DNA of 64,000 nt from Armatimonadota bacterium. GTDB taxonomy: Bacteria; Armatimonadota; Zipacnadia; Zipacnadales; JABUFB01. The translations under genes were made by a program, and so were the position numbers. This document shows positions 1-64,000 of this stretch, in pieces (the first letter of the stretch is position 1; each line of letters begins with the position of its first letter). The DNA is taken from the NCBI GenBank assembly GCA_013314775.1, contig JABUFB010000020.1, positions 1-64,000 on the forward strand, written 5' to 3'. The notes beneath the pieces were generated by a model that worked only from the letters and a program-made list of their open reading frames with translations, had not been told where the DNA came from and did no database searches.

Positions 1-60
1 CAGAATGGCCTTCAGAGCGCCTGTAAACGGCTCACGTTGAGAGAAAAGGGCCCGGGCCTT

Positions 61-109
61 CAAAAAAGACGGCCAGAGCGACGCGTAACACCCCGCCAAT
101 GGGGTTGTT
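61..109 (-). terminator. Hairpin with distant T-run
   Basis: Positions 87-109 form an inverted repeat (AACACCCC ... GGGGTTGTT, one bulge, 6-nt loop). On the minus strand a run of six T lies about 20 nt beyond it (61-68). It directly follows the stop codon of the prepilin stub, so it may be a terminator. The gap before the T-run is longer than in a classical rho-independent terminator, and the hairpin could instead belong to the local repeat family. Confidence 0.35.
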
Positions 110-115
110 CAGCGA

Positions 116-172
116 TTAGATGATCGCGATGACGACCAGCAACTCGATGAGGGTGAAGCCTCTGGTTCTCAT
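116..172 (-). pseudogene. Truncated prepilin leader (type IV pilin / type II pseudopilin N-terminus)
   Basis: The reading frame MRTRGFTLIELLVVIAII ends at a TAA stop after 18 codons. It is a textbook class III prepilin signal: a basic n-region, cleavage after the Gly of RGF, Glu at mature +5, and the start of the hydrophobic helix. Full-length pilins and pilin-like proteins of this kind usually continue with AILAAIL-type sequence and 100-300 more residues. Here the stop falls inside the helix, and neither other frame downstream resumes a pilin sequence. A purine-rich stretch (GAGAGGGG) lies about 10 nt upstream. In-frame upstream Met codons exist but give no plausible extension. It is most likely a broken pilin gene left by deletion or repeat insertion; an expressed short peptide cannot be excluded. 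Confidence 0.7.
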
Positions 173-754
173 ACGTACCACACCCCTCTCGGCAAGCATT
201 TCGCGGCGAATTTTCGACAAGCGTGGCAGATTGAGTATCCACCAATACGGCCCCCGGGTCAAGCATTGAATATCTGCCGCGGTGCAGCCACGGAACACAG
301 GTGGGCTCGGCCGAGCCGCAGCCGCATCTCTTTCCTCGGGCGGAGCGGGCAACGAGAAGAGAGGCCGCCGTTATCTCGAAGCTCGCGATAGTGGCCAAAG
401 GCCCCGGGACATTGGCGCCCGGAAACCGCCCGGGAGCCCCGGAAGAGCAGCCGAGTCCACTGGTTCCGTTCCGCTTCGCTCCGCTGCATCCGTGGCTACC
501 GGCTGCCGCCCGCTTCGCGGGCCGTGAGGCAAGAGTCCCACCAGCGAGATGCCAACACGCCCGGCCAGCTGAGCCCACACCAGACAGGAAGAGCGCCTGA
601 CTTCGGCAGGTCCAGACACGCCCGGAACAGGAAGGGATGACGCGCGGCTGCCTGACAACGAAACCTGATGAGCTCGGTACGTCCAGACGGATTCGGGACA
701 GTGACAGATGACGACCAGATCACTGCAAGACTGCAATGCCACCTGTCGGCCGCA
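173..754. other. Gene-poor region between prepilin stub and yifB
   Basis: About 580 bases with only overlapping spurious reading frames on both strands and no credible start site or protein family. Its right half is the dispersed repeat at 462-701. In 173-461 I see only GC-rich short inverted repeats, for example around 394-440. Confidence 0.6.
462..701. repeat. Dispersed intergenic repeat, copy A
   Basis: Positions 462-630 align with 61553-61774 at the other end of the window. Shared blocks are GGTTCCGTTCCGCTTCGCTCC, then CTGCCGCCCGCTTCGCGGGC with the perfect hairpin 508-522, then CCCACCAGCGAG, GGCTGAGCCC/AGCTGAGCCC, ACCAGACAG and GGTCCAGAC..CGGAACAG. A subunit ending in GTCCAGAC...CGGRACAG occurs at 593-630 and again, diverged, at 661-701. 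Copy A lacks about 53 nt present in copy B. There is no open reading frame or transposase, so this is a non-autonomous element, REP-like repeat or non-coding RNA family. Confidence 0.75.
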
Positions 755-2290
755 TCACCCCCAAAGCTTCCGATCAAGGCTTCGGTACTGTACGGCTTCG
801 GCGATGTGGGGCACCTTTATGTCGTCCGCCCCATCGAGGTCGGCAATGGTTCGGGCTAGCTTGATTATCCGGTCGTGGGCACGGGCCGACAGGCTGAACT
901 GGTCAATCGCGGCCCGCAAGAGGGCCTGGCAGTCGGAAGACAAGGGGCAGAAATCACGCAGCGCCTTGGATGGCATGTCACCATTATGCCTGAAGCGGGT
1001 GCCCTGGAAACGTTCCCGCTGTCTAGTCCGTGCGGCCATGACACGCTGCTGGATCTGTGCGGAAGGCTCTCCCGGGCGGCGGTCCATGAGCTCATCCGGG
1101 GTCAGACGCGGGACCTCCATGTGAATGTCGATGCGGTCCAGCAGGGGGCCACTGATACGCTTCTGGTAGCGCTGGATGGCGCCCAGGCTGCAGTTGCAGG
1201 GCTTGATCGGGTCACCGTAGAACCCGCAGGGGCAGGGGTTCATGGCGGCGATGAGTTGGAAGTTTGCCGGGAATGTCAGGGCCATCTGCGCCCTCGAGAT
1301 TGTGACCTGCCGGTCCTCCAGTGGCTGGCGCAAGACTTCCAGGGCGGCGCTGGAGAACTCAGGCAATTCATCCAGGAACAGCACGCCGTTGTGCGCGAGG
1401 CTGATCTCGCCCGGCTGTGGGATTGACCCGCCGCCCGCAAGGCCGGGCGTGCTCACCGTGTGGTGCGGCGAACGGAAGGGCCTTTGGCGGATGAGGGCGT
1501 TCTTCTTGGGGACCTGACCTACTATGGAGTACAGCTTCGTGACCTCGAGGGCTTCTTCCAGCGTCATATGCGGCAGGATGCCGGGCACTCGTCGGGCCAG
1601 CATGGTCTTGCCGGAACCCGGAGGGCCGATCATGAGCACATTGTGGCCGCCCGCAGCGGCGACTTCCAGCGCGCGCTTCACGTGCTCCTGACCTCTCACA
1701 TCCGCGAAGTCGATGGCGTACGGCTCGGCCTCGAGGTCGATGTCCTCCTCGCTGACTTGCACTGGGTCTGCCATGAAACCTTTCTCCAGCAGACAGACGC
1801 AGTCATACAGCGTCTCGGCCGTATAGACCTCGAAATCATCCACGACAGCCGCTTCCTTGCCGTTATCCGGCGGAACAACGACGCAGGCCTTGCCCCAGGA
1901 TTTCGCGCCAAGGGAAACAGGAAGGGCCCCACTGATCGGCCGCAAGATGCCGTCCAGCGACAGTTCGCCTACCAGCACGGTGCGGTCGAGGTCGTCATCC
2001 ATGCTCACCTGCCCACTGGCGACGAGAATGCCAAGGGCGATGGGCAGGTCGAATGCCGGACCCGCTTTCTTCACATCTGCGGGCGCCAGGTTGACCACGA
2101 TCTGCTCCATGGGAAACTCGAAACCCGAGTTCTTGATTGCGGCCTGGACCCTCTCCCTGCTCTCGCGCACTGCGGGGTCAGGAAGCCCCACAATGTCAAA
2201 CTTCTTCAGACCCCGCGAGATGTCGACTTCGACCTCAACTGCGTAGGCGTCTATTCCGAGTATTGCGGCGGAGTGAACACGTGCGAGCAT
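755..2290 (-). CDS. yifB: YifB/ComM family Mg-chelatase-like AAA+ ATPase
   Basis: A 511-residue AAA+ ATPase of the YifB/ComM family. ComM is known as a hexameric helicase that promotes branch migration during natural transformation; many homologues are uncharacterised. The N-terminal ChlI-type domain (about 1-180) carries the family signature FDIVGLPDPAVRESRERVQA. Walker A is GPPGSGKT (222-229), Walker B VLFLDELPEF (303-312), followed by the RQPLED segment and a C-terminal Mg-chelatase lid domain. The ATG at 2290 is chosen because homologues start MLARVHS-like. Its Shine-Dalgarno is poor (GGGGGGCC); a much better GGAGGAAAAG sits upstream of an out-of-frame ATG near 2330. The length is normal. 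It stands alone, with no dprA or comEC nearby. Confidence 0.93.
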   Translation of the reverse strand: MLARVHSAAILGIDAYAVEVEVDISRGLKKFDIVGLPDPAVRESRERVQAAIKNSGFEFPMEQIVVNLAPADVKKAGPAFDLPIALGILVASGQVSMDDDLDRTVLVGELSLDGILRPISGALPVSLGAKSWGKACVVVPPDNGKEAAVVDDFEVYTAETLYDCVCLLEKGFMADPVQVSEEDIDLEAEPYAIDFADVRGQEHVKRALEVAAAGGHNVLMIGPPGSGKTMLARRVPGILPHMTLEEALEVTKLYSIVGQVPKKNALIRQRPFRSPHHTVSTPGLAGGGSIPQPGEISLAHNGVLFLDELPEFSSAALEVLRQPLEDRQVTISRAQMALTFPANFQLIAAMNPCPCGFYGDPIKPCNCSLGAIQRYQKRISGPLLDRIDIHMEVPRLTPDELMDRRPGEPSAQIQQRVMAARTRQRERFQGTRFRHNGDMPSKALRDFCPLSSDCQALLRAAIDQFSLSARAHDRIIKLARTIADLDGADDIKVPHIAEAVQYRSLDRKLWG

Positions 2291-2416
2291 GTAACGCGGC
2301 CCCCCGGAAGTGAGATTTCCACATTCTTTTCCTCCAATCAGCGAACACAACCTCCCCGGGCCATGAAGAAACGCGGAGACGGTGCAAGGCATCGAGTCGG
2401 GACAAGACCCGGGAAA

Positions 2417-4366
2417 TCATCCGAACCAGACCTGATACGAGCGAAACGCCTCGCCGCCAAAGGCGCCGATGAGACTCCACACCCCACCGGCGACCACGAA
2501 CTGCCCCAGCACGATGCCCAGGGCCGCCGGAATCAGCCTTCGGTAAAGGCCCACTCCACCCAGACGCAATGCCAGGCCTTTGACGATGGACGCCATGAGC
2601 AGGGCAGCCCATGTCCGGTATCCACGCACAGTACCCAGGACGAATCCCAGCGGGTGAATCGGGAACCTGAGGAAGCGGTGGCGCAGGAAGGTAAGCCCGA
2701 AGGTGGCGATCAGCCCCCACAATGCCGCAATGCTTTCCCCCACATTCGGGGCTTCATGTTTCTTCGCGTACCCTTCCAGCATCTTGAAGGCGTAGCTCGC
2801 GGAGCTAACTCGCATGCCGCCGCTGTGCGCGCCGCCCTCGAGGAAGTTGGCCCCGTACTGGTAGTACGTGTGCAGCTGAATAACCAGCGAGATCACCGTG
2901 CCCATGAGGACCGCGAGAGTGAGCGCGGCACGAATGTCGAGCTTGCCCAGGCCGGCGCGCCGCGACAACTCAATGCCTTCGAACTGGTACGCCCCGAGAC
3001 CGGACAGATACCCTCGCGGCAGAAACCAGGCCAGCGACATGATGGTGAGGTTGCGGAAGGTGCCGTCCACCACGAAGGCCTTGGACCCAAACAGCGCAAT
3101 GAGCAGGCGGTACTGCTCGGTGACCGGAAATGCCCACTGCAGTGGGGCCCCAGCCTCGCAGCGCAGGCGCGAGTAGCTCAGGGCGAAGATGTAGATCAGG
3201 CCGAAGAATCCTAGCGCCGTGAGAGGCGACATTCCGGCAGCCCACCACCAGGCCATGCTGCCGAATGCGGTCAGGAAGAACCCAGCGATGAGCCAGGGGC
3301 GCTCGCGCCAGATACCTGCGAGATGCTCCCTTGCTGCGAAGACGATAATGCCGGCCATGGCGATGAAGCACCCCGCCGACTGGGGCTCGAGGTGCGGGAA
3401 GCGCGGGATATCGTAACCCATGGCGGCGGCGCCGACCTGCTCGCACAGCAGCAGCCCATAGGCGAAAAGTGCGGAATTGACAATCTCCAGGGGCATGAGA
3501 TACCCGAAGCCCACGACCTCGGGGCGCCACCAGGCGAGGAGAGGCTGCAAGGCGTTGAGGGGGCGATCATGGAACAGCGCGCCGACGTCATAGGACACGC
3601 CGAGAGCGGGGACGCCGGGGTTGAATGCATGCAGGATATTGAGCCCGTTGTGGATCAGCGCAAGAGAGAACCCGATCCACATGACCGGGTCTCGCCAGAG
3701 CGGGGGCGTCTTGCCGCCGGCGCTCGAATCAGTGATCATCAGCGGGATCTCATTGATTGCGAAAGCCAGACGCTCGCGGTTCGCCCACTGGTCCACGAAT
3801 AGCTCTGCCATGAAGTGCAGAGTGCCGAACAAGAGCAAGATGAAGACCAGCCAGGTGAACATGGGACGCAGCCAGAGCGCCCAAGGAACGCCGCCCTCGG
3901 TGGCTTCGAAGAACTGGCGGATGACTTCGTCATCAGTGGGGGCGACCCAGGCAGGGAGGAACCGGCGGAACTCGTCCCATCCGTTCTCGGGGGTCGCGAA
4001 GTACTGCAGTGCCACGAAATTCGGGGCCATCTGGCGAAGTGCGCCACCGGCAGAGAGAGCAATTCCCAGAGCCAGGTACACGTAGATGAAGAGGATTTCG
4101 CCCCGCGAAAGAGCCAGTGAGGGCCAGCGACGCCGGGCGATTCCCGCCAGGGCAATGAGCAGCACCACACCCGTCAGCGCGGGCACGGGCGGCACGCTCA
4201 TGCTGACCTGGCAGGTGACCGTGAGAAGCTCGGCCTGACGCACCCAGAGGTTCCCGGCGACCAGAAGTGCGGTCCCCACGATGAACGCCCGCAGGGTAAG
4301 GCACTTTGCCCGTGGCGGGTGTGTTATTGAAGATGAGGACTGCGCGCAAGAGCCATCCATGGACAA
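2417..4366 (-). CDS. Polytopic membrane protein, DUF6785/DUF6784-like
   Basis: A 649-residue integral membrane protein with roughly 12-14 hydrophobic helices spread along its length. It resembles the large DUF6785/DUF6784 membrane proteins seen in Armatimonadota and Planctomycetota; no function is established for them. Visible landmarks are LSRGEILFIYVYL near residue 90, followed by soluble loops rich in Trp and Pro. The start shown is a TTG at 4366, with an in-frame ATG two codons on. The first convincing helix begins at about residue 27 (TLRAFIVGT), so the true start may lie further in. It is divergent from the secreted protein at 4426 and shares a short upstream region with it, which may mean co-regulation. 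A transporter or polysaccharide-handling role would be a guess. Confidence 0.72.
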   Translation of the reverse strand: MSMDGSCAQSSSSITHPPRAKCLTLRAFIVGTALLVAGNLWVRQAELLTVTCQVSMSVPPVPALTGVVLLIALAGIARRRWPSLALSRGEILFIYVYLALGIALSAGGALRQMAPNFVALQYFATPENGWDEFRRFLPAWVAPTDDEVIRQFFEATEGGVPWALWLRPMFTWLVFILLLFGTLHFMAELFVDQWANRERLAFAINEIPLMITDSSAGGKTPPLWRDPVMWIGFSLALIHNGLNILHAFNPGVPALGVSYDVGALFHDRPLNALQPLLAWWRPEVVGFGYLMPLEIVNSALFAYGLLLCEQVGAAAMGYDIPRFPHLEPQSAGCFIAMAGIIVFAAREHLAGIWRERPWLIAGFFLTAFGSMAWWWAAGMSPLTALGFFGLIYIFALSYSRLRCEAGAPLQWAFPVTEQYRLLIALFGSKAFVVDGTFRNLTIMSLAWFLPRGYLSGLGAYQFEGIELSRRAGLGKLDIRAALTLAVLMGTVISLVIQLHTYYQYGANFLEGGAHSGGMRVSSASYAFKMLEGYAKKHEAPNVGESIAALWGLIATFGLTFLRHRFLRFPIHPLGFVLGTVRGYRTWAALLMASIVKGLALRLGGVGLYRRLIPAALGIVLGQFVVAGGVWSLIGAFGGEAFRSYQVWFG

Positions 4367-4425
4367 GCCGCGAACCTCGCGCCTGCGTGCTCACGATCCG
4401 CCTGCCGGCGGGGAGGGATTATATC

Positions 4426-6378
4426 ATGCGAGCAATGGCAGTGGCCGCTGCTTTTGCGGTCGCCGCGATGTCCGGAATCCGCGCCGAAGCGAACGCCGTG
4501 TCGCTCCAGAGGACCGTGGTCATCGACGGGCACGAACTGGTGCTGGATACTTCGCCGGTAAAGATCAGCTTAGAAGCAGCGCCGGTGTTCGAAAACGAGC
4601 CCAGACAGGCGGACCTTGCCCGGAAGCTCTTTCGCAGCCATTCCGAGGCCTGGCATGCGGCGCAGAAAGCCGGCGTCACCGTCCTGCCCTCGGTCTCGCT
4701 TGTTCAGGCCAAGTGCAAGAAGCTGGACGACGGCATCTACGCGGCCGTGGAACTTGCGGCGGAAGACGGCATCGGCAAGATCCGCCCCGGCAAGCACGAA
4801 CTGCTGGTCCAGCTGCTTACCGCGGTGAACAACTCGGACGTGAGTTCCTCCTTCGGTGAAGAGGCGGCACGCCTCGCGGTCTCCCGCATCTATGGCGCCT
4901 TCAAGAACGCCGGCTTTCCCCTGGAATTCACCAGTGCACGACTGGTCGGCCGCCTGCCGGACGAGTCACGCAAGCCGGTGGGATTCTACACCTGGAACCT
5001 GCAACTTGAGCGCATCTTCAAGCGCGACACCGCACTGCAGTCCGGGTTCAACCTGACTGACCCCGAAGAGCTTGCGGCGGCGTGCCTGATCGTCAAGGCC
5101 CTGTGGGACAACCCGAGCCTGCGCGGGTCACTGGAAGCGACCTGGAACCTGTACGCGAGGCTGACCAACCCGCTCGTGAGCATCTCCCCCGAGGAAATCC
5201 GCCACCTGGCCGAGTCTGTGGGAGGGCTTGCGGCTGCGACGGATGACCCGAAATCGGCGCGCCGGCTGGCCGACAAATTCCGAGACGCTCCTGCGCCGCC
5301 CTTCGCACTTCTGCCCCGCTCCTTCTCGCGGGAAGGATCGCAGATCCAGACTGGTGGCATGGACGCGTTCATCTCATCCGTGCGCGATGGATCGGTCTCG
5401 CTGAAGCCCGACGCCGACTCCGGCTGGTACCAGCACCAGATGTTCTCACTGGAGCCGCTCCTCATGCCCGACAAGTTCCCTGAAGGCGCGAAGCTGGAAC
5501 TCAGTGAAGAGTACCGGAAGCTGATGGAGGCGCAGTTCCGGTCCATCGCCAGCCAGATACGTGAGACCCACGCCAAACAGATTCCGCCCGAGGCAGCCGC
5601 GCCGCCGGTGGAGTTGCCGACGCATCTCTCCGTGGAGCCTTTCCCCACTGTCTACCAGCGGCTTGCGCAGTCCTACGAGTTCCTGTCGAAACAGCTGGTT
5701 GAGCGCATTGGCATTGAGGCGCTGTCCCTGCACGCGCGGGATGAAGGCGGCGTGGAGCGCCCCGACAGTATTGGAGATGAGGTGAGAAGACTCCGGGGTC
5801 TTCTCAGCGGGTTGGAGCTTCTCGCGCGGCGGGACATCGGCGTCGCGATGGACGGAGCAACGAAGGGTCCGGACGTCCGGGCAGAAGGCTGGAAGGAATT
5901 CGCAGAGCGCTGGCTCGCCCGCTGGCATGAGGACCCCGACATGGCCCGCGACGTGCGCATGATGGTGCCGGTGGGGCTGGACCCGCCGCGACACTGGGCG
6001 GTGCTCGGGGTGCGGCTGGCACGGATCAAGGCGAGATACCTGGAGCCGCCGAAGGTCGTGAAAGGCGACGCATACGTGAACTTTGGCGAGACGGAATACT
6101 GGCTGCCCATCGAGGAGATGGTGGAAGTCACGGGCATGCGGGAGCCACTGAACCACGAAGAGTTCCGGGCCCTGTGTGACCGCGCCGGAAGCGCGGAGGA
6201 GATCGTGCGAAGCCTGCAGCAAGCGGGCGGCCAGGCCCAACTGCCGCCAGCCGAGCAGGGGAAACAACCGGCGATACCGATGGTTTCCGGCCCCGCGTGG
6301 GTACTGCTGAGCGTGCTGATACTGGCCCTGATCGGGCTGGTGGTCTGGCGGTTGATCCAAGGGGCATTGGGGAGGTAG
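4426..6378 (+). CDS. Secreted, C-terminally membrane-anchored protein of unknown function
   Basis: A 650-residue protein with an N-terminal signal peptide (about 1-22, MRAMAVAAAFAVAAMSG then cleavage near AEA) and a C-terminal hydrophobic segment (about 620-645, ending WRLIQGALGR). The bulk should therefore be exported and anchored by its tail. The ATG at 4426 is preceded by GGGGAGGG at 8-nt spacing, which decides the start over longer in-frame options. The middle has a Trp/Tyr-rich stretch (DSGWYQHQMFSLEPLL) followed by an Arg-Glu-rich helical part (RETHAKQ). I recall similar unnamed proteins in Planctomycetota and Armatimonadota, but no named domain can be assigned by eye. It is divergent from the DUF6785-like gene. 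Confidence 0.8.
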   Translation: MRAMAVAAAFAVAAMSGIRAEANAVSLQRTVVIDGHELVLDTSPVKISLEAAPVFENEPRQADLARKLFRSHSEAWHAAQKAGVTVLPSVSLVQAKCKKLDDGIYAAVELAAEDGIGKIRPGKHELLVQLLTAVNNSDVSSSFGEEAARLAVSRIYGAFKNAGFPLEFTSARLVGRLPDESRKPVGFYTWNLQLERIFKRDTALQSGFNLTDPEELAAACLIVKALWDNPSLRGSLEATWNLYARLTNPLVSISPEEIRHLAESVGGLAAATDDPKSARRLADKFRDAPAPPFALLPRSFSREGSQIQTGGMDAFISSVRDGSVSLKPDADSGWYQHQMFSLEPLLMPDKFPEGAKLELSEEYRKLMEAQFRSIASQIRETHAKQIPPEAAAPPVELPTHLSVEPFPTVYQRLAQSYEFLSKQLVERIGIEALSLHARDEGGVERPDSIGDEVRRLRGLLSGLELLARRDIGVAMDGATKGPDVRAEGWKEFAERWLARWHEDPDMARDVRMMVPVGLDPPRHWAVLGVRLARIKARYLEPPKVVKGDAYVNFGETEYWLPIEEMVEVTGMREPLNHEEFRALCDRAGSAEEIVRSLQQAGGQAQLPPAEQGKQPAIPMVSGPAWVLLSVLILALIGLVVWRLIQGALGR

Positions 6379-6539
6379 CGGACGGCCGGCAGTGGAGACC
6401 CTCGCCCCGCACCGCTGAGGTCGGTTGCCTGCCCCCACCAAGGGCGCACGGCCGCCCGTAGTTGCTCACTCCAGGAACGGGGAGGTTTGCAAAGGGCGAG
6501 GACGTTCCGTCGGGCGGGATGTCTGGCCGAAGGCGTGCA

Positions 6540-6561
6540 GCCCCGGGCTGCGACCCGGGGC
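6540..6561. terminator. Hairpin between convergent genes
   Basis: A perfect 8-bp stem, GCCCCGGG/CCCGGGGC, with a 6-nt loop, between the ends of the 4426 (+) and 6607 (-) genes. Neither side has a T-run, so it may be a bidirectional stabilising or rho-assisted hairpin. The rest of 6379-6606 shows nothing recognisable. Confidence 0.4.
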
Positions 6562-6606
6562 GTGTATGCCGCACTGCACAGGTCCTTCCAATGCGCCCCC
6601 TCTGCT

Positions 6607-7896
<1,290 letters not shown>

Positions 7897-7935
7897 GGAT
7901 CGGGGCTCCTATCTGATTGGTGGGCGCGGCTGGTG

Positions 7936-9042
7936 CTATTGCAAGGGCGAGTTCTCGCCAACGACCCGCTCCCGGGTTTCGGCCACTGCGCCACGGAGCA
8001 GTTCCAGCTCGTTCTCAACCTCATCTGACGCTTCCTGCTCCACTCGGGCATCCATCTGCAGCCTCAACTGGGATAGTTTGAGGCGCAGGTTGTCGAGGGT
8101 TGCCTCGGCCCCGGACAGGCGCAGGAGGTAATCGGATTCCCGCTCGGCGTTCGCCTGCAGGTACTTGAGAGTCTCCTGCTTGTGTCTGATCTCCCGGGCG
8201 ATCTGCTCCCGCGCGACTTCAGTATTCGCTTCCTGGAGATCATGTTCCAGTCGGTCGATATCGTCTTGTACGTCGGCTTCACTATGAACCAGGCGGGCTT
8301 CGCGGAAGGCAATGACGTGCCGCGCGAGCTCGTCCGCGTCACGGCCGAGCTGGCGCAGCTGACCGCGCAGGTGCGCCAGCGACGTTTCGGAGGTTCCAAC
8401 CTCCTCCAGCGCCAGCTTCATCTTCCGCTGGATGCGCCGACGCATGGCGTGAACGTCTTCATACGGACGCCGTGCCGCGTGTCGGGAGGCCTGCACGCAC
8501 GCTGTGATCACGAAGGAAAGCAGCAACAGCGGGACCGCGACGGAAGGAATGATGACCCCCAGCGGCACCGCGGGAGGGACGTACAGCAGCTCGGCCTCAA
8601 GATCCCCCGAGAGGGATTCGCGCACTTCGGAAGGGGTGCGAATGAACTCGTCCACGAGACGGTCGACGTCCACCCGAATTGTGATGGACTTGCCCGAGTG
8701 ATCCTTGCCCGACACCGGTCCGAAGGTATATGTGTGCCTTGCGCTATCCTCGGCGATGGTCTCGACCGGCGGGTCCAGCACAACGAGGTCGTGGGGCTGG
8801 ACGAAATCGCCGGTGGCATCCTGGCGGTATCGGGCATCGTACCTGCGACCATCGATCTCACACTCGAATGTCCCGGACAGGCGCACCTGGTACTCGCCTT
8901 TGCCCTGCATGGCAGGAAGGGAGACGACGGTGCCATCCAGGGGAATATCTGCTGCCCCCGCAGGGTGGGCACTGCGCGCGGCAAGCGCCGGGAGTGCGGA
9001 CAATACCAGCAGCATGGCGGCAACGGGTGCGGCGGACATCAT
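7936..9042 (-). CDS. Membrane-anchored protein with long cytoplasmic coiled coil
   Basis: About 368 residues and not a family I recognise. The order is a signal peptide (MMSAAPVAAMLLVLSALPALAA), an extracellular beta-rich region of about 130 residues, one transmembrane helix (PLGVIIPSVAVPLLLLSFVITACV), and a long Glu/Arg/Leu-rich heptad-like coiled coil reaching almost to the C-terminus. The topology suggests a sensor or scaffold joining an outside domain to a cytoplasmic rod. The ATG at 9042 has GAGG at 9-nt spacing; an ATG at 9090 would add 16 basic residues before the signal peptide and has a weaker site. The PqaA-type hydrolase follows 39 bases downstream, so the two are probably cotranscribed. 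Confidence 0.75.
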   Translation of the reverse strand: MMSAAPVAAMLLVLSALPALAARSAHPAGAADIPLDGTVVSLPAMQGKGEYQVRLSGTFECEIDGRRYDARYRQDATGDFVQPHDLVVLDPPVETIAEDSARHTYTFGPVSGKDHSGKSITIRVDVDRLVDEFIRTPSEVRESLSGDLEAELLYVPPAVPLGVIIPSVAVPLLLLSFVITACVQASRHAARRPYEDVHAMRRRIQRKMKLALEEVGTSETSLAHLRGQLRQLGRDADELARHVIAFREARLVHSEADVQDDIDRLEHDLQEANTEVAREQIAREIRHKQETLKYLQANAERESDYLLRLSGAEATLDNLRLKLSQLRLQMDARVEQEASDEVENELELLRGAVAETRERVVGENSPLQ

Positions 9043-9182
9043 AGCAGTATGCCTCGCTGTTGGCGGCAAGGTCGCAGGCCCTCTCGGCATCGGAGGTTCT
9101 TCCCTGTGGACCGAATGTTCACTCACAGGTAGAAACCTGTCCGTGCCCAAGATGTTCCCACATCCACGAAGCAGGCCCCCGG

Positions 9183-9704
9183 TCACTCGGTCCATGTGTC
9201 GTACATCACAATTTGCTCCAACGGAATACGGGATTTCGGCCGCGGCGCATCCGCCGGATAACCCAGGGGCATCAGTTCCACCACCCGGATCTCACCCCCG
9301 CGCGGGATCCCGCAGACATCCTTCACCGCGGCCTCATCGAAGGCGCCGATCCAGCAGGTCCCCAGTCCCTCGGAGACCGCTTGGAGGGCAATGTGCTCCA
9401 GGGCGATGGCCACATCAATCGGGTAGCACAACTGGCCACAGCGCATCGTGTGACTGTCCGTCTTGGCGCAGGCAACGATGACCACAGGCGCCTGGCCTAC
9501 GAACTTCTGGCCGCTTGCTGCCTGCACGAGCTGCGCCCTGAGCGCCGGGTCCTTGACCAGGATGAAGCGCCATTCCTGCCGGTTGCTGGCCGAGGGTGCA
9601 AGACGCGCTGCTTCCATCACCCGCTCAAGCTTCTCCGGCTCGATCTCCCTGTCCTGATAGGCACGCACGCTGTATCGTGCACTGATCGCCTCAAAGACAT
9701 CCAT
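9183..9704 (-). CDS. Nitroreductase family FMN-dependent oxidoreductase
   Basis: A 173-residue protein of the nitroreductase/NAD(P)H oxidoreductase fold, which uses FMN for two-electron reduction of nitro compounds, quinones or other acceptors. The family signatures are RYSVRAYQDREI near the N-terminus, the FMN-binding RLAPSASNRQEWRF (about 30-45), the dimer-interface stretch PIDVAIALEHIALQA and GLGTCWIGAF. GGAGGAG lies 6 nt before the ATG at 9704, so the start is secure. It is typical of the short single-domain branch and could be first in the minus-strand group ending at 6607. The substrate cannot be told from sequence. Confidence 0.92.
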   Translation of the reverse strand: MDVFEAISARYSVRAYQDREIEPEKLERVMEAARLAPSASNRQEWRFILVKDPALRAQLVQAASGQKFVGQAPVVIVACAKTDSHTMRCGQLCYPIDVAIALEHIALQAVSEGLGTCWIGAFDEAAVKDVCGIPRGGEIRVVELMPLGYPADAPRPKSRIPLEQIVMYDTWTE

Positions 9705-9733
9705 GGGCTTCTCCTCCTCCAAAGGATTTGGTG

Positions 9734-9739
9734 TATAAT
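9734..9739 (+). promoter_or_regulatory. Possible -10 element (TATAAT)
   Basis: A consensus TATAAT lies about 97 nt before the GTG of the 9836 gene, in the spacer divergent from the nitroreductase. No good -35 box sits at 16-18 nt, so support is weak. Confidence 0.3.
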
Positions 9740-9835
9740 TCGCCCGAAGCCCCCCGGCTCCTTTATGTTGAGCCGGAACCCGTGCAGTGCCTGCCGCCTC
9801 GGCAACAAGCGGCGGCGTGAATCTGAGGCCCGAGC

Positions 9836-10924
9836 GTGTGGAATCCATTTGCACCACGCCATACGGTGACGGACGTCAGCCTCGACCATGTGCCCGTGAT
9901 GCAGCAGACGGAAGACGCTTTCACCACGCTGGCCCATGCGGTGGCAGCCCTGCTTCGGCTGTACGGCCGGCCGCGCTCCGTGGATGAAGCTGCGCTGCAC
10001 ACGGGTGACTGTTTCGCCATCGACCTGTCCACGGAATCGCCCGGTCTGGGCCTTACCGCTTCCTGCGAGTTACTGACCGAGGGCCTCCAGGACCTCGGAC
10101 TACTGGCGCGTCTTGCATGCCACAGCGCAGACCCGGACCAGTACACGAGGCTGTTCACTGTGGTGCGCGCCGGACTACGTAACTACCGGCCCACCCTGGC
10201 TTGCGGAGGCTGGCCCAATCCCAGCACTACGGGCAGACGAGGCTACTTCTGGGGGATCGTCCACGGGTTCGATCTCAACACAGCGGACTTTGTGGGCTCC
10301 ACGGTCCGCGACCCATTCCTGGACAAGCTGCTCGCAACGGACCTCGTCTGGCCCGTGCAGCCGGAAACAATCCGCGGCGCCTATCTTATCGAGGGCTGGC
10401 AGGAGCCGCCGCTAAAGCCCGGCAAGCTGATCCGGCGTGCATTAGCGCGAGGAGTGAGCCTTCTTGCCGGCGAGGGTGGGATCGGCGGCCTCGCCGCGTA
10501 TGCGCGCCTCCTGCGAGTACTGGCGAAGGAGGAGTTGGCCCCCGATAGCCCCCTGGCGTCTCGTTACCCATTCCCAATGATGGTAGCGGTGCGGACGCAG
10601 TTCGAGCAGATCGCCCGAAACCTGGACAACGCAAGCGCAGTTGTGCCCCGACGTCTGCGAGCGACCATGTCCACATGCCGTTCGCTGGCGCACGATGCGG
10701 CCAATCTCCTGCTGAATTCGGAACCGCCGCGCGTGTATGGGCGCAGGGCCCGAGGAGCGATCCGGGCAGGCAAGTGGCCGTGGGCGGAGGATGCGTGGCA
10801 GAAGCGTGTGGAGGAACTTGCCGACCCGAGTAGTGATGCGCGTGAAGCTGAAATAGAGCGCATCGAGACACTCAGGGACCTGCACGGACGGCTTACTGAG
10901 GCGCTTGACCTTCTCGTGTCATAG
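9836..10924 (+). CDS. Uncharacterised protein, possible BtrH/C39-like fold
   Basis: A 362-residue soluble protein with no signal peptide or transmembrane segment, starting at GTG. I cannot assign it securely. The N-terminal part (TLAHAVAALLRLYGRPRSV then GDCFAIDL) recalls the butirosin-BtrH / peptidase C39-like arrangement of a short helix, a Gly-Arg-x-x-Ser turn and a Gly-Asp segment. The position where C39 peptidases carry Cys is His/Ala here, so peptidase activity is unlikely. The C-terminal third is helical and Arg-rich. It stands alone, is convergent with the thioredoxin gene and shares a hairpin terminator with it. Confidence 0.7.
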   Translation: MWNPFAPRHTVTDVSLDHVPVMQQTEDAFTTLAHAVAALLRLYGRPRSVDEAALHTGDCFAIDLSTESPGLGLTASCELLTEGLQDLGLLARLACHSADPDQYTRLFTVVRAGLRNYRPTLACGGWPNPSTTGRRGYFWGIVHGFDLNTADFVGSTVRDPFLDKLLATDLVWPVQPETIRGAYLIEGWQEPPLKPGKLIRRALARGVSLLAGEGGIGGLAAYARLLRVLAKEELAPDSPLASRYPFPMMVAVRTQFEQIARNLDNASAVVPRRLRATMSTCRSLAHDAANLLLNSEPPRVYGRRARGAIRAGKWPWAEDAWQKRVEELADPSSDAREAEIERIETLRDLHGRLTEALDLLVS

Positions 10925-10940
10925 ACACGGAAAACGTCCC

Positions 10941-10968
10941 GGGCGGAGGCCCGAATAGACCTCCGCCC
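10941..10968. terminator. Bidirectional terminator hairpin
   Basis: A perfect 9-bp stem, GGGCGGAGG/CCTCCGCCC, with a 10-nt loop between two convergent genes. On the minus strand it is followed by GGGACGTTTTCC, a modest T-tract, so it best serves the thioredoxin lipoprotein gene. Confidence 0.6.
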
Positions 10969-10996
10969 TCGGAAGTCTCATTTCCCCGACAGGGCG

Positions 10997-11548
10997 CTAC
11001 TTCGACTTCGCTTCTTCCATCATTGTGATGAGTTCCTCGGGCGTCTTGAACCCCGTATCCTCGAGGACTACGCTCCCGTCGGCCTTCGCGAACACCACGT
11101 GGGGGATGAACTGAGTCCCGTACTTCTCGGGCACTTCCTGGTTCTCGTCCGAATTCACCTTGATGCACACGAAGTCCCGGGACGCGGCCACAATCTTGGG
11201 ATCGGGCCAGGTCTTCTCATCCATTTGACGGCAGGGCGGGCAGTAGTCACTATAGATGTCAATCAGGACCAGCTTGCCGGACTTATCGGCCTCGTCGAGA
11301 GCCGCTTGATAGTCACTCAGCCATTTCACTCCATCATCCGCGGAGTCGGTCTCAGCGGAGGCCTCGTCGGTTCCGCCGGCATCCGTCTCGGCCTCCTGCG
11401 CTTCCGGAACGGCTGCCTGTGCTTCGGGAGCAGTGGGTGGTGTGGGATCCGGGCTGCTCTCCGGAGCCTGTACAGGAGCTTTGCAGCCTGCAGCGATGAC
11501 AACAACCAGGATGGTCACTGCATACCGCCAGACGGTTGCGAACCTCAC
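10997..11548 (-). CDS. Thioredoxin-fold lipoprotein
   Basis: A 183-residue exported thioredoxin-like protein. A short lipoprotein signal ends in the lipobox VIAAGC (Cys22 to be lipidated). It is followed by a Pro/Glu/Ala-rich linker (about 23-72) and a thioredoxin domain with the active site YCPPC (Cys103, Cys106) and the cis-Pro motif FIPHVVF. It resembles DsbD-gamma or thiol:disulfide reductase domains acting at the outer face of the membrane. The GTG at 11548 is chosen because it gives the lipobox signal and has GAGGGAG upstream; longer in-frame starts add an implausible N-terminus. It is last in the gcvH-lipM-dehydrogenase run. The partner is unknown. Confidence 0.88.
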   Translation of the reverse strand: MRFATVWRYAVTILVVVIAAGCKAPVQAPESSPDPTPPTAPEAQAAVPEAQEAETDAGGTDEASAETDSADDGVKWLSDYQAALDEADKSGKLVLIDIYSDYCPPCRQMDEKTWPDPKIVAASRDFVCIKVNSDENQEVPEKYGTQFIPHVVFAKADGSVVLEDTGFKTPEELITMMEEAKSK

Positions 11549-11655
11549 GGAGGACCATCTCCCTCGCGCGGAAGCGCAGCCCGCGCTCAAAAGGTAACTA
11601 CAGAGACATAGCATGAATGCAATAACGCGGTCCGCGCGGAGAAATATCCCGCCCC

Positions 11656-12624
11656 TCAGTCCCATTCCAGCAAGACCCCGAGGCACTCGCCGGGGCTCTC
11701 ATAGAGCAAGTCGAAGGCGTCTTTGGCCCGCGCGGCGGGGAACCGGTGTGTGATCATTGTCTCTCCGGCGATCACACCGCGCGAAAGCAGTTCCAGAGAC
11801 TTGTCCGAGCACGTCGGCCGATGGGTACCGGCGCTGTTGGCGCCGATAACCCTGTGCCCCATGAGCAACGAGGCATCCAGCGGCAGGGGCTGATCCTGAT
11901 ACAGGCCGATGACCACAATCTGCCCGCCGTAGGCTACCATCTTCTGAAGTTGCGGGAACACTCGCGCCGCCCATTGCCCGCCGACGGCCTCATAGACAAC
12001 CCGCGCGCCCTTGCCGTCGGTAGCGTCCCGCACGGCGCTCACGGCATCTGTCATGGAGGCATCGATCACCAAGTCCACGCCAAGGTCTCGAGCGATGCGG
12101 CAACGCAGGGGGAGTGCATCCACGCCAATGATCTGGGCCGGCTTCCATTCCCGAACGATCTGCGCCATCACCATGCCGATGATCCCCTGCCCGACGATCA
12201 CCACTGTGTCCCCTTCGCGAATATCGCCGGCAATCGACCAGGACCAGCCGCTGGTGCCAAAAGGCCAGAATGTGCCGAGTTCCAGGGAGACATTGTCCGG
12301 CAGGCGAACAATCGACGGGTTATGTTGTTTGTCATGTTCAGGCGCGAGCACATACTCTGCATGGGGGCGCAGAGCAGCCACTCGGTCCCCTACGCGGAAC
12401 CCGGTTACATCAGCTCCCACCGCCTCAACGTAACCGGCGGCCGCGTAGCCCATCACGCCAGGATCCACGGCTTTCTCGGACAAGTACCTGCCGCCAAGTT
12501 CCGAGCCGCGACTGATGAGACTGCAACTGACCTTGACTAGCACATCGCCCGGGCCAACCTCCGGAATAGGGGCAGGCTCCAGAAAAACGTTGCCGACTCC
12601 TTCGCCCTTGGCAAGCCTGAGCAT
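11656..12624 (-). CDS. Medium-chain dehydrogenase/reductase (alcohol dehydrogenase-like)
   Basis: A 322-residue MDR-superfamily oxidoreductase. The N-terminal GroES-like domain holds PGDVLVKVSCSLISRGSE, and the Rossmann domain has the nucleotide-binding VIVGQGIIGMVMAQ followed by GVDALPLR, where Asp at the end of strand 2 suggests NAD preference. The catalytic-zinc pattern of classical members (Cys-Gly-x-Asp and Gly-His-Glu) is replaced by SLISRGSE and PHAEYV, and the four-Cys structural zinc loop is absent, as in several sugar or cyclitol dehydrogenase-like subfamilies. The start MLRLAKGEG matches family beginnings. It lies 40 nt downstream of lipM. The substrate is unknown. Confidence 0.85.
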   Translation of the reverse strand: MLRLAKGEGVGNVFLEPAPIPEVGPGDVLVKVSCSLISRGSELGGRYLSEKAVDPGVMGYAAAGYVEAVGADVTGFRVGDRVAALRPHAEYVLAPEHDKQHNPSIVRLPDNVSLELGTFWPFGTSGWSWSIAGDIREGDTVVIVGQGIIGMVMAQIVREWKPAQIIGVDALPLRCRIARDLGVDLVIDASMTDAVSAVRDATDGKGARVVYEAVGGQWAARVFPQLQKMVAYGGQIVVIGLYQDQPLPLDASLLMGHRVIGANSAGTHRPTCSDKSLELLSRGVIAGETMITHRFPAARAKDAFDLLYESPGECLGVLLEWD

Positions 12625-12664
12625 AGCGGGGCACCATCCTCTCAGCGAGGTTGAGGCCGTCCGG

Positions 12665-13501
12665 TCAGCGTCTTCCGCGAGTACGCGTCCAACTTTCCGC
12701 CCCGTACTTCGTCTCCACGAGTTCGGCCGCTCTTGCCCGTTCTTCATCAGTCAACGGCTGTTCCGCGATGAGCACCCCGAAGGCCTCGGCGAACCCGCTC
12801 ACCACGGCCCGCCCGAGTTCATCGAAGCTAACCCTCCTGCCAAGCACCTCCGCCACCGTAGCGGCGTGGCGAGACAGTCCGTTGGCATCGCCCACATCAC
12901 TGGGGCGCTTCCCGAGGATCTCCAGGTGCTCGGAGGCGGCCAAGGTGATCGGGATCGACCCATGCTGGAGGATCGCCCCGGAACGCCGCATCTGGGCGCT
13001 GCCCACGATCTTGCGACCGGCGACTTCCATATCCCCGCCCAGCGAGCTTGCAAAACAGATGGCTGGCAGGTCGACGGGCTTGCGCGAGGAATCCCTGCGG
13101 CCGGCCGGAATGCCCGCACTCACTCCCAGCAAGGCGAGCCCGGCTTCGATGCCCCGGGAGATCTCCCGGTATGACGCCACCACCGAGTCACCGCAGGCAA
13201 GCTGGTCGACGCGGATGCAGACGCTGTAGGTGACTTCGTCGCGGTGGATGATAGCGCGTCCACCGGTTGGCCGGCGTACCAAGCCGTATCCGCGTCGCTG
13301 GACTGCTTCCAGGTCCACGCCCTGCTCCAGGTCCTGCGCGAAACCAATCGAAACGCCCGGCGGATCCCAGCCGTATATGCGCAGCGTGGGCGGCGCGCTG
13401 CCACCCGCTACCTGTTCGAAGAGCGTCTCGTCCACGGCCATATTCACATCAGCCGGGGCGAAGCCGCTCCACACCAGTCGCCAGACCTCGGCGTCACTCA
13501 T
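12665..13501 (-). CDS. lipM: Octanoyltransferase LipM (lipoate-protein ligase A family)
   Basis: A 278-residue member of the BPL/LplA family, at LipM length. LipM moves octanoyl from octanoyl-ACP to the lipoyl lysine of GcvH. Visible features are the substrate loop RRPTGGRAIIH (76-86), the conserved Cys in AICF (Cys149, where LipM uses a cysteine thioester intermediate) and GRKIVGSAQ with Lys164. Presence of that Cys and the lack of the extra C-terminal ligase domain favour LipM over LplA. gcvH, its natural acceptor, lies 95 nt upstream on the same strand, strongly supporting the assignment. The Shine-Dalgarno is weak (AAAGGG next to ATG). Confidence 0.87.
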   Translation of the reverse strand: MSDAEVWRLVWSGFAPADVNMAVDETLFEQVAGGSAPPTLRIYGWDPPGVSIGFAQDLEQGVDLEAVQRRGYGLVRRPTGGRAIIHRDEVTYSVCIRVDQLACGDSVVASYREISRGIEAGLALLGVSAGIPAGRRDSSRKPVDLPAICFASSLGGDMEVAGRKIVGSAQMRRSGAILQHGSIPITLAASEHLEILGKRPSDVGDANGLSRHAATVAEVLGRRVSFDELGRAVVSGFAEAFGVLIAEQPLTDEERARAAELVETKYGAESWTRTRGRR

Positions 13502-13529
13502 CCCTTTACCGTCCGTGCGGCAGGAAGAA

Positions 13530-13558
13530 GCCCGGGATCCGTGTCAGCGATCCCGGGC
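13530..13558 (-). terminator. Strong hairpin between gcvH and lipM
   Basis: A perfect 10-bp stem, GCCCGGGATC/GATCCCGGGC, with a 9-nt loop in the 94-nt gap between gcvH and lipM. The following sequence on the minus strand is TTCTTCCTG, only moderately T-rich. It may attenuate readthrough into lipM or protect the gcvH mRNA end. Confidence 0.55.
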
Positions 13559-13595
13559 GGTAAATGCGGAGCCCCTGTCTGTGGCGTGCGGCCGT

Positions 13596-14039
13596 CTACT
13601 CGTCGTCCTCTTCGAAGAACAGGTCGTCCTCTTCGTCCTCTTCATCGTCCTCGTCCGCACTCTCTTCCGCCACGTGCTTCTTGTATTCTTCGTAGGTCAT
13701 GAGCTTGTCCAGGTCCTCGCCCTCGGCAGGCTTGACCGCGATCAGCCAGCCCTCGCCGTAGCAGTCGTCATTGACAAGCTCGGGCATGTCCGCGAGTTCC
13801 TCATTGACGCGCGTGATCGTGCCCGAGATCGGCGCGATGAGGTCCTCGACGGCTTTCGCGGACTCGATGCTGCCGAACACTTCCTCTTTCTCCACTTCGG
13901 CCCCAGCCTCGGGAAGCTCGACGAAGATGATGCTTCCAAGCTGGTCCTGCGCATACTGCGTGATCCCCACGAGTACTTCCTTACCTTCGTCGCGTACCCA
14001 GGTGTGGCTCTCGTCAAAACGCAGTTCCGACATGTCCAT
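13596..14039 (-). CDS. gcvH: Glycine cleavage system H protein
   Basis: A 147-residue lipoyl carrier of the glycine cleavage system. It shuttles the aminomethyl intermediate between P, T and L proteins, and in many bacteria it is also the entry point for lipoate assembly. The biotinyl/lipoyl fold is complete: SHTWVRDEGKEVLVGIT at the N-terminus and the lipoylation site FGSIESAKAVEDL with Lys62. It exceeds the usual length (about 125-130) by a strongly acidic tail of some 25 residues, mostly Asp/Glu. AAGGAGG precedes the ATG. No gcvP, gcvT or lpd lies nearby; lipM is next downstream. Confidence 0.96.
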   Translation of the reverse strand: MDMSELRFDESHTWVRDEGKEVLVGITQYAQDQLGSIIFVELPEAGAEVEKEEVFGSIESAKAVEDLIAPISGTITRVNEELADMPELVNDDCYGEGWLIAVKPAEGEDLDKLMTYEEYKKHVAEESADEDDEEDEEDDLFFEEDDE

Positions 14040-14207
14040 ACGGGAGGACCTCCTTCGACCGGTTCTTCCCTTGTGGTGCGTAAGCTATTCACCGCATTCC
14101 CGGTCCCCAGAGGCCCCGGGTCAGCGCGTATGAGTGTAATACTTCACGCAACCGGGAGGCAAGGGGGTTTTTGCGGTCCTGGCCTGAAAGAAGCCGGGCG
14201 CGAGGAA

Positions 14208-14236
14208 TTGCGTCGTCCACGGGAATCCAGTATCCT
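14208..14236 (+). promoter_or_regulatory. Possible sigma-70 promoter for the methyltransferase gene
   Basis: TTGCGT (14208-14213) and TATCCT (14231-14236) are 17 nt apart, and the ATG is 42 nt downstream. Both boxes are imperfect. Confidence 0.35.
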
Positions 14237-14278
14237 CACGATGTCCATTCAACACCACGGTCAGGGATTGGGTAGTTC

Positions 14279-15343
14279 ATGGCCGATCAGGCGAAACGCA
14301 AGCTCAAACGTTCTCGGCTAAAGCGCGCCGAAAACGAGGCGGCTGCCAGTCTGGTTCAGTTGCTGCGCCCCACGCCAGATGCGCCGGCGATTCGACGATA
14401 TGTGCCCCGGACGGACCTCGATCACGGCGAACTGCTGGCCCGACTCGGCGCTCTGGACTGGCGAGACCTGGCGCCGGACGCATCCCCCGTCGGCGTCGGG
14501 GACATTGCCGACAGGATCATCTGCGGCGACAGCGTGCTGTGTCTGCGTCGCCTTCCCGAGGCCTGCATCGCCTGTGTGGTGACCAGCCCGCCATACTGGA
14601 ACGTGGTGGATTACGGCGTGGAGGGGCAGATCGGCCCGGGCACCTACGAGGCATACATCGAGGATCTACTGGAAGTCTGGCGCGAGTGCGAAAGGGTGTT
14701 GGTCCCCAACGGCAAACTGTGCATCAATGCACCGATCATACCCGTCCCCAAGGCGGTCATGCCCCACCAGCACACCCGGCACCTCAAGAACCTGAGTAAT
14801 GACATCGAGGTCAGCATTTTGCAGAACCTCACCCTGCAGCGCTATAGCCTTTATATCTGGCAGAAACAAACCACTGAGAAGATGTTCGGCAGCTACCCGT
14901 ACCCTCCGAACCTGCTTGAGCAGAACACCGTGGAGTTCATCAACGTGTTTGTCAAACCGGGTACCCCGCGCAAGATGTCTCCCGAGGTCAAGGCTGCCAG
15001 CAGACTGACGGAGAGCGAATGGATGAACCTCACGCGTCAGGTCTGGCACCTTTATCCGGCTGACGTGAAGCGCGAGGGGCACCCAGCGCCCTTCCCGGAG
15101 GACTTGCCCAACCGCCTCATTGCCATGTACACTTTCGCCCGTTGCGAGGACGCGGGAGTGCAATTTCCGGGCGACCTGGTTCTTGATCCCTTCTGCGGCA
15201 CCGGCGCTACATGCGCGGCAGCCCGGAAGCTGGGCCGGCGGTTCGTCGGCATCGACCTGGCGCCGGATTTCGCGGTAGCCGCCGCCGAGCGCTGCTCCCG
15301 TGCCTCCTTCGACGGAAAGATCGCCCTGTCGCGAGGCAAATGA
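14279..15343 (+). CDS. Orphan site-specific DNA methyltransferase (TSPPY type)
   Basis: A 354-residue amino-methyltransferase of the D12/N4-N6 superfamily, with motif order IV before I (beta class). Catalytic motif IV is TSPPYWN (102-108), and the AdoMet-binding motif I is DPFCGTGATC (303-312), followed by GRRFVGIDL. TSPPY is most often seen in N4-cytosine and some N6-adenine enzymes, so the methylated base is not certain. The first 70 residues are a basic extension not needed for catalysis. No restriction endonuclease is adjacent. The next gene starts 14 nt after the stop. A DUF6079 ATPase lies 3 kb downstream on the same strand. Confidence 0.9.
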   Translation: MADQAKRKLKRSRLKRAENEAAASLVQLLRPTPDAPAIRRYVPRTDLDHGELLARLGALDWRDLAPDASPVGVGDIADRIICGDSVLCLRRLPEACIACVVTSPPYWNVVDYGVEGQIGPGTYEAYIEDLLEVWRECERVLVPNGKLCINAPIIPVPKAVMPHQHTRHLKNLSNDIEVSILQNLTLQRYSLYIWQKQTTEKMFGSYPYPPNLLEQNTVEFINVFVKPGTPRKMSPEVKAASRLTESEWMNLTRQVWHLYPADVKREGHPAPFPEDLPNRLIAMYTFARCEDAGVQFPGDLVLDPFCGTGATCAAARKLGRRFVGIDLAPDFAVAAAERCSRASFDGKIALSRGK

Positions 15344-15357
15344 AAGCAGGTCACGTG

Positions 15358-16140
15358 ATGTCGAGACCGATCCTTTGGCTTGTCGTGGTATTGCTGTGCG
15401 GCTCGGTGCCGGCGCAGACCGCAACCAAGCCTGCCGCAAAGCCCGGCGGGCAAGCCACCAACGGGAAGGCCGCCACGGGCAAGCCTGAGAAGCCCGAACC
15501 TCCCCCGCCTCCACCCAAAGTGAGCCCGGAGGCGATCCGTGATTTCGTGCGCCTGCGAGCGGAGCGGCGCTATGAGGCCCTGCTGGCGACGGCGAAAGCC
15601 ATGACCGTTGCCGCACCCACCGACCCTGTGGGCTGGGGATACCTGGGTGAAGCGCAGATGCGCGTGGGTGACTGGCAGCAAGCAGCGCAGGCACTGCGGA
15701 TGGCCGTGACACTGAAGAGCAAGAACCCCGCGGATCGGGTGAATCTGGCGACCGCGCTGGTGCAGGTGGGCATCAATCGCCTGCGGCTGGGGTATGTCGC
15801 CACCGAAGTGCAGACGCTGTGGCGTGAAGCTCTGACGCTGGACCCGGAGAACCCGTGGCCTTATGTGTGTCTGGGCGACCTGGCGCTGAGCCAGGGGGAC
15901 GCCAGACAGGCGGAACGTGATTACCTGCGTGCGGTTCGGATCGACCCAACCTGCTTCGCGGCATATGCGGGGCTCGCCCGGGCGTATGATCTGCTCGGGC
16001 AGGCTGCATCCGCACAAGTGTGCCGGCAGACTGCGGAGTTGCTGTCACCGCCGGCGCGGCCGGTTGGCGCAGCGCTCTCCGCTGTTCCGGGAGACCCTCA
16101 ATCCCCGGCCACGCCGGCCGTGGAGCCGGCCTCCCCCTGA
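15358..16140 (+). CDS. Exported tetratricopeptide-repeat protein
   Basis: About 260 residues: a signal peptide (MSRPILWLVVVLLCGSVPAQ), a low-complexity Ala/Lys/Gly/Pro linker with a poly-Pro run, then helical TPR units covering about residues 70-235 (GWGYLGEAQMRVGDWQQAAQ and PWPYVCLGDLALSQGDARQA are clear repeats) and a Pro-rich tail. TPRs are protein-interaction scaffolds; the partner is unknown. The ATG at 15358 has AGCAGG at 7-nt spacing. An in-frame ATG at 15340 overlaps the methyltransferase stop as ATGA, so translational coupling is possible whichever start is used. Confidence 0.82.
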   Translation: MSRPILWLVVVLLCGSVPAQTATKPAAKPGGQATNGKAATGKPEKPEPPPPPPKVSPEAIRDFVRLRAERRYEALLATAKAMTVAAPTDPVGWGYLGEAQMRVGDWQQAAQALRMAVTLKSKNPADRVNLATALVQVGINRLRLGYVATEVQTLWREALTLDPENPWPYVCLGDLALSQGDARQAERDYLRAVRIDPTCFAAYAGLARAYDLLGQAASAQVCRQTAELLSPPARPVGAALSAVPGDPQSPATPAVEPASP

Positions 16141-16142
16141 CG

Positions 16143-16172
16143 GTGACACGGCACGCGCAAACCTGCTATACT
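16143..16172 (+). promoter_or_regulatory. Putative sigma-70 promoter upstream of folE2
   Basis: GTGACA (16143-16148) and TATACT (16167-16172) with 18-nt spacing, directly after the TPR gene. It would drive the short reading frame at 16212, folE2 and the genes behind it. The same GTGACA-N18-TATA(A/C)T layout recurs at 50173-50202. Confidence 0.55.
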
Positions 16173-16211
16173 CAGGATGTGCGCCATCCACAACCCGGTA
16201 TCCTCTTTCTC

Positions 16212-16421
16212 ATGCCTGCAGCCGCCAAAATCTGCCGCGCCCAAGCCATATCCCTGATCTTTCTGGTCGGGGCGAGTTACACCTGCCATGCCCAGCCTTG
16301 CTCTGACCCGCCGCAGGTTCCCCTGGGCATGGTCGGCGACAGCAGCAGCTGGGCTGGCGAGGGCCATCATTGGCGCCGTCTGGTCCTGGAGCGCCTGCCA
16401 CGTCTGGTGGTGAGACCATGA
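16212..16421 (+). CDS. Possible short leader protein coupled to folE2
   Basis: A 69-codon frame beginning about 40 nt downstream of the promoter at 16143. Its start MPAAAKICRAQAISLIFLVG looks like a weak signal peptide, and its stop overlaps the folE2 start codon as ATGA. There is no convincing Shine-Dalgarno and no recognised family, and the C-terminal half (Trp/Arg/Leu-rich) looks like untranslated GC-rich sequence. It may be a translated leader or chance. Confidence 0.3.
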   Translation: MPAAAKICRAQAISLIFLVGASYTCHAQPCSDPPQVPLGMVGDSSSWAGEGHHWRRLVLERLPRLVVRP

Positions 16422-17236
16422 GCGGCAGCAGCTTCTCACCCAAGCCGCCAAACATGCCAGACGTTGCTTCGCTGGGGGACAGCCGGGGAATAACTATCCA
16501 GCGTGTAGGCATACGCGACCTGCACCTTCCGGTAATGGTGCTGGAGAAATCCGGGCGTCTCGCGCGGCTGCTGGGCATCTATGACGCCAGCGTTGAGCTT
16601 CCCAAGACGGAGCGCGGGACCCACATGAGCCGCCTGGTGGAAGTCCTGGCCCGCTGGAGCCGCAAGCGGGTCTCCCAGCTCGAGATGGAGCAGATGGTGC
16701 GCGAGCTTGCCCAGACCGCCGGTGCGCGAGCCGCCAGCCTCACCCTGGCATTCAAGTACTTCCTCGAAAAAACCGCCCCAGCCAGCGGTATCAAGACACA
16801 CCTGGACTACGACTGCCGATTCGAAGCCGCTCTGGACGGAGACGCGTACCGCTTCACGCTGGTCACCACGGCACCAATCATCACCCTCTGCCCCTGCTCG
16901 CGGGAGATATCCGAACGTGGGGCACACAGCCAGCGCGCACTTCTGACGGTGCATGTCCGCACTGCGCCAGGGGTCTTCCTGTGGCTGGAGGACCTCATCC
17001 CGCTCTTGGAGAAGCAGGGCAGTTGCGACATCCATCCCGTACTCAAGCGCAGTGATGAGAAGGTCGTGACTGAAGCGAGCTACGACAACCCGAAGTTTGT
17101 GGAGGATGTTGTACGCGACACGATCATTGCAGTACGCCAGGTTCCCGGGGTCGAGTGGCTGCGGGCGGAATGCGAATCCATGGAATCGATCCACAACCAC
17201 CTGGCCTATGCCATGGCGGAGAGTGAGGCCCGCTAA
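16418..17236 (+). CDS. folE2: GTP cyclohydrolase FolE2 (type IB)
   Basis: A 272-residue GTP cyclohydrolase I of the FolE2/MptA type, converting GTP to 7,8-dihydroneopterin triphosphate, the first step to folate and to queuosine-type 7-deazaguanines. Diagnostic segments are LPKTERGTHMSR (61-72), the catalytic-cysteine loop LCPCSREIS (157-165), GAHSQR and the late ESIHNH. FolE2 can use metals other than zinc, and in several bacteria it is the zinc-limitation isozyme; no Zur-like operator is evident here. The ATG overlaps the preceding short frame, and the stop TAATG overlaps the next gene by one base, so it is translationally coupled downstream. No other folate or queuosine gene is in the window. 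Confidence 0.93.
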   Translation: MSGSSFSPKPPNMPDVASLGDSRGITIQRVGIRDLHLPVMVLEKSGRLARLLGIYDASVELPKTERGTHMSRLVEVLARWSRKRVSQLEMEQMVRELAQTAGARAASLTLAFKYFLEKTAPASGIKTHLDYDCRFEAALDGDAYRFTLVTTAPIITLCPCSREISERGAHSQRALLTVHVRTAPGVFLWLEDLIPLLEKQGSCDIHPVLKRSDEKVVTEASYDNPKFVEDVVRDTIIAVRQVPGVEWLRAECESMESIHNHLAYAMAESEAR

Positions 17237-18231
17237 TGGAGTATGCAATCGCGGTTTTCCTGGCGGCGGTGGGCGTGGGGGTGCTGTATGCCCTCTATCG
17301 CTTCTACCAGTCCACAATGAACCGCGCTGGGGCGATGTCGGCGGAGGAACTCCGTCCCGAAGTCACCGCAATCCAGGCTTCAGGAGACGTTCATTCCGAC
17401 GGCCTGGTCTACCTGTTCGCCGACCAGTTCGTGGAGTGCAAGACCTCCGGGCCCATGACCCCCCAGCGTGAGAAGGCCTTCTGCCCCCTGACCGACCGAG
17501 AGCTTGACCCAGCGGACTGGTGCCTCAAGCTCCTGTACGCGGCGATCTGCGAACTGCACACCAGCGCGTGCATTGACTACCGTGTGGTCAAGCGCGACGC
17601 CACCTTCCTTCCCCCCTACCCCCACAAGGCGTGGGAACTGGAGCTGGTTCAGCGCACACCCTTCCAGCAGTCGCCGGTCATGTCGGCGCTGGAGGTGGCC
17701 TTCGATCTGATGCGCGCCCGGAAACAGCAGCGCGTCGCGCAGGGCAAGGAAGAGCCCGGCGAAGTCTGGTGTCCGCTGGATGAGTTGATTGAGCGGGCGA
17801 TAAAAGTCATGCGCCAGGAAATCGGCTTCTGGGAACGCAGCGGGGTGTACGGAGACGTGCGCAACTACGTGGCCTCCGCGCTCGTGGCCCAGGGGTACCT
17901 GATCCAGCCTGCGCGCGAGACCTGGCTGGATCGTGCGCGCTCCCGCAGACCGACCCCGAATCGTGAGGAAGTCGAAAAGCTCCGTCCTGCCGCGGAGAAC
18001 CTGAAGCGGACCCTGGACCAATTCCGGCGCCGGCACGGTTCGCCTTACGCTTACGGCGAGTTGGAGCCCGAGGAGGGGCAGGCCCAGCATCTGCGGAACG
18101 TGGATCCGTCGCTGGTGACCCGCGACCAAGATCTGGACGCGATGCCCTTCGATGACGTCCTGCGAATCAGCATCTTCGAGACGCTCATCAGCCTGAAGCA
18201 ACTGGAACCCAGCAGCGGCTCCGGCATCTAG
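17236..18231 (+). CDS. Unknown protein with N-terminal membrane anchor
   Basis: A 331-residue protein with one N-terminal helix (AIAVFLAAVGVGVLYALYRFY, about 4-24) and a soluble cytoplasmic remainder containing Trp-, Cys- and Tyr-bearing segments (FCPLTDRELDPADWCLKLLY) and a charged helical C-terminal half. I recognise no family. Its start overlaps the folE2 stop (TAATG), and the giant ATPase begins 76 nt after it, so the three are probably one transcript. It is the best candidate for a dedicated membrane partner of that ATPase, which is inference from position alone. Confidence 0.75.
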   Translation: MEYAIAVFLAAVGVGVLYALYRFYQSTMNRAGAMSAEELRPEVTAIQASGDVHSDGLVYLFADQFVECKTSGPMTPQREKAFCPLTDRELDPADWCLKLLYAAICELHTSACIDYRVVKRDATFLPPYPHKAWELELVQRTPFQQSPVMSALEVAFDLMRARKQQRVAQGKEEPGEVWCPLDELIERAIKVMRQEIGFWERSGVYGDVRNYVASALVAQGYLIQPARETWLDRARSRRPTPNREEVEKLRPAAENLKRTLDQFRRRHGSPYAYGELEPEEGQAQHLRNVDPSLVTRDQDLDAMPFDDVLRISIFETLISLKQLEPSSGSGI

Positions 18232-18307
18232 AGTAGAGACGTGTCCTGTCCAGCCCGATCCTGCGCGCCGCGTCGCCATCCTGGAAACCACAGGCGCACC
18301 ATCCGCC

Positions 18308-21300
18308 ATGAGAATCTCCGACCTGATAACCGTACGCGGAGCCCCCAGGGCAGTGGACCTCGCCCAGGTGTCCCAGCTGCTCGAGGCCCTGGCGCGCGAG
18401 GGCGCAGACCTCACCCTCGGCACCGCCAGGCAACTTGAGGAACTGCTGGGCGAGTACGTTTCCGCGGACGCTGAGCCGGTGGACCCATTGCGGGCATTGC
18501 TTGCCGGCATTGCCGCAGGTGGCGAGGGCGGCAGCGCGGCGCTGGTCATGGGCAGCGCAGGCTCGGGCAAGTCCCACTTGCTGTCACTTGTGGCGCTTCT
18601 TGCAAACCACCCCACCGCCTGGTCCGTATTCCTCCAGAGCCACCCTGCATACGCCGACCTGCGCGACCGGCTGGGGGGACGCAAATACCTGGTGGTCCCG
18701 ATTCCCCTCTGCGAGCACCGTGGGCATGAGGAGCACCTGGAGGACATTGTCTTCGATCGCACCGAAAGAGCATTGAGCTCCCTTGCTTACGGTCTCGCGG
18801 TGCCGCTCTCCGAGCAGTCCTACGCTCTGGACCTCATCGAGCGGCATATTGTCCCCCGTTATTCCGACGAACTCGACAAGTTCACCCGCGAGCAGTCCCC
18901 GGGTGTGCGTGACTGGCAGGCCCTGCGAAAGCGCAATCCGGCGCGCGCGGCGGAGATCGCCCGGCAATTTGCGGCACAGATGAACTACCCTCTGGATTTC
19001 CGCCAGTCCCGGGTGGAGCGTTTGTCACGGCTGATTGACGTGGTCCGCGACAACTCTCTGGGCGGGATTGTCTGGCTGATCGACGACCTGACCGAGTTCC
19101 TCTCGGGTGCGGGCGCGAAAGCCGTTCACAGTGACTGCGCCTTCCTGGACTTTCTCGCCCAGCGCTGCAAGATCGCCCCACTGCATGTGGTGGCCGCGCT
19201 CAATGAGGGGCTGGAGCAGCTTACCTCAGTCGAGCCGTATCTGGTGAATGCGATCCGCGCCGGTTACCGGCACGACCTGATACTCAGCACAGCCCACATG
19301 CGCGCGGTGGCAAGGCGGCGCGTTCTGGGCCGCGTTGATCCAGAGAAGTATGAAGCGGCGATCCAGCAGGTTCGCGACGCCTGCCGCAAAGCCTTTGGGA
19401 CAGTCACCTTCTCGGCCGAGGAGCTCGCTGGGTCGTACCCGCTCCACCCAGCAGCATTGGAGTGCCTCGAGAGCATCGCCGCTCGGTTCTTTGGAGCCGC
19501 CGACACCTTCGTGGCCTTCCTGCAGGACCTTCTGGGACACACCAGCCTCGCGGGGGTTCTGTCGCGGGATTACCGGCAGATCATCGGCGTGGATGAAGTC
19601 TTTGACTACCTGCGCCCACGGATCGCTTCGCATCCCGAAGTCTCGGCGTACATATACGACGTACTCGATTACTATGAGAAAAACGCCGGGGAGATACTGC
19701 CCGAGGAACCTCAACTCGTGGTGCGACTCATCCGGCAACTGGTGATCTTCCGATTGGCCAATGTCGCTGCTCCCGTCCCCCTGCTCGTGGAGTGCCTGGG
19801 GCTCGACGAATCCGGGGCGGCCAGAGCGGAATCGGCGCGAGTAATCCAGGCCCTCGAAGCCATGCGCGTCGGCGGGAGCTTCGTCGACGCCCGGAGGGGA
19901 GCAGCCGATGCCCCCGCGGTCTACCAGGTGGATGTGCAGACCTCGGTCAGTGACGTTCTTCGCAAGCGCGTTGCGGCTGCAAAGGCTTCCTACGGTCCGG
20001 GCGATGCGCGGGTCTGGAAGCACGCTCTGTCAGTATGCGATGAGCCCGCATTTCCGCTGACACACCTGCAGAAGGCCCGGACCCTCGAGGTTGAGTGGCA
20101 GAACACCTTCCGATGCATTTCGGCGGAACTGACTGATCTGGCTTCGCTCCCTTCGGGTGTAATGGCCGAATTGGTGGGCGATCTCGCAGACCCCGCAACC
20201 GTGGAAGACGTGTGCCTGATGCTCGCTGCGCCCGGTAACAGAGACGCACAGCTTGCGGCATGGCGGTCGCTCGCCGAGACTGCACCTGCCACGCGCTGGT
20301 CCGCCGCGATCCTGGCCTGGATTCCCAGAGAACTGACCGCCGCCGAGGTGGATGAGCTCAAGGAGTTCGCGGCCATCGCCGACCTGTCCCAGGACGAGCG
20401 CGCCCTGGCCGCAGACAGCGGCATGCGTGACCAGCTCGGGGAGATGTATGGCCCGGCTGCCGCACAGGCCCGGAAGATCATGCGGAAGGCTTATTACGAG
20501 GGTCAGGTCTTGTCACCGTACGGGGAGATGTTGGGGCCGGCAGCGCTGGCGCCCCTCGCGGGAGACTGGGCAGCCACGCTCCATCAGGTGACCGCGCCCG
20601 CTTTCCTTCGGGTGTTCCCCGAGTTCCCCGCGATTGCGCCGCGTCGTCCCCTGGTCTCTCGCGAGCAAGTGGACAGCATCGTCAACCGGGTCATCCGCCC
20701 TGGACGGGCCAGCCTGCCCCCCGGAGACCCCCTGCGCGAACTGGTTGACGCCTGCCTGGCGCCCCTGGGGCTCATTTCCTCCCACGCTGACGAGTACATT
20801 GTGGATGTGTCGCGCAGCAAGATCGCAGCAAGCGTGATGGCGCGCGTCCGGCAGCGAGACAACACACCTCTGCAGGAGACCGGCCGGCCAATCGCCTGCG
20901 CGGACCTGGCCCAGCATCTAGTCAAGTCTGCATCAGGGCTTCCGCCCGAGCTGTTTGAGCTTGTGGTGGCGGCGCTGATCCGCACCGGGTACCTTGCCGC
21001 GGTTCAGGGCCCCAACCAGCTTGTTCGGATGGAAGATATCCCGGTGCCACTGAGCGGATCAATCAACTATGTAGCCCGGCCACCGCTCCTTTCACATAAC
21101 CAATGGCAGATTCTCGCCAGGGTGTGCCGGATCGCTCTGGACTACAACCTTCCGGTGGCGGACTTCTCCGTCCAGCAGCATGCCTGGGACCTTCTGGTGG
21201 CCGCCCGCGTGGACTACCTGGACCGCGCGGAAGCGCTGAAAGCCCGGCTGCTCGCTCACGTCGAGGAGCTTGAGCAGCGCCCATCATTGTGGCGGGAGAC

Positions 21301-22321
21301 CCTTGCGGACATCGAGGCCCTGCAGAACACATTCCGCTGCGTGCGACCGGAACTCCACCCGGCGCCAGGGCTGCAGGAGTTCATCCAGGACGTCGAGGGC
21401 TTCATCGGCGATTCCCAGGGCGCATCGCGACTCATGGGCCTGTTCAGGCGCATTGACACCCTTGCCGCATACCTCGACCGGCTCGCGCCAGACGTAGTCC
21501 AGGTGCGCGACTACATGCTCAGTCCGGCGCTGGTTCTGCCGCCCAATTCCGACCTTGAAGCTCGCAGGCAGGCGGTGCTGGGGCTTATCGGCTCGGGCGA
21601 ACAGATTCTGTCCGAGGAAATGAATCTGCGGCGCCTCGTCCAGATTTTCCTGGGCTCGTATAAGCGGATCTATGCATCCTGGCACGGACGAGTGTACCGC
21701 TCGCCAATCTATGACCAGTACCGCGCCGTGATCCAGTCACCCGAGATGCGCGCGCTGCAGCAACTGGGGAAGTTGAACTTGAATGTGCCGACAACCGCGG
21801 AAGACATGGAGCGGCGCATCGAGGAGCAGGCTGCCGGACGCTGCACCCGCGCCGACCTGTCCGAAGTGCTCGATACCCAGCCCGTCTGCCCTGACTGCCA
21901 TCTGGTGCTCAATGAGGAGCCCGAACTCGTGAGCGTGGATTCGTTGGTGGCCGAGACACGCCAAGCCATCGAGGGCTATCTGCAAGCTCTGGCTGTGCCG
22001 GCGCTCCGGCAGCGGCTGCGGGAATATGCGGCCGCGGCCCCTCGACGCGGCGATCTTGGGGTCCGGCTCGAGCAGATCGCGCAGATGCCGATATCCGCCA
22101 ATCCTCGCCAGATTCTGACCTACTTCACCGATGACGCCATCACCCACGTAAACCGCGCTCTTGCCGGGAAAAAGCTGGCCCCGAGGAACCTCGGTGAACT
22201 GCGCAAGTCCCTGGAAGGCCGCACGCTCACGCGTGAAGAGGCTCAGCAGCTCTTCAACAAGTGGCTTGAGGGCGACGGGACGGAGCTCGAGGACGACGGC
22301 CTTCTGCAGATTGACGAGTAG
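18308..22321 (+). CDS. Giant P-loop ATPase, DUF6079 / PglY-BrxC-like
   Basis: A 1337-residue cytoplasmic protein. The N-terminal ATPase has Walker A GSAGSGKSH (82-90), Walker B GIVWLIDD (253-260) and a polar sensor region near AALNEGLEQL. The remainder is long and alpha-helical with a single CPDC knuckle at 1194-1197. The layout (about 80 residues, GSGKSH, a very long helical body, a late Cys-pair) matches DUF6079 proteins, which include PglY/BrxC, the ATPase of BREX phage defence. None of the BREX partners is next to it: no PglZ phosphatase-like gene, no PglX-sized methylase, no kinase and no Lon-like BrxL. The only DNA-modifying gene nearby is the 354-residue methyltransferase at 14279. It follows the 17236 gene by 76 nt. 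Function is open: stand-alone defence, DNA or RNA-related remodelling, or a housekeeping role. Confidence 0.8.
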   Translation: MRISDLITVRGAPRAVDLAQVSQLLEALAREGADLTLGTARQLEELLGEYVSADAEPVDPLRALLAGIAAGGEGGSAALVMGSAGSGKSHLLSLVALLANHPTAWSVFLQSHPAYADLRDRLGGRKYLVVPIPLCEHRGHEEHLEDIVFDRTERALSSLAYGLAVPLSEQSYALDLIERHIVPRYSDELDKFTREQSPGVRDWQALRKRNPARAAEIARQFAAQMNYPLDFRQSRVERLSRLIDVVRDNSLGGIVWLIDDLTEFLSGAGAKAVHSDCAFLDFLAQRCKIAPLHVVAALNEGLEQLTSVEPYLVNAIRAGYRHDLILSTAHMRAVARRRVLGRVDPEKYEAAIQQVRDACRKAFGTVTFSAEELAGSYPLHPAALECLESIAARFFGAADTFVAFLQDLLGHTSLAGVLSRDYRQIIGVDEVFDYLRPRIASHPEVSAYIYDVLDYYEKNAGEILPEEPQLVVRLIRQLVIFRLANVAAPVPLLVECLGLDESGAARAESARVIQALEAMRVGGSFVDARRGAADAPAVYQVDVQTSVSDVLRKRVAAAKASYGPGDARVWKHALSVCDEPAFPLTHLQKARTLEVEWQNTFRCISAELTDLASLPSGVMAELVGDLADPATVEDVCLMLAAPGNRDAQLAAWRSLAETAPATRWSAAILAWIPRELTAAEVDELKEFAAIADLSQDERALAADSGMRDQLGEMYGPAAAQARKIMRKAYYEGQVLSPYGEMLGPAALAPLAGDWAATLHQVTAPAFLRVFPEFPAIAPRRPLVSREQVDSIVNRVIRPGRASLPPGDPLRELVDACLAPLGLISSHADEYIVDVSRSKIAASVMARVRQRDNTPLQETGRPIACADLAQHLVKSASGLPPELFELVVAALIRTGYLAAVQGPNQLVRMEDIPVPLSGSINYVARPPLLSHNQWQILARVCRIALDYNLPVADFSVQQHAWDLLVAARVDYLDRAEALKARLLAHVEELEQRPSLWRETLADIEALQNTFRCVRPELHPAPGLQEFIQDVEGFIGDSQGASRLMGLFRRIDTLAAYLDRLAPDVVQVRDYMLSPALVLPPNSDLEARRQAVLGLIGSGEQILSEEMNLRRLVQIFLGSYKRIYASWHGRVYRSPIYDQYRAVIQSPEMRALQQLGKLNLNVPTTAEDMERRIEEQAAGRCTRADLSEVLDTQPVCPDCHLVLNEEPELVSVDSLVAETRQAIEGYLQALAVPALRQRLREYAAAAPRRGDLGVRLEQIAQMPISANPRQILTYFTDDAITHVNRALAGKKLAPRNLGELRKSLEGRTLTREEAQQLFNKWLEGDGTELEDDGLLQIDE

Positions 22322-22358
22322 CGGCCCGAACTTAGACGCCACACTCCGGTTTGCCGCA

Positions 22359-22380
22359 GCAGAGGAAAAGAGCCCTCTGC
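22359..22380. terminator. Hairpin between convergent genes
   Basis: A 7-bp stem, GCAGAGG/CCTCTGC, with an 8-nt loop, overlapping the end of the 22382 gene's region and following the ATPase gene. On the minus strand the loop is CTCTTTT; no T-run follows on either side. Confidence 0.4.
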
Positions 22381-22381
22381 C

Positions 22382-23329
22382 CTACCCCTCCTGCAAGTTC
22401 ATCACGTCAGGCTCCCAGCCGATCCGGTCCAGTATCTCCAGGTAGTCTGCCTCCGTGATGTCGTCGGGTGGCTTGCCCAGCAATGACACCACCACGCCTT
22501 CCATCACGTTCGTGCCGAATGAGCGACCGTCCATGCGCGGGGTGGTGGTGATCAGGCGGCTCAAGCCACGTCGCCGCAGGTTCTCCACATCCTCCTCCGT
22601 GGTGGTGTTCGTGAGAACCGTCTTGCCCGCCAGATCCTTCAGAGCAAGTTGGGCCGGAGGCATGTAGCGGTTGATGAAGTGCATATCACCGGCGATGATG
22701 TCCGCCCAGTCGTAGTAGTTGCGGAAACGCGGCGTGGATTGGTGCTGTTTCTCGCCCGTGGGGTAAAGGCGCTCGAAGGGCTGCTGCACAAGGATGGGCA
22801 GCAGAGCATTGGCCGCCAGCCGGACCTGCCACAACCGGCGCAGGGGGATCGGGATCCCGAGCGCGAAGATCATGTCGCCGAAGATGGTTTGCACACCGAT
22901 CCCGGCGAAGGCCTCAGCCATGCCGAATCGGTCCACCGCGCTGGTAATGAGCACACGCAAGTTCTTCACCCCGCGCGACGACTGATCGACATGCAGCAGC
23001 TCTCGCTCGGCCAGGATGCGCACCGCCGCGCGCTCCAGAGTGTGCTTCAGGCCGCTGCCATCCACCACAGGCGTCTTCGTCGCTCGAACCGCGAGCTTCG
23101 CGACATCACGCACAACGTATCTGCGGCCTCCTGCTACAAGGTATAGATCGCAACCGCCAAGACCGATGGCATCAGCCTTCCCGTCGAGCTCTGCAATCAT
23201 ATCCCCCGCGCGTTCGAAATCGCCGTCGGTACCGATCCGCTCGATCACGAACTGCTCGCCCAGTATCTCGTGCTCCACGGTCTTGTTGCGCTTGCTCGAA
23301 CCCACACTGACGCTCACTACCCGTTTCAT
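22382..23329 (-). CDS. Conserved protein annotated elsewhere as quinate 5-dehydrogenase
   Basis: A 315-residue protein matching a well-conserved family in Clostridia and other bacteria that databases often label quinate 5-dehydrogenase. Hallmarks are the start MKRVVSVSVGSSKRNKT, GLGGCDLYLVAGGRRYVVRD, DGSGLKHTLER, SAVDRFGMAEAF, FALGIPIPLR, LYPTGEKQ, ADIIAGDMHFI and the C-terminal TTTPRMDGRSFGTNVMEG. I know of no biochemical proof of the quinate activity, and no shikimate or quinate genes lie nearby, so the label should be treated with caution. GGAG is 8 nt before the ATG at 23329. It lies 22 nt downstream of the beta-helix gene on the same strand. Confidence 0.82.
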   Translation of the reverse strand: MKRVVSVSVGSSKRNKTVEHEILGEQFVIERIGTDGDFERAGDMIAELDGKADAIGLGGCDLYLVAGGRRYVVRDVAKLAVRATKTPVVDGSGLKHTLERAAVRILAERELLHVDQSSRGVKNLRVLITSAVDRFGMAEAFAGIGVQTIFGDMIFALGIPIPLRRLWQVRLAANALLPILVQQPFERLYPTGEKQHQSTPRFRNYYDWADIIAGDMHFINRYMPPAQLALKDLAGKTVLTNTTTEEDVENLRRRGLSRLITTTPRMDGRSFGTNVMEGVVVSLLGKPPDDITEADYLEILDRIGWEPDVMNLQEG

Positions 23330-23351
23330 GCCGGTGTCTCCAAGGACGTGT

Positions 23352-24374
23352 TCAGCGCCGGGCATTGGCTGCTATCTCGTGCCCGTGTCCACTACCCGCT
23401 ATGCCATGCCCTTCCACGTGGTCCAGTATGTTCCCGACAACGACGCACTGCCCGGCGTCGCCCAGATCGATCCCTCCATTGCCCTGGTAAACGCTGGTGC
23501 GAATCACATTTCCGGTGATGCTGTGGCCCCCTGAACCACCGGCGTCTTCCACGCGAATAGCCGCGTCGTGGGTGTTGATGAAGGTGTTCCCGTTGATGGC
23601 GAACCCGTCGCAGACCCCGACGAGCCTGACCCCGACGGGCGAGTGAATATAGTTCGAGTTGATCACCATATCTCGCGAGACCCCACGGGCCAGAACGCCG
23701 GCGGTGAAACCCTCGATGGTGTTCCCGGCGATCACATGCTGGGCGGTGCCGTCCAGGATGATTCCCTCGGCGTGGCCGTAAGCGAAGTGGTTGTTGACGA
23801 TCCGCACTTCGCGGCAGTCGTAATCGAGATACACGTGTTCGAGTTGGCGCTGTCCCTCATTGCGAGAGCGGGTCTGGTTGCCGTGGAGTGTCAGGTGATG
23901 GATGTGTTCAGCGCGGAAGCCCTTGCGACAGTCCCGAGCCCAGCAGTCGCGGATGGTCACGTTGGTTCCGTGTGGCCCGAGGCGAACCGCGTGTCCCCCG
24001 TGGCCGAAGAAGAAGCAGCTGTCCACCTGGGTATCGTTGGGATACTCGACAACCAGGGCATCACCGCTGTCTCGATTGCCTTCGAAGGTGAGGTCACGCA
24101 CGGTGATCTTCAGGTCAGGCCACCAGGAGCCCACAACCCCCGTGATCTGCATGAGCGGCGCGAAATCGCGGCTGGTGTTGATGAGCACACTGGCCCGTCC
24201 CTCACCGGTGATGAAGACGTGCCGGCCTTCGCAGAGCGCAAGGTGTACGGTCTGTGGTATCTCATAGCGCCCGGCCGGGAAATAGACCACCCCGCCTGAT
24301 TTGGGCAGGGCGTCGAAGGCAGCCTGGACCGAGGAAAACTGGGAGACGTCGGTGCGACCGGTGGGGGCATTCAT
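23352..24374 (-). CDS. Right-handed parallel beta-helix protein (pectate-lyase-like)
   Basis: A 340-residue cytoplasmic protein. The N-terminus (VQAAFDALPKSGGVVYFPAG) is the standard entry of the pectate lyase 3 / glycosyl hydrolase 28-like beta-helix superfamily. The body is a run of parallel beta-helix coils with recurring N-x-(I/F) turns (VNNHFAYGH, AGNTIEGF, INSNYIHSP, INGNTFINT, TGNVIRTS, VGNILDHV). There is no signal peptide, so it works inside the cell or is exported by an unusual route. CGGGAGG precedes the ATG. Beta-helix proteins bind or cleave polysaccharides; catalytic residues cannot be chosen by eye. Confidence 0.85.
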   Translation of the reverse strand: MNAPTGRTDVSQFSSVQAAFDALPKSGGVVYFPAGRYEIPQTVHLALCEGRHVFITGEGRASVLINTSRDFAPLMQITGVVGSWWPDLKITVRDLTFEGNRDSGDALVVEYPNDTQVDSCFFFGHGGHAVRLGPHGTNVTIRDCWARDCRKGFRAEHIHHLTLHGNQTRSRNEGQRQLEHVYLDYDCREVRIVNNHFAYGHAEGIILDGTAQHVIAGNTIEGFTAGVLARGVSRDMVINSNYIHSPVGVRLVGVCDGFAINGNTFINTHDAAIRVEDAGGSGGHSITGNVIRTSVYQGNGGIDLGDAGQCVVVGNILDHVEGHGIAGSGHGHEIAANARR

Positions 24375-24480
24375 GGCAGGCCTCCCGGGGTCTCATGGAA
24401 GCAGCCGTTCCGACCTCATTGTACCCGATAGGATATCGCTGGAGAACGCAGACAGTACTGCGGCCACCGGGAGTCGCCCG

Positions 24481-24789
24481 TCAGTCGAAGAGCCTCAACT
24501 GCTGTGTGGCGCGGCCGGAGTGGAGGTTCGTGGTGATATCGCCCTCAGTGAGCTGAGCGTTCTCAAAGAGCCGCACAGCGATGTCGCGAAGCTTGTCAAG
24601 CTCGGATGGCTGGATATACCATGCCCGGGTGTCTGCGTTGTAGCTGCGCATCTCAAAGTCAATGGACTTCAGTGCGCGGACAACCTCATGGAAGATGCTC
24701 TGATCCGCCTCGAAGGTCACTTTGTAGACCTGCAGATCAGGTCGCCAGGTGATATTGATGGAGTTAGCCTTGCCCTTCTGCCGGGACAT
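24481..24789 (-). CDS. Small conserved-looking protein, possibly HARP-like
   Basis: A 102-residue soluble protein. The central part (VYKVTFEADQSIFHEVVRA, then NADTRAWYIQPSELDKLRDIA) fits the pattern of a HARP-like domain: strand, helix, an Asp-x-x-x-(R)-x-W turn and a final helix. HARP binds DNA structures in SMARCAL1-type helicases and also occurs in small bacterial proteins. This is a pattern resemblance only. A promoter-like TTGACG-N18-TATCCT precedes it. It is a single-gene unit with no helicase beside it. Confidence 0.6.
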   Translation of the reverse strand: MSRQKGKANSINITWRPDLQVYKVTFEADQSIFHEVVRALKSIDFEMRSYNADTRAWYIQPSELDKLRDIAVRLFENAQLTEGDITTNLHSGRATQQLRLFD

Positions 24790-24839
24790 TTTCTCTAGCC
24801 CGCAAGGGGCGATTCAATGAGGGTGTAAGCGACCGCAAC

Positions 24840-24869
24840 AGGATACCCGCGGCCGAGGGACAACGTCAA
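24840..24869 (-). promoter_or_regulatory. Putative sigma-70 promoter for the 24481 gene
   Basis: On the minus strand TTGACG (24869-24864), 18 nt, then TATCCT (24845-24840), about 50 nt before the ATG at 24789. The -35 box overlaps the stop codon of the upstream DUF190-CBS gene. Confidence 0.5.
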
Positions 24870-26131
24870 GGTGATGCAAGGGGCTCGTCACAGACCGAAC
24901 CCGCAGCCAAAGCCGCCTGGCGTGTAATCATACCCTCGAAACTGCCATTCTCGCTCAAGACAGGCAACCGCTTAAGACCGTGTTCGGTCATGAGATTCAC
25001 CGCTTCCTCAATGGGCGTATTCTCGCACACTGTCACCAGGTTTGTCTTCATTATCTCCGCAGCAGTCTTCCGCCGGGCAGCGGCGTCCATGTCCCCCCGC
25101 CTTTTCAGGTATTCCCAGAAACCCCCGCGGCGCTCCGTAAGCGCCGCAAACAGGTCGTAGTCGGTGATCAGCCCCAGAAACTTCCCTTGCTCGTCGACCA
25201 CAGCCAGTCGTTGGACGCCGCTTGACCTGAGCCTATCCAGCACTTCAGCGCCGGTCGCATTCGGCTCAATAGTGTTCCTCTCACGACTCATGATATCGCG
25301 AACGAGAGTGGGTGCTCCGGCATCCGCGCTGCAGGTTCCCATTGTCCGGCGGCCCACGGACTGGCTGGCCATGGTGCCAAAGATATCAAGTCGCGCCAGC
25401 ATCCCTACGAGTCGATCCCGCGCGTCGACCACGGGAAAGCGTTTGAGGTTACGTCTGAGCATAATCGCAACGGCCTGCGGCAAAGGGGTGTCAGCCTGCA
25501 CGGTCACGACGGGGCTGGTCATCACGTCAGCAGCGGACAGATGCGTGACATTCGCCAGATACCCGTCCAGCTGAGCCTGTTCCAGTTCGGCAAGCAGCCC
25601 TAGACGCACAGGCATACCCGCGCGTTCGATCAGGTCTCCCTGGGTGACGATGCCCTTCGGGCGCCCCGCTTCGTCCACCACCGGAACCGCGTTGAAGTCA
25701 GCGGTGATGAGTAGCCGGATAATGTCACTGACGGGAGTTGCTTCCAGAACTGCCGTGGGGTTCGCAGTCATCACATCCCGGACCTTCAAACGTCTCGGGG
25801 TCAGCCCGTTGCTCACCCGGTGGAACACGACCTCGCACGGTCCCGAAACCACGATGCCGTCGGTCACTGTGGCCGAAAGCCTTTCCACAAGCGCCTCACA
25901 CTCACCGGCAGGCAAGATGATCTCAACCTTCACCGGCATGTTATATGACAAGACTTCCAGGCGGCTGCTGGCCTGCTCACCGCTCTCGTACAGCCCGGCC
26001 ACCCCTTTGAGCACAATGCAGCGAGCCGCGCACCGGGCTTTCCTGACCTGCTCGACAACGGCCTCCCAGACCGGCCGCCCGTGGCTCCTGGCATCTTCGC
26101 TGGTGTAAACGTTGATTATTCGGTAGTCCAT
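24866..26131 (-). CDS. DUF190 domain fused to four CBS domains
   Basis: A 421-residue cytoplasmic protein. Residues 1-110 are a DUF190 domain (VYTSEDARSHGRPVWEAVV, GVAGLYESGEQASS, VKVEIILP), structurally PII-like and often encoded beside CrcB. The rest holds four CBS motifs, two Bateman modules, each with a DVMT/DIMS/EIMK entry and a GI(V/I)T-type exit (KVRDVMT near 116, AADVMT near 200, VRDIMS near 283, AAEIMK near 360). CBS pairs usually bind adenosine nucleotides or AdoMet, so the protein probably links nucleotide or energy state to fluoride export. It lies 15 nt downstream of crcB under the same fluoride riboswitch. The inter-CBS linker near 240-275 is longer than usual. Confidence 0.9.
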   Translation of the reverse strand: MDYRIINVYTSEDARSHGRPVWEAVVEQVRKARCAARCIVLKGVAGLYESGEQASSRLEVLSYNMPVKVEIILPAGECEALVERLSATVTDGIVVSGPCEVVFHRVSNGLTPRRLKVRDVMTANPTAVLEATPVSDIIRLLITADFNAVPVVDEAGRPKGIVTQGDLIERAGMPVRLGLLAELEQAQLDGYLANVTHLSAADVMTSPVVTVQADTPLPQAVAIMLRRNLKRFPVVDARDRLVGMLARLDIFGTMASQSVGRRTMGTCSADAGAPTLVRDIMSRERNTIEPNATGAEVLDRLRSSGVQRLAVVDEQGKFLGLITDYDLFAALTERRGGFWEYLKRRGDMDAAARRKTAAEIMKTNLVTVCENTPIEEAVNLMTEHGLKRLPVLSENGSFEGMITRQAALAAGSVCDEPLASP

Positions 26132-26146
26132 GGAATGGCAGGCTCC

Positions 26147-26518
26147 TCACAGTTGCCGTCCGATCCAGAGTCCAGCAAGCACAAGCAGCAGTCCACCCAC
26201 ATTGTTGGCGGCGATGTTAGCGAGCCCCGACGCCCACTGAGCATCGCGCACGAGGCCGATGGTCTCTATGCCGTAGCTGGAAAAAGTGGTGAGACCGCCG
26301 AGGAACCCGGTAACGAGAAGGAGACGGAACTCCGGGCTGATAGCGGCACGTTCGACCCCGAGGGCGAAGACGAGACCGATCAGGAAACAGCCGGCAAAGT
26401 TGACGCCGAGCGTACCCCAGGGAAAGCTGTCGCCGTATATGCGGGCTGCCGCGAGACTCAGGATGTACCGGCAGGCTGCCCCGACTCCACCGCCCAAGAA
26501 CACGAGCAGTAATTGCAT
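26147..26518 (-). CDS. crcB: Fluoride exporter CrcB/Fluc
   Basis: A 123-residue four-helix membrane protein of the CrcB/Fluc family, a dual-topology dimeric fluoride channel that lets fluoride leave the cell. Signatures are GGGVGAACRY at the N-terminus, GTLGVNFAGCFLIG in helix 2 and GFLGGLTTFSSYGIET in helix 3, which includes the Phe-box/Na-site region. A single crcB gene of this length implies a homodimer. GGA is about 7 nt upstream of the ATG. A promoter and a fluoride riboswitch lie directly upstream. The DUF190-CBS gene follows. Confidence 0.97.
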   Translation of the reverse strand: MQLLLVFLGGGVGAACRYILSLAAARIYGDSFPWGTLGVNFAGCFLIGLVFALGVERAAISPEFRLLLVTGFLGGLTTFSSYGIETIGLVRDAQWASGLANIAANNVGGLLLVLAGLWIGRQL

Positions 26519-26586
26519 CTCGCTTTCCGTCTCTCTCTACTGCGGTGTCTTGGCTGGGGTCGGCCGCAAACGCGGCGCATATATAC

Positions 26587-26624
26587 GATGACCCCTCCGC
26601 ACCGCGTGGTGAGCAGGGGTCATC
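26587..26624 (-). terminator. Riboswitch expression-platform hairpin
   Basis: In the minus-strand RNA GAUGACCCCU (26624-26615) can pair perfectly over 10 bp with AGGGGUCAUC (26596-26587), with a smaller CACC/GGUG hairpin in the loop. The 5' arm is the 3' segment of the fluoride aptamer that must pair with GGGG in the ligand-bound pseudoknot, so the two folds exclude each other. No U-run follows (GUAUAUAUGCG), so the control may be a weak intrinsic or Rho-linked terminator. The crcB start is some 70 nt further on. Confidence 0.7.
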
Positions 26625-26673
26625 AGTCCGAAGACGGTCTGGCCTCGAAGGCCGGGCGAACCCCATCGCCACT
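26611..26673 (-). promoter_or_regulatory. Fluoride riboswitch aptamer (crcB motif)
   Basis: On the minus strand the RNA reads GGCGAUGGGGUUCGCC, a small GGCC-UUCGA-GGCC stem, AGACC-GUC-UUCG-GAC and then UGAUGACCCCUGCUC. This matches the fluoride aptamer: the GGCGAUGG...UCGCC stem, the CUGAUG element, and a pseudoknot in which GGGG after GAU pairs with CCCC after UGAUGA. It begins within about 10 nt of the predicted transcription start and lies upstream of crcB, the classic target. The extra short stem between the first helix and the third is a lineage variation. Confidence 0.9.
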
Positions 26674-26679
26674 GAGGGA

Positions 26680-26708
26680 AGTATACCCGCGGCCCTTTCG
26701 CCAGTCAA
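26680..26708 (-). promoter_or_regulatory. Sigma-70 promoter for the riboswitch-crcB operon
   Basis: On the minus strand TTGACT (26708-26703), exactly 17 nt, TATACT (26685-26680). The expected start near 26673 coincides with the 5' edge of the fluoride aptamer, which supports both calls. Confidence 0.82.
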
Positions 26709-26720
26709 CATGAGCCCGGA

Positions 26721-26749
26721 TTGACACAGTTCGGGGGCGCATGTAGTCT
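26721..26749 (+). promoter_or_regulatory. Putative promoter for the CAP-domain gene
   Basis: A perfect TTGACA -35 (26721-26726) and, 17 nt later, TAGTCT (26744-26749), 48 nt before the ATG at 26797. It is back to back with the crcB promoter, 12 nt between the -35 boxes. The -10 is poor. Confidence 0.5.
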
Positions 26750-26796
26750 TACCCTGCGGATCCATCCGGACGGATGTCGCTCAGCGGAGAGCCGAG

Positions 26797-28071
26797 ATGA
26801 CCCTTTCAATGACCATACGGCACGCCCGCATCAACTCCCTCGTCCCTTGCATCGTCGCAATCTGTCTGCCCCTCTGCGCACACGCGCGGGTCACGATGGC
26901 GCAGGTGGAGAGAGATATCGCCTGGCTCATCAACACCGAGCGCGCCCAGGCCGGCCTCTCCCAACTTGCGACGGACGCAGACCTTGCCGCGGTGGCCCGG
27001 GCACACAGCGCTGAAATGCGCGACAAGGGCTTCATGGGCCACGAATCCCCTGTTGCAGCCCACAAGACACCCAGCGACAGGTACCGCCTCAAGTTCGGTG
27101 TCAACCCCGCCACGCTTCGCGAGAACGTGTCCCGCACCGAGTTCGCGGCGATCAATCAGACAGTGGCGCAGACCGTACATATGGGTTTCATGAACAGTCC
27201 ACCCCATCATGACAACATCATGGCTGCGGATATCTCGCTCATGGGCATCGGCTGCGTCTCCGATGACGACGGCACGGTCTGGACAACGGAGCTCTTCTCG
27301 GTGCCGCCACCGCCCGTTCCGACCGAACCCGCTCCGGCAACTCAAGCTCCGGCGACCAGTGCTCCTGCACAGCCCGCCACGGCTGCGGCGACCGTCGCTG
27401 TGACTGCCGGCGGCGTAACGTTGCCCGTTCAGGTGCGGATCTGGTACGTGTCCGCGGGGCCCAACGCGCCCGCACAAGTGAAGGCCGACGTCAGCGCTGG
27501 GGATGCCATCCGCTGGGGTGCAACAACTGACGGCGAGCAGGTGTTCACGGTGTCGGCGGCTATTCCCGGGCGTGAGGGCCTGACAGTCATGCCTGCCGCC
27601 AGTCTCCACGAGATGCCCACAGCATCATTGGCGGGCGCCGATGGCGAGTTGATTCTGACCGTCAGTGCGTCCGAGGCCGTTCACTGTCGCATTATCCTGA
27701 TCACCGGCTCGCTGACCGCGGTTCGGCAGTACGGCTCGGGGATGCGAACTGCGACCGCTCTCACGCCGGGGACACTGACAGCGGCAAGTCTCGGCGACGG
27801 CGGCGGAACCGAGGTCTTCACAATATCTAACACCGGCGCGCTGTGTGAACTGCGCGTCTCCTGGCTCTACCCGTCCCCAAGGGCCGCCCAAGTGTCCGTG
27901 TATGATGAACTCGATGAAAGGGTCTGGAGCGGCGCACTGGTGGGCGCGGAATGCCTGCGAATGAACCTCGCCGACGCTCCTGCTGGACACTACACTGTTG
28001 TGATCACCGCTCCCGACATGCACGCAGGCCAGGGCGATCTCACGATAGGCGTCTTCCCCACGGATGAGTAG
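26797..28071 (+). CDS. Secreted CAP (SCP/PR-1) domain protein
   Basis: A 424-residue exported protein. The signal peptide (about 1-30) ends near CAHAR. Residues about 35-168 form a CAP domain: LINTERAQAGLSQL, AHSAEMRDKGFMGHESP and FMNSPPHHDNIMAADISLMGIG, with the His and Glu residues typical of bacterial YkwD-like proteins. A Pro/Ala/Thr-rich linker (about 170-205) leads to a beta-rich C-terminal region of some 210 residues, likely two sandwich domains of unknown type. GGAGAG is 6 nt before the ATG. It overlaps the start of the next gene by 8 nt. Bacterial CAP proteins are extracellular; their biochemical role is largely unknown. Confidence 0.9.
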   Translation: MTLSMTIRHARINSLVPCIVAICLPLCAHARVTMAQVERDIAWLINTERAQAGLSQLATDADLAAVARAHSAEMRDKGFMGHESPVAAHKTPSDRYRLKFGVNPATLRENVSRTEFAAINQTVAQTVHMGFMNSPPHHDNIMAADISLMGIGCVSDDDGTVWTTELFSVPPPPVPTEPAPATQAPATSAPAQPATAAATVAVTAGGVTLPVQVRIWYVSAGPNAPAQVKADVSAGDAIRWGATTDGEQVFTVSAAIPGREGLTVMPAASLHEMPTASLAGADGELILTVSASEAVHCRIILITGSLTAVRQYGSGMRTATALTPGTLTAASLGDGGGTEVFTISNTGALCELRVSWLYPSPRAAQVSVYDELDERVWSGALVGAECLRMNLADAPAGHYTVVITAPDMHAGQGDLTIGVFPTDE

Positions 28072-29524
28072 TGCAGTCAACGACCTGAGCGGCGATAGCT
28101 CGCCAAAACGTGTTGCGCTGGATGGGTCACATGCTCAAGAGCCCCTGCGCGTCTGGTTTTGGGCAGCGGTCATAATCGGGCTGCTGGCCACAGGGCATGC
28201 CGCTTTCAGCCCTGCGATCCTTGCCCACTACGCAGACAGCCCTGATAGCGTGGACATCACGCGCTGGGCTGAAAAAGCCACCGTTGCGGATATCCCCCTG
28301 TGGTGGAGCGGATCGTGGATACAGCGCTCGTCCCCGTATTTTCGCCCCCTGTCCAGCATGGTCTTCTGGTTCGAGTACCTGGCATTCGGGTGGAACTTCC
28401 AGGGGCATGTGGTCATTTCCTGGCTGCTTCACGGGGGCATCTGCGGGCTGGTATTTCTGCTGGGGCTTGCGTGGTTCCCCGGCAGGCCCGGGCAGCGTGT
28501 GGCCAGCGCCTTGCTTGCGGTGGTCCTCTTCAATGTGCGTCTCGGGCCGCAAGGACCTGGCTGGCTGCCTGCGCCGGTCGCGTACGGGGTCGTGGCCTGG
28601 TGGCCCGGACAGACCGATCAGTGGTCTCTGTGTTTCTCGCTTTGGGCGCTGCTGAACCTGGACCGCTGGCTGGTGCGAGACAACTCTCGAGGCTTGCGGA
28701 ACGCCATCGTCCTGTGGATCGTCGCCCTGCTGTTCAAGGAGATGGCGGTCTCCCTGCCGCTTGTGGCCGGGCTGCTGGCCTGGTACCGCAAAGGGCGGTC
28801 CGCTGTGTCACTCCGCGCCATTGGTATCCAGAGTGCGCCGGCTGCCGGACTGTCCTGGAAGCTGGCCGTGCCCGGCCTGCTGCTGGTTGCCGGGTTCCTT
28901 GCCTTGCGGTCCCTACTCGTCCCCGGGGCCTGGGGGCCCAAAGTGCGCACCTTTGACTACTTCCTCTCGAAGGCCGTCTGGTACGCCGCCGAACTGCCCA
29001 GAGCCATCGTAATTGCGCGCGGCATCTGGGTGGTGGCGATCGCCCTGTTCGTTGCCCATTGCATCTACGCGTATGTCCGGCTGCCAAAGCGTCCCGCGAT
29101 AGTCTGGCCCATACTTGTTTCGGTGGTCGGGGCAGGAGCCCTCGCGCAGTGGTTGTATGGGAACTTCGCGGTCATCACGATCCCCAGTGAGTTGCTGGCC
29201 ATCGCCAGGCTGACCCTCTTCGCTCTGGGCCTGATGGTTCTGATCCACACGCACCGCGGCCCAACCTGGCCTCTCCTGGGCATGCTGGCGGCCATTCACG
29301 TGCCGGTATTGCACGTGCAGGGCCCCCACTATTTCTACTGGCCCGCCGCATTCTGGGGTCTGTTCAATGCCAGCCTGCTGCTGCATGTGTGGCAGCGGTC
29401 TGAAGACGGGACCATCCGCTGGGCCGCCCGGGCAGGCAAGGCACCGAGCCCAGCAGGAGCGGACGCACACGCATGCCGAGACGACACCATCACTCAGCAA
29501 AAGTCTGGCCACGAGGATGAATGA
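28064..29524 (+). CDS. Polytopic membrane protein, GT-C-like topology
   Basis: A 486-residue protein with about ten hydrophobic helices and a long periplasmic loop after helix 1 (SPDSVDITRWAEKATVADIPLWW...). The layout of one helix, an extracytoplasmic loop rich in acidic and Trp residues, then many helices recalls GT-C glycosyltransferases or O-antigen-type membrane enzymes, but no diagnostic motif is clear. The C-terminal 40 residues are polar. The start overlaps the CAP gene stop by 8 nt, so the two are coupled. Function is unassigned. Confidence 0.72.
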   Translation: MSSAVNDLSGDSSPKRVALDGSHAQEPLRVWFWAAVIIGLLATGHAAFSPAILAHYADSPDSVDITRWAEKATVADIPLWWSGSWIQRSSPYFRPLSSMVFWFEYLAFGWNFQGHVVISWLLHGGICGLVFLLGLAWFPGRPGQRVASALLAVVLFNVRLGPQGPGWLPAPVAYGVVAWWPGQTDQWSLCFSLWALLNLDRWLVRDNSRGLRNAIVLWIVALLFKEMAVSLPLVAGLLAWYRKGRSAVSLRAIGIQSAPAAGLSWKLAVPGLLLVAGFLALRSLLVPGAWGPKVRTFDYFLSKAVWYAAELPRAIVIARGIWVVAIALFVAHCIYAYVRLPKRPAIVWPILVSVVGAGALAQWLYGNFAVITIPSELLAIARLTLFALGLMVLIHTHRGPTWPLLGMLAAIHVPVLHVQGPHYFYWPAAFWGLFNASLLLHVWQRSEDGTIRWAARAGKAPSPAGADAHACRDDTITQQKSGHEDE

Positions 29525-29527
29525 CCG

Positions 29528-31102
29528 ATGCAGATCGCACACTGGATGGTCTACGAGATCGAACTCACAACCAACCGGGAATATGCAAACCCGGTAGCCG
29601 AGTGCACGCTGGTCGGGGTTTTCACATCGCCCACCGGCGCCGAAAAGCGGATTGAGGGTTTCTGGGACGGCCGCGGCCTTTGGAGGCTCCGCTTCTGCCC
29701 TGATGAGTTGGGCGACTGGACCTGGCGCACCGAATGCTCGGACATCGGCAATGCCGGCCTGCACGGCCAGTCCGGCCGGTTCCAGTGCGTGCCCTACGAC
29801 CGCGACAACCCTCTTTTCCAGCACGGGCCGATCGCGCTGTCGGAAGACCGCCGGCGATTCCTTCACGCTGACGGGACGCCGTTTTTCTGGCTCGCGGACA
29901 CTGCCTGGAACGGCGCGCTGCGGTCACGGCCGGAGGACTGGGAGCGCTACCTGAGCACCCGCCGTGCCCAGCGCTTCACAGCGATCCAGTTCGTGAGCAC
30001 CCAGTGGCGCGGCTGCTCGAAGGACCCTTTCGGCCAGGTCGCGTTTGAAGAAGAAGAAGACCCCGTCCGGATCAACCCCTCGCTGTTCCGCCGGCTTGAC
30101 GCACGGATCGAAGCCATCGTCCAGCACGGCCTCGTGCCGGCTCCCGTGTTGCTCTGGGCGCTCCTGGAGACCGACCCAGGCCGGAAACTGAGTGTCGACA
30201 ATTGTGTCCGCGTCGCAAAGTACATCGTCGCGCGCTGGGGCGCGCACCCGGTGATCTGGCTTCTCGGCGGCGATGGGCACTACTACGGCGAGCACGCGGA
30301 ACGCTGGCGTGCCATCGGCCGAGCTGTGTTCGGTGAGCGCCACGACCGTCTGGTCACGCTCCACCCGTGCGGGCTGAGCTGGGTGGCCGAGGAGTATCGT
30401 GACGAGGAATGGTTCGATTTCATCGGCTATCAGAGCGGCCACGGAGATGGTGAAAAGGACATTCGCTGGCTCACTGAGGGGCCGCCGGCGACAGGCTGGC
30501 AGAGCGAGCCGGCGCGGCCTGTGATCAATCTCGAGCCAAACTACGAGGGCCATCCGGCATACCAGAGCAAGCGGCCCCATGGTAGCCACGCCGTCCGGCG
30601 CGCAGCCTACTGGAGCTTGCTGAACGCCTACCCGGCGGGGGTTACCTACGGGACCAATGCTATCTGGGTCTGGCCGGAAGAGGTCGAGGATGCCGAGGGC
30701 CATGCGGGACTCACAAACATCCCGCCCTGGCATGAGGGACTGGTCCTGCCGGGCATCCGGAACATGACCACACTGCGCGACTTGTTCGATCACATCCCGT
30801 GGACTCAGCTTACCCCTGACCCGTCGCTGGTGCGTGACAATCCCGGTGCAGCCGATCCCGAACGCCACATTGCTGCGGCGCGCACGCCCGATGGCGACTG
30901 CGCCGTGGCGTATGTGCCGGTCGGTGGTCAGGTGTCGCTGGACCTGTCCACGCTGAAACTGCCCGCCGAAGCGCGGTGGTTCGACCCACAGACCGGCTGG
31001 TGGCAGGGCGAGACCCGTGTCGAAGCGGCGCAGGTCGAGCTCACCACCCCGGATGACCGGGACTGGGTGCTGGTGATTGGCGGCCCACCCGTTATGCGCT
31101 GA
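29528..31102 (+). CDS. DUF5060-DUF4038 glycoside hydrolase-like protein (GH140-type)
   Basis: A 524-residue cytoplasmic protein (no signal peptide). Residues 1-85 fit a DUF5060 beta-sandwich (GFWDGRGLWRLRFCPDELGDWTW), about 95-420 a DUF4038 apiosidase-like TIM barrel (FFWLADTAWNGALR, VIWLLGGDGHYY, PVINLEPNYEG), and the end a small C-terminal beta domain with RWFDPQTGWWQ. In GH140-like enzymes an Asp/Glu pair on strands 4 and 7 acts; GGDGH and LEPNYE are the likely sites here. It starts 4 nt after the previous stop. The substrate may be a plant or algal side-chain sugar; this is family inference. Confidence 0.85.
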   Translation: MQIAHWMVYEIELTTNREYANPVAECTLVGVFTSPTGAEKRIEGFWDGRGLWRLRFCPDELGDWTWRTECSDIGNAGLHGQSGRFQCVPYDRDNPLFQHGPIALSEDRRRFLHADGTPFFWLADTAWNGALRSRPEDWERYLSTRRAQRFTAIQFVSTQWRGCSKDPFGQVAFEEEEDPVRINPSLFRRLDARIEAIVQHGLVPAPVLLWALLETDPGRKLSVDNCVRVAKYIVARWGAHPVIWLLGGDGHYYGEHAERWRAIGRAVFGERHDRLVTLHPCGLSWVAEEYRDEEWFDFIGYQSGHGDGEKDIRWLTEGPPATGWQSEPARPVINLEPNYEGHPAYQSKRPHGSHAVRRAAYWSLLNAYPAGVTYGTNAIWVWPEEVEDAEGHAGLTNIPPWHEGLVLPGIRNMTTLRDLFDHIPWTQLTPDPSLVRDNPGAADPERHIAAARTPDGDCAVAYVPVGGQVSLDLSTLKLPAEARWFDPQTGWWQGETRVEAAQVELTTPDDRDWVLVIGGPPVMR

Positions 31103-31122
31103 ACTGGACAGCTACGCGGCCC

Positions 31123-33006
31123 TTATCCCTCGCCCGCCGGGATGCGGTAGCTCCACAGGTGCGAGCGGGATGCATAGTAGAGCCGCCCATCATGGATGAC
31201 GAGACCCGCGCTGATCGCTGCCGGCGGACTGGCCAGTTTCTGGTGCCTGAAGGTGCCGGGCTCGATGCGCACGATCGCCCCGCTGAATCCCGCGTAGATC
31301 ATACCGTCCGGCCCCAGCGCGAAGAGCTTGCGCGGGGTGCCCCCGTACGCGCTGAGATTCTCCTCGTGCACCACGTCACCCGTCTGCGGGTTGAGCACGA
31401 AAAACCGGCTACCCGAGGCCGCGCCGTAAACAAGCCCGTCCGGCCCGACAATGACCGCCGGTATCTCGGGCGCGCCCGGCACCGGTACGAAAGTGGACTT
31501 GACCTTGCGGGTGGCCCAGTCCATCACGTAGACCGCCGCTTCCTTTGCCTGCGGGTGGCCGCCGCCCGGGGTCGAGATGCTGGTGCCGCCCACCACGTTC
31601 CCGTCGGGGAGGGCATCCAGGGCGATGGTGCTCTGGAAGGGCACCAGGTTCTCGTGGGTAATCAATTGGACTTCTCCGGAGGTCTGGTCGTAGATCGCCA
31701 TTCCTCCGCCGCACATCCCATAGCCCGCGAATCCGGCCATCATCACATGCCGGCCGTCGGGATGGGCCAGACACGCTCGCGGGCGGGTGATGTCGCCCGG
31801 GTACGCGCCAAGCAGTCGGGGGTTCGGATTGTCCCCTGTCTCGTTGTTCCACGGTCGCGTCGTGTCGTACTCGTAGAAGTGCCCTCCCGCGTAAGCCGCC
31901 CCATAGACGAACTGCCCCAGGCTGTCCATGGCGCAGAAGTTCCCGCCGCCAACTCGAGGCACGGGACCCCAGTCGGCAAGCTCGCCAGTCTCCGGATTCA
32001 GCGCCACGAAGTGCATCGGGTGGGCCGTAGAGGCGTACACCATCTTGTCCGGCCCGAGCACAAGCGAGGTAATGTCCGCGCCCTCAGACTCGTAGTCCAG
32101 GTCCAGGCGCGTGGTCTGCCCCTGTGGGTCGGTGATCTCCATCCACCGTTCTGGCAGGTTCACGGTCTTGACTTTACCGCCGCCTGGCAGGTCCGATGAC
32201 TTGCGCCCCCAGTCGATCGCCCCGGTCGGCTTCGCGCTCGGGACACTGGCGGGATCCACTTTCACCGCTTCGCCCCCGCGCATCCGATACCAGCTTTTCC
32301 CGGCCTGGCCGTACACTTGCCCATCAGTACCCACGCGCACGCTGCCTGAGCCCAACACCCGGTCTTCCTCCTGCGCGATGTCTCGGCGTTCACCGGTGGC
32401 GGGGTTGAATGCCACGATGTTCTGCCGTGCCGTCCCGATCCCCGCGTAGAGCCAGCCCGCATCGTCGGCAACCAGGCTCATGACGTAATGCTCCGCATCA
32501 TCCAGACGTCCGTAGTCTTTCATCTCCCGCTTGGCCGGGTCATAAGAGACCAGCCGGCAGTTGGGGTAGCTGCCTGCGTAGATCAGACCGCCCGGTCCGT
32601 CCGCCATCGCCGAGCCGCAGTAACAGCTCTCGCTCTTCGCGGGTACCCCACTGAACAGCCACTTGCGGTCCTCCACGTCGAACTCCAGCAGGACGTTCCC
32701 CGCGAACGTGTAGAACCGCCCGTTCGTGCTCATCAGGGAGGCGAAGGGCGGCGAATTGGGCACGCCTTCGGGGTAATAGAACTGCTCTGACGTCCCGGTC
32801 TTCACGTCTGTCAGCAGGATCCATCCCCGCGGGCTGTTGTCGAGGCTCAGTGTGATGACCACAGGATTGCCATCGGCGTCGGATGCCGCCACAAGCCCCC
32901 GGGATTCGGCCACCGGCGCTCCAACGCCGTGATCGATGAAAGGCTCTTCGGCGTCGGCCAGACTCACGAGCAGATGCAGCACCACAAGCAGTATCAGGAG
33001 TTCCAT
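31123..33006 (-). CDS. Exported beta-propeller protein (PQQ/SMP-30-like repeats)
   Basis: A 627-residue secreted protein with signal peptide MELLILLVVLHLLVSLADA. The rest is a series of roughly 45-residue blades of the type GxxYxxxxxxxxxxxxDPxTGE (VAFNPATGERRD, FVALNPETGELADWG, FFVLNPQTGDVVHE, and GPDGMIYAG/GPDGLVYGA turns), enough for two propellers or one large one. Such proteins bind sugars, cofactors or proteins; no catalytic Trp-dock or PQQ ligand set is evident. GGAGG is 9 nt before the ATG, which excludes the longer in-frame extension. It is convergent with the DUF4038 gene and divergent from the creatininase-family gene. Confidence 0.87.
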   Translation of the reverse strand: MELLILLVVLHLLVSLADAEEPFIDHGVGAPVAESRGLVAASDADGNPVVITLSLDNSPRGWILLTDVKTGTSEQFYYPEGVPNSPPFASLMSTNGRFYTFAGNVLLEFDVEDRKWLFSGVPAKSESCYCGSAMADGPGGLIYAGSYPNCRLVSYDPAKREMKDYGRLDDAEHYVMSLVADDAGWLYAGIGTARQNIVAFNPATGERRDIAQEEDRVLGSGSVRVGTDGQVYGQAGKSWYRMRGGEAVKVDPASVPSAKPTGAIDWGRKSSDLPGGGKVKTVNLPERWMEITDPQGQTTRLDLDYESEGADITSLVLGPDKMVYASTAHPMHFVALNPETGELADWGPVPRVGGGNFCAMDSLGQFVYGAAYAGGHFYEYDTTRPWNNETGDNPNPRLLGAYPGDITRPRACLAHPDGRHVMMAGFAGYGMCGGGMAIYDQTSGEVQLITHENLVPFQSTIALDALPDGNVVGGTSISTPGGGHPQAKEAAVYVMDWATRKVKSTFVPVPGAPEIPAVIVGPDGLVYGAASGSRFFVLNPQTGDVVHEENLSAYGGTPRKLFALGPDGMIYAGFSGAIVRIEPGTFRHQKLASPPAAISAGLVIHDGRLYYASRSHLWSYRIPAGEG

Positions 33007-33157
33007 CGGGAGAAACCTCCAGGGCCGATGACTGCGAGATGTACGGGATTTCCCCAGACCCGGCAGCGTCACCTTGTCGAGTCTGCAGGAGGGGACGCGC
33101 GCAGAGGCGAATGAACTTCGCGGTCCAACGAACCGCCCACCGAGGGAGATGATCGAG

Positions 33158-33871
33158 ATGAAATACGAAGAGCTCAGGCCGCGCCAGTTGGATGCGATTA
33201 TCGAGGAATGTCCTTTCGCCATCATCCCCTGGGGCGCCCACGAATGGCACGGACTGCAAAACCCGGTGGGGCTGGACACGATCAAAGCTTACAACATGGC
33301 TCTGGACCTGGCGCGCGAAGTGGGCGGCGTCGTGCTGCCACCCGTCTACTGCGGCTACCAGACCATGAAGCCGTACAAGGAATTCCGACACACACTGGAG
33401 TTTTCGCGCGAGATCGTGTACTCGCTGGCACTGAACTACCTGGACCAGCTCTACGATGAGGGCTTCCGTGTGATCCTGATCATCATGGGACACTACGGCG
33501 GCGCGCATGTGGAGACAATTCAGGAGGCGGTGCAACGGTTCAACACCTGCCACTCACACGCCCAGGCTATTGCGTGGCAGGATTACGTGCCCGCCGGATG
33601 GGTGGATGTCAAAGGCGGCGACCATGCAGCGCGGAATGAGACATCGCTCCTGCTTCACTACCGTCCGGACCTGGTTGACCTGAGCGAATTGCCGGCCGAA
33701 GGTGAGATCGATCTCGATACCCAGGGGATCAACGGTGAGGACCCGCGGCAGTCCACGGCGGATCACGGGAAGATGCTGGCGGAGTTGTTCGTGGAGCAGG
33801 CAGCGCCAAAGATCCGGGAGATGATCGACCGGATGCTGGCGGCCCGGGAGCGGTCTCGCAGGAAGGTGTGA
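33158..33871 (+). CDS. Creatininase / mycofactocin-MftE-like amidohydrolase
   Basis: A 237-residue enzyme of the creatininase superfamily, metal-dependent hydrolases acting on cyclic or linear amides. The metal-binding signature is PWGAHEWHGLQNPVGLD (24-40: Glu29, His31, Asp40), followed by the second motif IMGHYGGAHVET (the family's NGHGGN region, His in GHYGG) and a late Glu in RNETS. Trp in EWHGL replaces the usual Gln. The ATG at 33158 has GGGAGA at 8-nt spacing and is preferred over the ATG three codons earlier. No mycofactocin genes are present, so the substrate is unknown. Confidence 0.87.
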   Translation: MKYEELRPRQLDAIIEECPFAIIPWGAHEWHGLQNPVGLDTIKAYNMALDLAREVGGVVLPPVYCGYQTMKPYKEFRHTLEFSREIVYSLALNYLDQLYDEGFRVILIIMGHYGGAHVETIQEAVQRFNTCHSHAQAIAWQDYVPAGWVDVKGGDHAARNETSLLLHYRPDLVDLSELPAEGEIDLDTQGINGEDPRQSTADHGKMLAELFVEQAAPKIREMIDRMLAARERSRRKV

Positions 33872-33892
33872 CCGGTCCGGACCGGCTTCTCC

Positions 33893-34672
33893 TTACAGCT
33901 CACGGGGCTCTGCTAGTGGCAGCTTGCCCTGGCGGATCCCGCCAAGCAGATAGCCCGGCGTGAAGACGATCAGCAGCTGGCCAAGGTTGAAGATGAACCA
34001 GACGCCGGTGTCTACGAGGAACCACTTGTTCCCGCGGAACACGTAGCTGCCCAGCAGTACGTCCGACACGATCAGCAGCGCGGCGCCTATGAAAGACAGG
34101 GCGAACCGCGGCTGCTGCAATGCCAGCGCCAGGGCGGCCCCTGCGCTGCCAGACAGAAGCACACAGTACCCCAGCGCCCCGTAGTTGCGCAGGTTACCTG
34201 CATGGGGCGCCTGCACAAGGAGGTACCAGCACGCGATGCCTGCGAGGACCACGAGGGTCACCGACGCCAGCCACGGCTTCCAGTTGGTCAGCCGGAGTAT
34301 CCCTGCTATTCTCCGCCAGGCCGCAATGTAGAAGATGTGGCACAGGCCGAACCAGATCATGCCGAGAATCAGTGGGTCGAGTGGTGGGATTACGAACCAC
34401 CGCGCCATGGTCAAGTCGCCAAGGAATCCGAAGGACATGCCGATGCACAGCAGCATCGCGAATCCACGCAGGCGCCCCAGCAGGTAGTCCCACCAGATCG
34501 CTGCGCAGACAGCCAGGATGAAGGTGCAGGTGAGGCAGACAGGGATCGGGATCTTCTGGGTCATGGACTCGTTGAGCGGCCCGAAGATAAGGCCGCCGAG
34601 AATGAGCCCCAGCCACAGCAGCAGCAGTACATGAATTGTGCGGTGGGGATTGCCGGAGGGTAGGCAGGTCAT
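33893..34672 (-). CDS. YhhN/TMEM86 family membrane protein (lysoplasmalogenase-like)
   Basis: A 259-residue protein with eight predicted helices. It fits the YhhN/TMEM86 family: FLGDLTM in an early helix, FGLCHIFYIAAW in the middle and IVSDVLLGSYVF near the end, where the paired Asp residues of the GD and SD motifs are the conserved hydrolytic centre. Mammalian and Legionella members hydrolyse lysoplasmalogen vinyl ethers; substrates in other bacteria are uncertain. The ATG at 34672 is chosen because the upstream extension is basic junk. It is the last gene of the sulfatase-heparinase operon and is convergent with the creatininase gene. Confidence 0.83.
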   Translation of the reverse strand: MTCLPSGNPHRTIHVLLLLWLGLILGGLIFGPLNESMTQKIPIPVCLTCTFILAVCAAIWWDYLLGRLRGFAMLLCIGMSFGFLGDLTMARWFVIPPLDPLILGMIWFGLCHIFYIAAWRRIAGILRLTNWKPWLASVTLVVLAGIACWYLLVQAPHAGNLRNYGALGYCVLLSGSAGAALALALQQPRFALSFIGAALLIVSDVLLGSYVFRGNKWFLVDTGVWFIFNLGQLLIVFTPGYLLGGIRQGKLPLAEPREL

Positions 34673-34715
34673 CAGTCGGCTGGTCCTCGTTTCTCGCCGC
34701 GAGATAACGATTGGG

Positions 34716-35153
34716 TCAGACAGTCCCGGCAGCACCCACGAGCCCTGTGCTGATTGGGCCGGCCTCGAGCGACCGCTCCACGAAGCGCGCGATCTCAACG
34801 CCCTCGGGAATCGATGTAGCGGACCGGAAATGACCTCGAAGCAGTGCGATGGTGGGATAGCGCGAGACCTCCACGCTCCCCGCCTGGAAGGGCCCGTGAT
34901 TGGTTTCGGAGTACGCCACATGGACAGCCAGCAACCAGACGCTGTCGTTGTCCGCCATCTCCATCAGTTTCACGACCTCTGGAACAATGCGTGCAGAATC
35001 ATTGCACCAGGTTCCGTACACGAGGAGCAACGTCACTGGTTGTTCGATTGACCGGAAGAGCTGCACCAGGTCTTCCGGAGGCTCGTATTTCTCATAACGG
35101 TCGCGGTAACCGGGGGCGCGCAGCAGCCGGAGCGGATCGCAGCAGACCTCCAT
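34716..35153 (-). CDS. Thioredoxin-like protein with a single active-site cysteine
   Basis: A 145-residue cytoplasmic thioredoxin-fold protein. The redox loop reads GTWCNDSARIVPE, so only the first Cys of the usual pair is present (CxDS), and the cis-Pro is in SRYPTIALL. This is the pattern of thioredoxin-family proteins in Bacillota and Armatimonadota often described as thioredoxin family YbbN/ResA-like; a single Cys suits isomerase, glutathionylation or binding roles rather than disulfide reduction. It lies 16 nt behind the Gfo/Idh/MocA gene in a five-gene run. Confidence 0.82.
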   Translation of the reverse strand: MEVCCDPLRLLRAPGYRDRYEKYEPPEDLVQLFRSIEQPVTLLLVYGTWCNDSARIVPEVVKLMEMADNDSVWLLAVHVAYSETNHGPFQAGSVEVSRYPTIALLRGHFRSATSIPEGVEIARFVERSLEAGPISTGLVGAAGTV

Positions 35154-35169
35154 TGGAGCACTTTTCCTC

Positions 35170-36180
35170 CTATGTGTACTGGCTCACGCCGGACGGCACG
35201 AATTGGTCGATCGGTCCGCAGTAATCCTCAGACACAGCGACCGCCAGCCGGAGCGAATGTCGGGCATCCTGCAGGCAGCAGTCGGGCAGCACCCCGGTGC
35301 GCACCGCATCCAGGAACGCCAGGTGTTCGCCCAGTATGCCCCCTGCGACCAGCGCATCCTCCTCCACAGGGGTCTCGGATGCGATTGTATTGTCTGCGTA
35401 GACCCGCTCGCCACGGAACAGCGCCGGGCTGGTGTAGCCATGGCCGACCGTCGACTCCATCATCCGATCCTCGCCCTGCGCCAGGTACAATTCGCGCGAT
35501 ACCCCGGCGCAGACCAGGATTGCCAGGTCAGCGAGAATCCCCGTATCGAACTGTATCCGGACCAGGAGATCTCGCACCCGGGTCTCACCATACCACCGGG
35601 AACGGGTCTCCACCGTGACCACATCTCCGCACAGGAACCGAAGACAGTCCAGCGCGTGAATGCCGGTACCCACGGCGAACTCGGGCTCGGTGCGGCTCTT
35701 GCGGATCATCTCGGCCCGCAGGTAGCGTATGGGGGCGTTCTCGTCCATCCAGTGCTTGAAGCGGCGCAGTCCCGGGACCTGCCGTCGGTTGAAACCGACG
35801 TAGGTGATGGTGCCGTGCTCATCTGCCAGAGCGGCCAGCTTCTCGGACTCCGCGACAGTCACCCCTGGTGGCTTCTCGGTGAAAGTGGGAATGCCGTATG
35901 GCAGAACTTGCGCCAGCACCCCGGCGGACTTCGCGGGATGGACGGTGACGTAGAGCGCCTCCGGCTGGACTTCCGCGATCATCTCATGCAGGTCGGTATA
36001 GACGGCGCTGTACCCGAAGTCCTGCTGGAAAGCCTCGGCTTTCGCGCGGTCCAGGTCGCAGATCGCCTCCAGGGATACGACAGGCTCATCGCTGGTTGAA
36101 AGACGCTTCAGCGCCGGCGAGTGATTGGCGCGGCTGAAGGGCCCCGCGCCGATATGGGCGATGCGGATCGGTTGGCTCAC
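35170..36180 (-). CDS. Gfo/Idh/MocA family oxidoreductase
   Basis: A 336-residue NAD(P)-dependent sugar or cyclitol dehydrogenase-type enzyme. The Rossmann fold begins IRIAHIGAGPFSRANHSP, strand 4 gives TVHPAKSAGV, and the catalytic EKPPGVT carries the family Lys. The C-terminal domain has GTGIHALDCLRFLCG with the usual His-x-x-Asp. It starts at GTG with AGGGGAG 8 nt upstream. Its place between heparinase and a thioredoxin-like gene suggests it oxidises or epimerises a released uronate or amino sugar, which is inference. Confidence 0.92.
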   Translation of the reverse strand: MSQPIRIAHIGAGPFSRANHSPALKRLSTSDEPVVSLEAICDLDRAKAEAFQQDFGYSAVYTDLHEMIAEVQPEALYVTVHPAKSAGVLAQVLPYGIPTFTEKPPGVTVAESEKLAALADEHGTITYVGFNRRQVPGLRRFKHWMDENAPIRYLRAEMIRKSRTEPEFAVGTGIHALDCLRFLCGDVVTVETRSRWYGETRVRDLLVRIQFDTGILADLAILVCAGVSRELYLAQGEDRMMESTVGHGYTSPALFRGERVYADNTIASETPVEEDALVAGGILGEHLAFLDAVRTGVLPDCCLQDARHSLRLAVAVSEDYCGPIDQFVPSGVSQYT

Positions 36181-36215
36181 CTTCGTGGCTCCCCTTGCGG
36201 ACTATTTTGAGCGGA

Positions 36216-38846
36216 TCACGGCTCGTAACGCACGCGGCTCCCACCGATGATGCCGACCTGGCCGGGGACGCCTCTGGCATCCAGTGAGACCACGGCTATG
36301 CGTCCGTCGGTGACGACAGGCCCGAGGGCCTGCTCTGCCCCATCTTCAGCGGAGTTCAGTGCAATCACATCGGCCGAACCGTCCGGGCGAGCCACGCGTA
36401 GGCAATCCCCTGATGGACTTGACAGGAGTGTGTCCACCGACAAGGCAGGCTGCTCCGAAGGCGATGGAGCGAGCACGTACACGTTCCGCACCGGCCCGGC
36501 TGTCTTGTTGCGATACAGTGCCGTGGGCACGGCGCGCCACGGGTAATTCGCCCAGCCCTGCACGGGTTCCTCGGCAATCCCCTTGACCACCTCGACGGTG
36601 AGGTCTGGGCCGGCTCCGACCAGGTCCAGCCGCCGACCATCCGCCACCGCGAAGACTGCACTCCCTTGCGTCTGTGCAGTGTCAGCGTTGATGTGGAAGA
36701 TGGTTTCATACTCGTGCACCGCGTCGTCCTTCGGAGTGAAGCTGTCTACGATTACCCAGTAGTCGGGTTTCACGAACAGTACTTCGCGCCGGTGGGTCAC
36801 CTGGATCTGCCCATCCTTGCCGTAGCCGGTGTCATACACGCCGGATACATAGTCCAGCGAGTCATTGCTGACCCAGGGGTTGTCCAGGGGCTCAAAGGGG
36901 GGCTTGAGCGCGAAGGTCGAGCGGTCTCGACGGCTGTTCTGGTCTTCGCCGTCCACCCGCGCCGTGTTGTGCGCCCGGGTGGACAGTACGTAGCGCCGCC
37001 AGCGGGAGTTGTCGTACATGTAGCTGCCGCCCTCGACGATCCACCAGCGCCCGTGGGCCTGCATGGTGAAGCCCAGCTTATCCTCGTGCTGGTGCCCCGA
37101 ACCGAAAGGACCGGCGTCCAGGAACAGAAACCGGGCGTCGCGGGTCCAATCGCTGCGCATCACGTAGTGTCCTGAGTACGGAAATGCGTAGGAAGTCTCG
37201 GTGGGTCTGTCGCCGTGCGCTCCACGGGTCAGGACCCACTGAAAGTCCGTCCGATGCGGGAAGTAGGTGAACCCCTTCTGGAGCGCGGCGTCAGGCGCTG
37301 TGTGCCCGGAGTCATTGAGCCCCGGCACGCGCCAGTCGGGGCCGGTCGCGTAAAGCAGGTAGTTGTACATCCGCTCCAGAAGGTCTCGGAAATTGCCCGG
37401 CACCTCTTCGGCCCGGGCGTTCGCCAGCATCAGGTCGTAGATGTCACTGTAGTTCCGAAGGACCCACAGGTTGTAGCCCAGGGCCAGTTCGTTCTCCAGG
37501 CCGTCCGGGTAGATCTCCTCCGCCATCTGCGTGTACAGGCGCTGGATGCCGGTGGCGCGCCAGTTATCCGCTTCCCGCATCTCCGGCAGGAGTGTGCCCA
37601 CAATGGTGAGCGCCTTTGACTCGGCGGTCAGCCAGTTCGCCCTGGTGGGCCATTTCAGCAGATGCCGCGCGTGTTCAACCAGGGACTTCAGCACAGTGGT
37701 GAGCGAGTCGGCATCCCAGCACGGCGCGTCTGCCGTGCGCCAGAGAGCATCGATCCATGTGTCTCCCGCACGCACCGCAGTATTCAGGGTCTCCCAGGCG
37801 TAGTGGTAAGGGCCGTTGCCGCTGCCGAACAACAGGAGCGGGGAATCCTCGATCCAGTCCAGCATCATGTCTCTTATCTCGGCAGCGTACTTCTCCTCGA
37901 GAGTGCCAGTGTACGCGTCGGCCAGGTAGTCGAAGAAGAAGTGGCGGTTGAGTGATGCATTCCACTCAATGGTCGCCGCCTCCCCCTTGTCCCTCTGGTT
38001 CGAGGCCCAGTCAATGTCCTCGCCCAGTTCGTATCTCTCCCCGTCGAAGTAGTATACGTGGGCCAGCGTCTCGTCCGCTCGGCCGGTATTGGGGCGCTTC
38101 TCGGGAGGAGCCGGGCGCTCCCACCAGTTGCTGAACCAGCGCACATCGCGGCGCGCCAGGAAGTACTCGCGGAAGCGCTCCTTTGCCGCGGCAATGTCCC
38201 CGGCCTCGACGGCTTCACGCACTCGTTCCAGGCCGGGCCGCGCCAGATCCATCGCCCCGAAGAACTCCTCGTCGGTCATGCGTTGCCCGGTATCGCTCAT
38301 GGTGATCACCCGTACGTCGTCGAGCACCCACACATCCTCCGCAGACGCGCTGGCGCCCTTGTCCCACGCAGAATGCAGTTGCAGGGAGTCAATGTTGTGC
38401 CAGCCGACCGGGTGGCGCACCCGGGCCATCACGCTGAAGGGCAGGAGCACACGCTTCCAGCCGGTCCAGTCCACAGGCAGTGACTGCGCGAAATAGTCCG
38501 GGCCATCCTGGTTGGGATCCTGGGAATCCACGATGATCCAGACGCGGGAGCCCGTGGCTTTCGCGCTGTGCAGCCAGAAGGCCAGGCAATTCCCCCCGGT
38601 CCAGTCGTGCGGAATGGCGCTGCTGGACAAGCCTGCTTGCTCGGAAGGCACCCAGCGGACAGCGCCTGTTCCCTCGCGGAAGGTCTTCGTCTCCTGTTCG
38701 CCACCGCGCCAGACCGAAGCATCGTCGCAAGTGCTGATGACCAGATCACCCTGGGCCAGGCACAGCGAAGCGAACGCCATGATGAAAATGCATGAGGCCG
38801 GTCTGCACCCGATTCTTGGTGACCGATTGGTGAGTTTGCTGTTCAC
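36216..38846 (-). CDS. Heparinase II/III family polysaccharide lyase
   Basis: An 876-residue exported protein: a signal-like N-terminus (about 1-31), a carbohydrate-binding-like beta-sandwich (about 35-185, with WTGGNCLAFWLHSAK and WTGWKRVLLPF), an (alpha/alpha) toroid domain (about 200-560, with LNRHFFFDYLADAY and GPYHYAWETLNTAVR) and a C-terminal heparinase II/III-like beta-sandwich (FGSGHQHEDKLGFTM, EGGSYMYDNSRWRRY, RAHNTARVDGEDQ). The His/Tyr-rich middle motifs fit lyase catalysis on uronic-acid polysaccharides. The start is a GTG 5 nt after the sulfatase stop; an internal ATG at codon 23 is an alternative. Coupling with a sulfatase points to a sulfated glycan. Confidence 0.88.
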   Translation of the reverse strand: MNSKLTNRSPRIGCRPASCIFIMAFASLCLAQGDLVISTCDDASVWRGGEQETKTFREGTGAVRWVPSEQAGLSSSAIPHDWTGGNCLAFWLHSAKATGSRVWIIVDSQDPNQDGPDYFAQSLPVDWTGWKRVLLPFSVMARVRHPVGWHNIDSLQLHSAWDKGASASAEDVWVLDDVRVITMSDTGQRMTDEEFFGAMDLARPGLERVREAVEAGDIAAAKERFREYFLARRDVRWFSNWWERPAPPEKRPNTGRADETLAHVYYFDGERYELGEDIDWASNQRDKGEAATIEWNASLNRHFFFDYLADAYTGTLEEKYAAEIRDMMLDWIEDSPLLLFGSGNGPYHYAWETLNTAVRAGDTWIDALWRTADAPCWDADSLTTVLKSLVEHARHLLKWPTRANWLTAESKALTIVGTLLPEMREADNWRATGIQRLYTQMAEEIYPDGLENELALGYNLWVLRNYSDIYDLMLANARAEEVPGNFRDLLERMYNYLLYATGPDWRVPGLNDSGHTAPDAALQKGFTYFPHRTDFQWVLTRGAHGDRPTETSYAFPYSGHYVMRSDWTRDARFLFLDAGPFGSGHQHEDKLGFTMQAHGRWWIVEGGSYMYDNSRWRRYVLSTRAHNTARVDGEDQNSRRDRSTFALKPPFEPLDNPWVSNDSLDYVSGVYDTGYGKDGQIQVTHRREVLFVKPDYWVIVDSFTPKDDAVHEYETIFHINADTAQTQGSAVFAVADGRRLDLVGAGPDLTVEVVKGIAEEPVQGWANYPWRAVPTALYRNKTAGPVRNVYVLAPSPSEQPALSVDTLLSSPSGDCLRVARPDGSADVIALNSAEDGAEQALGPVVTDGRIAVVSLDARGVPGQVGIIGGSRVRYEP

Positions 38847-38851
38847 GGAGT

Positions 38852-40147
38852 TCAGTTCGGCTCCCCTCTGAGTTCCCGCGCTGCCTGTTCGGGAGTGGGC
38901 GGCCAGTCCCCCTGAAGCAGTAGGTCGCCGCTATCTTGCATCCAGGCCTCCACCCTGCCGCGCAGGTCATCAAGGATTTCTGCACTGCCCGGATCGCGTG
39001 CAATGTTCCGCGTTTCCAGCGGACCGGCGCGCAGGTCATACAACTCTTCCGCCGGCCTGCGCGCTCCGTAGTACTCCTCGCGCATCTCGGCCCCGGCAGG
39101 ACCATTCCAGATATCAAGCGGGATATACACCAGTGGCCGGTCGCCGAAATTGCGGATGTACTTGTGGGTCTGTGTTCGGACCGCGCGCATCGGATTGTAC
39201 TTGTCGTGCCAGGTCATCTCACAGAAGATGCTGTCCCGCGGCTCGTACTCGGTGCCATCGAGAAGCCCACGAAAGCTGCGGCCATCCGCGTCGGGAATTG
39301 GGCTTTCTCCAATCAGGTCGAGGATCGTGGGTGAAAAATCGCAGTTCGACAGCAAGGCATCGCACCGCCGACCGCCCTCGATCCTGCCCGGCTGATGGAT
39401 CGCGAGGGTGGTCTTCGTGCCAGGATCGTAGCACGTGCCCTTCGCCCGGGGCATCGCGGTCCCGTGGTCGGTGGTGAAGATCAGGAGAGTGTTGTCCGCG
39501 AGGCCAGTCTCTTTCAGGCAGTCGCGCACGCGCCCCACATGCTCGTCCAGATGCCGGATCATACCGTGCAAGCCCGCGCAGTCCTCGCGGATTCCAGGCC
39601 GGTCGGGCAGCCAGTAGGGAACTTCCAGCGTCTCCGGATCATCCCGCGGGTAGCCTTCTGTGTCGAAGGGCCGGTGGGGTTCGAAGGTCCCCATGCAGGC
39701 GAAGAACGGTTTCGAATCGCCGGATGCCGCGCGCCGGCGCAGGAACTCACATGTCGCGGGACCTGACTGCGCAGCTGCATTGCCTTTGACATAGGTGTCG
39801 TAGCCCAGCGTTGATGGGTGGTCGGTGGTCTCGTGCTGGACGCCGAACAGGTGGGTGGAGTACCCGGCATCGCGCAGGCGCATCTGAAGCGTGATCTGGC
39901 CGGGGCTGTAGCGCCAACCCAGGTGAGCCAGGCCGATGAGACCGTTATTGTGAGGGTACAGCCCGGTGAAAATGCTGCCCCGGCTGGGTGTGCATTGCGC
40001 GGCAGTGCAGTGGTAGTTGGTGAACCAGACGCCGTCGCGACCGATAGAGTCAATGTGGGGCGTATCCACGGGCGCACCGTACAGGCTGCAATGCTGGCCC
40101 AGATCGTGGCAGATGATCATCAGGATATTGGGACGATCAGGCGACAT
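38852..40147 (-). CDS. Type I sulfatase
   Basis: A 431-residue sulfatase of the alkaline-phosphatase superfamily. The formylglycine motif is CTPSRGSIFTG with Cys52, so activity needs anSME or FGE maturation, neither of which is in this window. The metal site begins IICHDLGQH (His instead of the first Asp, common in the N-sulfoglucosamine/heparan-type branch) and continues FTTDHGT. There is no signal peptide, so the enzyme is predicted cytoplasmic and would act on imported oligosaccharides, unlike most outer-acting sulfatases. GGAGG is 8 nt before the ATG. It is first in the operon with heparinase, Gfo/Idh/MocA, thioredoxin-like and YhhN genes. Confidence 0.93.
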   Translation of the reverse strand: MSPDRPNILMIICHDLGQHCSLYGAPVDTPHIDSIGRDGVWFTNYHCTAAQCTPSRGSIFTGLYPHNNGLIGLAHLGWRYSPGQITLQMRLRDAGYSTHLFGVQHETTDHPSTLGYDTYVKGNAAAQSGPATCEFLRRRAASGDSKPFFACMGTFEPHRPFDTEGYPRDDPETLEVPYWLPDRPGIREDCAGLHGMIRHLDEHVGRVRDCLKETGLADNTLLIFTTDHGTAMPRAKGTCYDPGTKTTLAIHQPGRIEGGRRCDALLSNCDFSPTILDLIGESPIPDADGRSFRGLLDGTEYEPRDSIFCEMTWHDKYNPMRAVRTQTHKYIRNFGDRPLVYIPLDIWNGPAGAEMREEYYGARRPAEELYDLRAGPLETRNIARDPGSAEILDDLRGRVEAWMQDSGDLLLQGDWPPTPEQAARELRGEPN

Positions 40148-40210
40148 GTCGCACACCTCCTCGCACGGGAAGGGTTCGACGGGAAATCGGGGCAGACCTT
40201 TGGCGCAAAT

Positions 40211-40237
40211 GAAACACCCTCCCGGTGTGGGAGGGTG
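40211..40237 (-). terminator. Rho-independent terminator before the sulfatase operon
   Basis: A perfect 9-bp stem, CACCCTCCC/GGGAGGGTG (40215-40223 with 40229-40237), a 5-nt loop, then GTTTCATTT on the minus strand. It ends the cysS-40266 unit and separates it from the sulfatase operon. Confidence 0.75.
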
Positions 40238-40265
40238 CATTCCGTACTTGCCAATGGTCCGAGCG

Positions 40266-41258
40266 CTATGCCACCGGCAGGTCCTTTACCGTGAGCAGGC
40301 CCGGCTTGGCCTCGACGGTCAAACGCAGAATCTTTGCCGTGCAGCCGGCGGTCGCCGTGTCGCCAAAGATGCCGTTCTCAATGCGCATGTTCACCGGCGG
40401 GTCGCCGTCAATCTCAATTTCATCCCGCGGATCCGCTTCGCCGTGGGTCATGCGGCAGACGAGATGGATCTCCTTGCCATCCGGGCCCGCCACACGTGCT
40501 TCCTGGTGGCTGCCCATGACTTGCCCCGGCTCGATAGTGAAATGCTCGGTGCCTGTCTGCTCCGTAGCAATCACGGGAGCGATGGTCTCATCCACCGACA
40601 CCGGCGCCCATCCCAACCCGGCGGCCAGCATCGCTGCCGACTCAGCCAGCCCGACGTGCCCCACGAGCCCCTGGTCTGCGAGTTGGCGGTACTCTTCGGG
40701 GCTCATCGCCGAGCCCACTTTCCTCTGCAATTGCGGTCGGCGCAGGGATACGTTGACGATGCGGCGCGCGGTGACCCTGCGAATATTCAGCGATGGCCGG
40801 CAGAGCAACAGGGGCAGCAAGTCCAGGAGGAGGCCGGGGTTGATGCCCGTGCCCACCACTGTGACGCCCCGGTCTTTCGCTCTCGCATCGATCTCATCCG
40901 CGAGATCAGGCGAACGCAGCCAGGGCCAGTTGAGCTGCTCCGAGGTGGATACTACGTTCAGCCCTCGGTCGACGCAGAGCAGGATTTGGTCGGCGATGTC
41001 TGGCAGGAAAGATCCCGTGGCCAGGACCACCACATCTGCACCTTCACCGTTTTCCGCGTCAGTGATTGCTGACTCAAGGTCGGGACGCACAAACACTGCA
41101 TCCAGCTCGGGCCGAATCAGCACCTGCCCCAGGGGACAGCCGCAGAGCTTCGGGTCGATGTCCGCCGCGGCAACAGGCCGGGCGATGCGTTCGTCAACAG
41201 TTGCGGCAAGTATCTGCAGACCGATGGGTCCCAGACCCGTGTGAATACTGCGAATCAT
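40266..41258 (-). CDS. NAD(P)H-dependent amine dehydrogenase-like (2,4-diaminopentanoate dehydrogenase family)
   Basis: A 330-residue Rossmann-fold enzyme resembling DapB-like reductases and especially 2,4-diaminopentanoate dehydrogenase (Ord) of ornithine fermentation. The N-terminus GLGPIGLQILAATV binds the nucleotide. STSEQLNWPW and VVGTGINPGLLLDLLP are family landmarks, as are VNVSLRRPQLQRKVG and GLVGHVGLAES. No ornithine racemase, OraE/S or Ort genes are nearby, so the substrate may differ. GGAGGAG lies 10 nt before the ATG. It follows cysS by 29 nt and probably shares its transcript, ended by the hairpin at 40211. Confidence 0.8.
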   Translation of the reverse strand: MIRSIHTGLGPIGLQILAATVDERIARPVAAADIDPKLCGCPLGQVLIRPELDAVFVRPDLESAITDAENGEGADVVVLATGSFLPDIADQILLCVDRGLNVVSTSEQLNWPWLRSPDLADEIDARAKDRGVTVVGTGINPGLLLDLLPLLLCRPSLNIRRVTARRIVNVSLRRPQLQRKVGSAMSPEEYRQLADQGLVGHVGLAESAAMLAAGLGWAPVSVDETIAPVIATEQTGTEHFTIEPGQVMGSHQEARVAGPDGKEIHLVCRMTHGEADPRDEIEIDGDPPVNMRIENGIFGDTATAGCTAKILRLTVEAKPGLLTVKDLPVA

Positions 41259-41287
41259 TGCCCGCTCACTCCTCCGGGTCTCACCGA

Positions 41288-42694
41288 TTAGTGCTGCCGG
41301 CGCCAGATAGTGCCCTCGGCAGTGTCCTCGATGATGATGCCCCGCTCCGCAAGAAGGTCGCGGATCTTGTCGGCCCGGGCGAAGTCACGGTTCTTGCGGG
41401 CTTCGCCGCGCTCCGCGACAAGGGCATCAATCTCGGCATCATCTTCCGATGATTCTTCAGACAGCGCGGGGCCCATGAACCCCAAGACGCCATCCATCTT
41501 CGCCAGCGTAGTCAGCACCGCGCTCCGGTCCCCCTCGCGGAGATCCTCGATGCGCGGGTTCAGTTCCTTCAATATCTCGAAAGCCGCGCCCACGGCGCCG
41601 GGGACATTGAGGTCATCGTCCATGGCTTCCTCGAAATGCTGCATGGCCTTGGCCAGCACATCCGAGACCTCCGGTGTCTGGCCTGCCGCCAGCGGCAGCT
41701 TGCGCAGGCGGTCCACGAAGGTCTTCAGGCGCTCCAGCGCTGCCCTGCTCTGTTCCAGACCCTCGAGGGTAAAGTTCAGCTGCTTGCGATAATGCGCGGT
41801 CAGCAACTGGTGCCTGATGGCCATGGGCTCAAAGCCCTGCTTGAGCAGATCGCGCAGGGTGTAGAAATTGCCCAGCGATTTGGACATCTTCGTCCCGTCC
41901 ACCAGCAGGTGAGCCGAGTGCACCCAGTAGCGCACGAAAGGCTTGCCAGTGGCTGCCTCGCTCTGCGCGATCTCGTTTTCGTGGTGCGGGAAAAGCAGGT
42001 CCACGCCGCCGTTATGGATGTCGATGGTGGGCCCCAGGTACTTCATGGACATGGCTGAGCACTCGATATGCCAGCCGGGCCTGCCCTTGCCCCAGGGGCT
42101 GTCCCAGGACGGCTCATCTGGCTCTTTCTGTGCTTTCCAGAGCACGAAATCGCTGGCTTCCTCCCGCTCGTACTCGTCTTCAAGGCGGCCGAAGCTGCTA
42201 TCTCGCGCAGATGACCCGGCCTCCACCCCCGACAGCCGACCGTAACCCTCGAAACTGGAGATGTCGAAATACACGCTGCCCTCGGCGACATACGCGTGTC
42301 CGCGCTCGATGAGGGTCCGGACAAGGTCGATCATCTCGGGAATATGCTCAGTGGCGCGCGGATACTTCCAGGCGGGCTCGATGTTCAGGGCCGCGAGGTC
42401 CTCACGGAAAGCCTCTTCATAGCGCCGGGTGAAGTCCTGCAAGGGGATGCCCTCGCGGCGCGCGCCGTTGATGGTCTTGTCGTCCACGTCGGTGATGTTC
42501 ATCACCTGGCGGGTCTCGTAGCCCCGGTAGCGCAGCCAGCGGCAGAGGATGTCGCCGAACATGAAGGCCCGGAAGTTTCCGATGTGCGGGAAGTCGTACA
42601 CCGTCGGTCCGCAGCTGTAGATGAGCACCTTGTCATCATGCAGCGGCTCGAAGTCCTCAAGGCGGCGCGAGAGGGAGTTGTAGAGCTTCAGCAT
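41288..42694 (-). CDS. cysS: Cysteinyl-tRNA synthetase
   Basis: A 468-residue class I aminoacyl-tRNA synthetase charging tRNA-Cys. The HIGH-type motif is PHIGN (36-40), the KMSKS loop is in VDGTKMSKSLGN (about 264-275), and the catalytic-zinc ligands are Cys28 (SCGPTVYD), GWHIECS and FPHHENE. The length and the DALR-like C-terminal helices are normal. AGGAGG precedes the ATG. There is no T-box or other leader in the short upstream gap. Confidence 0.97.
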   Translation of the reverse strand: MLKLYNSLSRRLEDFEPLHDDKVLIYSCGPTVYDFPHIGNFRAFMFGDILCRWLRYRGYETRQVMNITDVDDKTINGARREGIPLQDFTRRYEEAFREDLAALNIEPAWKYPRATEHIPEMIDLVRTLIERGHAYVAEGSVYFDISSFEGYGRLSGVEAGSSARDSSFGRLEDEYEREEASDFVLWKAQKEPDEPSWDSPWGKGRPGWHIECSAMSMKYLGPTIDIHNGGVDLLFPHHENEIAQSEAATGKPFVRYWVHSAHLLVDGTKMSKSLGNFYTLRDLLKQGFEPMAIRHQLLTAHYRKQLNFTLEGLEQSRAALERLKTFVDRLRKLPLAAGQTPEVSDVLAKAMQHFEEAMDDDLNVPGAVGAAFEILKELNPRIEDLREGDRSAVLTTLAKMDGVLGFMGPALSEESSEDDAEIDALVAERGEARKNRDFARADKIRDLLAERGIIIEDTAEGTIWRRQH

Positions 42695-42754
42695 TCCGTG
42701 CCTCCTGGCTGACCTGCGGGGGCTATGCAATCGTCCTGCCCCGTGATGGCGTGC

Positions 42755-42787
42755 AAAGAGAAAGCGGAGGCTTTCGCTGGCCTCCGC
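42755..42787 (-). terminator. Rho-independent terminator of the tatA-42813 unit
   Basis: An 8-bp stem, GCGGAGGC/GCCTCCGC (42764-42771 with 42780-42787), an 8-nt loop, followed on the minus strand by TTTCTCTTT. It lies 26 nt after the stop of the 42813 gene. Confidence 0.8.
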
Positions 42788-42812
42788 CCCATGCTCCCAC
42801 TACGGCGCTCTC

Positions 42813-43358
42813 CTAGGGGGCGAGCTTGCCGGAGATGACAGAGACGAACTTGCGGACGGTGGTGCGGTGCTGGGAGCTCTGGGCTTTGGTCATCGTCACC
42901 TCGCACAGATACTTCCCGCGCGTACAGCAGCCCAGACTGATCGATCCAAGGGTACCTACGAAGGCCTTGTCCTTGATAGTCGTGCAGACGATCAACGGCT
43001 TCGCCTTGCGGCTCTCGGAGAGCTTCGCGGCGTAGAGATTGCTCGCCGCGGCCTTGCTTGCCAGCTCATACACGTCCACCGTCACATACTGCCCGGTGGA
43101 TGCGTTACGGTACATCCGTTGTGCGAAAGCCACGATGCCTTTGCTCTGCAACTCCTCCACAGCGCCGTCGTAGGCGTCGTAGCTGGTCTTGCTGCCCATC
43201 CGTCCTGACCGGGTGCTGTCGGCCATGATGCTCCAACCGGGAGCAATGGAGGCCGCCGGCAGCGCGCCCAGGCACGTAACTGCCTTCGCCTCGCGCGCAA
43301 GAGCAAACAATGCCAGCGCGACGGCGGCGTACGTAAGTATCCGGGATGCCAGTGACAT
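42813..43358 (-). CDS. Exported protein, DUF6599-like
   Basis: A 181-residue secreted protein with signal peptide MSLASRILTYAAVALALFAL, cleaved near AKA. The mature part has a beta-alpha-beta character: KTSYDAYDGAVEELQSKG, VTVDVYELASKAAASNLYAAKL and KAFVGTLGSISLGCCTRGKYLCEV. It resembles the DUF6599 group of secreted proteins; no function is known. The ATG at 43358 gives the best signal peptide; a GTG at 43391 overlapping the tatA stop is possible. It is cotranscribed with tatA, and a Sec rather than a Tat signal is seen (no twin arginine). Confidence 0.78.
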   Translation of the reverse strand: MSLASRILTYAAVALALFALAREAKAVTCLGALPAASIAPGWSIMADSTRSGRMGSKTSYDAYDGAVEELQSKGIVAFAQRMYRNASTGQYVTVDVYELASKAAASNLYAAKLSESRKAKPLIVCTTIKDKAFVGTLGSISLGCCTRGKYLCEVTMTKAQSSQHRTTVRKFVSVISGKLAP

Positions 43359-43390
43359 CAGATTGCCCCGCAGATTCCGACTGGCCGTCA

Positions 43391-43591
43391 CTAGGCGTGC
43401 TTCTCCTGTTCGCTCTCTCGGTCAGGGTCGGCGAGTTCCCTGAGTTCATCAGTGGCCTGCTGCGAGATCTTGCGGAACTCGCGCAGCCCCTGTCCCACGC
43501 CGCGCATGATCTCGGGTATCTTCCGGCCGCCGAACAAGATCAGGACGATGACCAGTATGACAATGAGCTCTTGTGGTCCGAGACCGAACAT
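43391..43591 (-). CDS. tatA: Twin-arginine translocase subunit TatA/E
   Basis: A 66-residue TatA-family protein that forms the membrane-weakening pore for export of folded proteins. It has one N-terminal helix (ELIVILVIVLILFG), the hinge FGGRKIPEIMRGVG and an amphipathic helix GLREFRKIS, followed by a charged tail. AAGGAG precedes the ATG. tatC is not in the window. The gene has its own promoter (43633-43660). Confidence 0.95.
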   Translation of the reverse strand: MFGLGPQELIVILVIVLILFGGRKIPEIMRGVGQGLREFRKISQQATDELRELADPDRESEQEKHA

Positions 43592-43632
43592 GGTCTACTC
43601 CTTGGGCGAGTCTCCCCGCACTTGTCCTGTAC

Positions 43633-43660
43633 ATTGTAGCATAACGACGCACGCAGACAA
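43633..43660 (-). promoter_or_regulatory. Sigma-70 promoter for tatA
   Basis: On the minus strand TTGTCT (43660-43655), 16 nt, TACAAT (43638-43633), about 42 nt before the tatA ATG. Confidence 0.6.
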
Positions 43661-43675
43661 ATGGTTCGCGTGGGG

Positions 43676-44659
43676 TCAGGGGGCCTCGGGGAGCTCGGGA
43701 GACGCCCCCGAAGCTGGCGCGTCCTCGCCCAGGCGACGCACTACAACGCTGGATACCATACGCGCAACCTCCTTCGGGTCGCTCATCACTGGGCCAAATG
43801 TCACCGCGCAGACCGCACCGGCTGCCACCGCCCACCGGATGCGTTCTGGCAGGCTCAACCCGCGCAGGGTCGCCGCTGCGTATGCTGCCACGGTTGCGTC
43901 GCCACAGCCCACCGTGCTCACTACCTGGACGGTGGGCGCATCCGCCTGCCAATCCCCTTCAGTTGCACTAGCAACGATCGCCCCCCGAGCGCCGAGAGTA
44001 CAGAAGACTGTCTCGATGCCGGTGGCGACGAGGCTCCGGCAGGCTGTCAGAACGCCGTCGGGCACTGCAAGTTCGCTCTCCATGAGCACGCCCAATTCCG
44101 CGAGATTGGGTTTGATCATGGTGGGCAAGGCCTGGACACCGTAGGCTAGCATCTCGTCGTGAGCGTCGAGGATCACGGGAACGCGCCGCTTGCGGGCTGA
44201 TATGATGAGATCCGCGTAAAGATCGAAGGGGACCCCGCGAGGCGCGCTGCCGGAGATGATCATCATCTCGCTGCGTTCCAGCAGGCGCTCCCAGGTATGG
44301 CGCAGCATCTGGACTTCCGAGGGCGTGACCAGAGGGCCGACCTCGTCCAGGCGCGTCTGGGTCTTCCCTCGGCTGTCCACAATGTTGATGCATAGACGAG
44401 AGTCTTCCTCGATCTTCACGAATGAGGGGATGATCCGGGACTGGCGCAGGGAAGCGACAATATACTGCCCGACGCTCCCTCCCGCGAAGCCGGTGACCGC
44501 CACTTCCTGCCCAAACAGCCGCAGGATGCGCGCGACATTGATACCCTTGCCCCCGGGGGAAGTCTGGACGCGGCGAGGGTGGTGGAATGCGCCGAGTGCG
44601 AAGCCCTCGACCTCATAGGTCTTGTCCATGCCCGCGTTGGCGCACAGAACCGTAATCAA
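43676..44659 (-). CDS. 1-phosphofructokinase family hexose kinase (PfkB superfamily)
   Basis: A 327-residue PfkB sugar kinase of the FruK/LacC branch. It phosphorylates a hexose phosphate such as fructose-1-phosphate or tagatose-6-phosphate. The substrate motif is SPGGKGINVARIL (34-46), the middle holds KPNLAELG, and the catalytic base motif is STVGCGDATVAAY. No phosphotransferase (PTS) genes or tagatose pathway genes are nearby, so the exact substrate is open. The start is TTG with GGAG about 9 nt upstream. A hairpin separates it from the upstream aminotransferase. Confidence 0.88.
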   Translation of the reverse strand: MITVLCANAGMDKTYEVEGFALGAFHHPRRVQTSPGGKGINVARILRLFGQEVAVTGFAGGSVGQYIVASLRQSRIIPSFVKIEEDSRLCINIVDSRGKTQTRLDEVGPLVTPSEVQMLRHTWERLLERSEMMIISGSAPRGVPFDLYADLIISARKRRVPVILDAHDEMLAYGVQALPTMIKPNLAELGVLMESELAVPDGVLTACRSLVATGIETVFCTLGARGAIVASATEGDWQADAPTVQVVSTVGCGDATVAAYAAATLRGLSLPERIRWAVAAGAVCAVTFGPVMSDPKEVARMVSSVVVRRLGEDAPASGASPELPEAP

Positions 44660-44730
44660 AACGCTTCACTCCGTTCGTGGCGACGCGATACCCCCTTCAC
44701 ACCGACCGGTGCTCCACCGCTTTTCGCGAA

Positions 44731-44761
44731 GGGAGCCGCCGGAACGGACACGGCGGCTCCC
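44731..44761 (-). terminator. Hairpin after the aminotransferase gene
   Basis: A perfect 10-bp stem, GGGAGCCGCC/GGCGGCTCCC, with an 11-nt loop, 18 nt beyond the aminotransferase stop. The following bases (TTCGCG) are not T-rich. Confidence 0.6.
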
Positions 44762-44779
44762 CCTCTTGTCATCGCCGCT

Positions 44780-45952
44780 TTACTTGGGGTTCGCGGCTAC
44801 CCAGTCGCGGATGCGCCCCAGGGCCTTCTGCAGGTTTTCCACGGAGTTCGCATAGCTGAAACGCAGGTAACCGTCTCCGTATTCGCCGAACGCAGTCCCC
44901 GCGAGGCAGGCGACCCCGGCTTCATCCAGCAGGCGCGTCTGAAGCTCCTTGGAAGTGTAGCCGGTGCCTGTGATGTTGGGGAACACGTAGAAGGCACCTT
45001 TGGGCCGCAGGCACTTGATGCCCGGGATCTGATTCAGCCCGTCCACGATCACGTCGCGGCGGCGCTTGAACTCGGCGACCATGGCGTCAGACTCATCGAA
45101 GGGGCCCTTCAGCGCCGCGATGCCGGCACGCTGGGTGAACGCGACCACGCAGGAGGTGCAGTTGGTCTGGAGCTTCGCGATATGCTCGGCCAACCACGCG
45201 GGGGTCGCACCCCAGCCCAGGCGCCAGCCGGTCATAGCGAACATCTTGGAGAAACAGTCCAGCAGGATAGTGCGCTCCAGCATACCCGGGATAGCAGCGA
45301 TGCTGTGGTGAGTGCCCTCGTACAGTATCCGCTCGTAGGGCTCATCGCTCATGATCCAGAGGTCCTTCTCGATCGCAAGCTTCGCGATCTTCTCCAGGTC
45401 GGACATCTCAAGCACGCCGCCCGTGGGGTTTTGGGGCGAGTTGATGATGATCATGCTGGTCTTGTCGGTCACGAGTGAGGCCAGCTCATCCACGTCGAAG
45501 CGGAAATCGTTCTCCTCGCGCAGCGGGCACGGCACGGGCTTAGCGCCCACGAAATTGATCATGGACTCATAGATCGGGAAGCCGGGGTTCGGGTAGATGA
45601 CCTCGTCGCCTTCGTCCACGCAGGCGGTGATTCCCCAGTAGATGATGGGCTTGGCGCCGAAGACGACGGTGATGTTTTCCATCTTGTAGTCCGTGCCACG
45701 CCCGCGGTTGAGGTGCCAGGCAATGGTCTCTCGGAACTCGGGATCGCCGGCGCTGGGGCCGTAGTGGGTATAGCCCTGGTTCATGGCTTCGCAGGCTGCG
45801 TCGATGATGTGCTGGGGGGTATCGAAATCGGGCTCGCCGATCTCAAGGTGTACGATGTCGCGCCCCTCGCGCTCCAGCTGCTTTGCCCTCGCGAGAACAG
45901 TGAAAGCAGTCTCCGTGCCCAAACGTTCCATGCGCTTTGCCAGTTTCGGCAT
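44780..45952 (-). CDS. Class I/II pyridoxal-phosphate aminotransferase
   Basis: A 390-residue fold-type I aminotransferase of the aspartate aminotransferase family. Visible motifs are LEIGEPDFDTP at the N-terminus, INSPQNPTGG, the PLP phosphate and ring contacts around MSDEPYERI and the Schiff-base Lys in CFSKMFAMTGWRLGW. The C-terminal Arg that binds the alpha-carboxylate lies in YLRFSYANS. The substrate (Asp, Ala or aromatic amino acids) cannot be fixed. GGAGG is 8 nt before the ATG at 45952. Confidence 0.93.
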   Translation of the reverse strand: MPKLAKRMERLGTETAFTVLARAKQLEREGRDIVHLEIGEPDFDTPQHIIDAACEAMNQGYTHYGPSAGDPEFRETIAWHLNRGRGTDYKMENITVVFGAKPIIYWGITACVDEGDEVIYPNPGFPIYESMINFVGAKPVPCPLREENDFRFDVDELASLVTDKTSMIIINSPQNPTGGVLEMSDLEKIAKLAIEKDLWIMSDEPYERILYEGTHHSIAAIPGMLERTILLDCFSKMFAMTGWRLGWGATPAWLAEHIAKLQTNCTSCVVAFTQRAGIAALKGPFDESDAMVAEFKRRRDVIVDGLNQIPGIKCLRPKGAFYVFPNITGTGYTSKELQTRLLDEAGVACLAGTAFGEYGDGYLRFSYANSVENLQKALGRIRDWVAANPK

Positions 45953-46265
45953 GTCAGAATCCTCCCGGAATGGTGGTGTAAGCAGATTGTTGGGTGCTTG
46001 CACGGCAGGGAACTGTGTCCCGGTCGGGGCGCCCAGGCACTAATGCCTGGGCTGAGTAGAGCCGCCCTGGGTGACAGCGACGCCCTGGTAGCAGAAGATT
46101 GTCGAACACGTCGGGGTATAGTCGATCATCGGTTGTCTCAGGCCGTTGTGCGGTCTGTCATTCGTCCCGGGGCTGCTCACCCACGGTCGTCTGGGATTGC
46201 ATGGCCCGCGGACGGTGAAGATTACCACGGAGTGCCCCCGGAGGCAACCCCCGGAGGCGCTCCCA
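45953..46265. other. Intergenic stretch with a REP-like palindrome
   Basis: 313 bases between the aminotransferase and ackA. It holds a perfect 9-bp palindrome with a 4-nt loop, GCCCAGGCA-CTAA-TGCCTGGGC (46031-46052), and near the ackA end a tandem repeat of CCCCCGGAGGC (46233-46257) that can form an imperfect hairpin. No gene or clear promoter is seen. Confidence 0.55.
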
Positions 46266-47501
46266 TCAGTGGCAGCCAACGATCTCCACGGTGTCCATGG
46301 CGATCATCAGCTCTTCGTTCGTCGGGATGACCAGCACTGCTGCAGTGGCATTGTTCTCAGAGATATCGCTCACCGGGTTGCGCTTATCCACCTTCTCGTT
46401 CTTGTCCACATCAACGGCCACGCCCATAAACCGCAGGCCTTCGGTGCTCAGACTGCGGATGAGGGGCTCATTCTCGCCAATGCCTGCTGTGAAGACGATT
46501 GCATCCAGGCCGCCCAGCGCGGCCGCATACGCGCCGAAGTACTTGCGGACGCGGTATGCGAATACTTCGATCGCCGCCACGCAGCGGTGGTTGGGTTCTT
46601 CGCCGAATGCCGCCGCCTTGACGTCGCGCATGTCGCTGCTCACGCCGGAAATGCCAAGCAGACCGCTGCTCTTGTTGAGTATGCGGTCGATGTCTTCGGA
46701 AGACAGGTTCATCTCGGCCTGTAGGAAGGGCAGGATCGCCGGGTCCAGGTCGCCACAACGGGTGCCCATGATCAGGCCTTCCAGAGGGGTCAGCCCCATA
46801 CTCGTGTCCACGGACTTTCCGCCCAGAACCGCAGCCATCGAACAGCCATTGCCGAGATGGCAGGTGATGATCCGCTGTTCGTCGATAGGGATCCGCTTCT
46901 CCGCTAGCAGCCATTCGCCGGCCTTGAGGGTGACGTAACGGTGCGAAGTGCCGTGGAAACCGTATCGACGAACCCCCAGGTCGGTGTAATACTCGTACGG
47001 CAGGCCGTAAAGGTATGCCCGCTGCGGCATTGTCTGGTGGAAGCCCGTGTCGAAGACCGCCACCTGGGGGATGCCCGGCAGTGCGTCGGTGCAAGCCCGG
47101 ATTCCCTGGAGATTCGCGGGGTTGTGCAGCGGAGCGAACTTGTTGCAGTCCTCCACCGCCTCAATGACCGGCTCACTGATGAGCACCGACTCGGAGAACT
47201 TCTCGCCACCATGGACCACACGATGCCCCACCGCAGCGATCTCATCGAGGGAGGCGATGACCCCGTGTTCCGGGTCGGTCAGTGCTTCCAGCACATAGCG
47301 CATGGCTACACTGTGGTCAGTCATAGGGTTCTCGGCGATATACGCGTCTCTCCCGGACGGCCGGTGCTTGAGGACCGCACCGGTGCCGCCGTTGACGGAG
47401 ACCCGGTCGGCCACGCCGTCTGCCAGGACCGATTGGGTCTGCATGTCAATGAGGCTGTACTTCAGGGACGAACTACCACAATTGATGACAAGGACGATCA
47501 C
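46266..47501 (-). CDS. ackA: Acetate kinase
   Basis: A 411-residue acetate kinase of the ASKHA superfamily, interconverting acetyl phosphate + ADP and acetate + ATP. The phosphate motif is VINCGSSSLKYSL at the N-terminus. The family signatures GFHGTSHRYV and HLGNGCSMAAV, the catalytic Arg region in DPEHG...VGHRVVHGG, and the adenosine motif FTAGIGENEP are all present. The start is GTG at 47501 with GGGAG 9 nt upstream; the ORF extension before it has no site. pta is not adjacent. The upstream genes (coiled coil, coaD, rsmD) form the order seen in Clostridia. Confidence 0.96.
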   Translation of the reverse strand: MIVLVINCGSSSLKYSLIDMQTQSVLADGVADRVSVNGGTGAVLKHRPSGRDAYIAENPMTDHSVAMRYVLEALTDPEHGVIASLDEIAAVGHRVVHGGEKFSESVLISEPVIEAVEDCNKFAPLHNPANLQGIRACTDALPGIPQVAVFDTGFHQTMPQRAYLYGLPYEYYTDLGVRRYGFHGTSHRYVTLKAGEWLLAEKRIPIDEQRIITCHLGNGCSMAAVLGGKSVDTSMGLTPLEGLIMGTRCGDLDPAILPFLQAEMNLSSEDIDRILNKSSGLLGISGVSSDMRDVKAAAFGEEPNHRCVAAIEVFAYRVRKYFGAYAAALGGLDAIVFTAGIGENEPLIRSLSTEGLRFMGVAVDVDKNEKVDKRNPVSDISENNATAAVLVIPTNEELMIAMDTVEIVGCH

Positions 47502-47525
47502 AGGGACCTGCTCCCAACTCGTGTA

Positions 47526-47558
47526 AGTATAACGGCCCGGCGATCTCATCGCCGGGCC
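47526..47558 (-). terminator. Terminator between the coiled-coil gene and ackA
   Basis: An 11-bp perfect stem, GGCCCGGCGAT/ATCGCCGGGCC (47534-47544 with 47548-47558), 3-nt loop, then GTTATACTTAC on the minus strand. It limits readthrough from rsmD-coaD into ackA. TATACT in the tail could also be a -10 box for ackA, though no -35 is seen. Confidence 0.65.
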
Positions 47559-47571
47559 GGACGTCACGCGT

Positions 47572-48081
47572 TTATTCCAGGTCGTGGGCCGAGCGGCCCT
47601 CTGCCCTGACCCCTTGCTGTGTCGTAGGGCCAAGGGCTTTCTTTGCCTGGTCAAGGATGCCCTGGGTACGGGTCATGTAGTTCTCCAAACGCTCAATGAC
47701 CCCGCGTACCCACTGCTCGGCTTCGGCGCGAGTAGCGTCAGCTTCGGCCTGAGCTGCGCGCAGCAACTCGTCTGCTTTGGCCTCGGCCTCACGGACCAGT
47801 GAATCGTTGGAGATGAGCAGCTGGGCCTGCTCGCGAGCGGCTTCGAGGATCTTGGCGCGCTCCTCATGGGCCTCGCGCACGATTTTCTCCCGGTCGCGCG
47901 CCACCTGGTTCGCAGTGGTCAACTCGTCCGGCAGGCTGGATCGCAACTGGTGAATCAGGTCGAAGAAGTCGGCAGCATCAACAACCGTCTTCCCCCACAG
48001 GAAGGGGAAGACCTTGCAGTACCAGCGCTCCCCCTCATCACCCATGGCTTCCAGTTCGTCGAGAAGTTCAAGAATCTCCAT
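47572..48081 (-). CDS. Coiled-coil protein of the coaD-ackA locus
   Basis: A 169-residue protein. After an N-terminal MEILELLDELEAMGDEG, a linker with DFFDLIHQLRSSLPDEL leads into a long Ala/Glu/Arg-rich coiled coil (about 60-150) of the kind misnamed ATP-synthase subunit B or H or DivIVA-like. Proteins with this exact layout lie between coaD and ackA or ylbJ in many Bacillota. The role is unknown, possibly division- or membrane-associated scaffolding. GGAGG is 7 nt before the ATG. Confidence 0.82.
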   Translation of the reverse strand: MEILELLDELEAMGDEGERWYCKVFPFLWGKTVVDAADFFDLIHQLRSSLPDELTTANQVARDREKIVREAHEERAKILEAAREQAQLLISNDSLVREAEAKADELLRAAQAEADATRAEAEQWVRGVIERLENYMTRTQGILDQAKKALGPTTQQGVRAEGRSAHDLE

Positions 48082-48238
48082 GCGCGAGCCTCCCGGTCAC
48101 TGCGCCCACAACGCCAAGTGGCGCTGCCCCCTGCGATTATCTCACGACGTAAGACCGCACGCGCCGCGCTGCCCGCTGCAACTCGCGGCGTTGCTTCTCG
48201 CGCGGACGGACACCAGCCGACCAGATTCTCCCCGGCGG

Positions 48239-48742
48239 CTATCTACCGTTGCGCGCGTCCAGCATTTCCAGTACAAACGGGTGCACGAACGCGGACACAT
48301 CGCCGCCGAGTTTGTGCACATGCTTGACGAGACTGGAACTCAGGAACGTGAACTGCGGCATGGCCATGAGATACAGGGTGTCCAGATCGGGCGCCAACTG
48401 GCGGTTCATCGTGGCCATCTGCATCTCAAGCTCGAAATCGGAAACAGCGCGCAAGCCTTTGACCAGTGTCTGCGCCCCGCACCGGCGCGCATAGTCTACC
48501 ACAAGACCTTCAAAGCTATCTACGGTGATATTCTCGATGTCCCCGCACGCGCGGCGCGCCATGGCCACACGCTCATCCACGCTGAACATGTGCTTCTTCT
48601 CGGCATCGACGGCCACGGCGAGGATCACCCTGCCGAACAGTCTGGAGGCGCGCTGGGCCACTTCGACGTGCCCCAGAGTAATGGGGTCGAAGCTACCCGG
48701 ATAGACGGCGACGTGCTGTAGGGTGGCGCCCGCCTGGTCCAC
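48239..48742 (-). CDS. coaD: Phosphopantetheine adenylyltransferase
   Basis: A 167-residue enzyme for the fourth step of coenzyme A synthesis, making dephospho-CoA from 4'-phosphopantetheine and ATP. The nucleotidyltransferase motif is VYPGSFDPITLGH, with VKGLRAVSDFELEMQMA and the ISSTxVR-like LSSSLVKHV. No ATG exists near the expected N-terminus. The GTG at 48742 has GAGGAG 10 nt upstream and gives normal length. It follows rsmD by 14 nt, a common pairing. Confidence 0.95.
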   Translation of the reverse strand: MDQAGATLQHVAVYPGSFDPITLGHVEVAQRASRLFGRVILAVAVDAEKKHMFSVDERVAMARRACGDIENITVDSFEGLVVDYARRCGAQTLVKGLRAVSDFELEMQMATMNRQLAPDLDTLYLMAMPQFTFLSSSLVKHVHKLGGDVSAFVHPFVLEMLDARNGR

Positions 48743-48756
48743 GACTCGCCCGCTCC

Positions 48757-49302
48757 TCAGTCCATCTCGTACATGAGCATGACCGTCTCGCCATGCTTCT
48801 TGATGCGCGATGGTTCGGGAAGGCCCAACTGCTCCCACGACGCCCCGTATTGTAGCACGACCAGCCCGCCCGACGCCACACCCTCCCTGTCCACTACCAG
48901 GCGCCGGGCAACCTCCGCGAAACTCGCAAGGCCGTAGGGAGGATCGGCGAAGACGATGCCGAACCCGGGCGATTCCTGGGCGATGCGCGCCCAGATGCGC
49001 TCCACGAAGCCTCTTGTCACCGTCGCGCCCTGAGTCAGACGGGCAGCCTGCAGGTTGGCCCGCAGAACCTGGACGCACCGCGGATCCTGCTCGACGAAAA
49101 CGCAGCTCGCGGCACCCCGACTCAGTGCCTCGATTCCTACGCTGCCGCAACCGGCATACAGGTCAGCGAAACGTGCCTCAACAACGCGACCGGCAATGCT
49201 CGCAAAGAGCGCCTCACGCATGGCGTCGGTGGTCGGGCGAATCCTCGCCTTCGACGGGTACTTCAGCGGTATTGACTTCGCCGAACCGGCAATGACGCGC
49301 AC
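48757..49302 (-). CDS. rsmD: 16S rRNA (guanine966-N2)-methyltransferase RsmD
   Basis: A 181-residue Rossmann methyltransferase. The start VRVIAGSAKSIPL is the usual RsmD opening. The AdoMet motif is DLYAGCGSVGIEALSRGA (47-64), and the catalytic motif IV is DPPYG (120-124). It modifies G966 of 16S rRNA in the assembled small subunit. The start is GTG at 49302 with GGGAG about 10 nt upstream; the longer in-frame extension is spurious. It is first in the rsmD-coaD-coiled-coil run and divergent from the 49406 gene. Confidence 0.94.
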   Translation of the reverse strand: MRVIAGSAKSIPLKYPSKARIRPTTDAMREALFASIAGRVVEARFADLYAGCGSVGIEALSRGAASCVFVEQDPRCVQVLRANLQAARLTQGATVTRGFVERIWARIAQESPGFGIVFADPPYGLASFAEVARRLVVDREGVASGGLVVLQYGASWEQLGLPEPSRIKKHGETVMLMYEMD

Positions 49303-49405
49303 GAGACAGTCGCTCCCGGCGAGTTCTGACTGGGCACAAAGGGTCCGATGCCGTATGATGTGTTGCGACCGCTGGATTATACGGCTTGGAAGGGACGCTG
49401 TCACG

Positions 49406-50173
49406 ATGATGAGCCTTGTCTGCGATATCGTGCGGGAGGCCGGGTCACTGGCTATGCTCTCACGGCACCGCGCAAGGGCCCAGAACAAACAGGACGGCAC
49501 ATGGGTCACCGATGCCGACCGGGCGGTTGAACGGCTCATTCGCGACCGGTTGATCAACGCGTTCCCGGCAGTTCCGGTGCATGGGGAGGAGTTTGGCGGG
49601 GCCGACCTCGGGACCCATCAGCGCATCTGGGCCGTGGATCCGATCGACGGCACCGGCAACTATGTCACCGGGCTGCCCGCATACGGCGTCTCCATTGCAC
49701 TGCTGGAGTCCGGCCGGCCGGTGCTCGGTGTGGTCTACCTGCCGGAGCTGGATGTGCTCTTCCAGGCCGAACGGGGCCGTGGGGCGCTCATGAACGGGTC
49801 CGCGATCCACGGTTCGCCTCGTCAAACGCTGGGTACGAACTCGCTCGTGGGGGTGAACTCCGAAGCCGTCGCACGCCTGGCCCCGGTGCTTCCCGGCAAG
49901 CTAAGAAACCTGGGCAGCATGGCGGCTCACGGATGTTACGTCGCCTCAGGCGGGCTGGATGCCGCAATTTTCCACCGTTGGCACGCCTGGGATATAGCCG
50001 CGGCCCTTTGCGTCGCGTGGGAGACTGGTGCTGAAGCGCGGCTTGCGGCCACAGGCGAACCGCTGTTGAGCATGGAGCGTCCGTGCCTTGAGGGCGACGA
50101 CACGCTCGTCATCGGCCATCCCCACATCGTGCGGGCGCTGCTGGACCTGCCCCTCCCAGGGGCCCGGAACTAG
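49406..50173 (+). CDS. Inositol monophosphatase family phosphatase
   Basis: A 255-residue Mg-dependent, Li-sensitive-type phosphatase. The metal and active-site motifs are VHGEEFGG (Glu-Glu), WAVDPIDGTGNYVTGLP (the family WxxDPIDGTxNF) and HAWDIAAAL (the WDxAA motif). Such enzymes act on inositol phosphates, NADP, PAP or sugar bisphosphates; which one cannot be told here. The start is placed at the first of two adjacent ATGs (49406). It sits just upstream of the FHA-kinase cluster, but a new promoter begins at its stop codon. Confidence 0.92.
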   Translation: MMSLVCDIVREAGSLAMLSRHRARAQNKQDGTWVTDADRAVERLIRDRLINAFPAVPVHGEEFGGADLGTHQRIWAVDPIDGTGNYVTGLPAYGVSIALLESGRPVLGVVYLPELDVLFQAERGRGALMNGSAIHGSPRQTLGTNSLVGVNSEAVARLAPVLPGKLRNLGSMAAHGCYVASGGLDAAIFHRWHAWDIAAALCVAWETGAEARLAATGEPLLSMERPCLEGDDTLVIGHPHIVRALLDLPLPGARN

Positions 50174-50202
50174 TGACATGCTCCGAATCGCTGTGCTATA
50201 AT
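50173..50202 (+). promoter_or_regulatory. Sigma-70 promoter for the FHA-SEDS-PBP-kinase cluster
   Basis: GTGACA (50173-50178), 18 nt, then a consensus TATAAT (50197-50202), about 85 nt before the first FHA gene. The -35 box overlaps the stop codon of the phosphatase gene. Confidence 0.7.
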
Positions 50203-50287
50203 TGTCACGTCACGGGCGCCACGGGCGTCCGTTATTGGTTAGTGTCGCAAATTTACGCCGTCGGGGCAGTCCGCGCTGGAGGGAACT

Positions 50288-50965
50288 GTGCGTCTGCGCA
50301 AGATCGAGGCGGCCCTTGAACGTGCATTGGAGGGCGCATTCGCCCGGGTTGCGGCGGGACCCCTGCCGCCGGTGGAGATTTACCGGGTCGTGTGGCGCGA
50401 GTTGGAAGACGGCGTGATCCTCTCGCGGGATGCGCGGTACGCCCCGAACCGTGTCACGATTCGCCTCAATCCCGCCGACGCCCAGGCGCTCGAGGGTACC
50501 CGAGAACAGATCCTGGCTGAATTCACGTCCGCCGTTGAGCAGGAGTGCGATGAAAACGGCTGGGTGTACGGGGTGCGTATCTGCTTGCGGTTCGCCGAGG
50601 ATAGCTCCGTACGCCAAGGCACCGCGGCGGTAGACTGCCGTTTCGATGACAGCCCGATTCCCGCGGTACTGGAAGCCGAATCGGGCCCGTGCGCCGGCCA
50701 GAGGTTCGTGTTGACGCCGGGTGCGGTGTTGGGGCGAAGCCCCGAGTGTCACATGATCATTCCCGACAGCGCTGTATCCAGGCGACATTGCCGATTCGAC
50801 TGGACCCTTGATGGGTACCTGGTGAGCGACCTGGACAGCAGCAACGGAACTTTTGTCAACGATGTACAGGTTACAAGGTATGTGCTCCAGCACCGCGACA
50901 TGCTTCGGGTTGGAACGGTCCGTCTGCTTTTCGTATATGAATTCGAGCGGGTGTGGGCGCACTGA
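50288..50965 (+). CDS. FhaA-like protein (DUF3662 + FHA domain)
   Basis: A 225-residue cytoplasmic protein. Residues 1-115 form a DUF3662 domain (LRKIEAALERALEGAFAR, ILSRDARYAPNRVTIRL), and about 128-218 a forkhead-associated domain with the phosphothreonine-binding residues Gly149-Arg150, Ser164-x-x-His167 and Asn186-Gly-Thr. This is the architecture of actinobacterial FhaA, which binds phosphorylated partners and restrains peptidoglycan synthesis. GGAGG is 5 nt before the GTG start. It is first in the cluster, implying recognition of proteins phosphorylated by the kinase encoded at 54623. Confidence 0.92.
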   Translation: MRLRKIEAALERALEGAFARVAAGPLPPVEIYRVVWRELEDGVILSRDARYAPNRVTIRLNPADAQALEGTREQILAEFTSAVEQECDENGWVYGVRICLRFAEDSSVRQGTAAVDCRFDDSPIPAVLEAESGPCAGQRFVLTPGAVLGRSPECHMIIPDSAVSRRHCRFDWTLDGYLVSDLDSSNGTFVNDVQVTRYVLQHRDMLRVGTVRLLFVYEFERVWAH

Positions 50966-51013
50966 CCGCCGACACATGGCGCCTCGCGGGGCGCTGCCTG
51001 TGGTGATTCCCCG

Positions 51014-51793
51014 TTGACTCCTGGAATAATCCTGCTGGTCGGCAAGATCGTCTTCCTCGCCGCCCTCTACGGCTTCATCTACACCGTCTTTCGTGGCCTG
51101 GTGGCTGACACCCGGCTTCTCCAGGGCGCGACAGGGCGTGGTGTGCCTGGCGCCGCTCGCGCGCGCCGGCCCGGAAGCAAGCCCGCCGGCGGGCCGGTTG
51201 TCCTGCACCCTCCCACCCAACGCCCGACACCCGCGGTCCTGACGCCTGCCGCTGCGCCGGTCGTGTTGCCACCTCCAGCGCCTCCACCGTCTCTGCCCGT
51301 CACTGAGCCAGAGCAGACGCCTGAACCTGCGCCTGAGCCTGAGCCAACGACGCCCGAGCCGGAAGCGGAGGCCACTGAGGCTGCGCCTGAGCCAGAACCC
51401 GCTGCCGCGGAGGCCCCAAAAATCGAACCCGAGCCCGAAGTGGCGCTGGAGCCGCCTGTGGTGCTCATACCCGCTCCCGAACCGTCGCCCGTGTCCCAGG
51501 CGGCGCTGGTGGTGCTGAGTTCTCCGGAGGCCAGCCTTGCCGCCGGCGAGCGCATTGCCCTGTCTGACGGCGCCACTATAGGGCGCGCAGACACGAACGA
51601 CATCGTGCTCAAGGACCGCTTTGTCTCCTCTCATCACGCCCGGGTGACCGTGCGCGGGGACCAGTATTTCCTTGAGGACTTAGGCAGCACGAACGGCACT
51701 TTCTGTAACGGAGTGCGAGTCCGTGGGGAGGTTGCCCTGCAGGACAAGGACCGGGTGGGCATCGGAACCACCGTCTTCGCATTCCGCCTATGA
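51014..51793 (+). CDS. FhaB-like membrane-anchored FHA protein
   Basis: A 259-residue protein with an N-terminal transmembrane helix (IILLVGKIVFLAALYGFIYTVF), a very long Pro/Glu/Ala linker (about 45-155, many P-E-P repeats) and a C-terminal FHA domain (about 162-255: ATIGRADTNDIVL, SSHHARV, LGSTNGTFCNG, complete pThr pocket). It matches the FhaB/FipA layout apart from the longer linker. The start is TTG. The stop overlaps the next start (ATGA), so it is coupled with the SEDS protein. It probably recruits kinase-phosphorylated targets to the membrane. Confidence 0.91.
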   Translation: MTPGIILLVGKIVFLAALYGFIYTVFRGLVADTRLLQGATGRGVPGAARARRPGSKPAGGPVVLHPPTQRPTPAVLTPAAAPVVLPPPAPPPSLPVTEPEQTPEPAPEPEPTTPEPEAEATEAAPEPEPAAAEAPKIEPEPEVALEPPVVLIPAPEPSPVSQAALVVLSSPEASLAAGERIALSDGATIGRADTNDIVLKDRFVSSHHARVTVRGDQYFLEDLGSTNGTFCNGVRVRGEVALQDKDRVGIGTTVFAFRL

Positions 51794-53130
51794 CCACCCG
51801 GGCGTTTCTTTCACCGGCTCTAGACCAAATGGATACCCTGCGGCGTAACGAACTCGTAATGCTATGCGCTGCTGGAGTGCTCACCACTCTGGGCATGGCC
51901 CTTGTGTGCGCCGCACTCGGCGACAGCCCGGTGCGAGCCACCCGCGGATTCTCGCTGGTGGCGGCGTTGATTGTGGTCTGCTTCCTGATGGACCTCACGG
52001 GCCAAAAACGCGACCGCCTGCTGATGCCGGTTGTCGCGATGGCCGCGGGCATTGGCCTGATCCTGTTGTGGCGTCTGGACCCGTTCCGCGCCTCGAAGCA
52101 GATCATCTGGATGATGATGGGCAGCGCCGTCATGCTGGCCACGTACCTGATGATCACCGATGTGCGCTCGCTAGGCAGGCTGAAGTACTTGACCGGCGTA
52201 TGCGCCCTCTTGCTCCTGCTCGCAACCATGATCTGGGGCGAGGAGCGTTATGGCGCGCGCCTATGGCTGGACGTGGGTGTGCTTCCGCCTTTCCAGCCCA
52301 CGGAGATCGCCAAATTGCTGCTTGCGATCTCACTGGCGGGCATTCTGGCCGACCGCGGCCCGGTGATCCGCGAAGTCTCACGGGGGCGAGTCATTCCCCG
52401 GCTGGCTGAACTGCGTTATCTCGGCCCAACGGCGCTGCTGGTGGTCTTCTGTCTGGCCATTTTCGTCACTCAACGCGACCTGGGGGCCGCCGTTCTATTC
52501 CTGGGGCTGACCATTGCCGTGCTTTATATGGGGACGCGACGCAAGACCTACGTGGTTTTCGGCCTTCTCGCCTTCGCGCTCGGGGCCGTGGTGGCGCCGC
52601 AGCTGCTGGGATATGTGGACAAGCGAATGGTGGCGTGGCTCAACCCGTGGAGCGACCCGTCCGGCGCGGGTCTCCAGCCCCTTCAGGCCATGTTTGCACT
52701 GGCCGAAGGCGGGCTTCTCGGCACTGGCCTGGGGCTGGGCATGCCCTACAAGATGCCGGCGGTGGAGACAGATCTGATCCTGGCCGCAATAGGCGAGGAG
52801 CTGGGGCTTGCAGGCACTGCTGCGACCGTCATGCTTCTGGCGCTAGCCACCTTTGCGGGTTTCCGCATTGCCTGGCGCTCCACTGACCGTTTCGGCATGC
52901 TCCTTGCGGCCGGGCTGACCAGCGTCTTCGCCCTGCAGGCCCTGGTCATCACCGGCGGTGTCCTGCGACTTCTGCCGCTGACGGGTATCACGCTCCCATT
53001 CGTAAGCTATGGCGGGACGTCGGTAATCGCGAATTTCATTGCGGTGGGACTGTTGCTGGCTGTCTCCAGAGATTGCGGGCCCAGGCCCGGTGTCGTTCAT
53101 CTGACCAGGAAAGCGCCTGCCGACCGCTGA
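51790..53130 (+). CDS. SEDS family peptidoglycan polymerase (FtsW/RodA/SpoVE)
   Basis: A 446-residue ten-helix SEDS glycosyltransferase that polymerises lipid II. Landmarks are RLWLDVGVLPPFQPTEIAK, TQRDLGAAVLF with the catalytic Asp, the large loop LNPWSDPSGAGLQPLQAMFALAEGGLLGTGLGLG, and LPFVSYGGTSVIANF. Whether it is the elongation (RodA) or division (FtsW) form is not certain; in this gene order it is usually called RodA/FtsW next to PbpA. The start overlaps the FhaB-like stop. Confidence 0.94.
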   Translation: MTTRAFLSPALDQMDTLRRNELVMLCAAGVLTTLGMALVCAALGDSPVRATRGFSLVAALIVVCFLMDLTGQKRDRLLMPVVAMAAGIGLILLWRLDPFRASKQIIWMMMGSAVMLATYLMITDVRSLGRLKYLTGVCALLLLLATMIWGEERYGARLWLDVGVLPPFQPTEIAKLLLAISLAGILADRGPVIREVSRGRVIPRLAELRYLGPTALLVVFCLAIFVTQRDLGAAVLFLGLTIAVLYMGTRRKTYVVFGLLAFALGAVVAPQLLGYVDKRMVAWLNPWSDPSGAGLQPLQAMFALAEGGLLGTGLGLGMPYKMPAVETDLILAAIGEELGLAGTAATVMLLALATFAGFRIAWRSTDRFGMLLAAGLTSVFALQALVITGGVLRLLPLTGITLPFVSYGGTSVIANFIAVGLLLAVSRDCGPRPGVVHLTRKAPADR

Positions 53131-53148
53131 GGGTGGCTCCCCCAATTC

Positions 53149-54546
53149 ATGCGCGAGATCGATCATTTTCGGGCCAATGTGCTGAGCCTTGCGCGCGCCT
53201 TCACCATCGCCTTTGCGGTGATGGCGGTCGCTCTCGCCTACTGGCATGTAGTGCGAGCCCCACAATTGCGGGCTGACGCCCACAATCCGCGAACCCGCGA
53301 GCGCATCAAGCTCACGGAGCCCGGTCGTCTGCTGGCGTCTGACGGCTCGGCGATCCTTGAGGGCGTCAATCCCAATGGTGAATGGTACCTGGAGTACACC
53401 GAACCCGAGGTCTACTGCCACCTCACAGGGTACAACGAACGTACCGGACTACAGGCGTCCCTGCGTGACCCACTGTATGGGATGGGCGAGTATGAGGACC
53501 CCTGGGTGCGCCTGCTGCGGGGTCGCCCCCGTGGCTGCGATGTGCATCTCACCATCAACGCAGAGGCGCAGCGTCTCGCCGCGACGCTGATGAAGGGGCA
53601 GCGCGGAGCAGTGGTGGCGCTGGAACCCTCCACCGGGAGACTGCTGGTCATGGTCAGCGCCCCGGCGTATAACCCCGCTTTCGTCCTGGCTTCCGCCGCC
53701 GATTACGCAGCCTTCACCCAGAGCGACGAGAAATACGAGCTCAATCGGGCTCTGCAGGGACAGTACGTACCCGGGTCGGTGCTGAAGATCCTCACTGCCG
53801 CTGCGGCGCTGGATAAACAGTTAGTCAGTACAGACGATCAGTTTTCATGTAGCGGCACCCATGAGGTGAACGGGGCCATCATTCGGTGCCGCAGAAAGTC
53901 GGGGCACGGAACCATCGACCTCGAGGAGGCGCTGGCAGATTCGTGCAACGTGGTTTTCGCGCAGATCGGCCAGGCTCTGGGGGCCGAAGAGTTCAAGAAA
54001 TACGTCAATGCCTTCCACCTGCTGGACCGACCGGATCTACCGCTTCCTGCAAACGGGGGACGCATCGCCGCCATGGAGGGCCCGGAGGCCGAAATCGAGG
54101 TCGCGGAGGCTGCCTTCGGCCAGGGAGCCACTCTCGTATCGCCCGCTGCCGTCGCGCGGCTCGCGGCGACCATTGCCAATGATGGCTCGGTGCCGCGCCT
54201 GTCGTTGATCGATCGTATCGTCGGACCCAACGGTAAAGAACTGTTCCGCAATCACCCTGAGTCTCTGGGGCAGGCCGTGAGTTCTACAGCCGCGCAGGAG
54301 GTTGCAGGGATGATGGTTGAGGTTGTGGAACGAGGTACTGGTCGCAGCGCTCGGATTCGCGGGGTCAAGGTGGCCGGGAAGACAGGTTCGGCGCAGAACC
54401 CCTCCGGTGCCCCGCACGCCTGGTTTGCTGGTTTTGCCCCGGCGGACGCGCCGAAAGTCGCCATCGCCGTCATCATCGAGCACGGCGGGGCCGGCAGCTC
54501 GATCGCGGCCCCCGTCGCTCGTCAGGTCATGGAGCGCCTGCTGTAG
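53149..54546 (+). CDS. Class B penicillin-binding protein (PbpA-like transpeptidase)
   Basis: A 465-residue peptidoglycan transpeptidase with one N-terminal helix (about 15-35), a short dimerisation domain and a complete catalytic domain: S210-V-L-K213 (SxxK), S265-C-N267 (SxN) and K412-T-G414. It is short for class B proteins, as are actinobacterial PbpA proteins. It starts 18 nt after the SEDS gene, its usual partner, so the two probably form one synthase that links glycan polymerisation with cross-linking. Confidence 0.95.
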   Translation: MREIDHFRANVLSLARAFTIAFAVMAVALAYWHVVRAPQLRADAHNPRTRERIKLTEPGRLLASDGSAILEGVNPNGEWYLEYTEPEVYCHLTGYNERTGLQASLRDPLYGMGEYEDPWVRLLRGRPRGCDVHLTINAEAQRLAATLMKGQRGAVVALEPSTGRLLVMVSAPAYNPAFVLASAADYAAFTQSDEKYELNRALQGQYVPGSVLKILTAAAALDKQLVSTDDQFSCSGTHEVNGAIIRCRRKSGHGTIDLEEALADSCNVVFAQIGQALGAEEFKKYVNAFHLLDRPDLPLPANGGRIAAMEGPEAEIEVAEAAFGQGATLVSPAAVARLAATIANDGSVPRLSLIDRIVGPNGKELFRNHPESLGQAVSSTAAQEVAGMMVEVVERGTGRSARIRGVKVAGKTGSAQNPSGAPHAWFAGFAPADAPKVAIAVIIEHGGAGSSIAAPVARQVMERLL

Positions 54547-54622
54547 TGAGCCAGTCACATGACCGTGCCGGCGCACGCGCAGACGCCGGCCATTCCGGAC
54601 CCAAACCTCGGAGAGACTACCC

Positions 54623-56554
54623 ATGAGCCAGGCCAGACCGGGTATGGTAATCGCGAACCGATACCGGCTCGACGTCCTGATCGGCGAAGGTGGCATGTCC
54701 ACCGTCTGGAGAGGTACCGACCTGTCTTTGGCGCGAGACGTCGCCATCAAGGTGCTGCGGGAGGAGATCGCGGGCCAGGCCGACGCCGTGAGCCGATTTC
54801 GCCGCGAAGCCCATGCCGCTGCGAAGCTGAACCACCCCAATATCGTTCAGATCTTCGACACCGGCATGGATGGTGACATCCATTTCATCGTCATGGAGTA
54901 CCTGCCCGAGCCCGACCTGAAGAAGGTCATCAAGGGCTGGGCGCCGCTCCCCGAAGAGCGCGGTGTGGCGGTTGCCATCGAGTGCTGTCGAGCGCTGGCT
55001 TATGCCCATCGAAACGGCATTGTCCACCGCGACGTCAAACCGCACAACATTCTGTTTACCGACGAAGGCCGCGTGAAGCTATCGGACTTCGGCATCGCCG
55101 CCGCCCTGGGCGCGCCGGGATCCGATTCCGAGGGCTTTGTGCTGGGGTCGGCACACTATATCTCTCCGGAGCAGGTCCAGGGCAGCCCTGCAGGACCGCA
55201 TTCCGACCTGTACTCCCTGGGTTGCGTGTTGTATGAGGCTCTGACGGCACGCACACCCTTCAGTGGCGTCTCGGATGCAGAGATTGCCTCCCGCCGCCTG
55301 CGTGAGCGTCCCACGCCCATTCGCACACTCAACCCGGCTATCTCGCCGGCCGTTGAGTTCATCATCAACAAGGCCATGGCCCGGGACGTTGCTCAGCGGT
55401 ACCGCAGCGCCGACGAGATGCTGGCGGATCTCGTCAAGCTCTCCGGAGGTGGCGAATTCGAGCGCACCGGCGTCCTCGTTTCCCCCGATGCGGCCACGAC
55501 GCGCCTTGAGCCGGATCTGTCTATCTCTCCCCCGGGGGTGCGCTCGGGCAACATACGGGAGCGTTTTGCGGCAGGATCCGGCGAGGATGAAGCCCCAACG
55601 GTTCGTCCCCCGCGCAGCGCGCCGGTGGTGCGGCCTCAGCAGGCGAAGCCGACGCCAATCGGGCCCATGGTCGCAATCGGGGTCGTTGCCGCGCTTGTAC
55701 TGCTTCTCGTGGTCTGGTTGCTGAAGCTCGCATTTTACTCCGGCGATGCGGGGCCAAAGGTGCAGGTGCCCATGGTCAAGGGCAAAGAGCGGGCCGAGGC
55801 GCGAGCGATCCTGGAAGCCAATCACCTCGTCGAGGGGGTCGTGACCACCGAGGAAGACCCGATGCAGCCCGAGGGCGTTGTTATACACCAGAGCCCGGCG
55901 GAAGGCTCCACGGTGGAGGCGGGGACCCCAGTCGACCTGGTGGTCAACCGGGGCACGGAGATGGTGGTCACGGTTTCAGTTGAGGGGCGGACCCTGGAGG
56001 AGGCCAACGAAGTGCTGGAACGCGCCGGCCTCAGCCTGGGCGAGGTCTCACACATCTACCATGCAACGGTCCCGACGGGCATCGTTGTCAAGCAAAGCAT
56101 CAAGCCCGGCACCAAGGTTGAGCGACGCACGGAGATTGACTTGACCGTAAGCAAGGGGCCCGAGCCCCAGACCACTACCGAACCTCCGCCAGGCGGCCAA
56201 ACTGGCGCCGTAGAGGTGGTCGAGCCTGAAGTCCAACTGACCCAGGACACCAAGTACATCCCCAACACTCCCGGGGAGCGCAGGTGGCAAGTCACCGTCA
56301 CTGTGCAGGGCCGTGAGTTGGGGCAAGATATTCAGGTGGTCAAACAGGATGACAGCGGGGCGCGCGTGGTCGTGTTGTCTGAGAAGCTGAACCCCAGCGA
56401 GACTTACAAGGTCCCGGTGGTGACTGAGGGTGCGGCGATCATCGAGGTCATCCACAACGGGCGCGTTGTGTTCCGCCAGGAAGAACCAGCACCCGCCGGG
56501 TCTTCGAAGACCCAAGACGAGCCGTCAGGCGAGGAGATCATGCCTGACGAGTAG
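54623..56554 (+). CDS. PASTA-domain Ser/Thr protein kinase (PknB/Stk1-like)
   Basis: A 643-residue membrane kinase: catalytic domain about 12-275 (Gly-loop IGEGGMSTVWRG, Lys43, HRDVKPHN at 135-142, DFG at 155-157), a juxtamembrane region, one transmembrane helix (about 348-372), and two extracellular PASTA domains (about 380-444 and 448-512). A C-terminal beta domain of some 110 residues follows that is not PASTA. PASTA domains bind muropeptides or lipid II, so it senses wall growth. Two PASTA repeats are fewer than the 3-5 common in Bacillota and Actinomycetota. GGAGAG is 7 nt before the ATG. No PP2C phosphatase gene is in the cluster. Confidence 0.95.
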   Translation: MSQARPGMVIANRYRLDVLIGEGGMSTVWRGTDLSLARDVAIKVLREEIAGQADAVSRFRREAHAAAKLNHPNIVQIFDTGMDGDIHFIVMEYLPEPDLKKVIKGWAPLPEERGVAVAIECCRALAYAHRNGIVHRDVKPHNILFTDEGRVKLSDFGIAAALGAPGSDSEGFVLGSAHYISPEQVQGSPAGPHSDLYSLGCVLYEALTARTPFSGVSDAEIASRRLRERPTPIRTLNPAISPAVEFIINKAMARDVAQRYRSADEMLADLVKLSGGGEFERTGVLVSPDAATTRLEPDLSISPPGVRSGNIRERFAAGSGEDEAPTVRPPRSAPVVRPQQAKPTPIGPMVAIGVVAALVLLLVVWLLKLAFYSGDAGPKVQVPMVKGKERAEARAILEANHLVEGVVTTEEDPMQPEGVVIHQSPAEGSTVEAGTPVDLVVNRGTEMVVTVSVEGRTLEEANEVLERAGLSLGEVSHIYHATVPTGIVVKQSIKPGTKVERRTEIDLTVSKGPEPQTTTEPPPGGQTGAVEVVEPEVQLTQDTKYIPNTPGERRWQVTVTVQGRELGQDIQVVKQDDSGARVVVLSEKLNPSETYKVPVVTEGAAIIEVIHNGRVVFRQEEPAPAGSSKTQDEPSGEEIMPDE

Positions 56555-56621
56555 GGGAACCACATCCCTGCCGGACCTGTCTAAGACCTGTGCAGCGGAG
56601 GAATACAGCAGGAGGAACCTC

Positions 56622-57398
56622 ATGTCCCGCATTTTCGCAGCAACCGGTGCATTCATCATTGCACTGTTATTGGTATCTTCGGGAGCTTTCGCGGCTGCCG
56701 GGGTCGTCGCCGGTGCTACCAACATCGCTGCCGCGGCCAACGGCGGCGTGATCGTGGCTGTCTCGGACCAGGCCAAGGACGCTAACGGTCAGATCATGCC
56801 CAATTGGCAGGCCGCGAACGCCATCGACGGCCTTTATGTGGTAGGCAACCACACCCCCCCGAACTCGTACGGCTGGTCCACCGACACTCCACCGTCCCCC
56901 GGAAAGCCCCACTGGATCGTGATCGCGTTCGGCAAGGAACACAAGACCCGCCTGATTAGCCGGGTGGTCATTGATCCAACGACCGACGACCCGCTTTACA
57001 TCGGCCGCTGGGTGAAGAACATCGAGATCCAGGTCTCCAGCACCGACAAGGATGGGCCTTACAAGTCGGTTGGGCGGTACCTTGTCGTCAACAAACCGAT
57101 CAAACAGGCCTTTGACTTCCCACCCGTAGAATGCCGCTACCTTCGCATTCTCATTCACGACAACCACGGCTCCGACCGCTGCGTGGAGCTTGGGGAGATC
57201 GAGGTCTACGAGGCGATCGTTGGCGAGAACCAGCTTGAGGAGATGATCCTGCGCCTGGAGAACCTGCTGCAGGACCTCAAGCGCTATCGAGACGCTCGCA
57301 GTTATGAGCAGCAGAAAGCTACCCTTGAGGCGGTGACCCGCAAGGAAGAGCCTGCTCCCGCTCCGGCGCCTGTTGAACCCGCCGCCTCCGGGCAATAG
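56622..57398 (+). CDS. Exported discoidin (F5/8 type C)-like protein with coiled-coil tail
   Basis: A 258-residue secreted protein: signal peptide (about 1-27), an F5/8-type-C or galactose-binding-like beta-sandwich (about 35-200: NAIDG, SYGWSTDTPPSPGKPHWIVIAFG, VKNIEIQVSSTDKDGPY, CRYLRILIHDNHGSDRCVELGEIEVY), a coiled coil (ENQLEEMILRLENLLQDLKRY) and a Pro/Ala tail. It could bind glycans at the cell surface and oligomerise through the tail. GGAGG is 6 nt before the ATG. It follows the PASTA kinase by 67 nt. Confidence 0.87.
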   Translation: MSRIFAATGAFIIALLLVSSGAFAAAGVVAGATNIAAAANGGVIVAVSDQAKDANGQIMPNWQAANAIDGLYVVGNHTPPNSYGWSTDTPPSPGKPHWIVIAFGKEHKTRLISRVVIDPTTDDPLYIGRWVKNIEIQVSSTDKDGPYKSVGRYLVVNKPIKQAFDFPPVECRYLRILIHDNHGSDRCVELGEIEVYEAIVGENQLEEMILRLENLLQDLKRYRDARSYEQQKATLEAVTRKEEPAPAPAPVEPAASGQ

Positions 57399-57424
57399 CG
57401 GCAGGATGGTCCGTTGACAAGCGA

Positions 57425-57460
57425 AACGGCCAGGTCATCCGCGCAGGATGCCTGGCCGTT
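57425..57460. terminator. Strong bidirectional hairpin
   Basis: AACGGCCAGG (57425-57434) pairs with CCTGGCCGTT (57451-57460), and inside it CATCC pairs with GGATG, giving 15 stacked pairs with one unpaired T. It lies between convergent genes (56622 and 57484). A T-run is not evident. Confidence 0.65.
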
Positions 57461-57483
57461 GTCGTGTCTGCGACTGCTTCTCT

Positions 57484-59187
57484 TCAGGCCTGCTCCACTT
57501 CCCCTGCGGCCACAAGCTGCACCCCGAACTCAATCTCGATGTCCATTTCCAGCAGGCGTCGCCAGGGCAGCCTCAGCCGGCTCTCCTCCAGCTCTGCCAG
57601 TACCAGTGCTGTCTGCTCCTCGCCATCGTGACCGGTGCCCAGTACCACACATTGCCTGCCGAGGAACTGGTCAATCCACAGGTCGCTGACGGCCCTGGTC
57701 AGTTCGTCGCGCATCATCGCTTCGGCCTGCTGGTACCCGCGGGACAGGTCGAGAAGGCCGCTTCGTAGTCCCTCACTGATGTGCTCCAGTATGCGTGGTC
57801 GGACCCGGGCCTGGTAAAGCCAGTCATCGGACAGACGCTGGACGAGAAGACGAATATGTGCCTTCTCCGACGCGATCAGCGAGTCCAGAAGGGCCAGGTA
57901 TCGCAAAGGCGGCATGTCCCCCACCGCGCGCACCAGATCGAACGCGCCCTTGTCTTGGAGCGAGATGACCCGCAGGGCACCGTGCGCCAGGGCCGAGCCG
58001 ATGGCGTTGCTGGCCGAGTTCCAGCCCGCGTAAGTGAGCAATGAGGGCAGGCTGGGAGTCGCCGAGATCAGCTCCTGCACGAAAACGTCGTCCGCGCCCG
58101 ACCCGAAGGCAATGTCGCACACCGCTAGACCCCGGCCACGAGATATCTCCATCGCGTCGTCGATGAACTTTCGAGCGACGCTGCGGTGGTTGGTCGCCAC
58201 CGCCTGGTCCTGCAGTGCTTCGCGGTCGTATTTCGCGGGCGGGTTCACCGCGAGCACAATGTCGGCTTTGCGCGAACCAGACGAAGCTTCGCGCGCGCCG
58301 ATGAGCGAGATCTGCTCGCGGATCGATTGCATGAACGGCCTGTCCTCCGAGGGCGGAACGATGCTGCGCGTGGCGCCAGAGGGCAGACACAAGCGGACGG
58401 AGGGGACCTTCTCCATGTGGCTGTGGACGAACCGGGCCAGCAGGCACATGCCAATCTGGTCCACGCCCATGACCGTCATGGTGCGGTCCGACACCCCCAG
58501 TTCATTTGCCATGGCGGCAATTTCAGCCTGCTCGTGCCGGTGCACCCCGCCCTCGGCCGCGGCGTCCTGGGCATACACCAGAAAATCGAGATGCCGGGCG
58601 GCCAGGTTGTGCAAGAGGCGCAGATTCACTTCGTGGTTGCGCTTGCGCACCGCCAGGTACTCGCCCAGCACCGCTGCGGGGATCTCCCTCTGGATCGCTG
58701 CGAGCCGGCGCGACACGTGCTCAGACCCGGACTCGCCCATGTCACCGGCGAGGATGGAGTATTGTCGCAGTGCGGAGACATACTGGGCCGCCTCGTCCGA
58801 GACGGTGGTGGAGCCGAGGCGCATGATTGTCGAAAAGCCATAGATGGACGCGTCCGGACAAGCTTCCCGCAAATCCGCCAGGATGTTGAGGCGCTCCAGG
58901 GCAAGCTGGGTGCGCGTCCCAGGCGAACACGAGGCCACCAGGCCGCCATAGGCAAGCATGTCCAGACTCAGAATGCAGCAGTCCACCCCGGACTCGCAGT
59001 GCGTGCGGATCCAGTCAGCGATCTCGTCGGGCTTCCCCGGATTGCGGAAACACCCCAGCATCTCGGCTGGGGGAGTAACCATCTCGTAGTCAACCATCTG
59101 TGCCAGGAGTCGGGGAGCTTTCTGGTTGTACGGCCTGTCATCAAGAGGAACGTACAGCACGCGGTGGAGTCGGTGTCTCAGCGTCAC
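57484..59187 (-). CDS. DUF4127 family protein
   Basis: A 567-residue cytoplasmic protein of the DUF4127 family (PF13552). Signatures are VLYVPLDDRPYNQKAP at the N-terminus, LSLDMLAYGGLVAS, STIMRLGSTTVS, the conserved DFLVYAQDAA, GVDQIGMCLLAR and LTYAGWNSASNAIGSALA. Members occur in Bacillota, Armatimonadota and marine bacteria. The fold looks enzyme-like (many conserved Asp, Arg and His), and the family is often near sugar metabolism genes, but no function is known to me. GGAGG is 7 nt before the GTG start. It is third in the apgM-regulator-DUF4127 run. Confidence 0.9.
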   Translation of the reverse strand: MTLRHRLHRVLYVPLDDRPYNQKAPRLLAQMVDYEMVTPPAEMLGCFRNPGKPDEIADWIRTHCESGVDCCILSLDMLAYGGLVASCSPGTRTQLALERLNILADLREACPDASIYGFSTIMRLGSTTVSDEAAQYVSALRQYSILAGDMGESGSEHVSRRLAAIQREIPAAVLGEYLAVRKRNHEVNLRLLHNLAARHLDFLVYAQDAAAEGGVHRHEQAEIAAMANELGVSDRTMTVMGVDQIGMCLLARFVHSHMEKVPSVRLCLPSGATRSIVPPSEDRPFMQSIREQISLIGAREASSGSRKADIVLAVNPPAKYDREALQDQAVATNHRSVARKFIDDAMEISRGRGLAVCDIAFGSGADDVFVQELISATPSLPSLLTYAGWNSASNAIGSALAHGALRVISLQDKGAFDLVRAVGDMPPLRYLALLDSLIASEKAHIRLLVQRLSDDWLYQARVRPRILEHISEGLRSGLLDLSRGYQQAEAMMRDELTRAVSDLWIDQFLGRQCVVLGTGHDGEEQTALVLAELEESRLRLPWRRLLEMDIEIEFGVQLVAAGEVEQA

Positions 59188-59260
59188 GGCAATACCTCCC
59201 TGCGACTTTCCCGGAAGGCTTTCGCCTCAATGCACACAGGGCCGGCGCGGAACACGCCCC

Positions 59261-59875
59261 CTACAGGCTCTCTTCCAAGGGTGGCACGCCGTTCTCCGGC
59301 AGGACTGCTTCCCAGAACCGCTGTTCGCCGTACAAGGGCGTGGACTGAATCACCCAGCGCTCGCGTTCCAGCGGGTCAGCCAGCAATTGAGCCAGGTCCG
59401 CGAAGCTGAGCACCCATATTTCGGCCTTCAGGCCCAAGGACTCGCAACGCACCGCGAACTTGCGTTCGAGCCCGGCGCGCGCGTAACTCTCGGCCAGCAG
59501 GACAATGCGTTCAACATTCCCGGTTTGCTGCAGTGCGAGCGCCTCGAGGCCCTCGGTGGGCATGTCAGGAACAACGTCTCGCAGCGCCGAAAAGGCCTGA
59601 GTCCGGCTGTCGCAGATGCCGTCTACCGGGACCCGTTCTTGCAGCGCCAGGAGGGACAGCCACAAGTGGGCCGCGGTTCCCGCCTTGAGCCTGCAGAGCA
59701 CCTCCCGGCCCTGTTTTGCCAACTCGATCGCGCCCTGTTTCGCCAGCGCCCGGACGTGCTTGTGGGTGGGCTGATAAGACAAATCAATATTCTGAGCGAT
59801 GCATAGAATGGACACCGGCGCGCTGTAAGCGCGCTTCAGGTATCCGATGATCTGCAGGGCGGATTCGTACCGCAA
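59261..59875 (-). CDS. Winged-helix regulator-like protein
   Basis: A 204-residue cytoplasmic protein. The N-terminal 75 residues look like a winged helix-turn-helix (IIGYLKRAYSAPVSILCIAQNIDLSYQPTHKHVRALAKQGAIELAKQG), with the recognition helix near THKHVRALAK. The remaining 125 residues have no family I recognise but resemble effector or nucleotidyltransferase-like domains in regulators. It starts at TTG with GAGGG upstream. It lies between apgM and DUF4127 on the same strand and may control them. DNA binding is inferred from the fold only. Confidence 0.75.
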   Translation of the reverse strand: MRYESALQIIGYLKRAYSAPVSILCIAQNIDLSYQPTHKHVRALAKQGAIELAKQGREVLCRLKAGTAAHLWLSLLALQERVPVDGICDSRTQAFSALRDVVPDMPTEGLEALALQQTGNVERIVLLAESYARAGLERKFAVRCESLGLKAEIWVLSFADLAQLLADPLERERWVIQSTPLYGEQRFWEAVLPENGVPPLEESL

Positions 59876-59920
59876 GCCGAGCCCTCGAGAGCCGCGTTTG
59901 TGTCTCCGGCGGACCTGTTC

Positions 59921-61177
59921 TTACGCGCCGAACTTGGCCTGGCGCCCAGCATAGCTCAGCAGGATGCGCATGACGTCTTCGCCCGTGATGTGGCCGACGG
60001 ACCCCGCCGCCGCTGGGCGCTCACCATAGGTAGTCACGCCGTCAGGACGCACGCCGTATCCGCAGAAGGCCACCGGGATGCCGTCGCCGGAGTGATCCAT
60101 GAGGCTGCAGGGGGTGCAGTGGTCTGCCCCTATCATCATCACGGTGTTGTTCCAGTCCAGCTTCTCCAGTAGATAGCCGACGGCTCGATCAACCTTTTCG
60201 ACTGCAGCGATCTTCGCTTCAGGGTTCCCGTCATGTCCGCCGAGGTCAGGGGCCTTGATGTTGGCCAGCACGAAATCATGGTCGGCGAGAGCGGCTTCGA
60301 CGGCCTTCGCGATGGCCATCTCGTCAGTGTCCGCGCCACCGGTAGCGCCGGGGACGTCCATGACGTTCATCGCGAGGTATTCGCCGAGCCCTCGCACCAG
60401 GTCAACTTCCACGATCATCGCACCATGCAGGTGGTAGCGGGCTTCGAAGCTCCCCAGTTCCACCGCAGTTCCGACTCCCCGGGGAAGGGCAGCGTTGGCG
60501 GGAGGCAGGCCCTCTTCGCGGCGCTTCTTGTTGACGGGGTGATTGTCCAGGATCTCGAAGGAGCGGGCCACGAACTCATTGACGATGCGCGCGGTGCGGA
60601 TGGCGTCCGGGTCATCCGCGGCCTCGGGCAGGGGCTTGCACTCGTAGTAAGCCACATTCTCAACATGTGGGTCGACTTCGCCGATCCGGTGGTCGAGATT
60701 CTCGCCCCGCAGGACAAGGGCGGCCCGATGCTCCACGGACTCCTTGAAGATGACCTCCACGCCCTCAATACCGTCCTTCAGGCCCTCCATGACCGCCTGA
60801 GCAAGCTCGTGGGTGCCGGACTTGATGCGTCCGGCACGGCGGTCGGTAACGATCCCGTTCTCCACGGTGGAGAAATTGCAGCGGAAGGCCAGGTCGCCAG
60901 GCCGAACGTCAATGCCCACACCTTTGGCTTCGAAGGGTCCTCGACCGCGGTACTGGGTGAAGGGGTCGTACCCCAGGATCGCCATATGGGCGGTATCGCT
61001 GCCCACCGGAATGCCGAACCCGGCGGGATGGAGATACCCGGATTCACCACGGGCAGCGACTGCATCCAGCGCCGGCGTATTGGCAGCCTCGATGGTGGTC
61101 TTGCCACCCAGGGACTCAACGGGACGGCCACCCATGCCATCGCCGAGAAAGATCAGCACCTTGCAGTTGGAGGACAT
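59921..61177 (-). CDS. apgM: Cofactor-independent phosphoglycerate mutase, archaeal ApgM type
   Basis: A 418-residue member of the alkaline phosphatase superfamily, interconverting 2- and 3-phosphoglycerate. The metal site opens LGDGMGGRP (Asp13), the catalytic Ser is in GSDTAHM (Ser60), and LANIKAPDLGGHDGN and MIGADHCTPCSLMDHSGD supply the other metal ligands. Length and order match archaeal-type aPGAM (about 400 residues) rather than the longer GpmI. AAGGAG is 6 nt before the ATG. A good promoter lies at 61279-61307. Confidence 0.92.
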   Translation of the reverse strand: MSSNCKVLIFLGDGMGGRPVESLGGKTTIEAANTPALDAVAARGESGYLHPAGFGIPVGSDTAHMAILGYDPFTQYRGRGPFEAKGVGIDVRPGDLAFRCNFSTVENGIVTDRRAGRIKSGTHELAQAVMEGLKDGIEGVEVIFKESVEHRAALVLRGENLDHRIGEVDPHVENVAYYECKPLPEAADDPDAIRTARIVNEFVARSFEILDNHPVNKKRREEGLPPANAALPRGVGTAVELGSFEARYHLHGAMIVEVDLVRGLGEYLAMNVMDVPGATGGADTDEMAIAKAVEAALADHDFVLANIKAPDLGGHDGNPEAKIAAVEKVDRAVGYLLEKLDWNNTVMMIGADHCTPCSLMDHSGDGIPVAFCGYGVRPDGVTTYGERPAAAGSVGHITGEDVMRILLSYAGRQAKFGA

Positions 61178-61278
61178 CAGGTACTCCTTTCGATACTGGA
61201 AGAAACGCGCGACGCGGGGCACGAGGCACCCGTCGCGCGCGGTCGTTCGCCGGAATCGCTCATTGTCGGGCAAGCGCG

Positions 61279-61307
61279 ATTCTAATTTACGCAGGAATCC
61301 AAGTCAA
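61279..61307 (-). promoter_or_regulatory. Sigma-70 promoter for apgM
   Basis: On the minus strand TTGACT (61307-61302), exactly 17 nt, TAGAAT (61284-61279), about 100 nt before the apgM ATG. One of the best promoter matches in the window. Confidence 0.78.
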
Positions 61308-61552
61308 GCTGCGCGCCCACGGGGTCAGGAGCACCGGTTCTGTGGGATGCGCGCCGACTGAGGCCGAATTCACGGTCAGCGTGCCCTTTGCCCTGCGCCG
61401 TTGCTGGACAGCCCGCGGAGCGACGGAGAGCCGGTAGCCGGAGGCGGAAGCCCCAAGATTCACGCCCCGAGATGGGCCTTGAGCCATCATACTCCAATCA
61501 GTGCTGTCGCCCCCGTTGGGGGCTCAGGCCACTTTATGGGCACGATTCCACG

Positions 61553-61774
61553 GGTTCCGTTCCGCTTCGCTCCACTCCACACGTGGCTATGAGCTGCCGC
61601 CCGCTTCGCGGGCTGTGAGGCAAAAGGCCCACCAGCGAGTTCCCAGGTCAGCGGAAATCATTCCAGATACGGCGAGCGCCTGATTTCGCCAGACCGTGAT
61701 ACCCCCGGCCGGCTGAGCCCGTACCAGACAGAGAAGGCACCTGGTTCCGGTAGGTCCAGACGCGCTCGGAACAG
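61553..61774. repeat. Dispersed intergenic repeat, copy B
   Basis: Matches 462-630 in the same orientation with an extra internal stretch of about 53 nt (61643-61700) that itself contains a diverged copy of the CCTGAYTTCGSCAG subunit. It has the same hairpin GCCCGC-TTC-GCGGGC (61599-61613). A shorter relative of the hairpin unit precedes it at 61503-61530 (GCTGTCGCCCCC-GTT-GGGGGC). No coding potential. Confidence 0.75.
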
Positions 61775-61976
61775 AGATCAAATGTGCGCAGATGCGTGCC
61801 AGACCCAAATGTACCCCGCCGCGTGGACATTGTCCGGCGCAACCGCGGGCTGTGCTGTAACGAAACAGGGGGCCGGGACCCGAGTTCGAGACTCAGCCGA
61901 ACTCGGTGCCTGTACCCGAATCGCGCAACTACCGGAGATCATCGCCGACCGCGACGGTCGGCCTACGCGGCCCGGG

Positions 61977-64000
61977 TTACTCAAATACAAGCCATCCGCG
62001 GCTCAGTGGGTCGGCGTGGGCACCCACGCTGGGGAACCAGGCGGAGATTTCGGGGTCCTTGCCTTGAACATTCCGCACCAGGTCCAAGCGGAGCATGGGG
62101 TGGTCTGCGGGTCTGCAGTTGAACTGCGTGAGTGGCAGGCGAAGTTCGGCGGTCCACCGATCGGGGCTGACCTTGGTCGCCCAACTACAATCGAAATTGG
62201 CGGACAGCCGCTCCTGATAGGACTGCTGGTCGCTCAGGCCCCACTGGTCGAAGAACGCGCCGGCTGCGTTGACGATGAATTGCACATAGGGGAACTCACT
62301 CATGCCGGGGTTGATGAACAGCTCCACTGAGTCGTCGCGCCAGGTCCGGCCGTCGCGCGGCGCCGCATCGGTAACCAGCGCTGAGGTGTCCTGGGCACAG
62401 TCCAGGGCTACATAGAGATTGGCCCCATCGTGCAAGACCCGCGCTCTTGTCTCGTATCGAGACGGAGTGGTCTCGCCCCATTTTGCGAACCCACTGACCA
62501 CATCGCCGTCCTGCCAGACTGCATCGCTGAGATCGCCGTCGATCGCAGGCGGCGTTTGGACGCGCCCGGCGCGCACCACTTTGAGGGCCATGGCGCGGAT
62601 ATCCGCCACTGTGGCCTGATAGTTGTCTGATCCACCCGCACCGAAGACATCATCGACCCGCGCGCTTATCCGCCGCCGGATCTCCCCCGCATCGGTCATT
62701 GCGGTTCGCTGGGCCTCACGGACAACCTCTTCTGCGATTTTCGCAGCACTCCAGCGCTTGGCATTCGTGGTGGCTCCGGCTTTCAGGGGGGCAATCCACC
62801 CCTGTTGCGGCGGGTGGAAGGCAATTGGATCGTCCCCCACCTTCTCCTTCATGTAGGCGTCAACGTCCGTGGTGGCCACCTTCTCGGCCATCTTGCGCAC
62901 CGCCGCAGCCACTTTTTCGACCGGCGCCCCGCGGTCGATGAGGTCCTGAATCTCGCGCGCTGCCCAGTAGCCACCCCCCAGGAGAAGCGTGACATCCCAG
63001 GTCTTGCGAAAGAATCGGATCCGCTCGCGCACCAGCTCCGACCGGGCAAGCTCTGCCGCCTGATCCAGATAACGCGTACACTCCTCCATGACCGCCGGCG
63101 GGAAGATCTCGAACTGCTTCGGGTCCGCGGCGAGGCGGTATGCCCAGTGTCCGCGCCCCGTTTTCTGTTCGTTCCAGGCCCGCTCACACCGTGCGAAGTA
63201 CCGCTTCATGGGCTCTGCGGCTTCCCGGAACATACGCTGATTCCAGTCGCTCTCAAGAGCTTCGATGTCCGTTTCAGGATCCCATAGCACCCGGGCCATG
63301 ATATACAGTTTCGGACCGTCCAGGCCCCAGTTGGGATAGACTTCAGCGTAGAAACCCTTCACGCCATTGCGCACCGCGTGGCAAATGGCGCTCTGGAACA
63401 GGTGGCTGTAGATACGGGGGATGGCGAATCCCATGCCGTAAGCGTAGTCGTAGATGCCCATCTGACCGGCCACCCGGCCCCACCACTCCAGCAGCGCCTG
63501 GTCCTTCTTACGAAAAGCTGGGTCGCGGTAGTCGGCGCGATTACTGGTGAGGTACGGGATGATGTTCCGGTGAAGGCCAATGCGCTCGGGCGGGATAATA
63601 TAAGTGGAGTACGCCAGGCAGCCCAGGAGCTTGTCCGGGTGGGTCTTCTCGAGCTCGGCGGCCACCTTGTTGAGCCAGGCGTAGTAGCGGTAGGAGTAAG
63701 AACCGTCGAAGCCCTCCCAGCGCGGTGCAGGCCGGTCCATAGCCCGGCAACCCTCACATTCGCACCAGCCCTGTCCGTCGTTGCAGCCATAGGAGAACGA
63801 TTCCAGGTCCGGGTTCTGCTCAAACGCCTTGCGGGCCATGTCGGCCGCGTGCTTCACACTGCTTTCGGACGCGAAACACGGCTGCCAGCTGTGGTCGTCC
63901 GGGCCGGGCCGGTAGCGCTCCCCATTGCGCAGGGGAAACCATTCAGGGTGCGAGTCGTAGTCGCGCTCGGCGTCGAAGACATGCAGCAGGTTGTGGTGGA
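61977..64000 (-). CDS. DUF4838 domain protein with C-terminal CBM9-like domain (5' end missing)
   Basis: The gene runs off the right edge: the reading frame is open to position 64000 with family-like sequence (HPEWFPLRNGERY, WQPCFAS), so about 674 C-terminal residues are present. The main part is DUF4838 (GCNDGQGWCECEGCRAMD, YRYYAWLNKVAAELEKTHPDK, FSYGCNDG), a catalytic-like TIM-barrel family related to alpha-glucuronidases. The last 170 residues form a CBM9/DOMON-like carbohydrate-binding domain (PPAIDGDLSDAVWQD, DGANLYVALDC, DDSVELFINPG, DRWTAELRLPL). It probably cleaves or binds a uronate-containing glycan; catalytic residues are not assigned. Confidence 0.88.
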   Translation of the reverse strand, partial: HHNLLHVFDAERDYDSHPEWFPLRNGERYRPGPDDHSWQPCFASESSVKHAADMARKAFEQNPDLESFSYGCNDGQGWCECEGCRAMDRPAPRWEGFDGSYSYRYYAWLNKVAAELEKTHPDKLLGCLAYSTYIIPPERIGLHRNIIPYLTSNRADYRDPAFRKKDQALLEWWGRVAGQMGIYDYAYGMGFAIPRIYSHLFQSAICHAVRNGVKGFYAEVYPNWGLDGPKLYIMARVLWDPETDIEALESDWNQRMFREAAEPMKRYFARCERAWNEQKTGRGHWAYRLAADPKQFEIFPPAVMEECTRYLDQAAELARSELVRERIRFFRKTWDVTLLLGGGYWAAREIQDLIDRGAPVEKVAAAVRKMAEKVATTDVDAYMKEKVGDDPIAFHPPQQGWIAPLKAGATTNAKRWSAAKIAEEVVREAQRTAMTDAGEIRRRISARVDDVFGAGGSDNYQATVADIRAMALKVVRAGRVQTPPAIDGDLSDAVWQDGDVVSGFAKWGETTPSRYETRARVLHDGANLYVALDCAQDTSALVTDAAPRDGRTWRDDSVELFINPGMSEFPYVQFIVNAAGAFFDQWGLSDQQSYQERLSANFDCSWATKVSPDRWTAELRLPLTQFNCRPADHPMLRLDLVRNVQGKDPEISAWFPSVGAHADPLSRGWLVFE

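Follow-up and report, generated by a model that had tools for sequence, protein, structure and literature searches.

Transcriptional fluoride riboswitches of the RF01734 family, as described for the crcB genes of Bacillus cereus and Thermotoga petrophila, place an aptamer upstream of crcB and build one strand of its pseudoknot into a terminator stem (PMC11077080; PMC13273304). PMC11077080 describes the domains of the fluoride riboswitch that exclude each other, and its linchpin. PMC13273304 reports covariation for the pseudoknot and the terminator stem as alternative states, and finds that, with the E. coli polymerase, 323 of 1901 fluoride riboswitches are functional. Competition between the pseudoknot and the terminator stem is thus the published mechanism of the class.

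The locus analyzed here lies in a 64,000-nt stretch of Armatimonadota DNA (the window). It shares aptamer, strand re-use and downstream crcB with the B. cereus and T. petrophila forms and differs from them in having a hairpin inserted between P1 and P3, a 10-bp stem running through GAUGA and no U-run. Hairpins in the terminator position without a U-run are also known and have this form in common with the window; however, those hairpins are not ligand-controlled, and termination at the window hairpin is predicted. A literature search combining "fluoride riboswitch" and "armatimonad" found no paper.

The riboswitch unit and its operon

A covariance-model search, which a preliminary description of the locus had proposed as a check, returned an RF01734 match 1.3 bits above the gathering score (Table 1). 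No other Rfam family matched anywhere in the 64 kb, and the 6.12-Mb genome has no second RF01734 match. The aptamer has P1, P3, the pseudoknot strands and the conserved GAUGG and UGAUGAC; in the alignment, P3 is short and 13 nt are inserted. In a sister species the stem of the inserted hairpin is retained with an altered loop. For comparison across the phylum we used 112 loci, from 117 RF01734 matches in 93 of 291 Armatimonadota genomes, and 77 of the 112 had aptamer matches of at least 70 nt.

Table 1. Features of the fluoride riboswitch locus, with positions in the window.
Feature	Position	Strand	Basis or remark
Promoter	26680..26708	−	−35 TTGACT 26708-26703, 17-nt spacer, −10 TATACT 26685-26680; sigma-70-like, 10/12 matches
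Fluoride aptamer RF01734	26607..26679	−	35.3 bits, E 4.7e-6; gathering score 34
P1	GGCG 26670-26667 with CGCC 26658-26655	−	Fold coordinates
Pseudoknot 5′ strand GGGG, in P1 loop	26661..26664	−	Partner CCCC 26619-26616; by RF01734 alignment
Inserted hairpin GGCC-UUCGA-GGCC, between P1 and P3	26641..26653	−	RF01734 alignment and fold; insertion relative to Rfam consensus
P3	CCG 26637-26635 with CGG 26630-26628	−	Fold coordinates
Shared arm GAUGACCCCU	26615..26624	−	Pseudoknot 3′ strand if bound, alternative-stem 5′ arm if free
Alternative-stem 3′ arm AGGGGUCAUC, terminator position	26587..26596	−	Whole hairpin 26624-26587
A/U-mixed tail GUAUAUAUGCGCCGCGU	26570..26586	−	After alternative stem; no U-run
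GACCCC	26556..26561	−	Can pair with GGGGUC 26595-26590 when pseudoknot holds shared arm; putative role
crcB (Fluc fluoride channel), 123 aa	26147..26518	−	PF02537 97.6 bits; TIGR00494 105.6 bits, cut-off 80.45
DUF190 with four CBS domains, 421 aa	24866..26131	−	15 nt after crcB

The preliminary description had read positions 26587-26708 as a complete fluoride riboswitch unit. Promoter, aptamer and alternative stem are indeed all present, and the interval spans the promoter through the end of the alternative stem exactly. The proposed promoter, TTGACT-N17-TATACT, was the sole site resembling a promoter in 25500-27500 (0.4 in shuffles), and the gap between promoter and aptamer, put at within about 10 nt, is 9 nt. 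Judging from spacing, transcription likely starts near 26673. The sister promoter is kept as TTGACC/TATACT. Among the 112 Armatimonadota loci, a -10-like box stands directly upstream of P1 in 84 (27.8 expected), accompanied by a -35 in 36 (3.3 expected).

Pairs of crcB with a DUF190 gene are known, and the window likewise encodes CrcB and DUF190 together, DUF190 here being fused to the CBS domains. A literature search for crcB, DUF190 and fluoride found a single review, on an unrelated subject. The DUF190-CBS gene is the probable second gene of an operon that the preliminary description had not named. The alternative stem is separated from the crcB start codon by 68 nt. The sister species retains the whole unit, from promoter through aptamer and alternative stem to the two genes in this order, and its DUF190-CBS ORF reads alike; its crcB (locus L190) starts 89 nt after the aptamer, and the 330 listed for it is one of several errors in ORF-start distances that were assigned mechanically. 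The nearest named record to the window's genome is JAGPGE010000277.1 ("Armatimonadetes bacterium"), with a CrcB identity of 85%. The riboswitch interpretation is supported by the RF01734 match over the curated threshold, the promoter, a stem on the 3′ pseudoknot strand, the downstream fluoride-response gene and the conservation in the sister, and on this sequence evidence the locus is a true fluoride riboswitch, conserved and of a kind already known.

Other genes were noted near these riboswitches. Behind the DUF190-CBS gene, a 102-aa ORF (24481-24789, minus strand) with only a sub-threshold Pfam match has a nearly identical counterpart at the same place in the sister (L190 4521-4829). In a genome of the same family (G003), the riboswitch precedes an ion-exchanger-like ORF and then a ClC-type-channel-like ORF, as identified by eye. 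Dynamin-family GTPase genes accounted for 8 of the 90 first ORFs scanned after fluoride riboswitches (e.g., L118, L129, L026, L144), and a search for "fluoride riboswitch" with "dynamin" found no paper. The first ORF after 16 of the 90 (e.g., L166, L016, L162) matched DUF6062, a family of unknown function, which is therefore a candidate fluoride-response protein; a search for "DUF6062" found no paper.

The alternative stem and its tail

On the minus strand, GATGACCCCT (26624-26615) can form 10 perfect pairs with AGGGGTCATC (26596-26587), with an inner 4-bp extension and a hairpin energy of -27.1 kcal/mol. The claimed re-use of an aptamer arm in this stem held up, with one match in the window and none in 100 dinucleotide shuffles. 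We also found that the window's helix across the CCCC core reaches 11 bp, whereas 200 shuffles of the sequence downstream gave a mean of 0.69 (P 0.005, the lowest value this test can return). The first arm of the GC-rich stem also serves as the 3′ strand of the pseudoknot in the aptamer, and therefore the two folds cannot coexist, as had been proposed. Within the shared arm, A26623-U26615 would be the linchpin, by analogy with A40-U48 as given in PMC11077080 and not by alignment to that sequence. In the modeled energies, which leave the pseudoknot's own energy out of the count, the free-state fold dominates; switching would therefore have to be kinetic. A third pairing, GGGGUC with GACCCC, is energetically possible (-18.4 kcal/mol) and weaker in the sister species (-10.3), which keeps GACCC of this element.

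The reported absence of a U-run was confirmed: the 12 nt past AGGGG (UCAUCGUAUAUA) contain five U, none of them adjacent. The corresponding tails are UCUUUGGGCAUC in the sister and UCUUUUUGUUUG in G003. Since there is no U-run, the usual rule does not predict termination, and we do not class the stem with the canonical intrinsic terminators, although it probably acts in a similar way. The scan that found the promoter did not list the alternative hairpin, whose T-tail score of 2.99 resembles the scores of loci in which the arm is clearly a Shine-Dalgarno sequence. Tail U content drops as locus GC rises (Spearman rho -0.38, n = 53, P 0.005), so weak tails may in part represent loss of constraint. 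A stronger stem may also compensate for a weak A/U-mixed tail.

Platforms and hairpin tails across Armatimonadota

Across the 112 loci, the helix through the shared arm averages 7.8 bp compared to 3.1 bp in shuffles, and it reached P < 0.05 in 55. A proximal alternative stem was present in 64 loci. The pair just before the core in these is A-T in 33, G-C in 17 and G-T in 11, which indicates that pairing has been kept through changes on both sides. We sorted the 64 loci by what follows the stem, a crude sorting that probably places L013, L019, L028, L167 and L184 wrongly in the Shine-Dalgarno group. A U-run of at least 4 directly behind the stem, which is the canonical attenuator form, was found in 26; another 6 were U-rich, and 15 had a start codon 3-14 nt past the arm. 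The remaining 17, the window among them, had no U-run, were not U-rich and had no nearby start codon. The preliminary description had called the lack of a U-run unusual for a transcriptional switch; this is fair by textbook standards, but these 17 loci of the phylum lack one too, and the window's own genome has almost no excess of U-run terminators. Two further patterns were seen in the survey. In family f6 (L010, L011, L014, L019, L022, L027, L028), the bases directly past the alternative stem are conserved as UGUAC and then a C-rich stretch. L004 and L007 have two-hairpin platforms in which the alternative stem is succeeded by another hairpin that carries a U-run (CCCACUGCCAAGUGGGUUUUUUU in L004), which suggests an extra antiterminator step.

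We compared hairpins followed by T5 with those followed by A5 as a control. The counts were 22 versus 18 in 864 kb of the window's genome, 19 versus 2 in 50 kb of E. coli K-12, 5 versus 2 in 340 kb of genome G008 and 47 versus 18 in 400 kb of genome G091. The U-poor tail is thus not peculiar to the window locus, as T5 hairpins barely exceed the A5 control in the 864 kb sampled. Using rough gene calls made for this analysis, strong hairpins were found at 56 of 154 convergent gene ends of the window's genome, compared to 34 of 154 when shuffled and 15 of 142 divergent controls. Only 3 of these 56 had a TTTT tail, under a stem definition that may count a T-run as part of the stem where A/T pairs extend it (TTTT in 1 of 16 in E. 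coli), and the T5/A5 comparison was therefore used for U-runs. In genome G000, the tails of strong hairpins were mildly U-rich (TTTT in 11 of 236, 2.13 expected), so U-tracts do occur, although they are few and weak. With convergent ends rich in strong hairpins and poor in U-runs, a strong hairpin with a weak tail appears to be the local style, and such hairpins may be terminators.

We also searched for other tail motifs. TGTAC followed strong hairpins in 7 of 144 tails of G008 (0.43 expected; P 4e-7 uncorrected, 4e-4 corrected). In fresh sequence from G017 it occurred in 1 of 50 tails (0.19 expected), which is not significant (P 0.17), and the motif was therefore not confirmed there. TACTTA, ACTTAA and CTTAAC each followed 5 of 144 strong hairpins in G008 (0.03-0.04 expected) and are probably a repeat family. 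As a tentative generalization, on which we would not yet rely, GC-rich Armatimonadota of this order might terminate transcription through strong hairpins with short, interrupted, lineage-specific tails (UGUGUACGCC-like in family f6), and their fluoride riboswitches likewise, which would make the window a case of a ligand-controlled, U-less intrinsic terminator.

Mode of control

The mode of the window riboswitch is most likely transcriptional, with a U-poor platform in keeping with its genome, and we consider it reasonably probable that it controls the crcB/DUF190-CBS operon by attenuation with a strong, U-poor hairpin. Fluoride binding, the start site, termination and the direction of the switch are what we infer from sequence. 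Transcription would begin a few bases ahead of the aptamer. With fluoride present, the pseudoknot and the linchpin would hold the shared arm, and RNA polymerase would read on into crcB. With fluoride absent, arm AGGGGUCAUC would invade the pseudoknot to form the 10-bp GC-rich hairpin, which would stop or stall the polymerase at about 26587-26575 and so stand in for a canonical U-run terminator.

Rho could instead end transcription, with the hairpin that forms without fluoride pausing the polymerase or uncovering a Rho site and no U-tract being involved. The genome carries a rho gene (TIGR00767, 582.5 bits, cut-off 509.45), and the near absence of U-run terminators in the sampled 864 kb would fit such a system. 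However, no strongly C-rich, G-poor stretch was found from the hairpin to crcB (C/G 0.48 to 1.26 in 78-nt windows, 26673 to 26414). As Rho sites are hard to predict, this counts for little, and we regard Rho-dependent attenuation as unlikely. A switch acting on translation, in which the rearrangement alters ribosome access to crcB, is plain in relatives (L112, L116, L121, L150, L166), where the alternative stem has a Shine-Dalgarno-like 3′ arm that lies a few bases before a start codon. In the window it is improbable, as the distance from stem to crcB is such that the stem neither overlaps nor hides the ribosome site, and the modeled accessibility of that site is near-equal in the bound and free states (0.73 vs. 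0.61 and 0.59 vs. 0.61); Shine-Dalgarno masking at the window crcB was rejected on these values. A leader peptide starting at AUG 26580 behind AGGGG was also considered; this AUG is absent in the sister and no third-position excess of changes was seen by eye, and the peptide is therefore not supported.

The low bit score of the aptamer, together with the absence of the U-tract present in the sister and in G003, could indicate a decayed switch, in which the aptamer still folds, the platform has lost its terminator and crcB is constitutive or weakly regulated. We consider this highly improbable. The sister's short U-tract, UCUUU, is UCAUC in the window, and these bases pair with GAU of the shared arm and lengthen the stem, the same hairpin stretch having an energy of -20.0 kcal/mol in the sister. 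Moreover, CCCC in place of CUCC can still pair with the loop of the aptamer as well as with the alternative arm.

The locus is a clean fluoride switch from a phylum that has received little study. With its bound and free states over a hairpin without a U-run, it lends itself to asking whether the phylum's own polymerase terminates at such hairpins, and termination by hairpins of this kind bears on terminator prediction in GC-rich bacteria.
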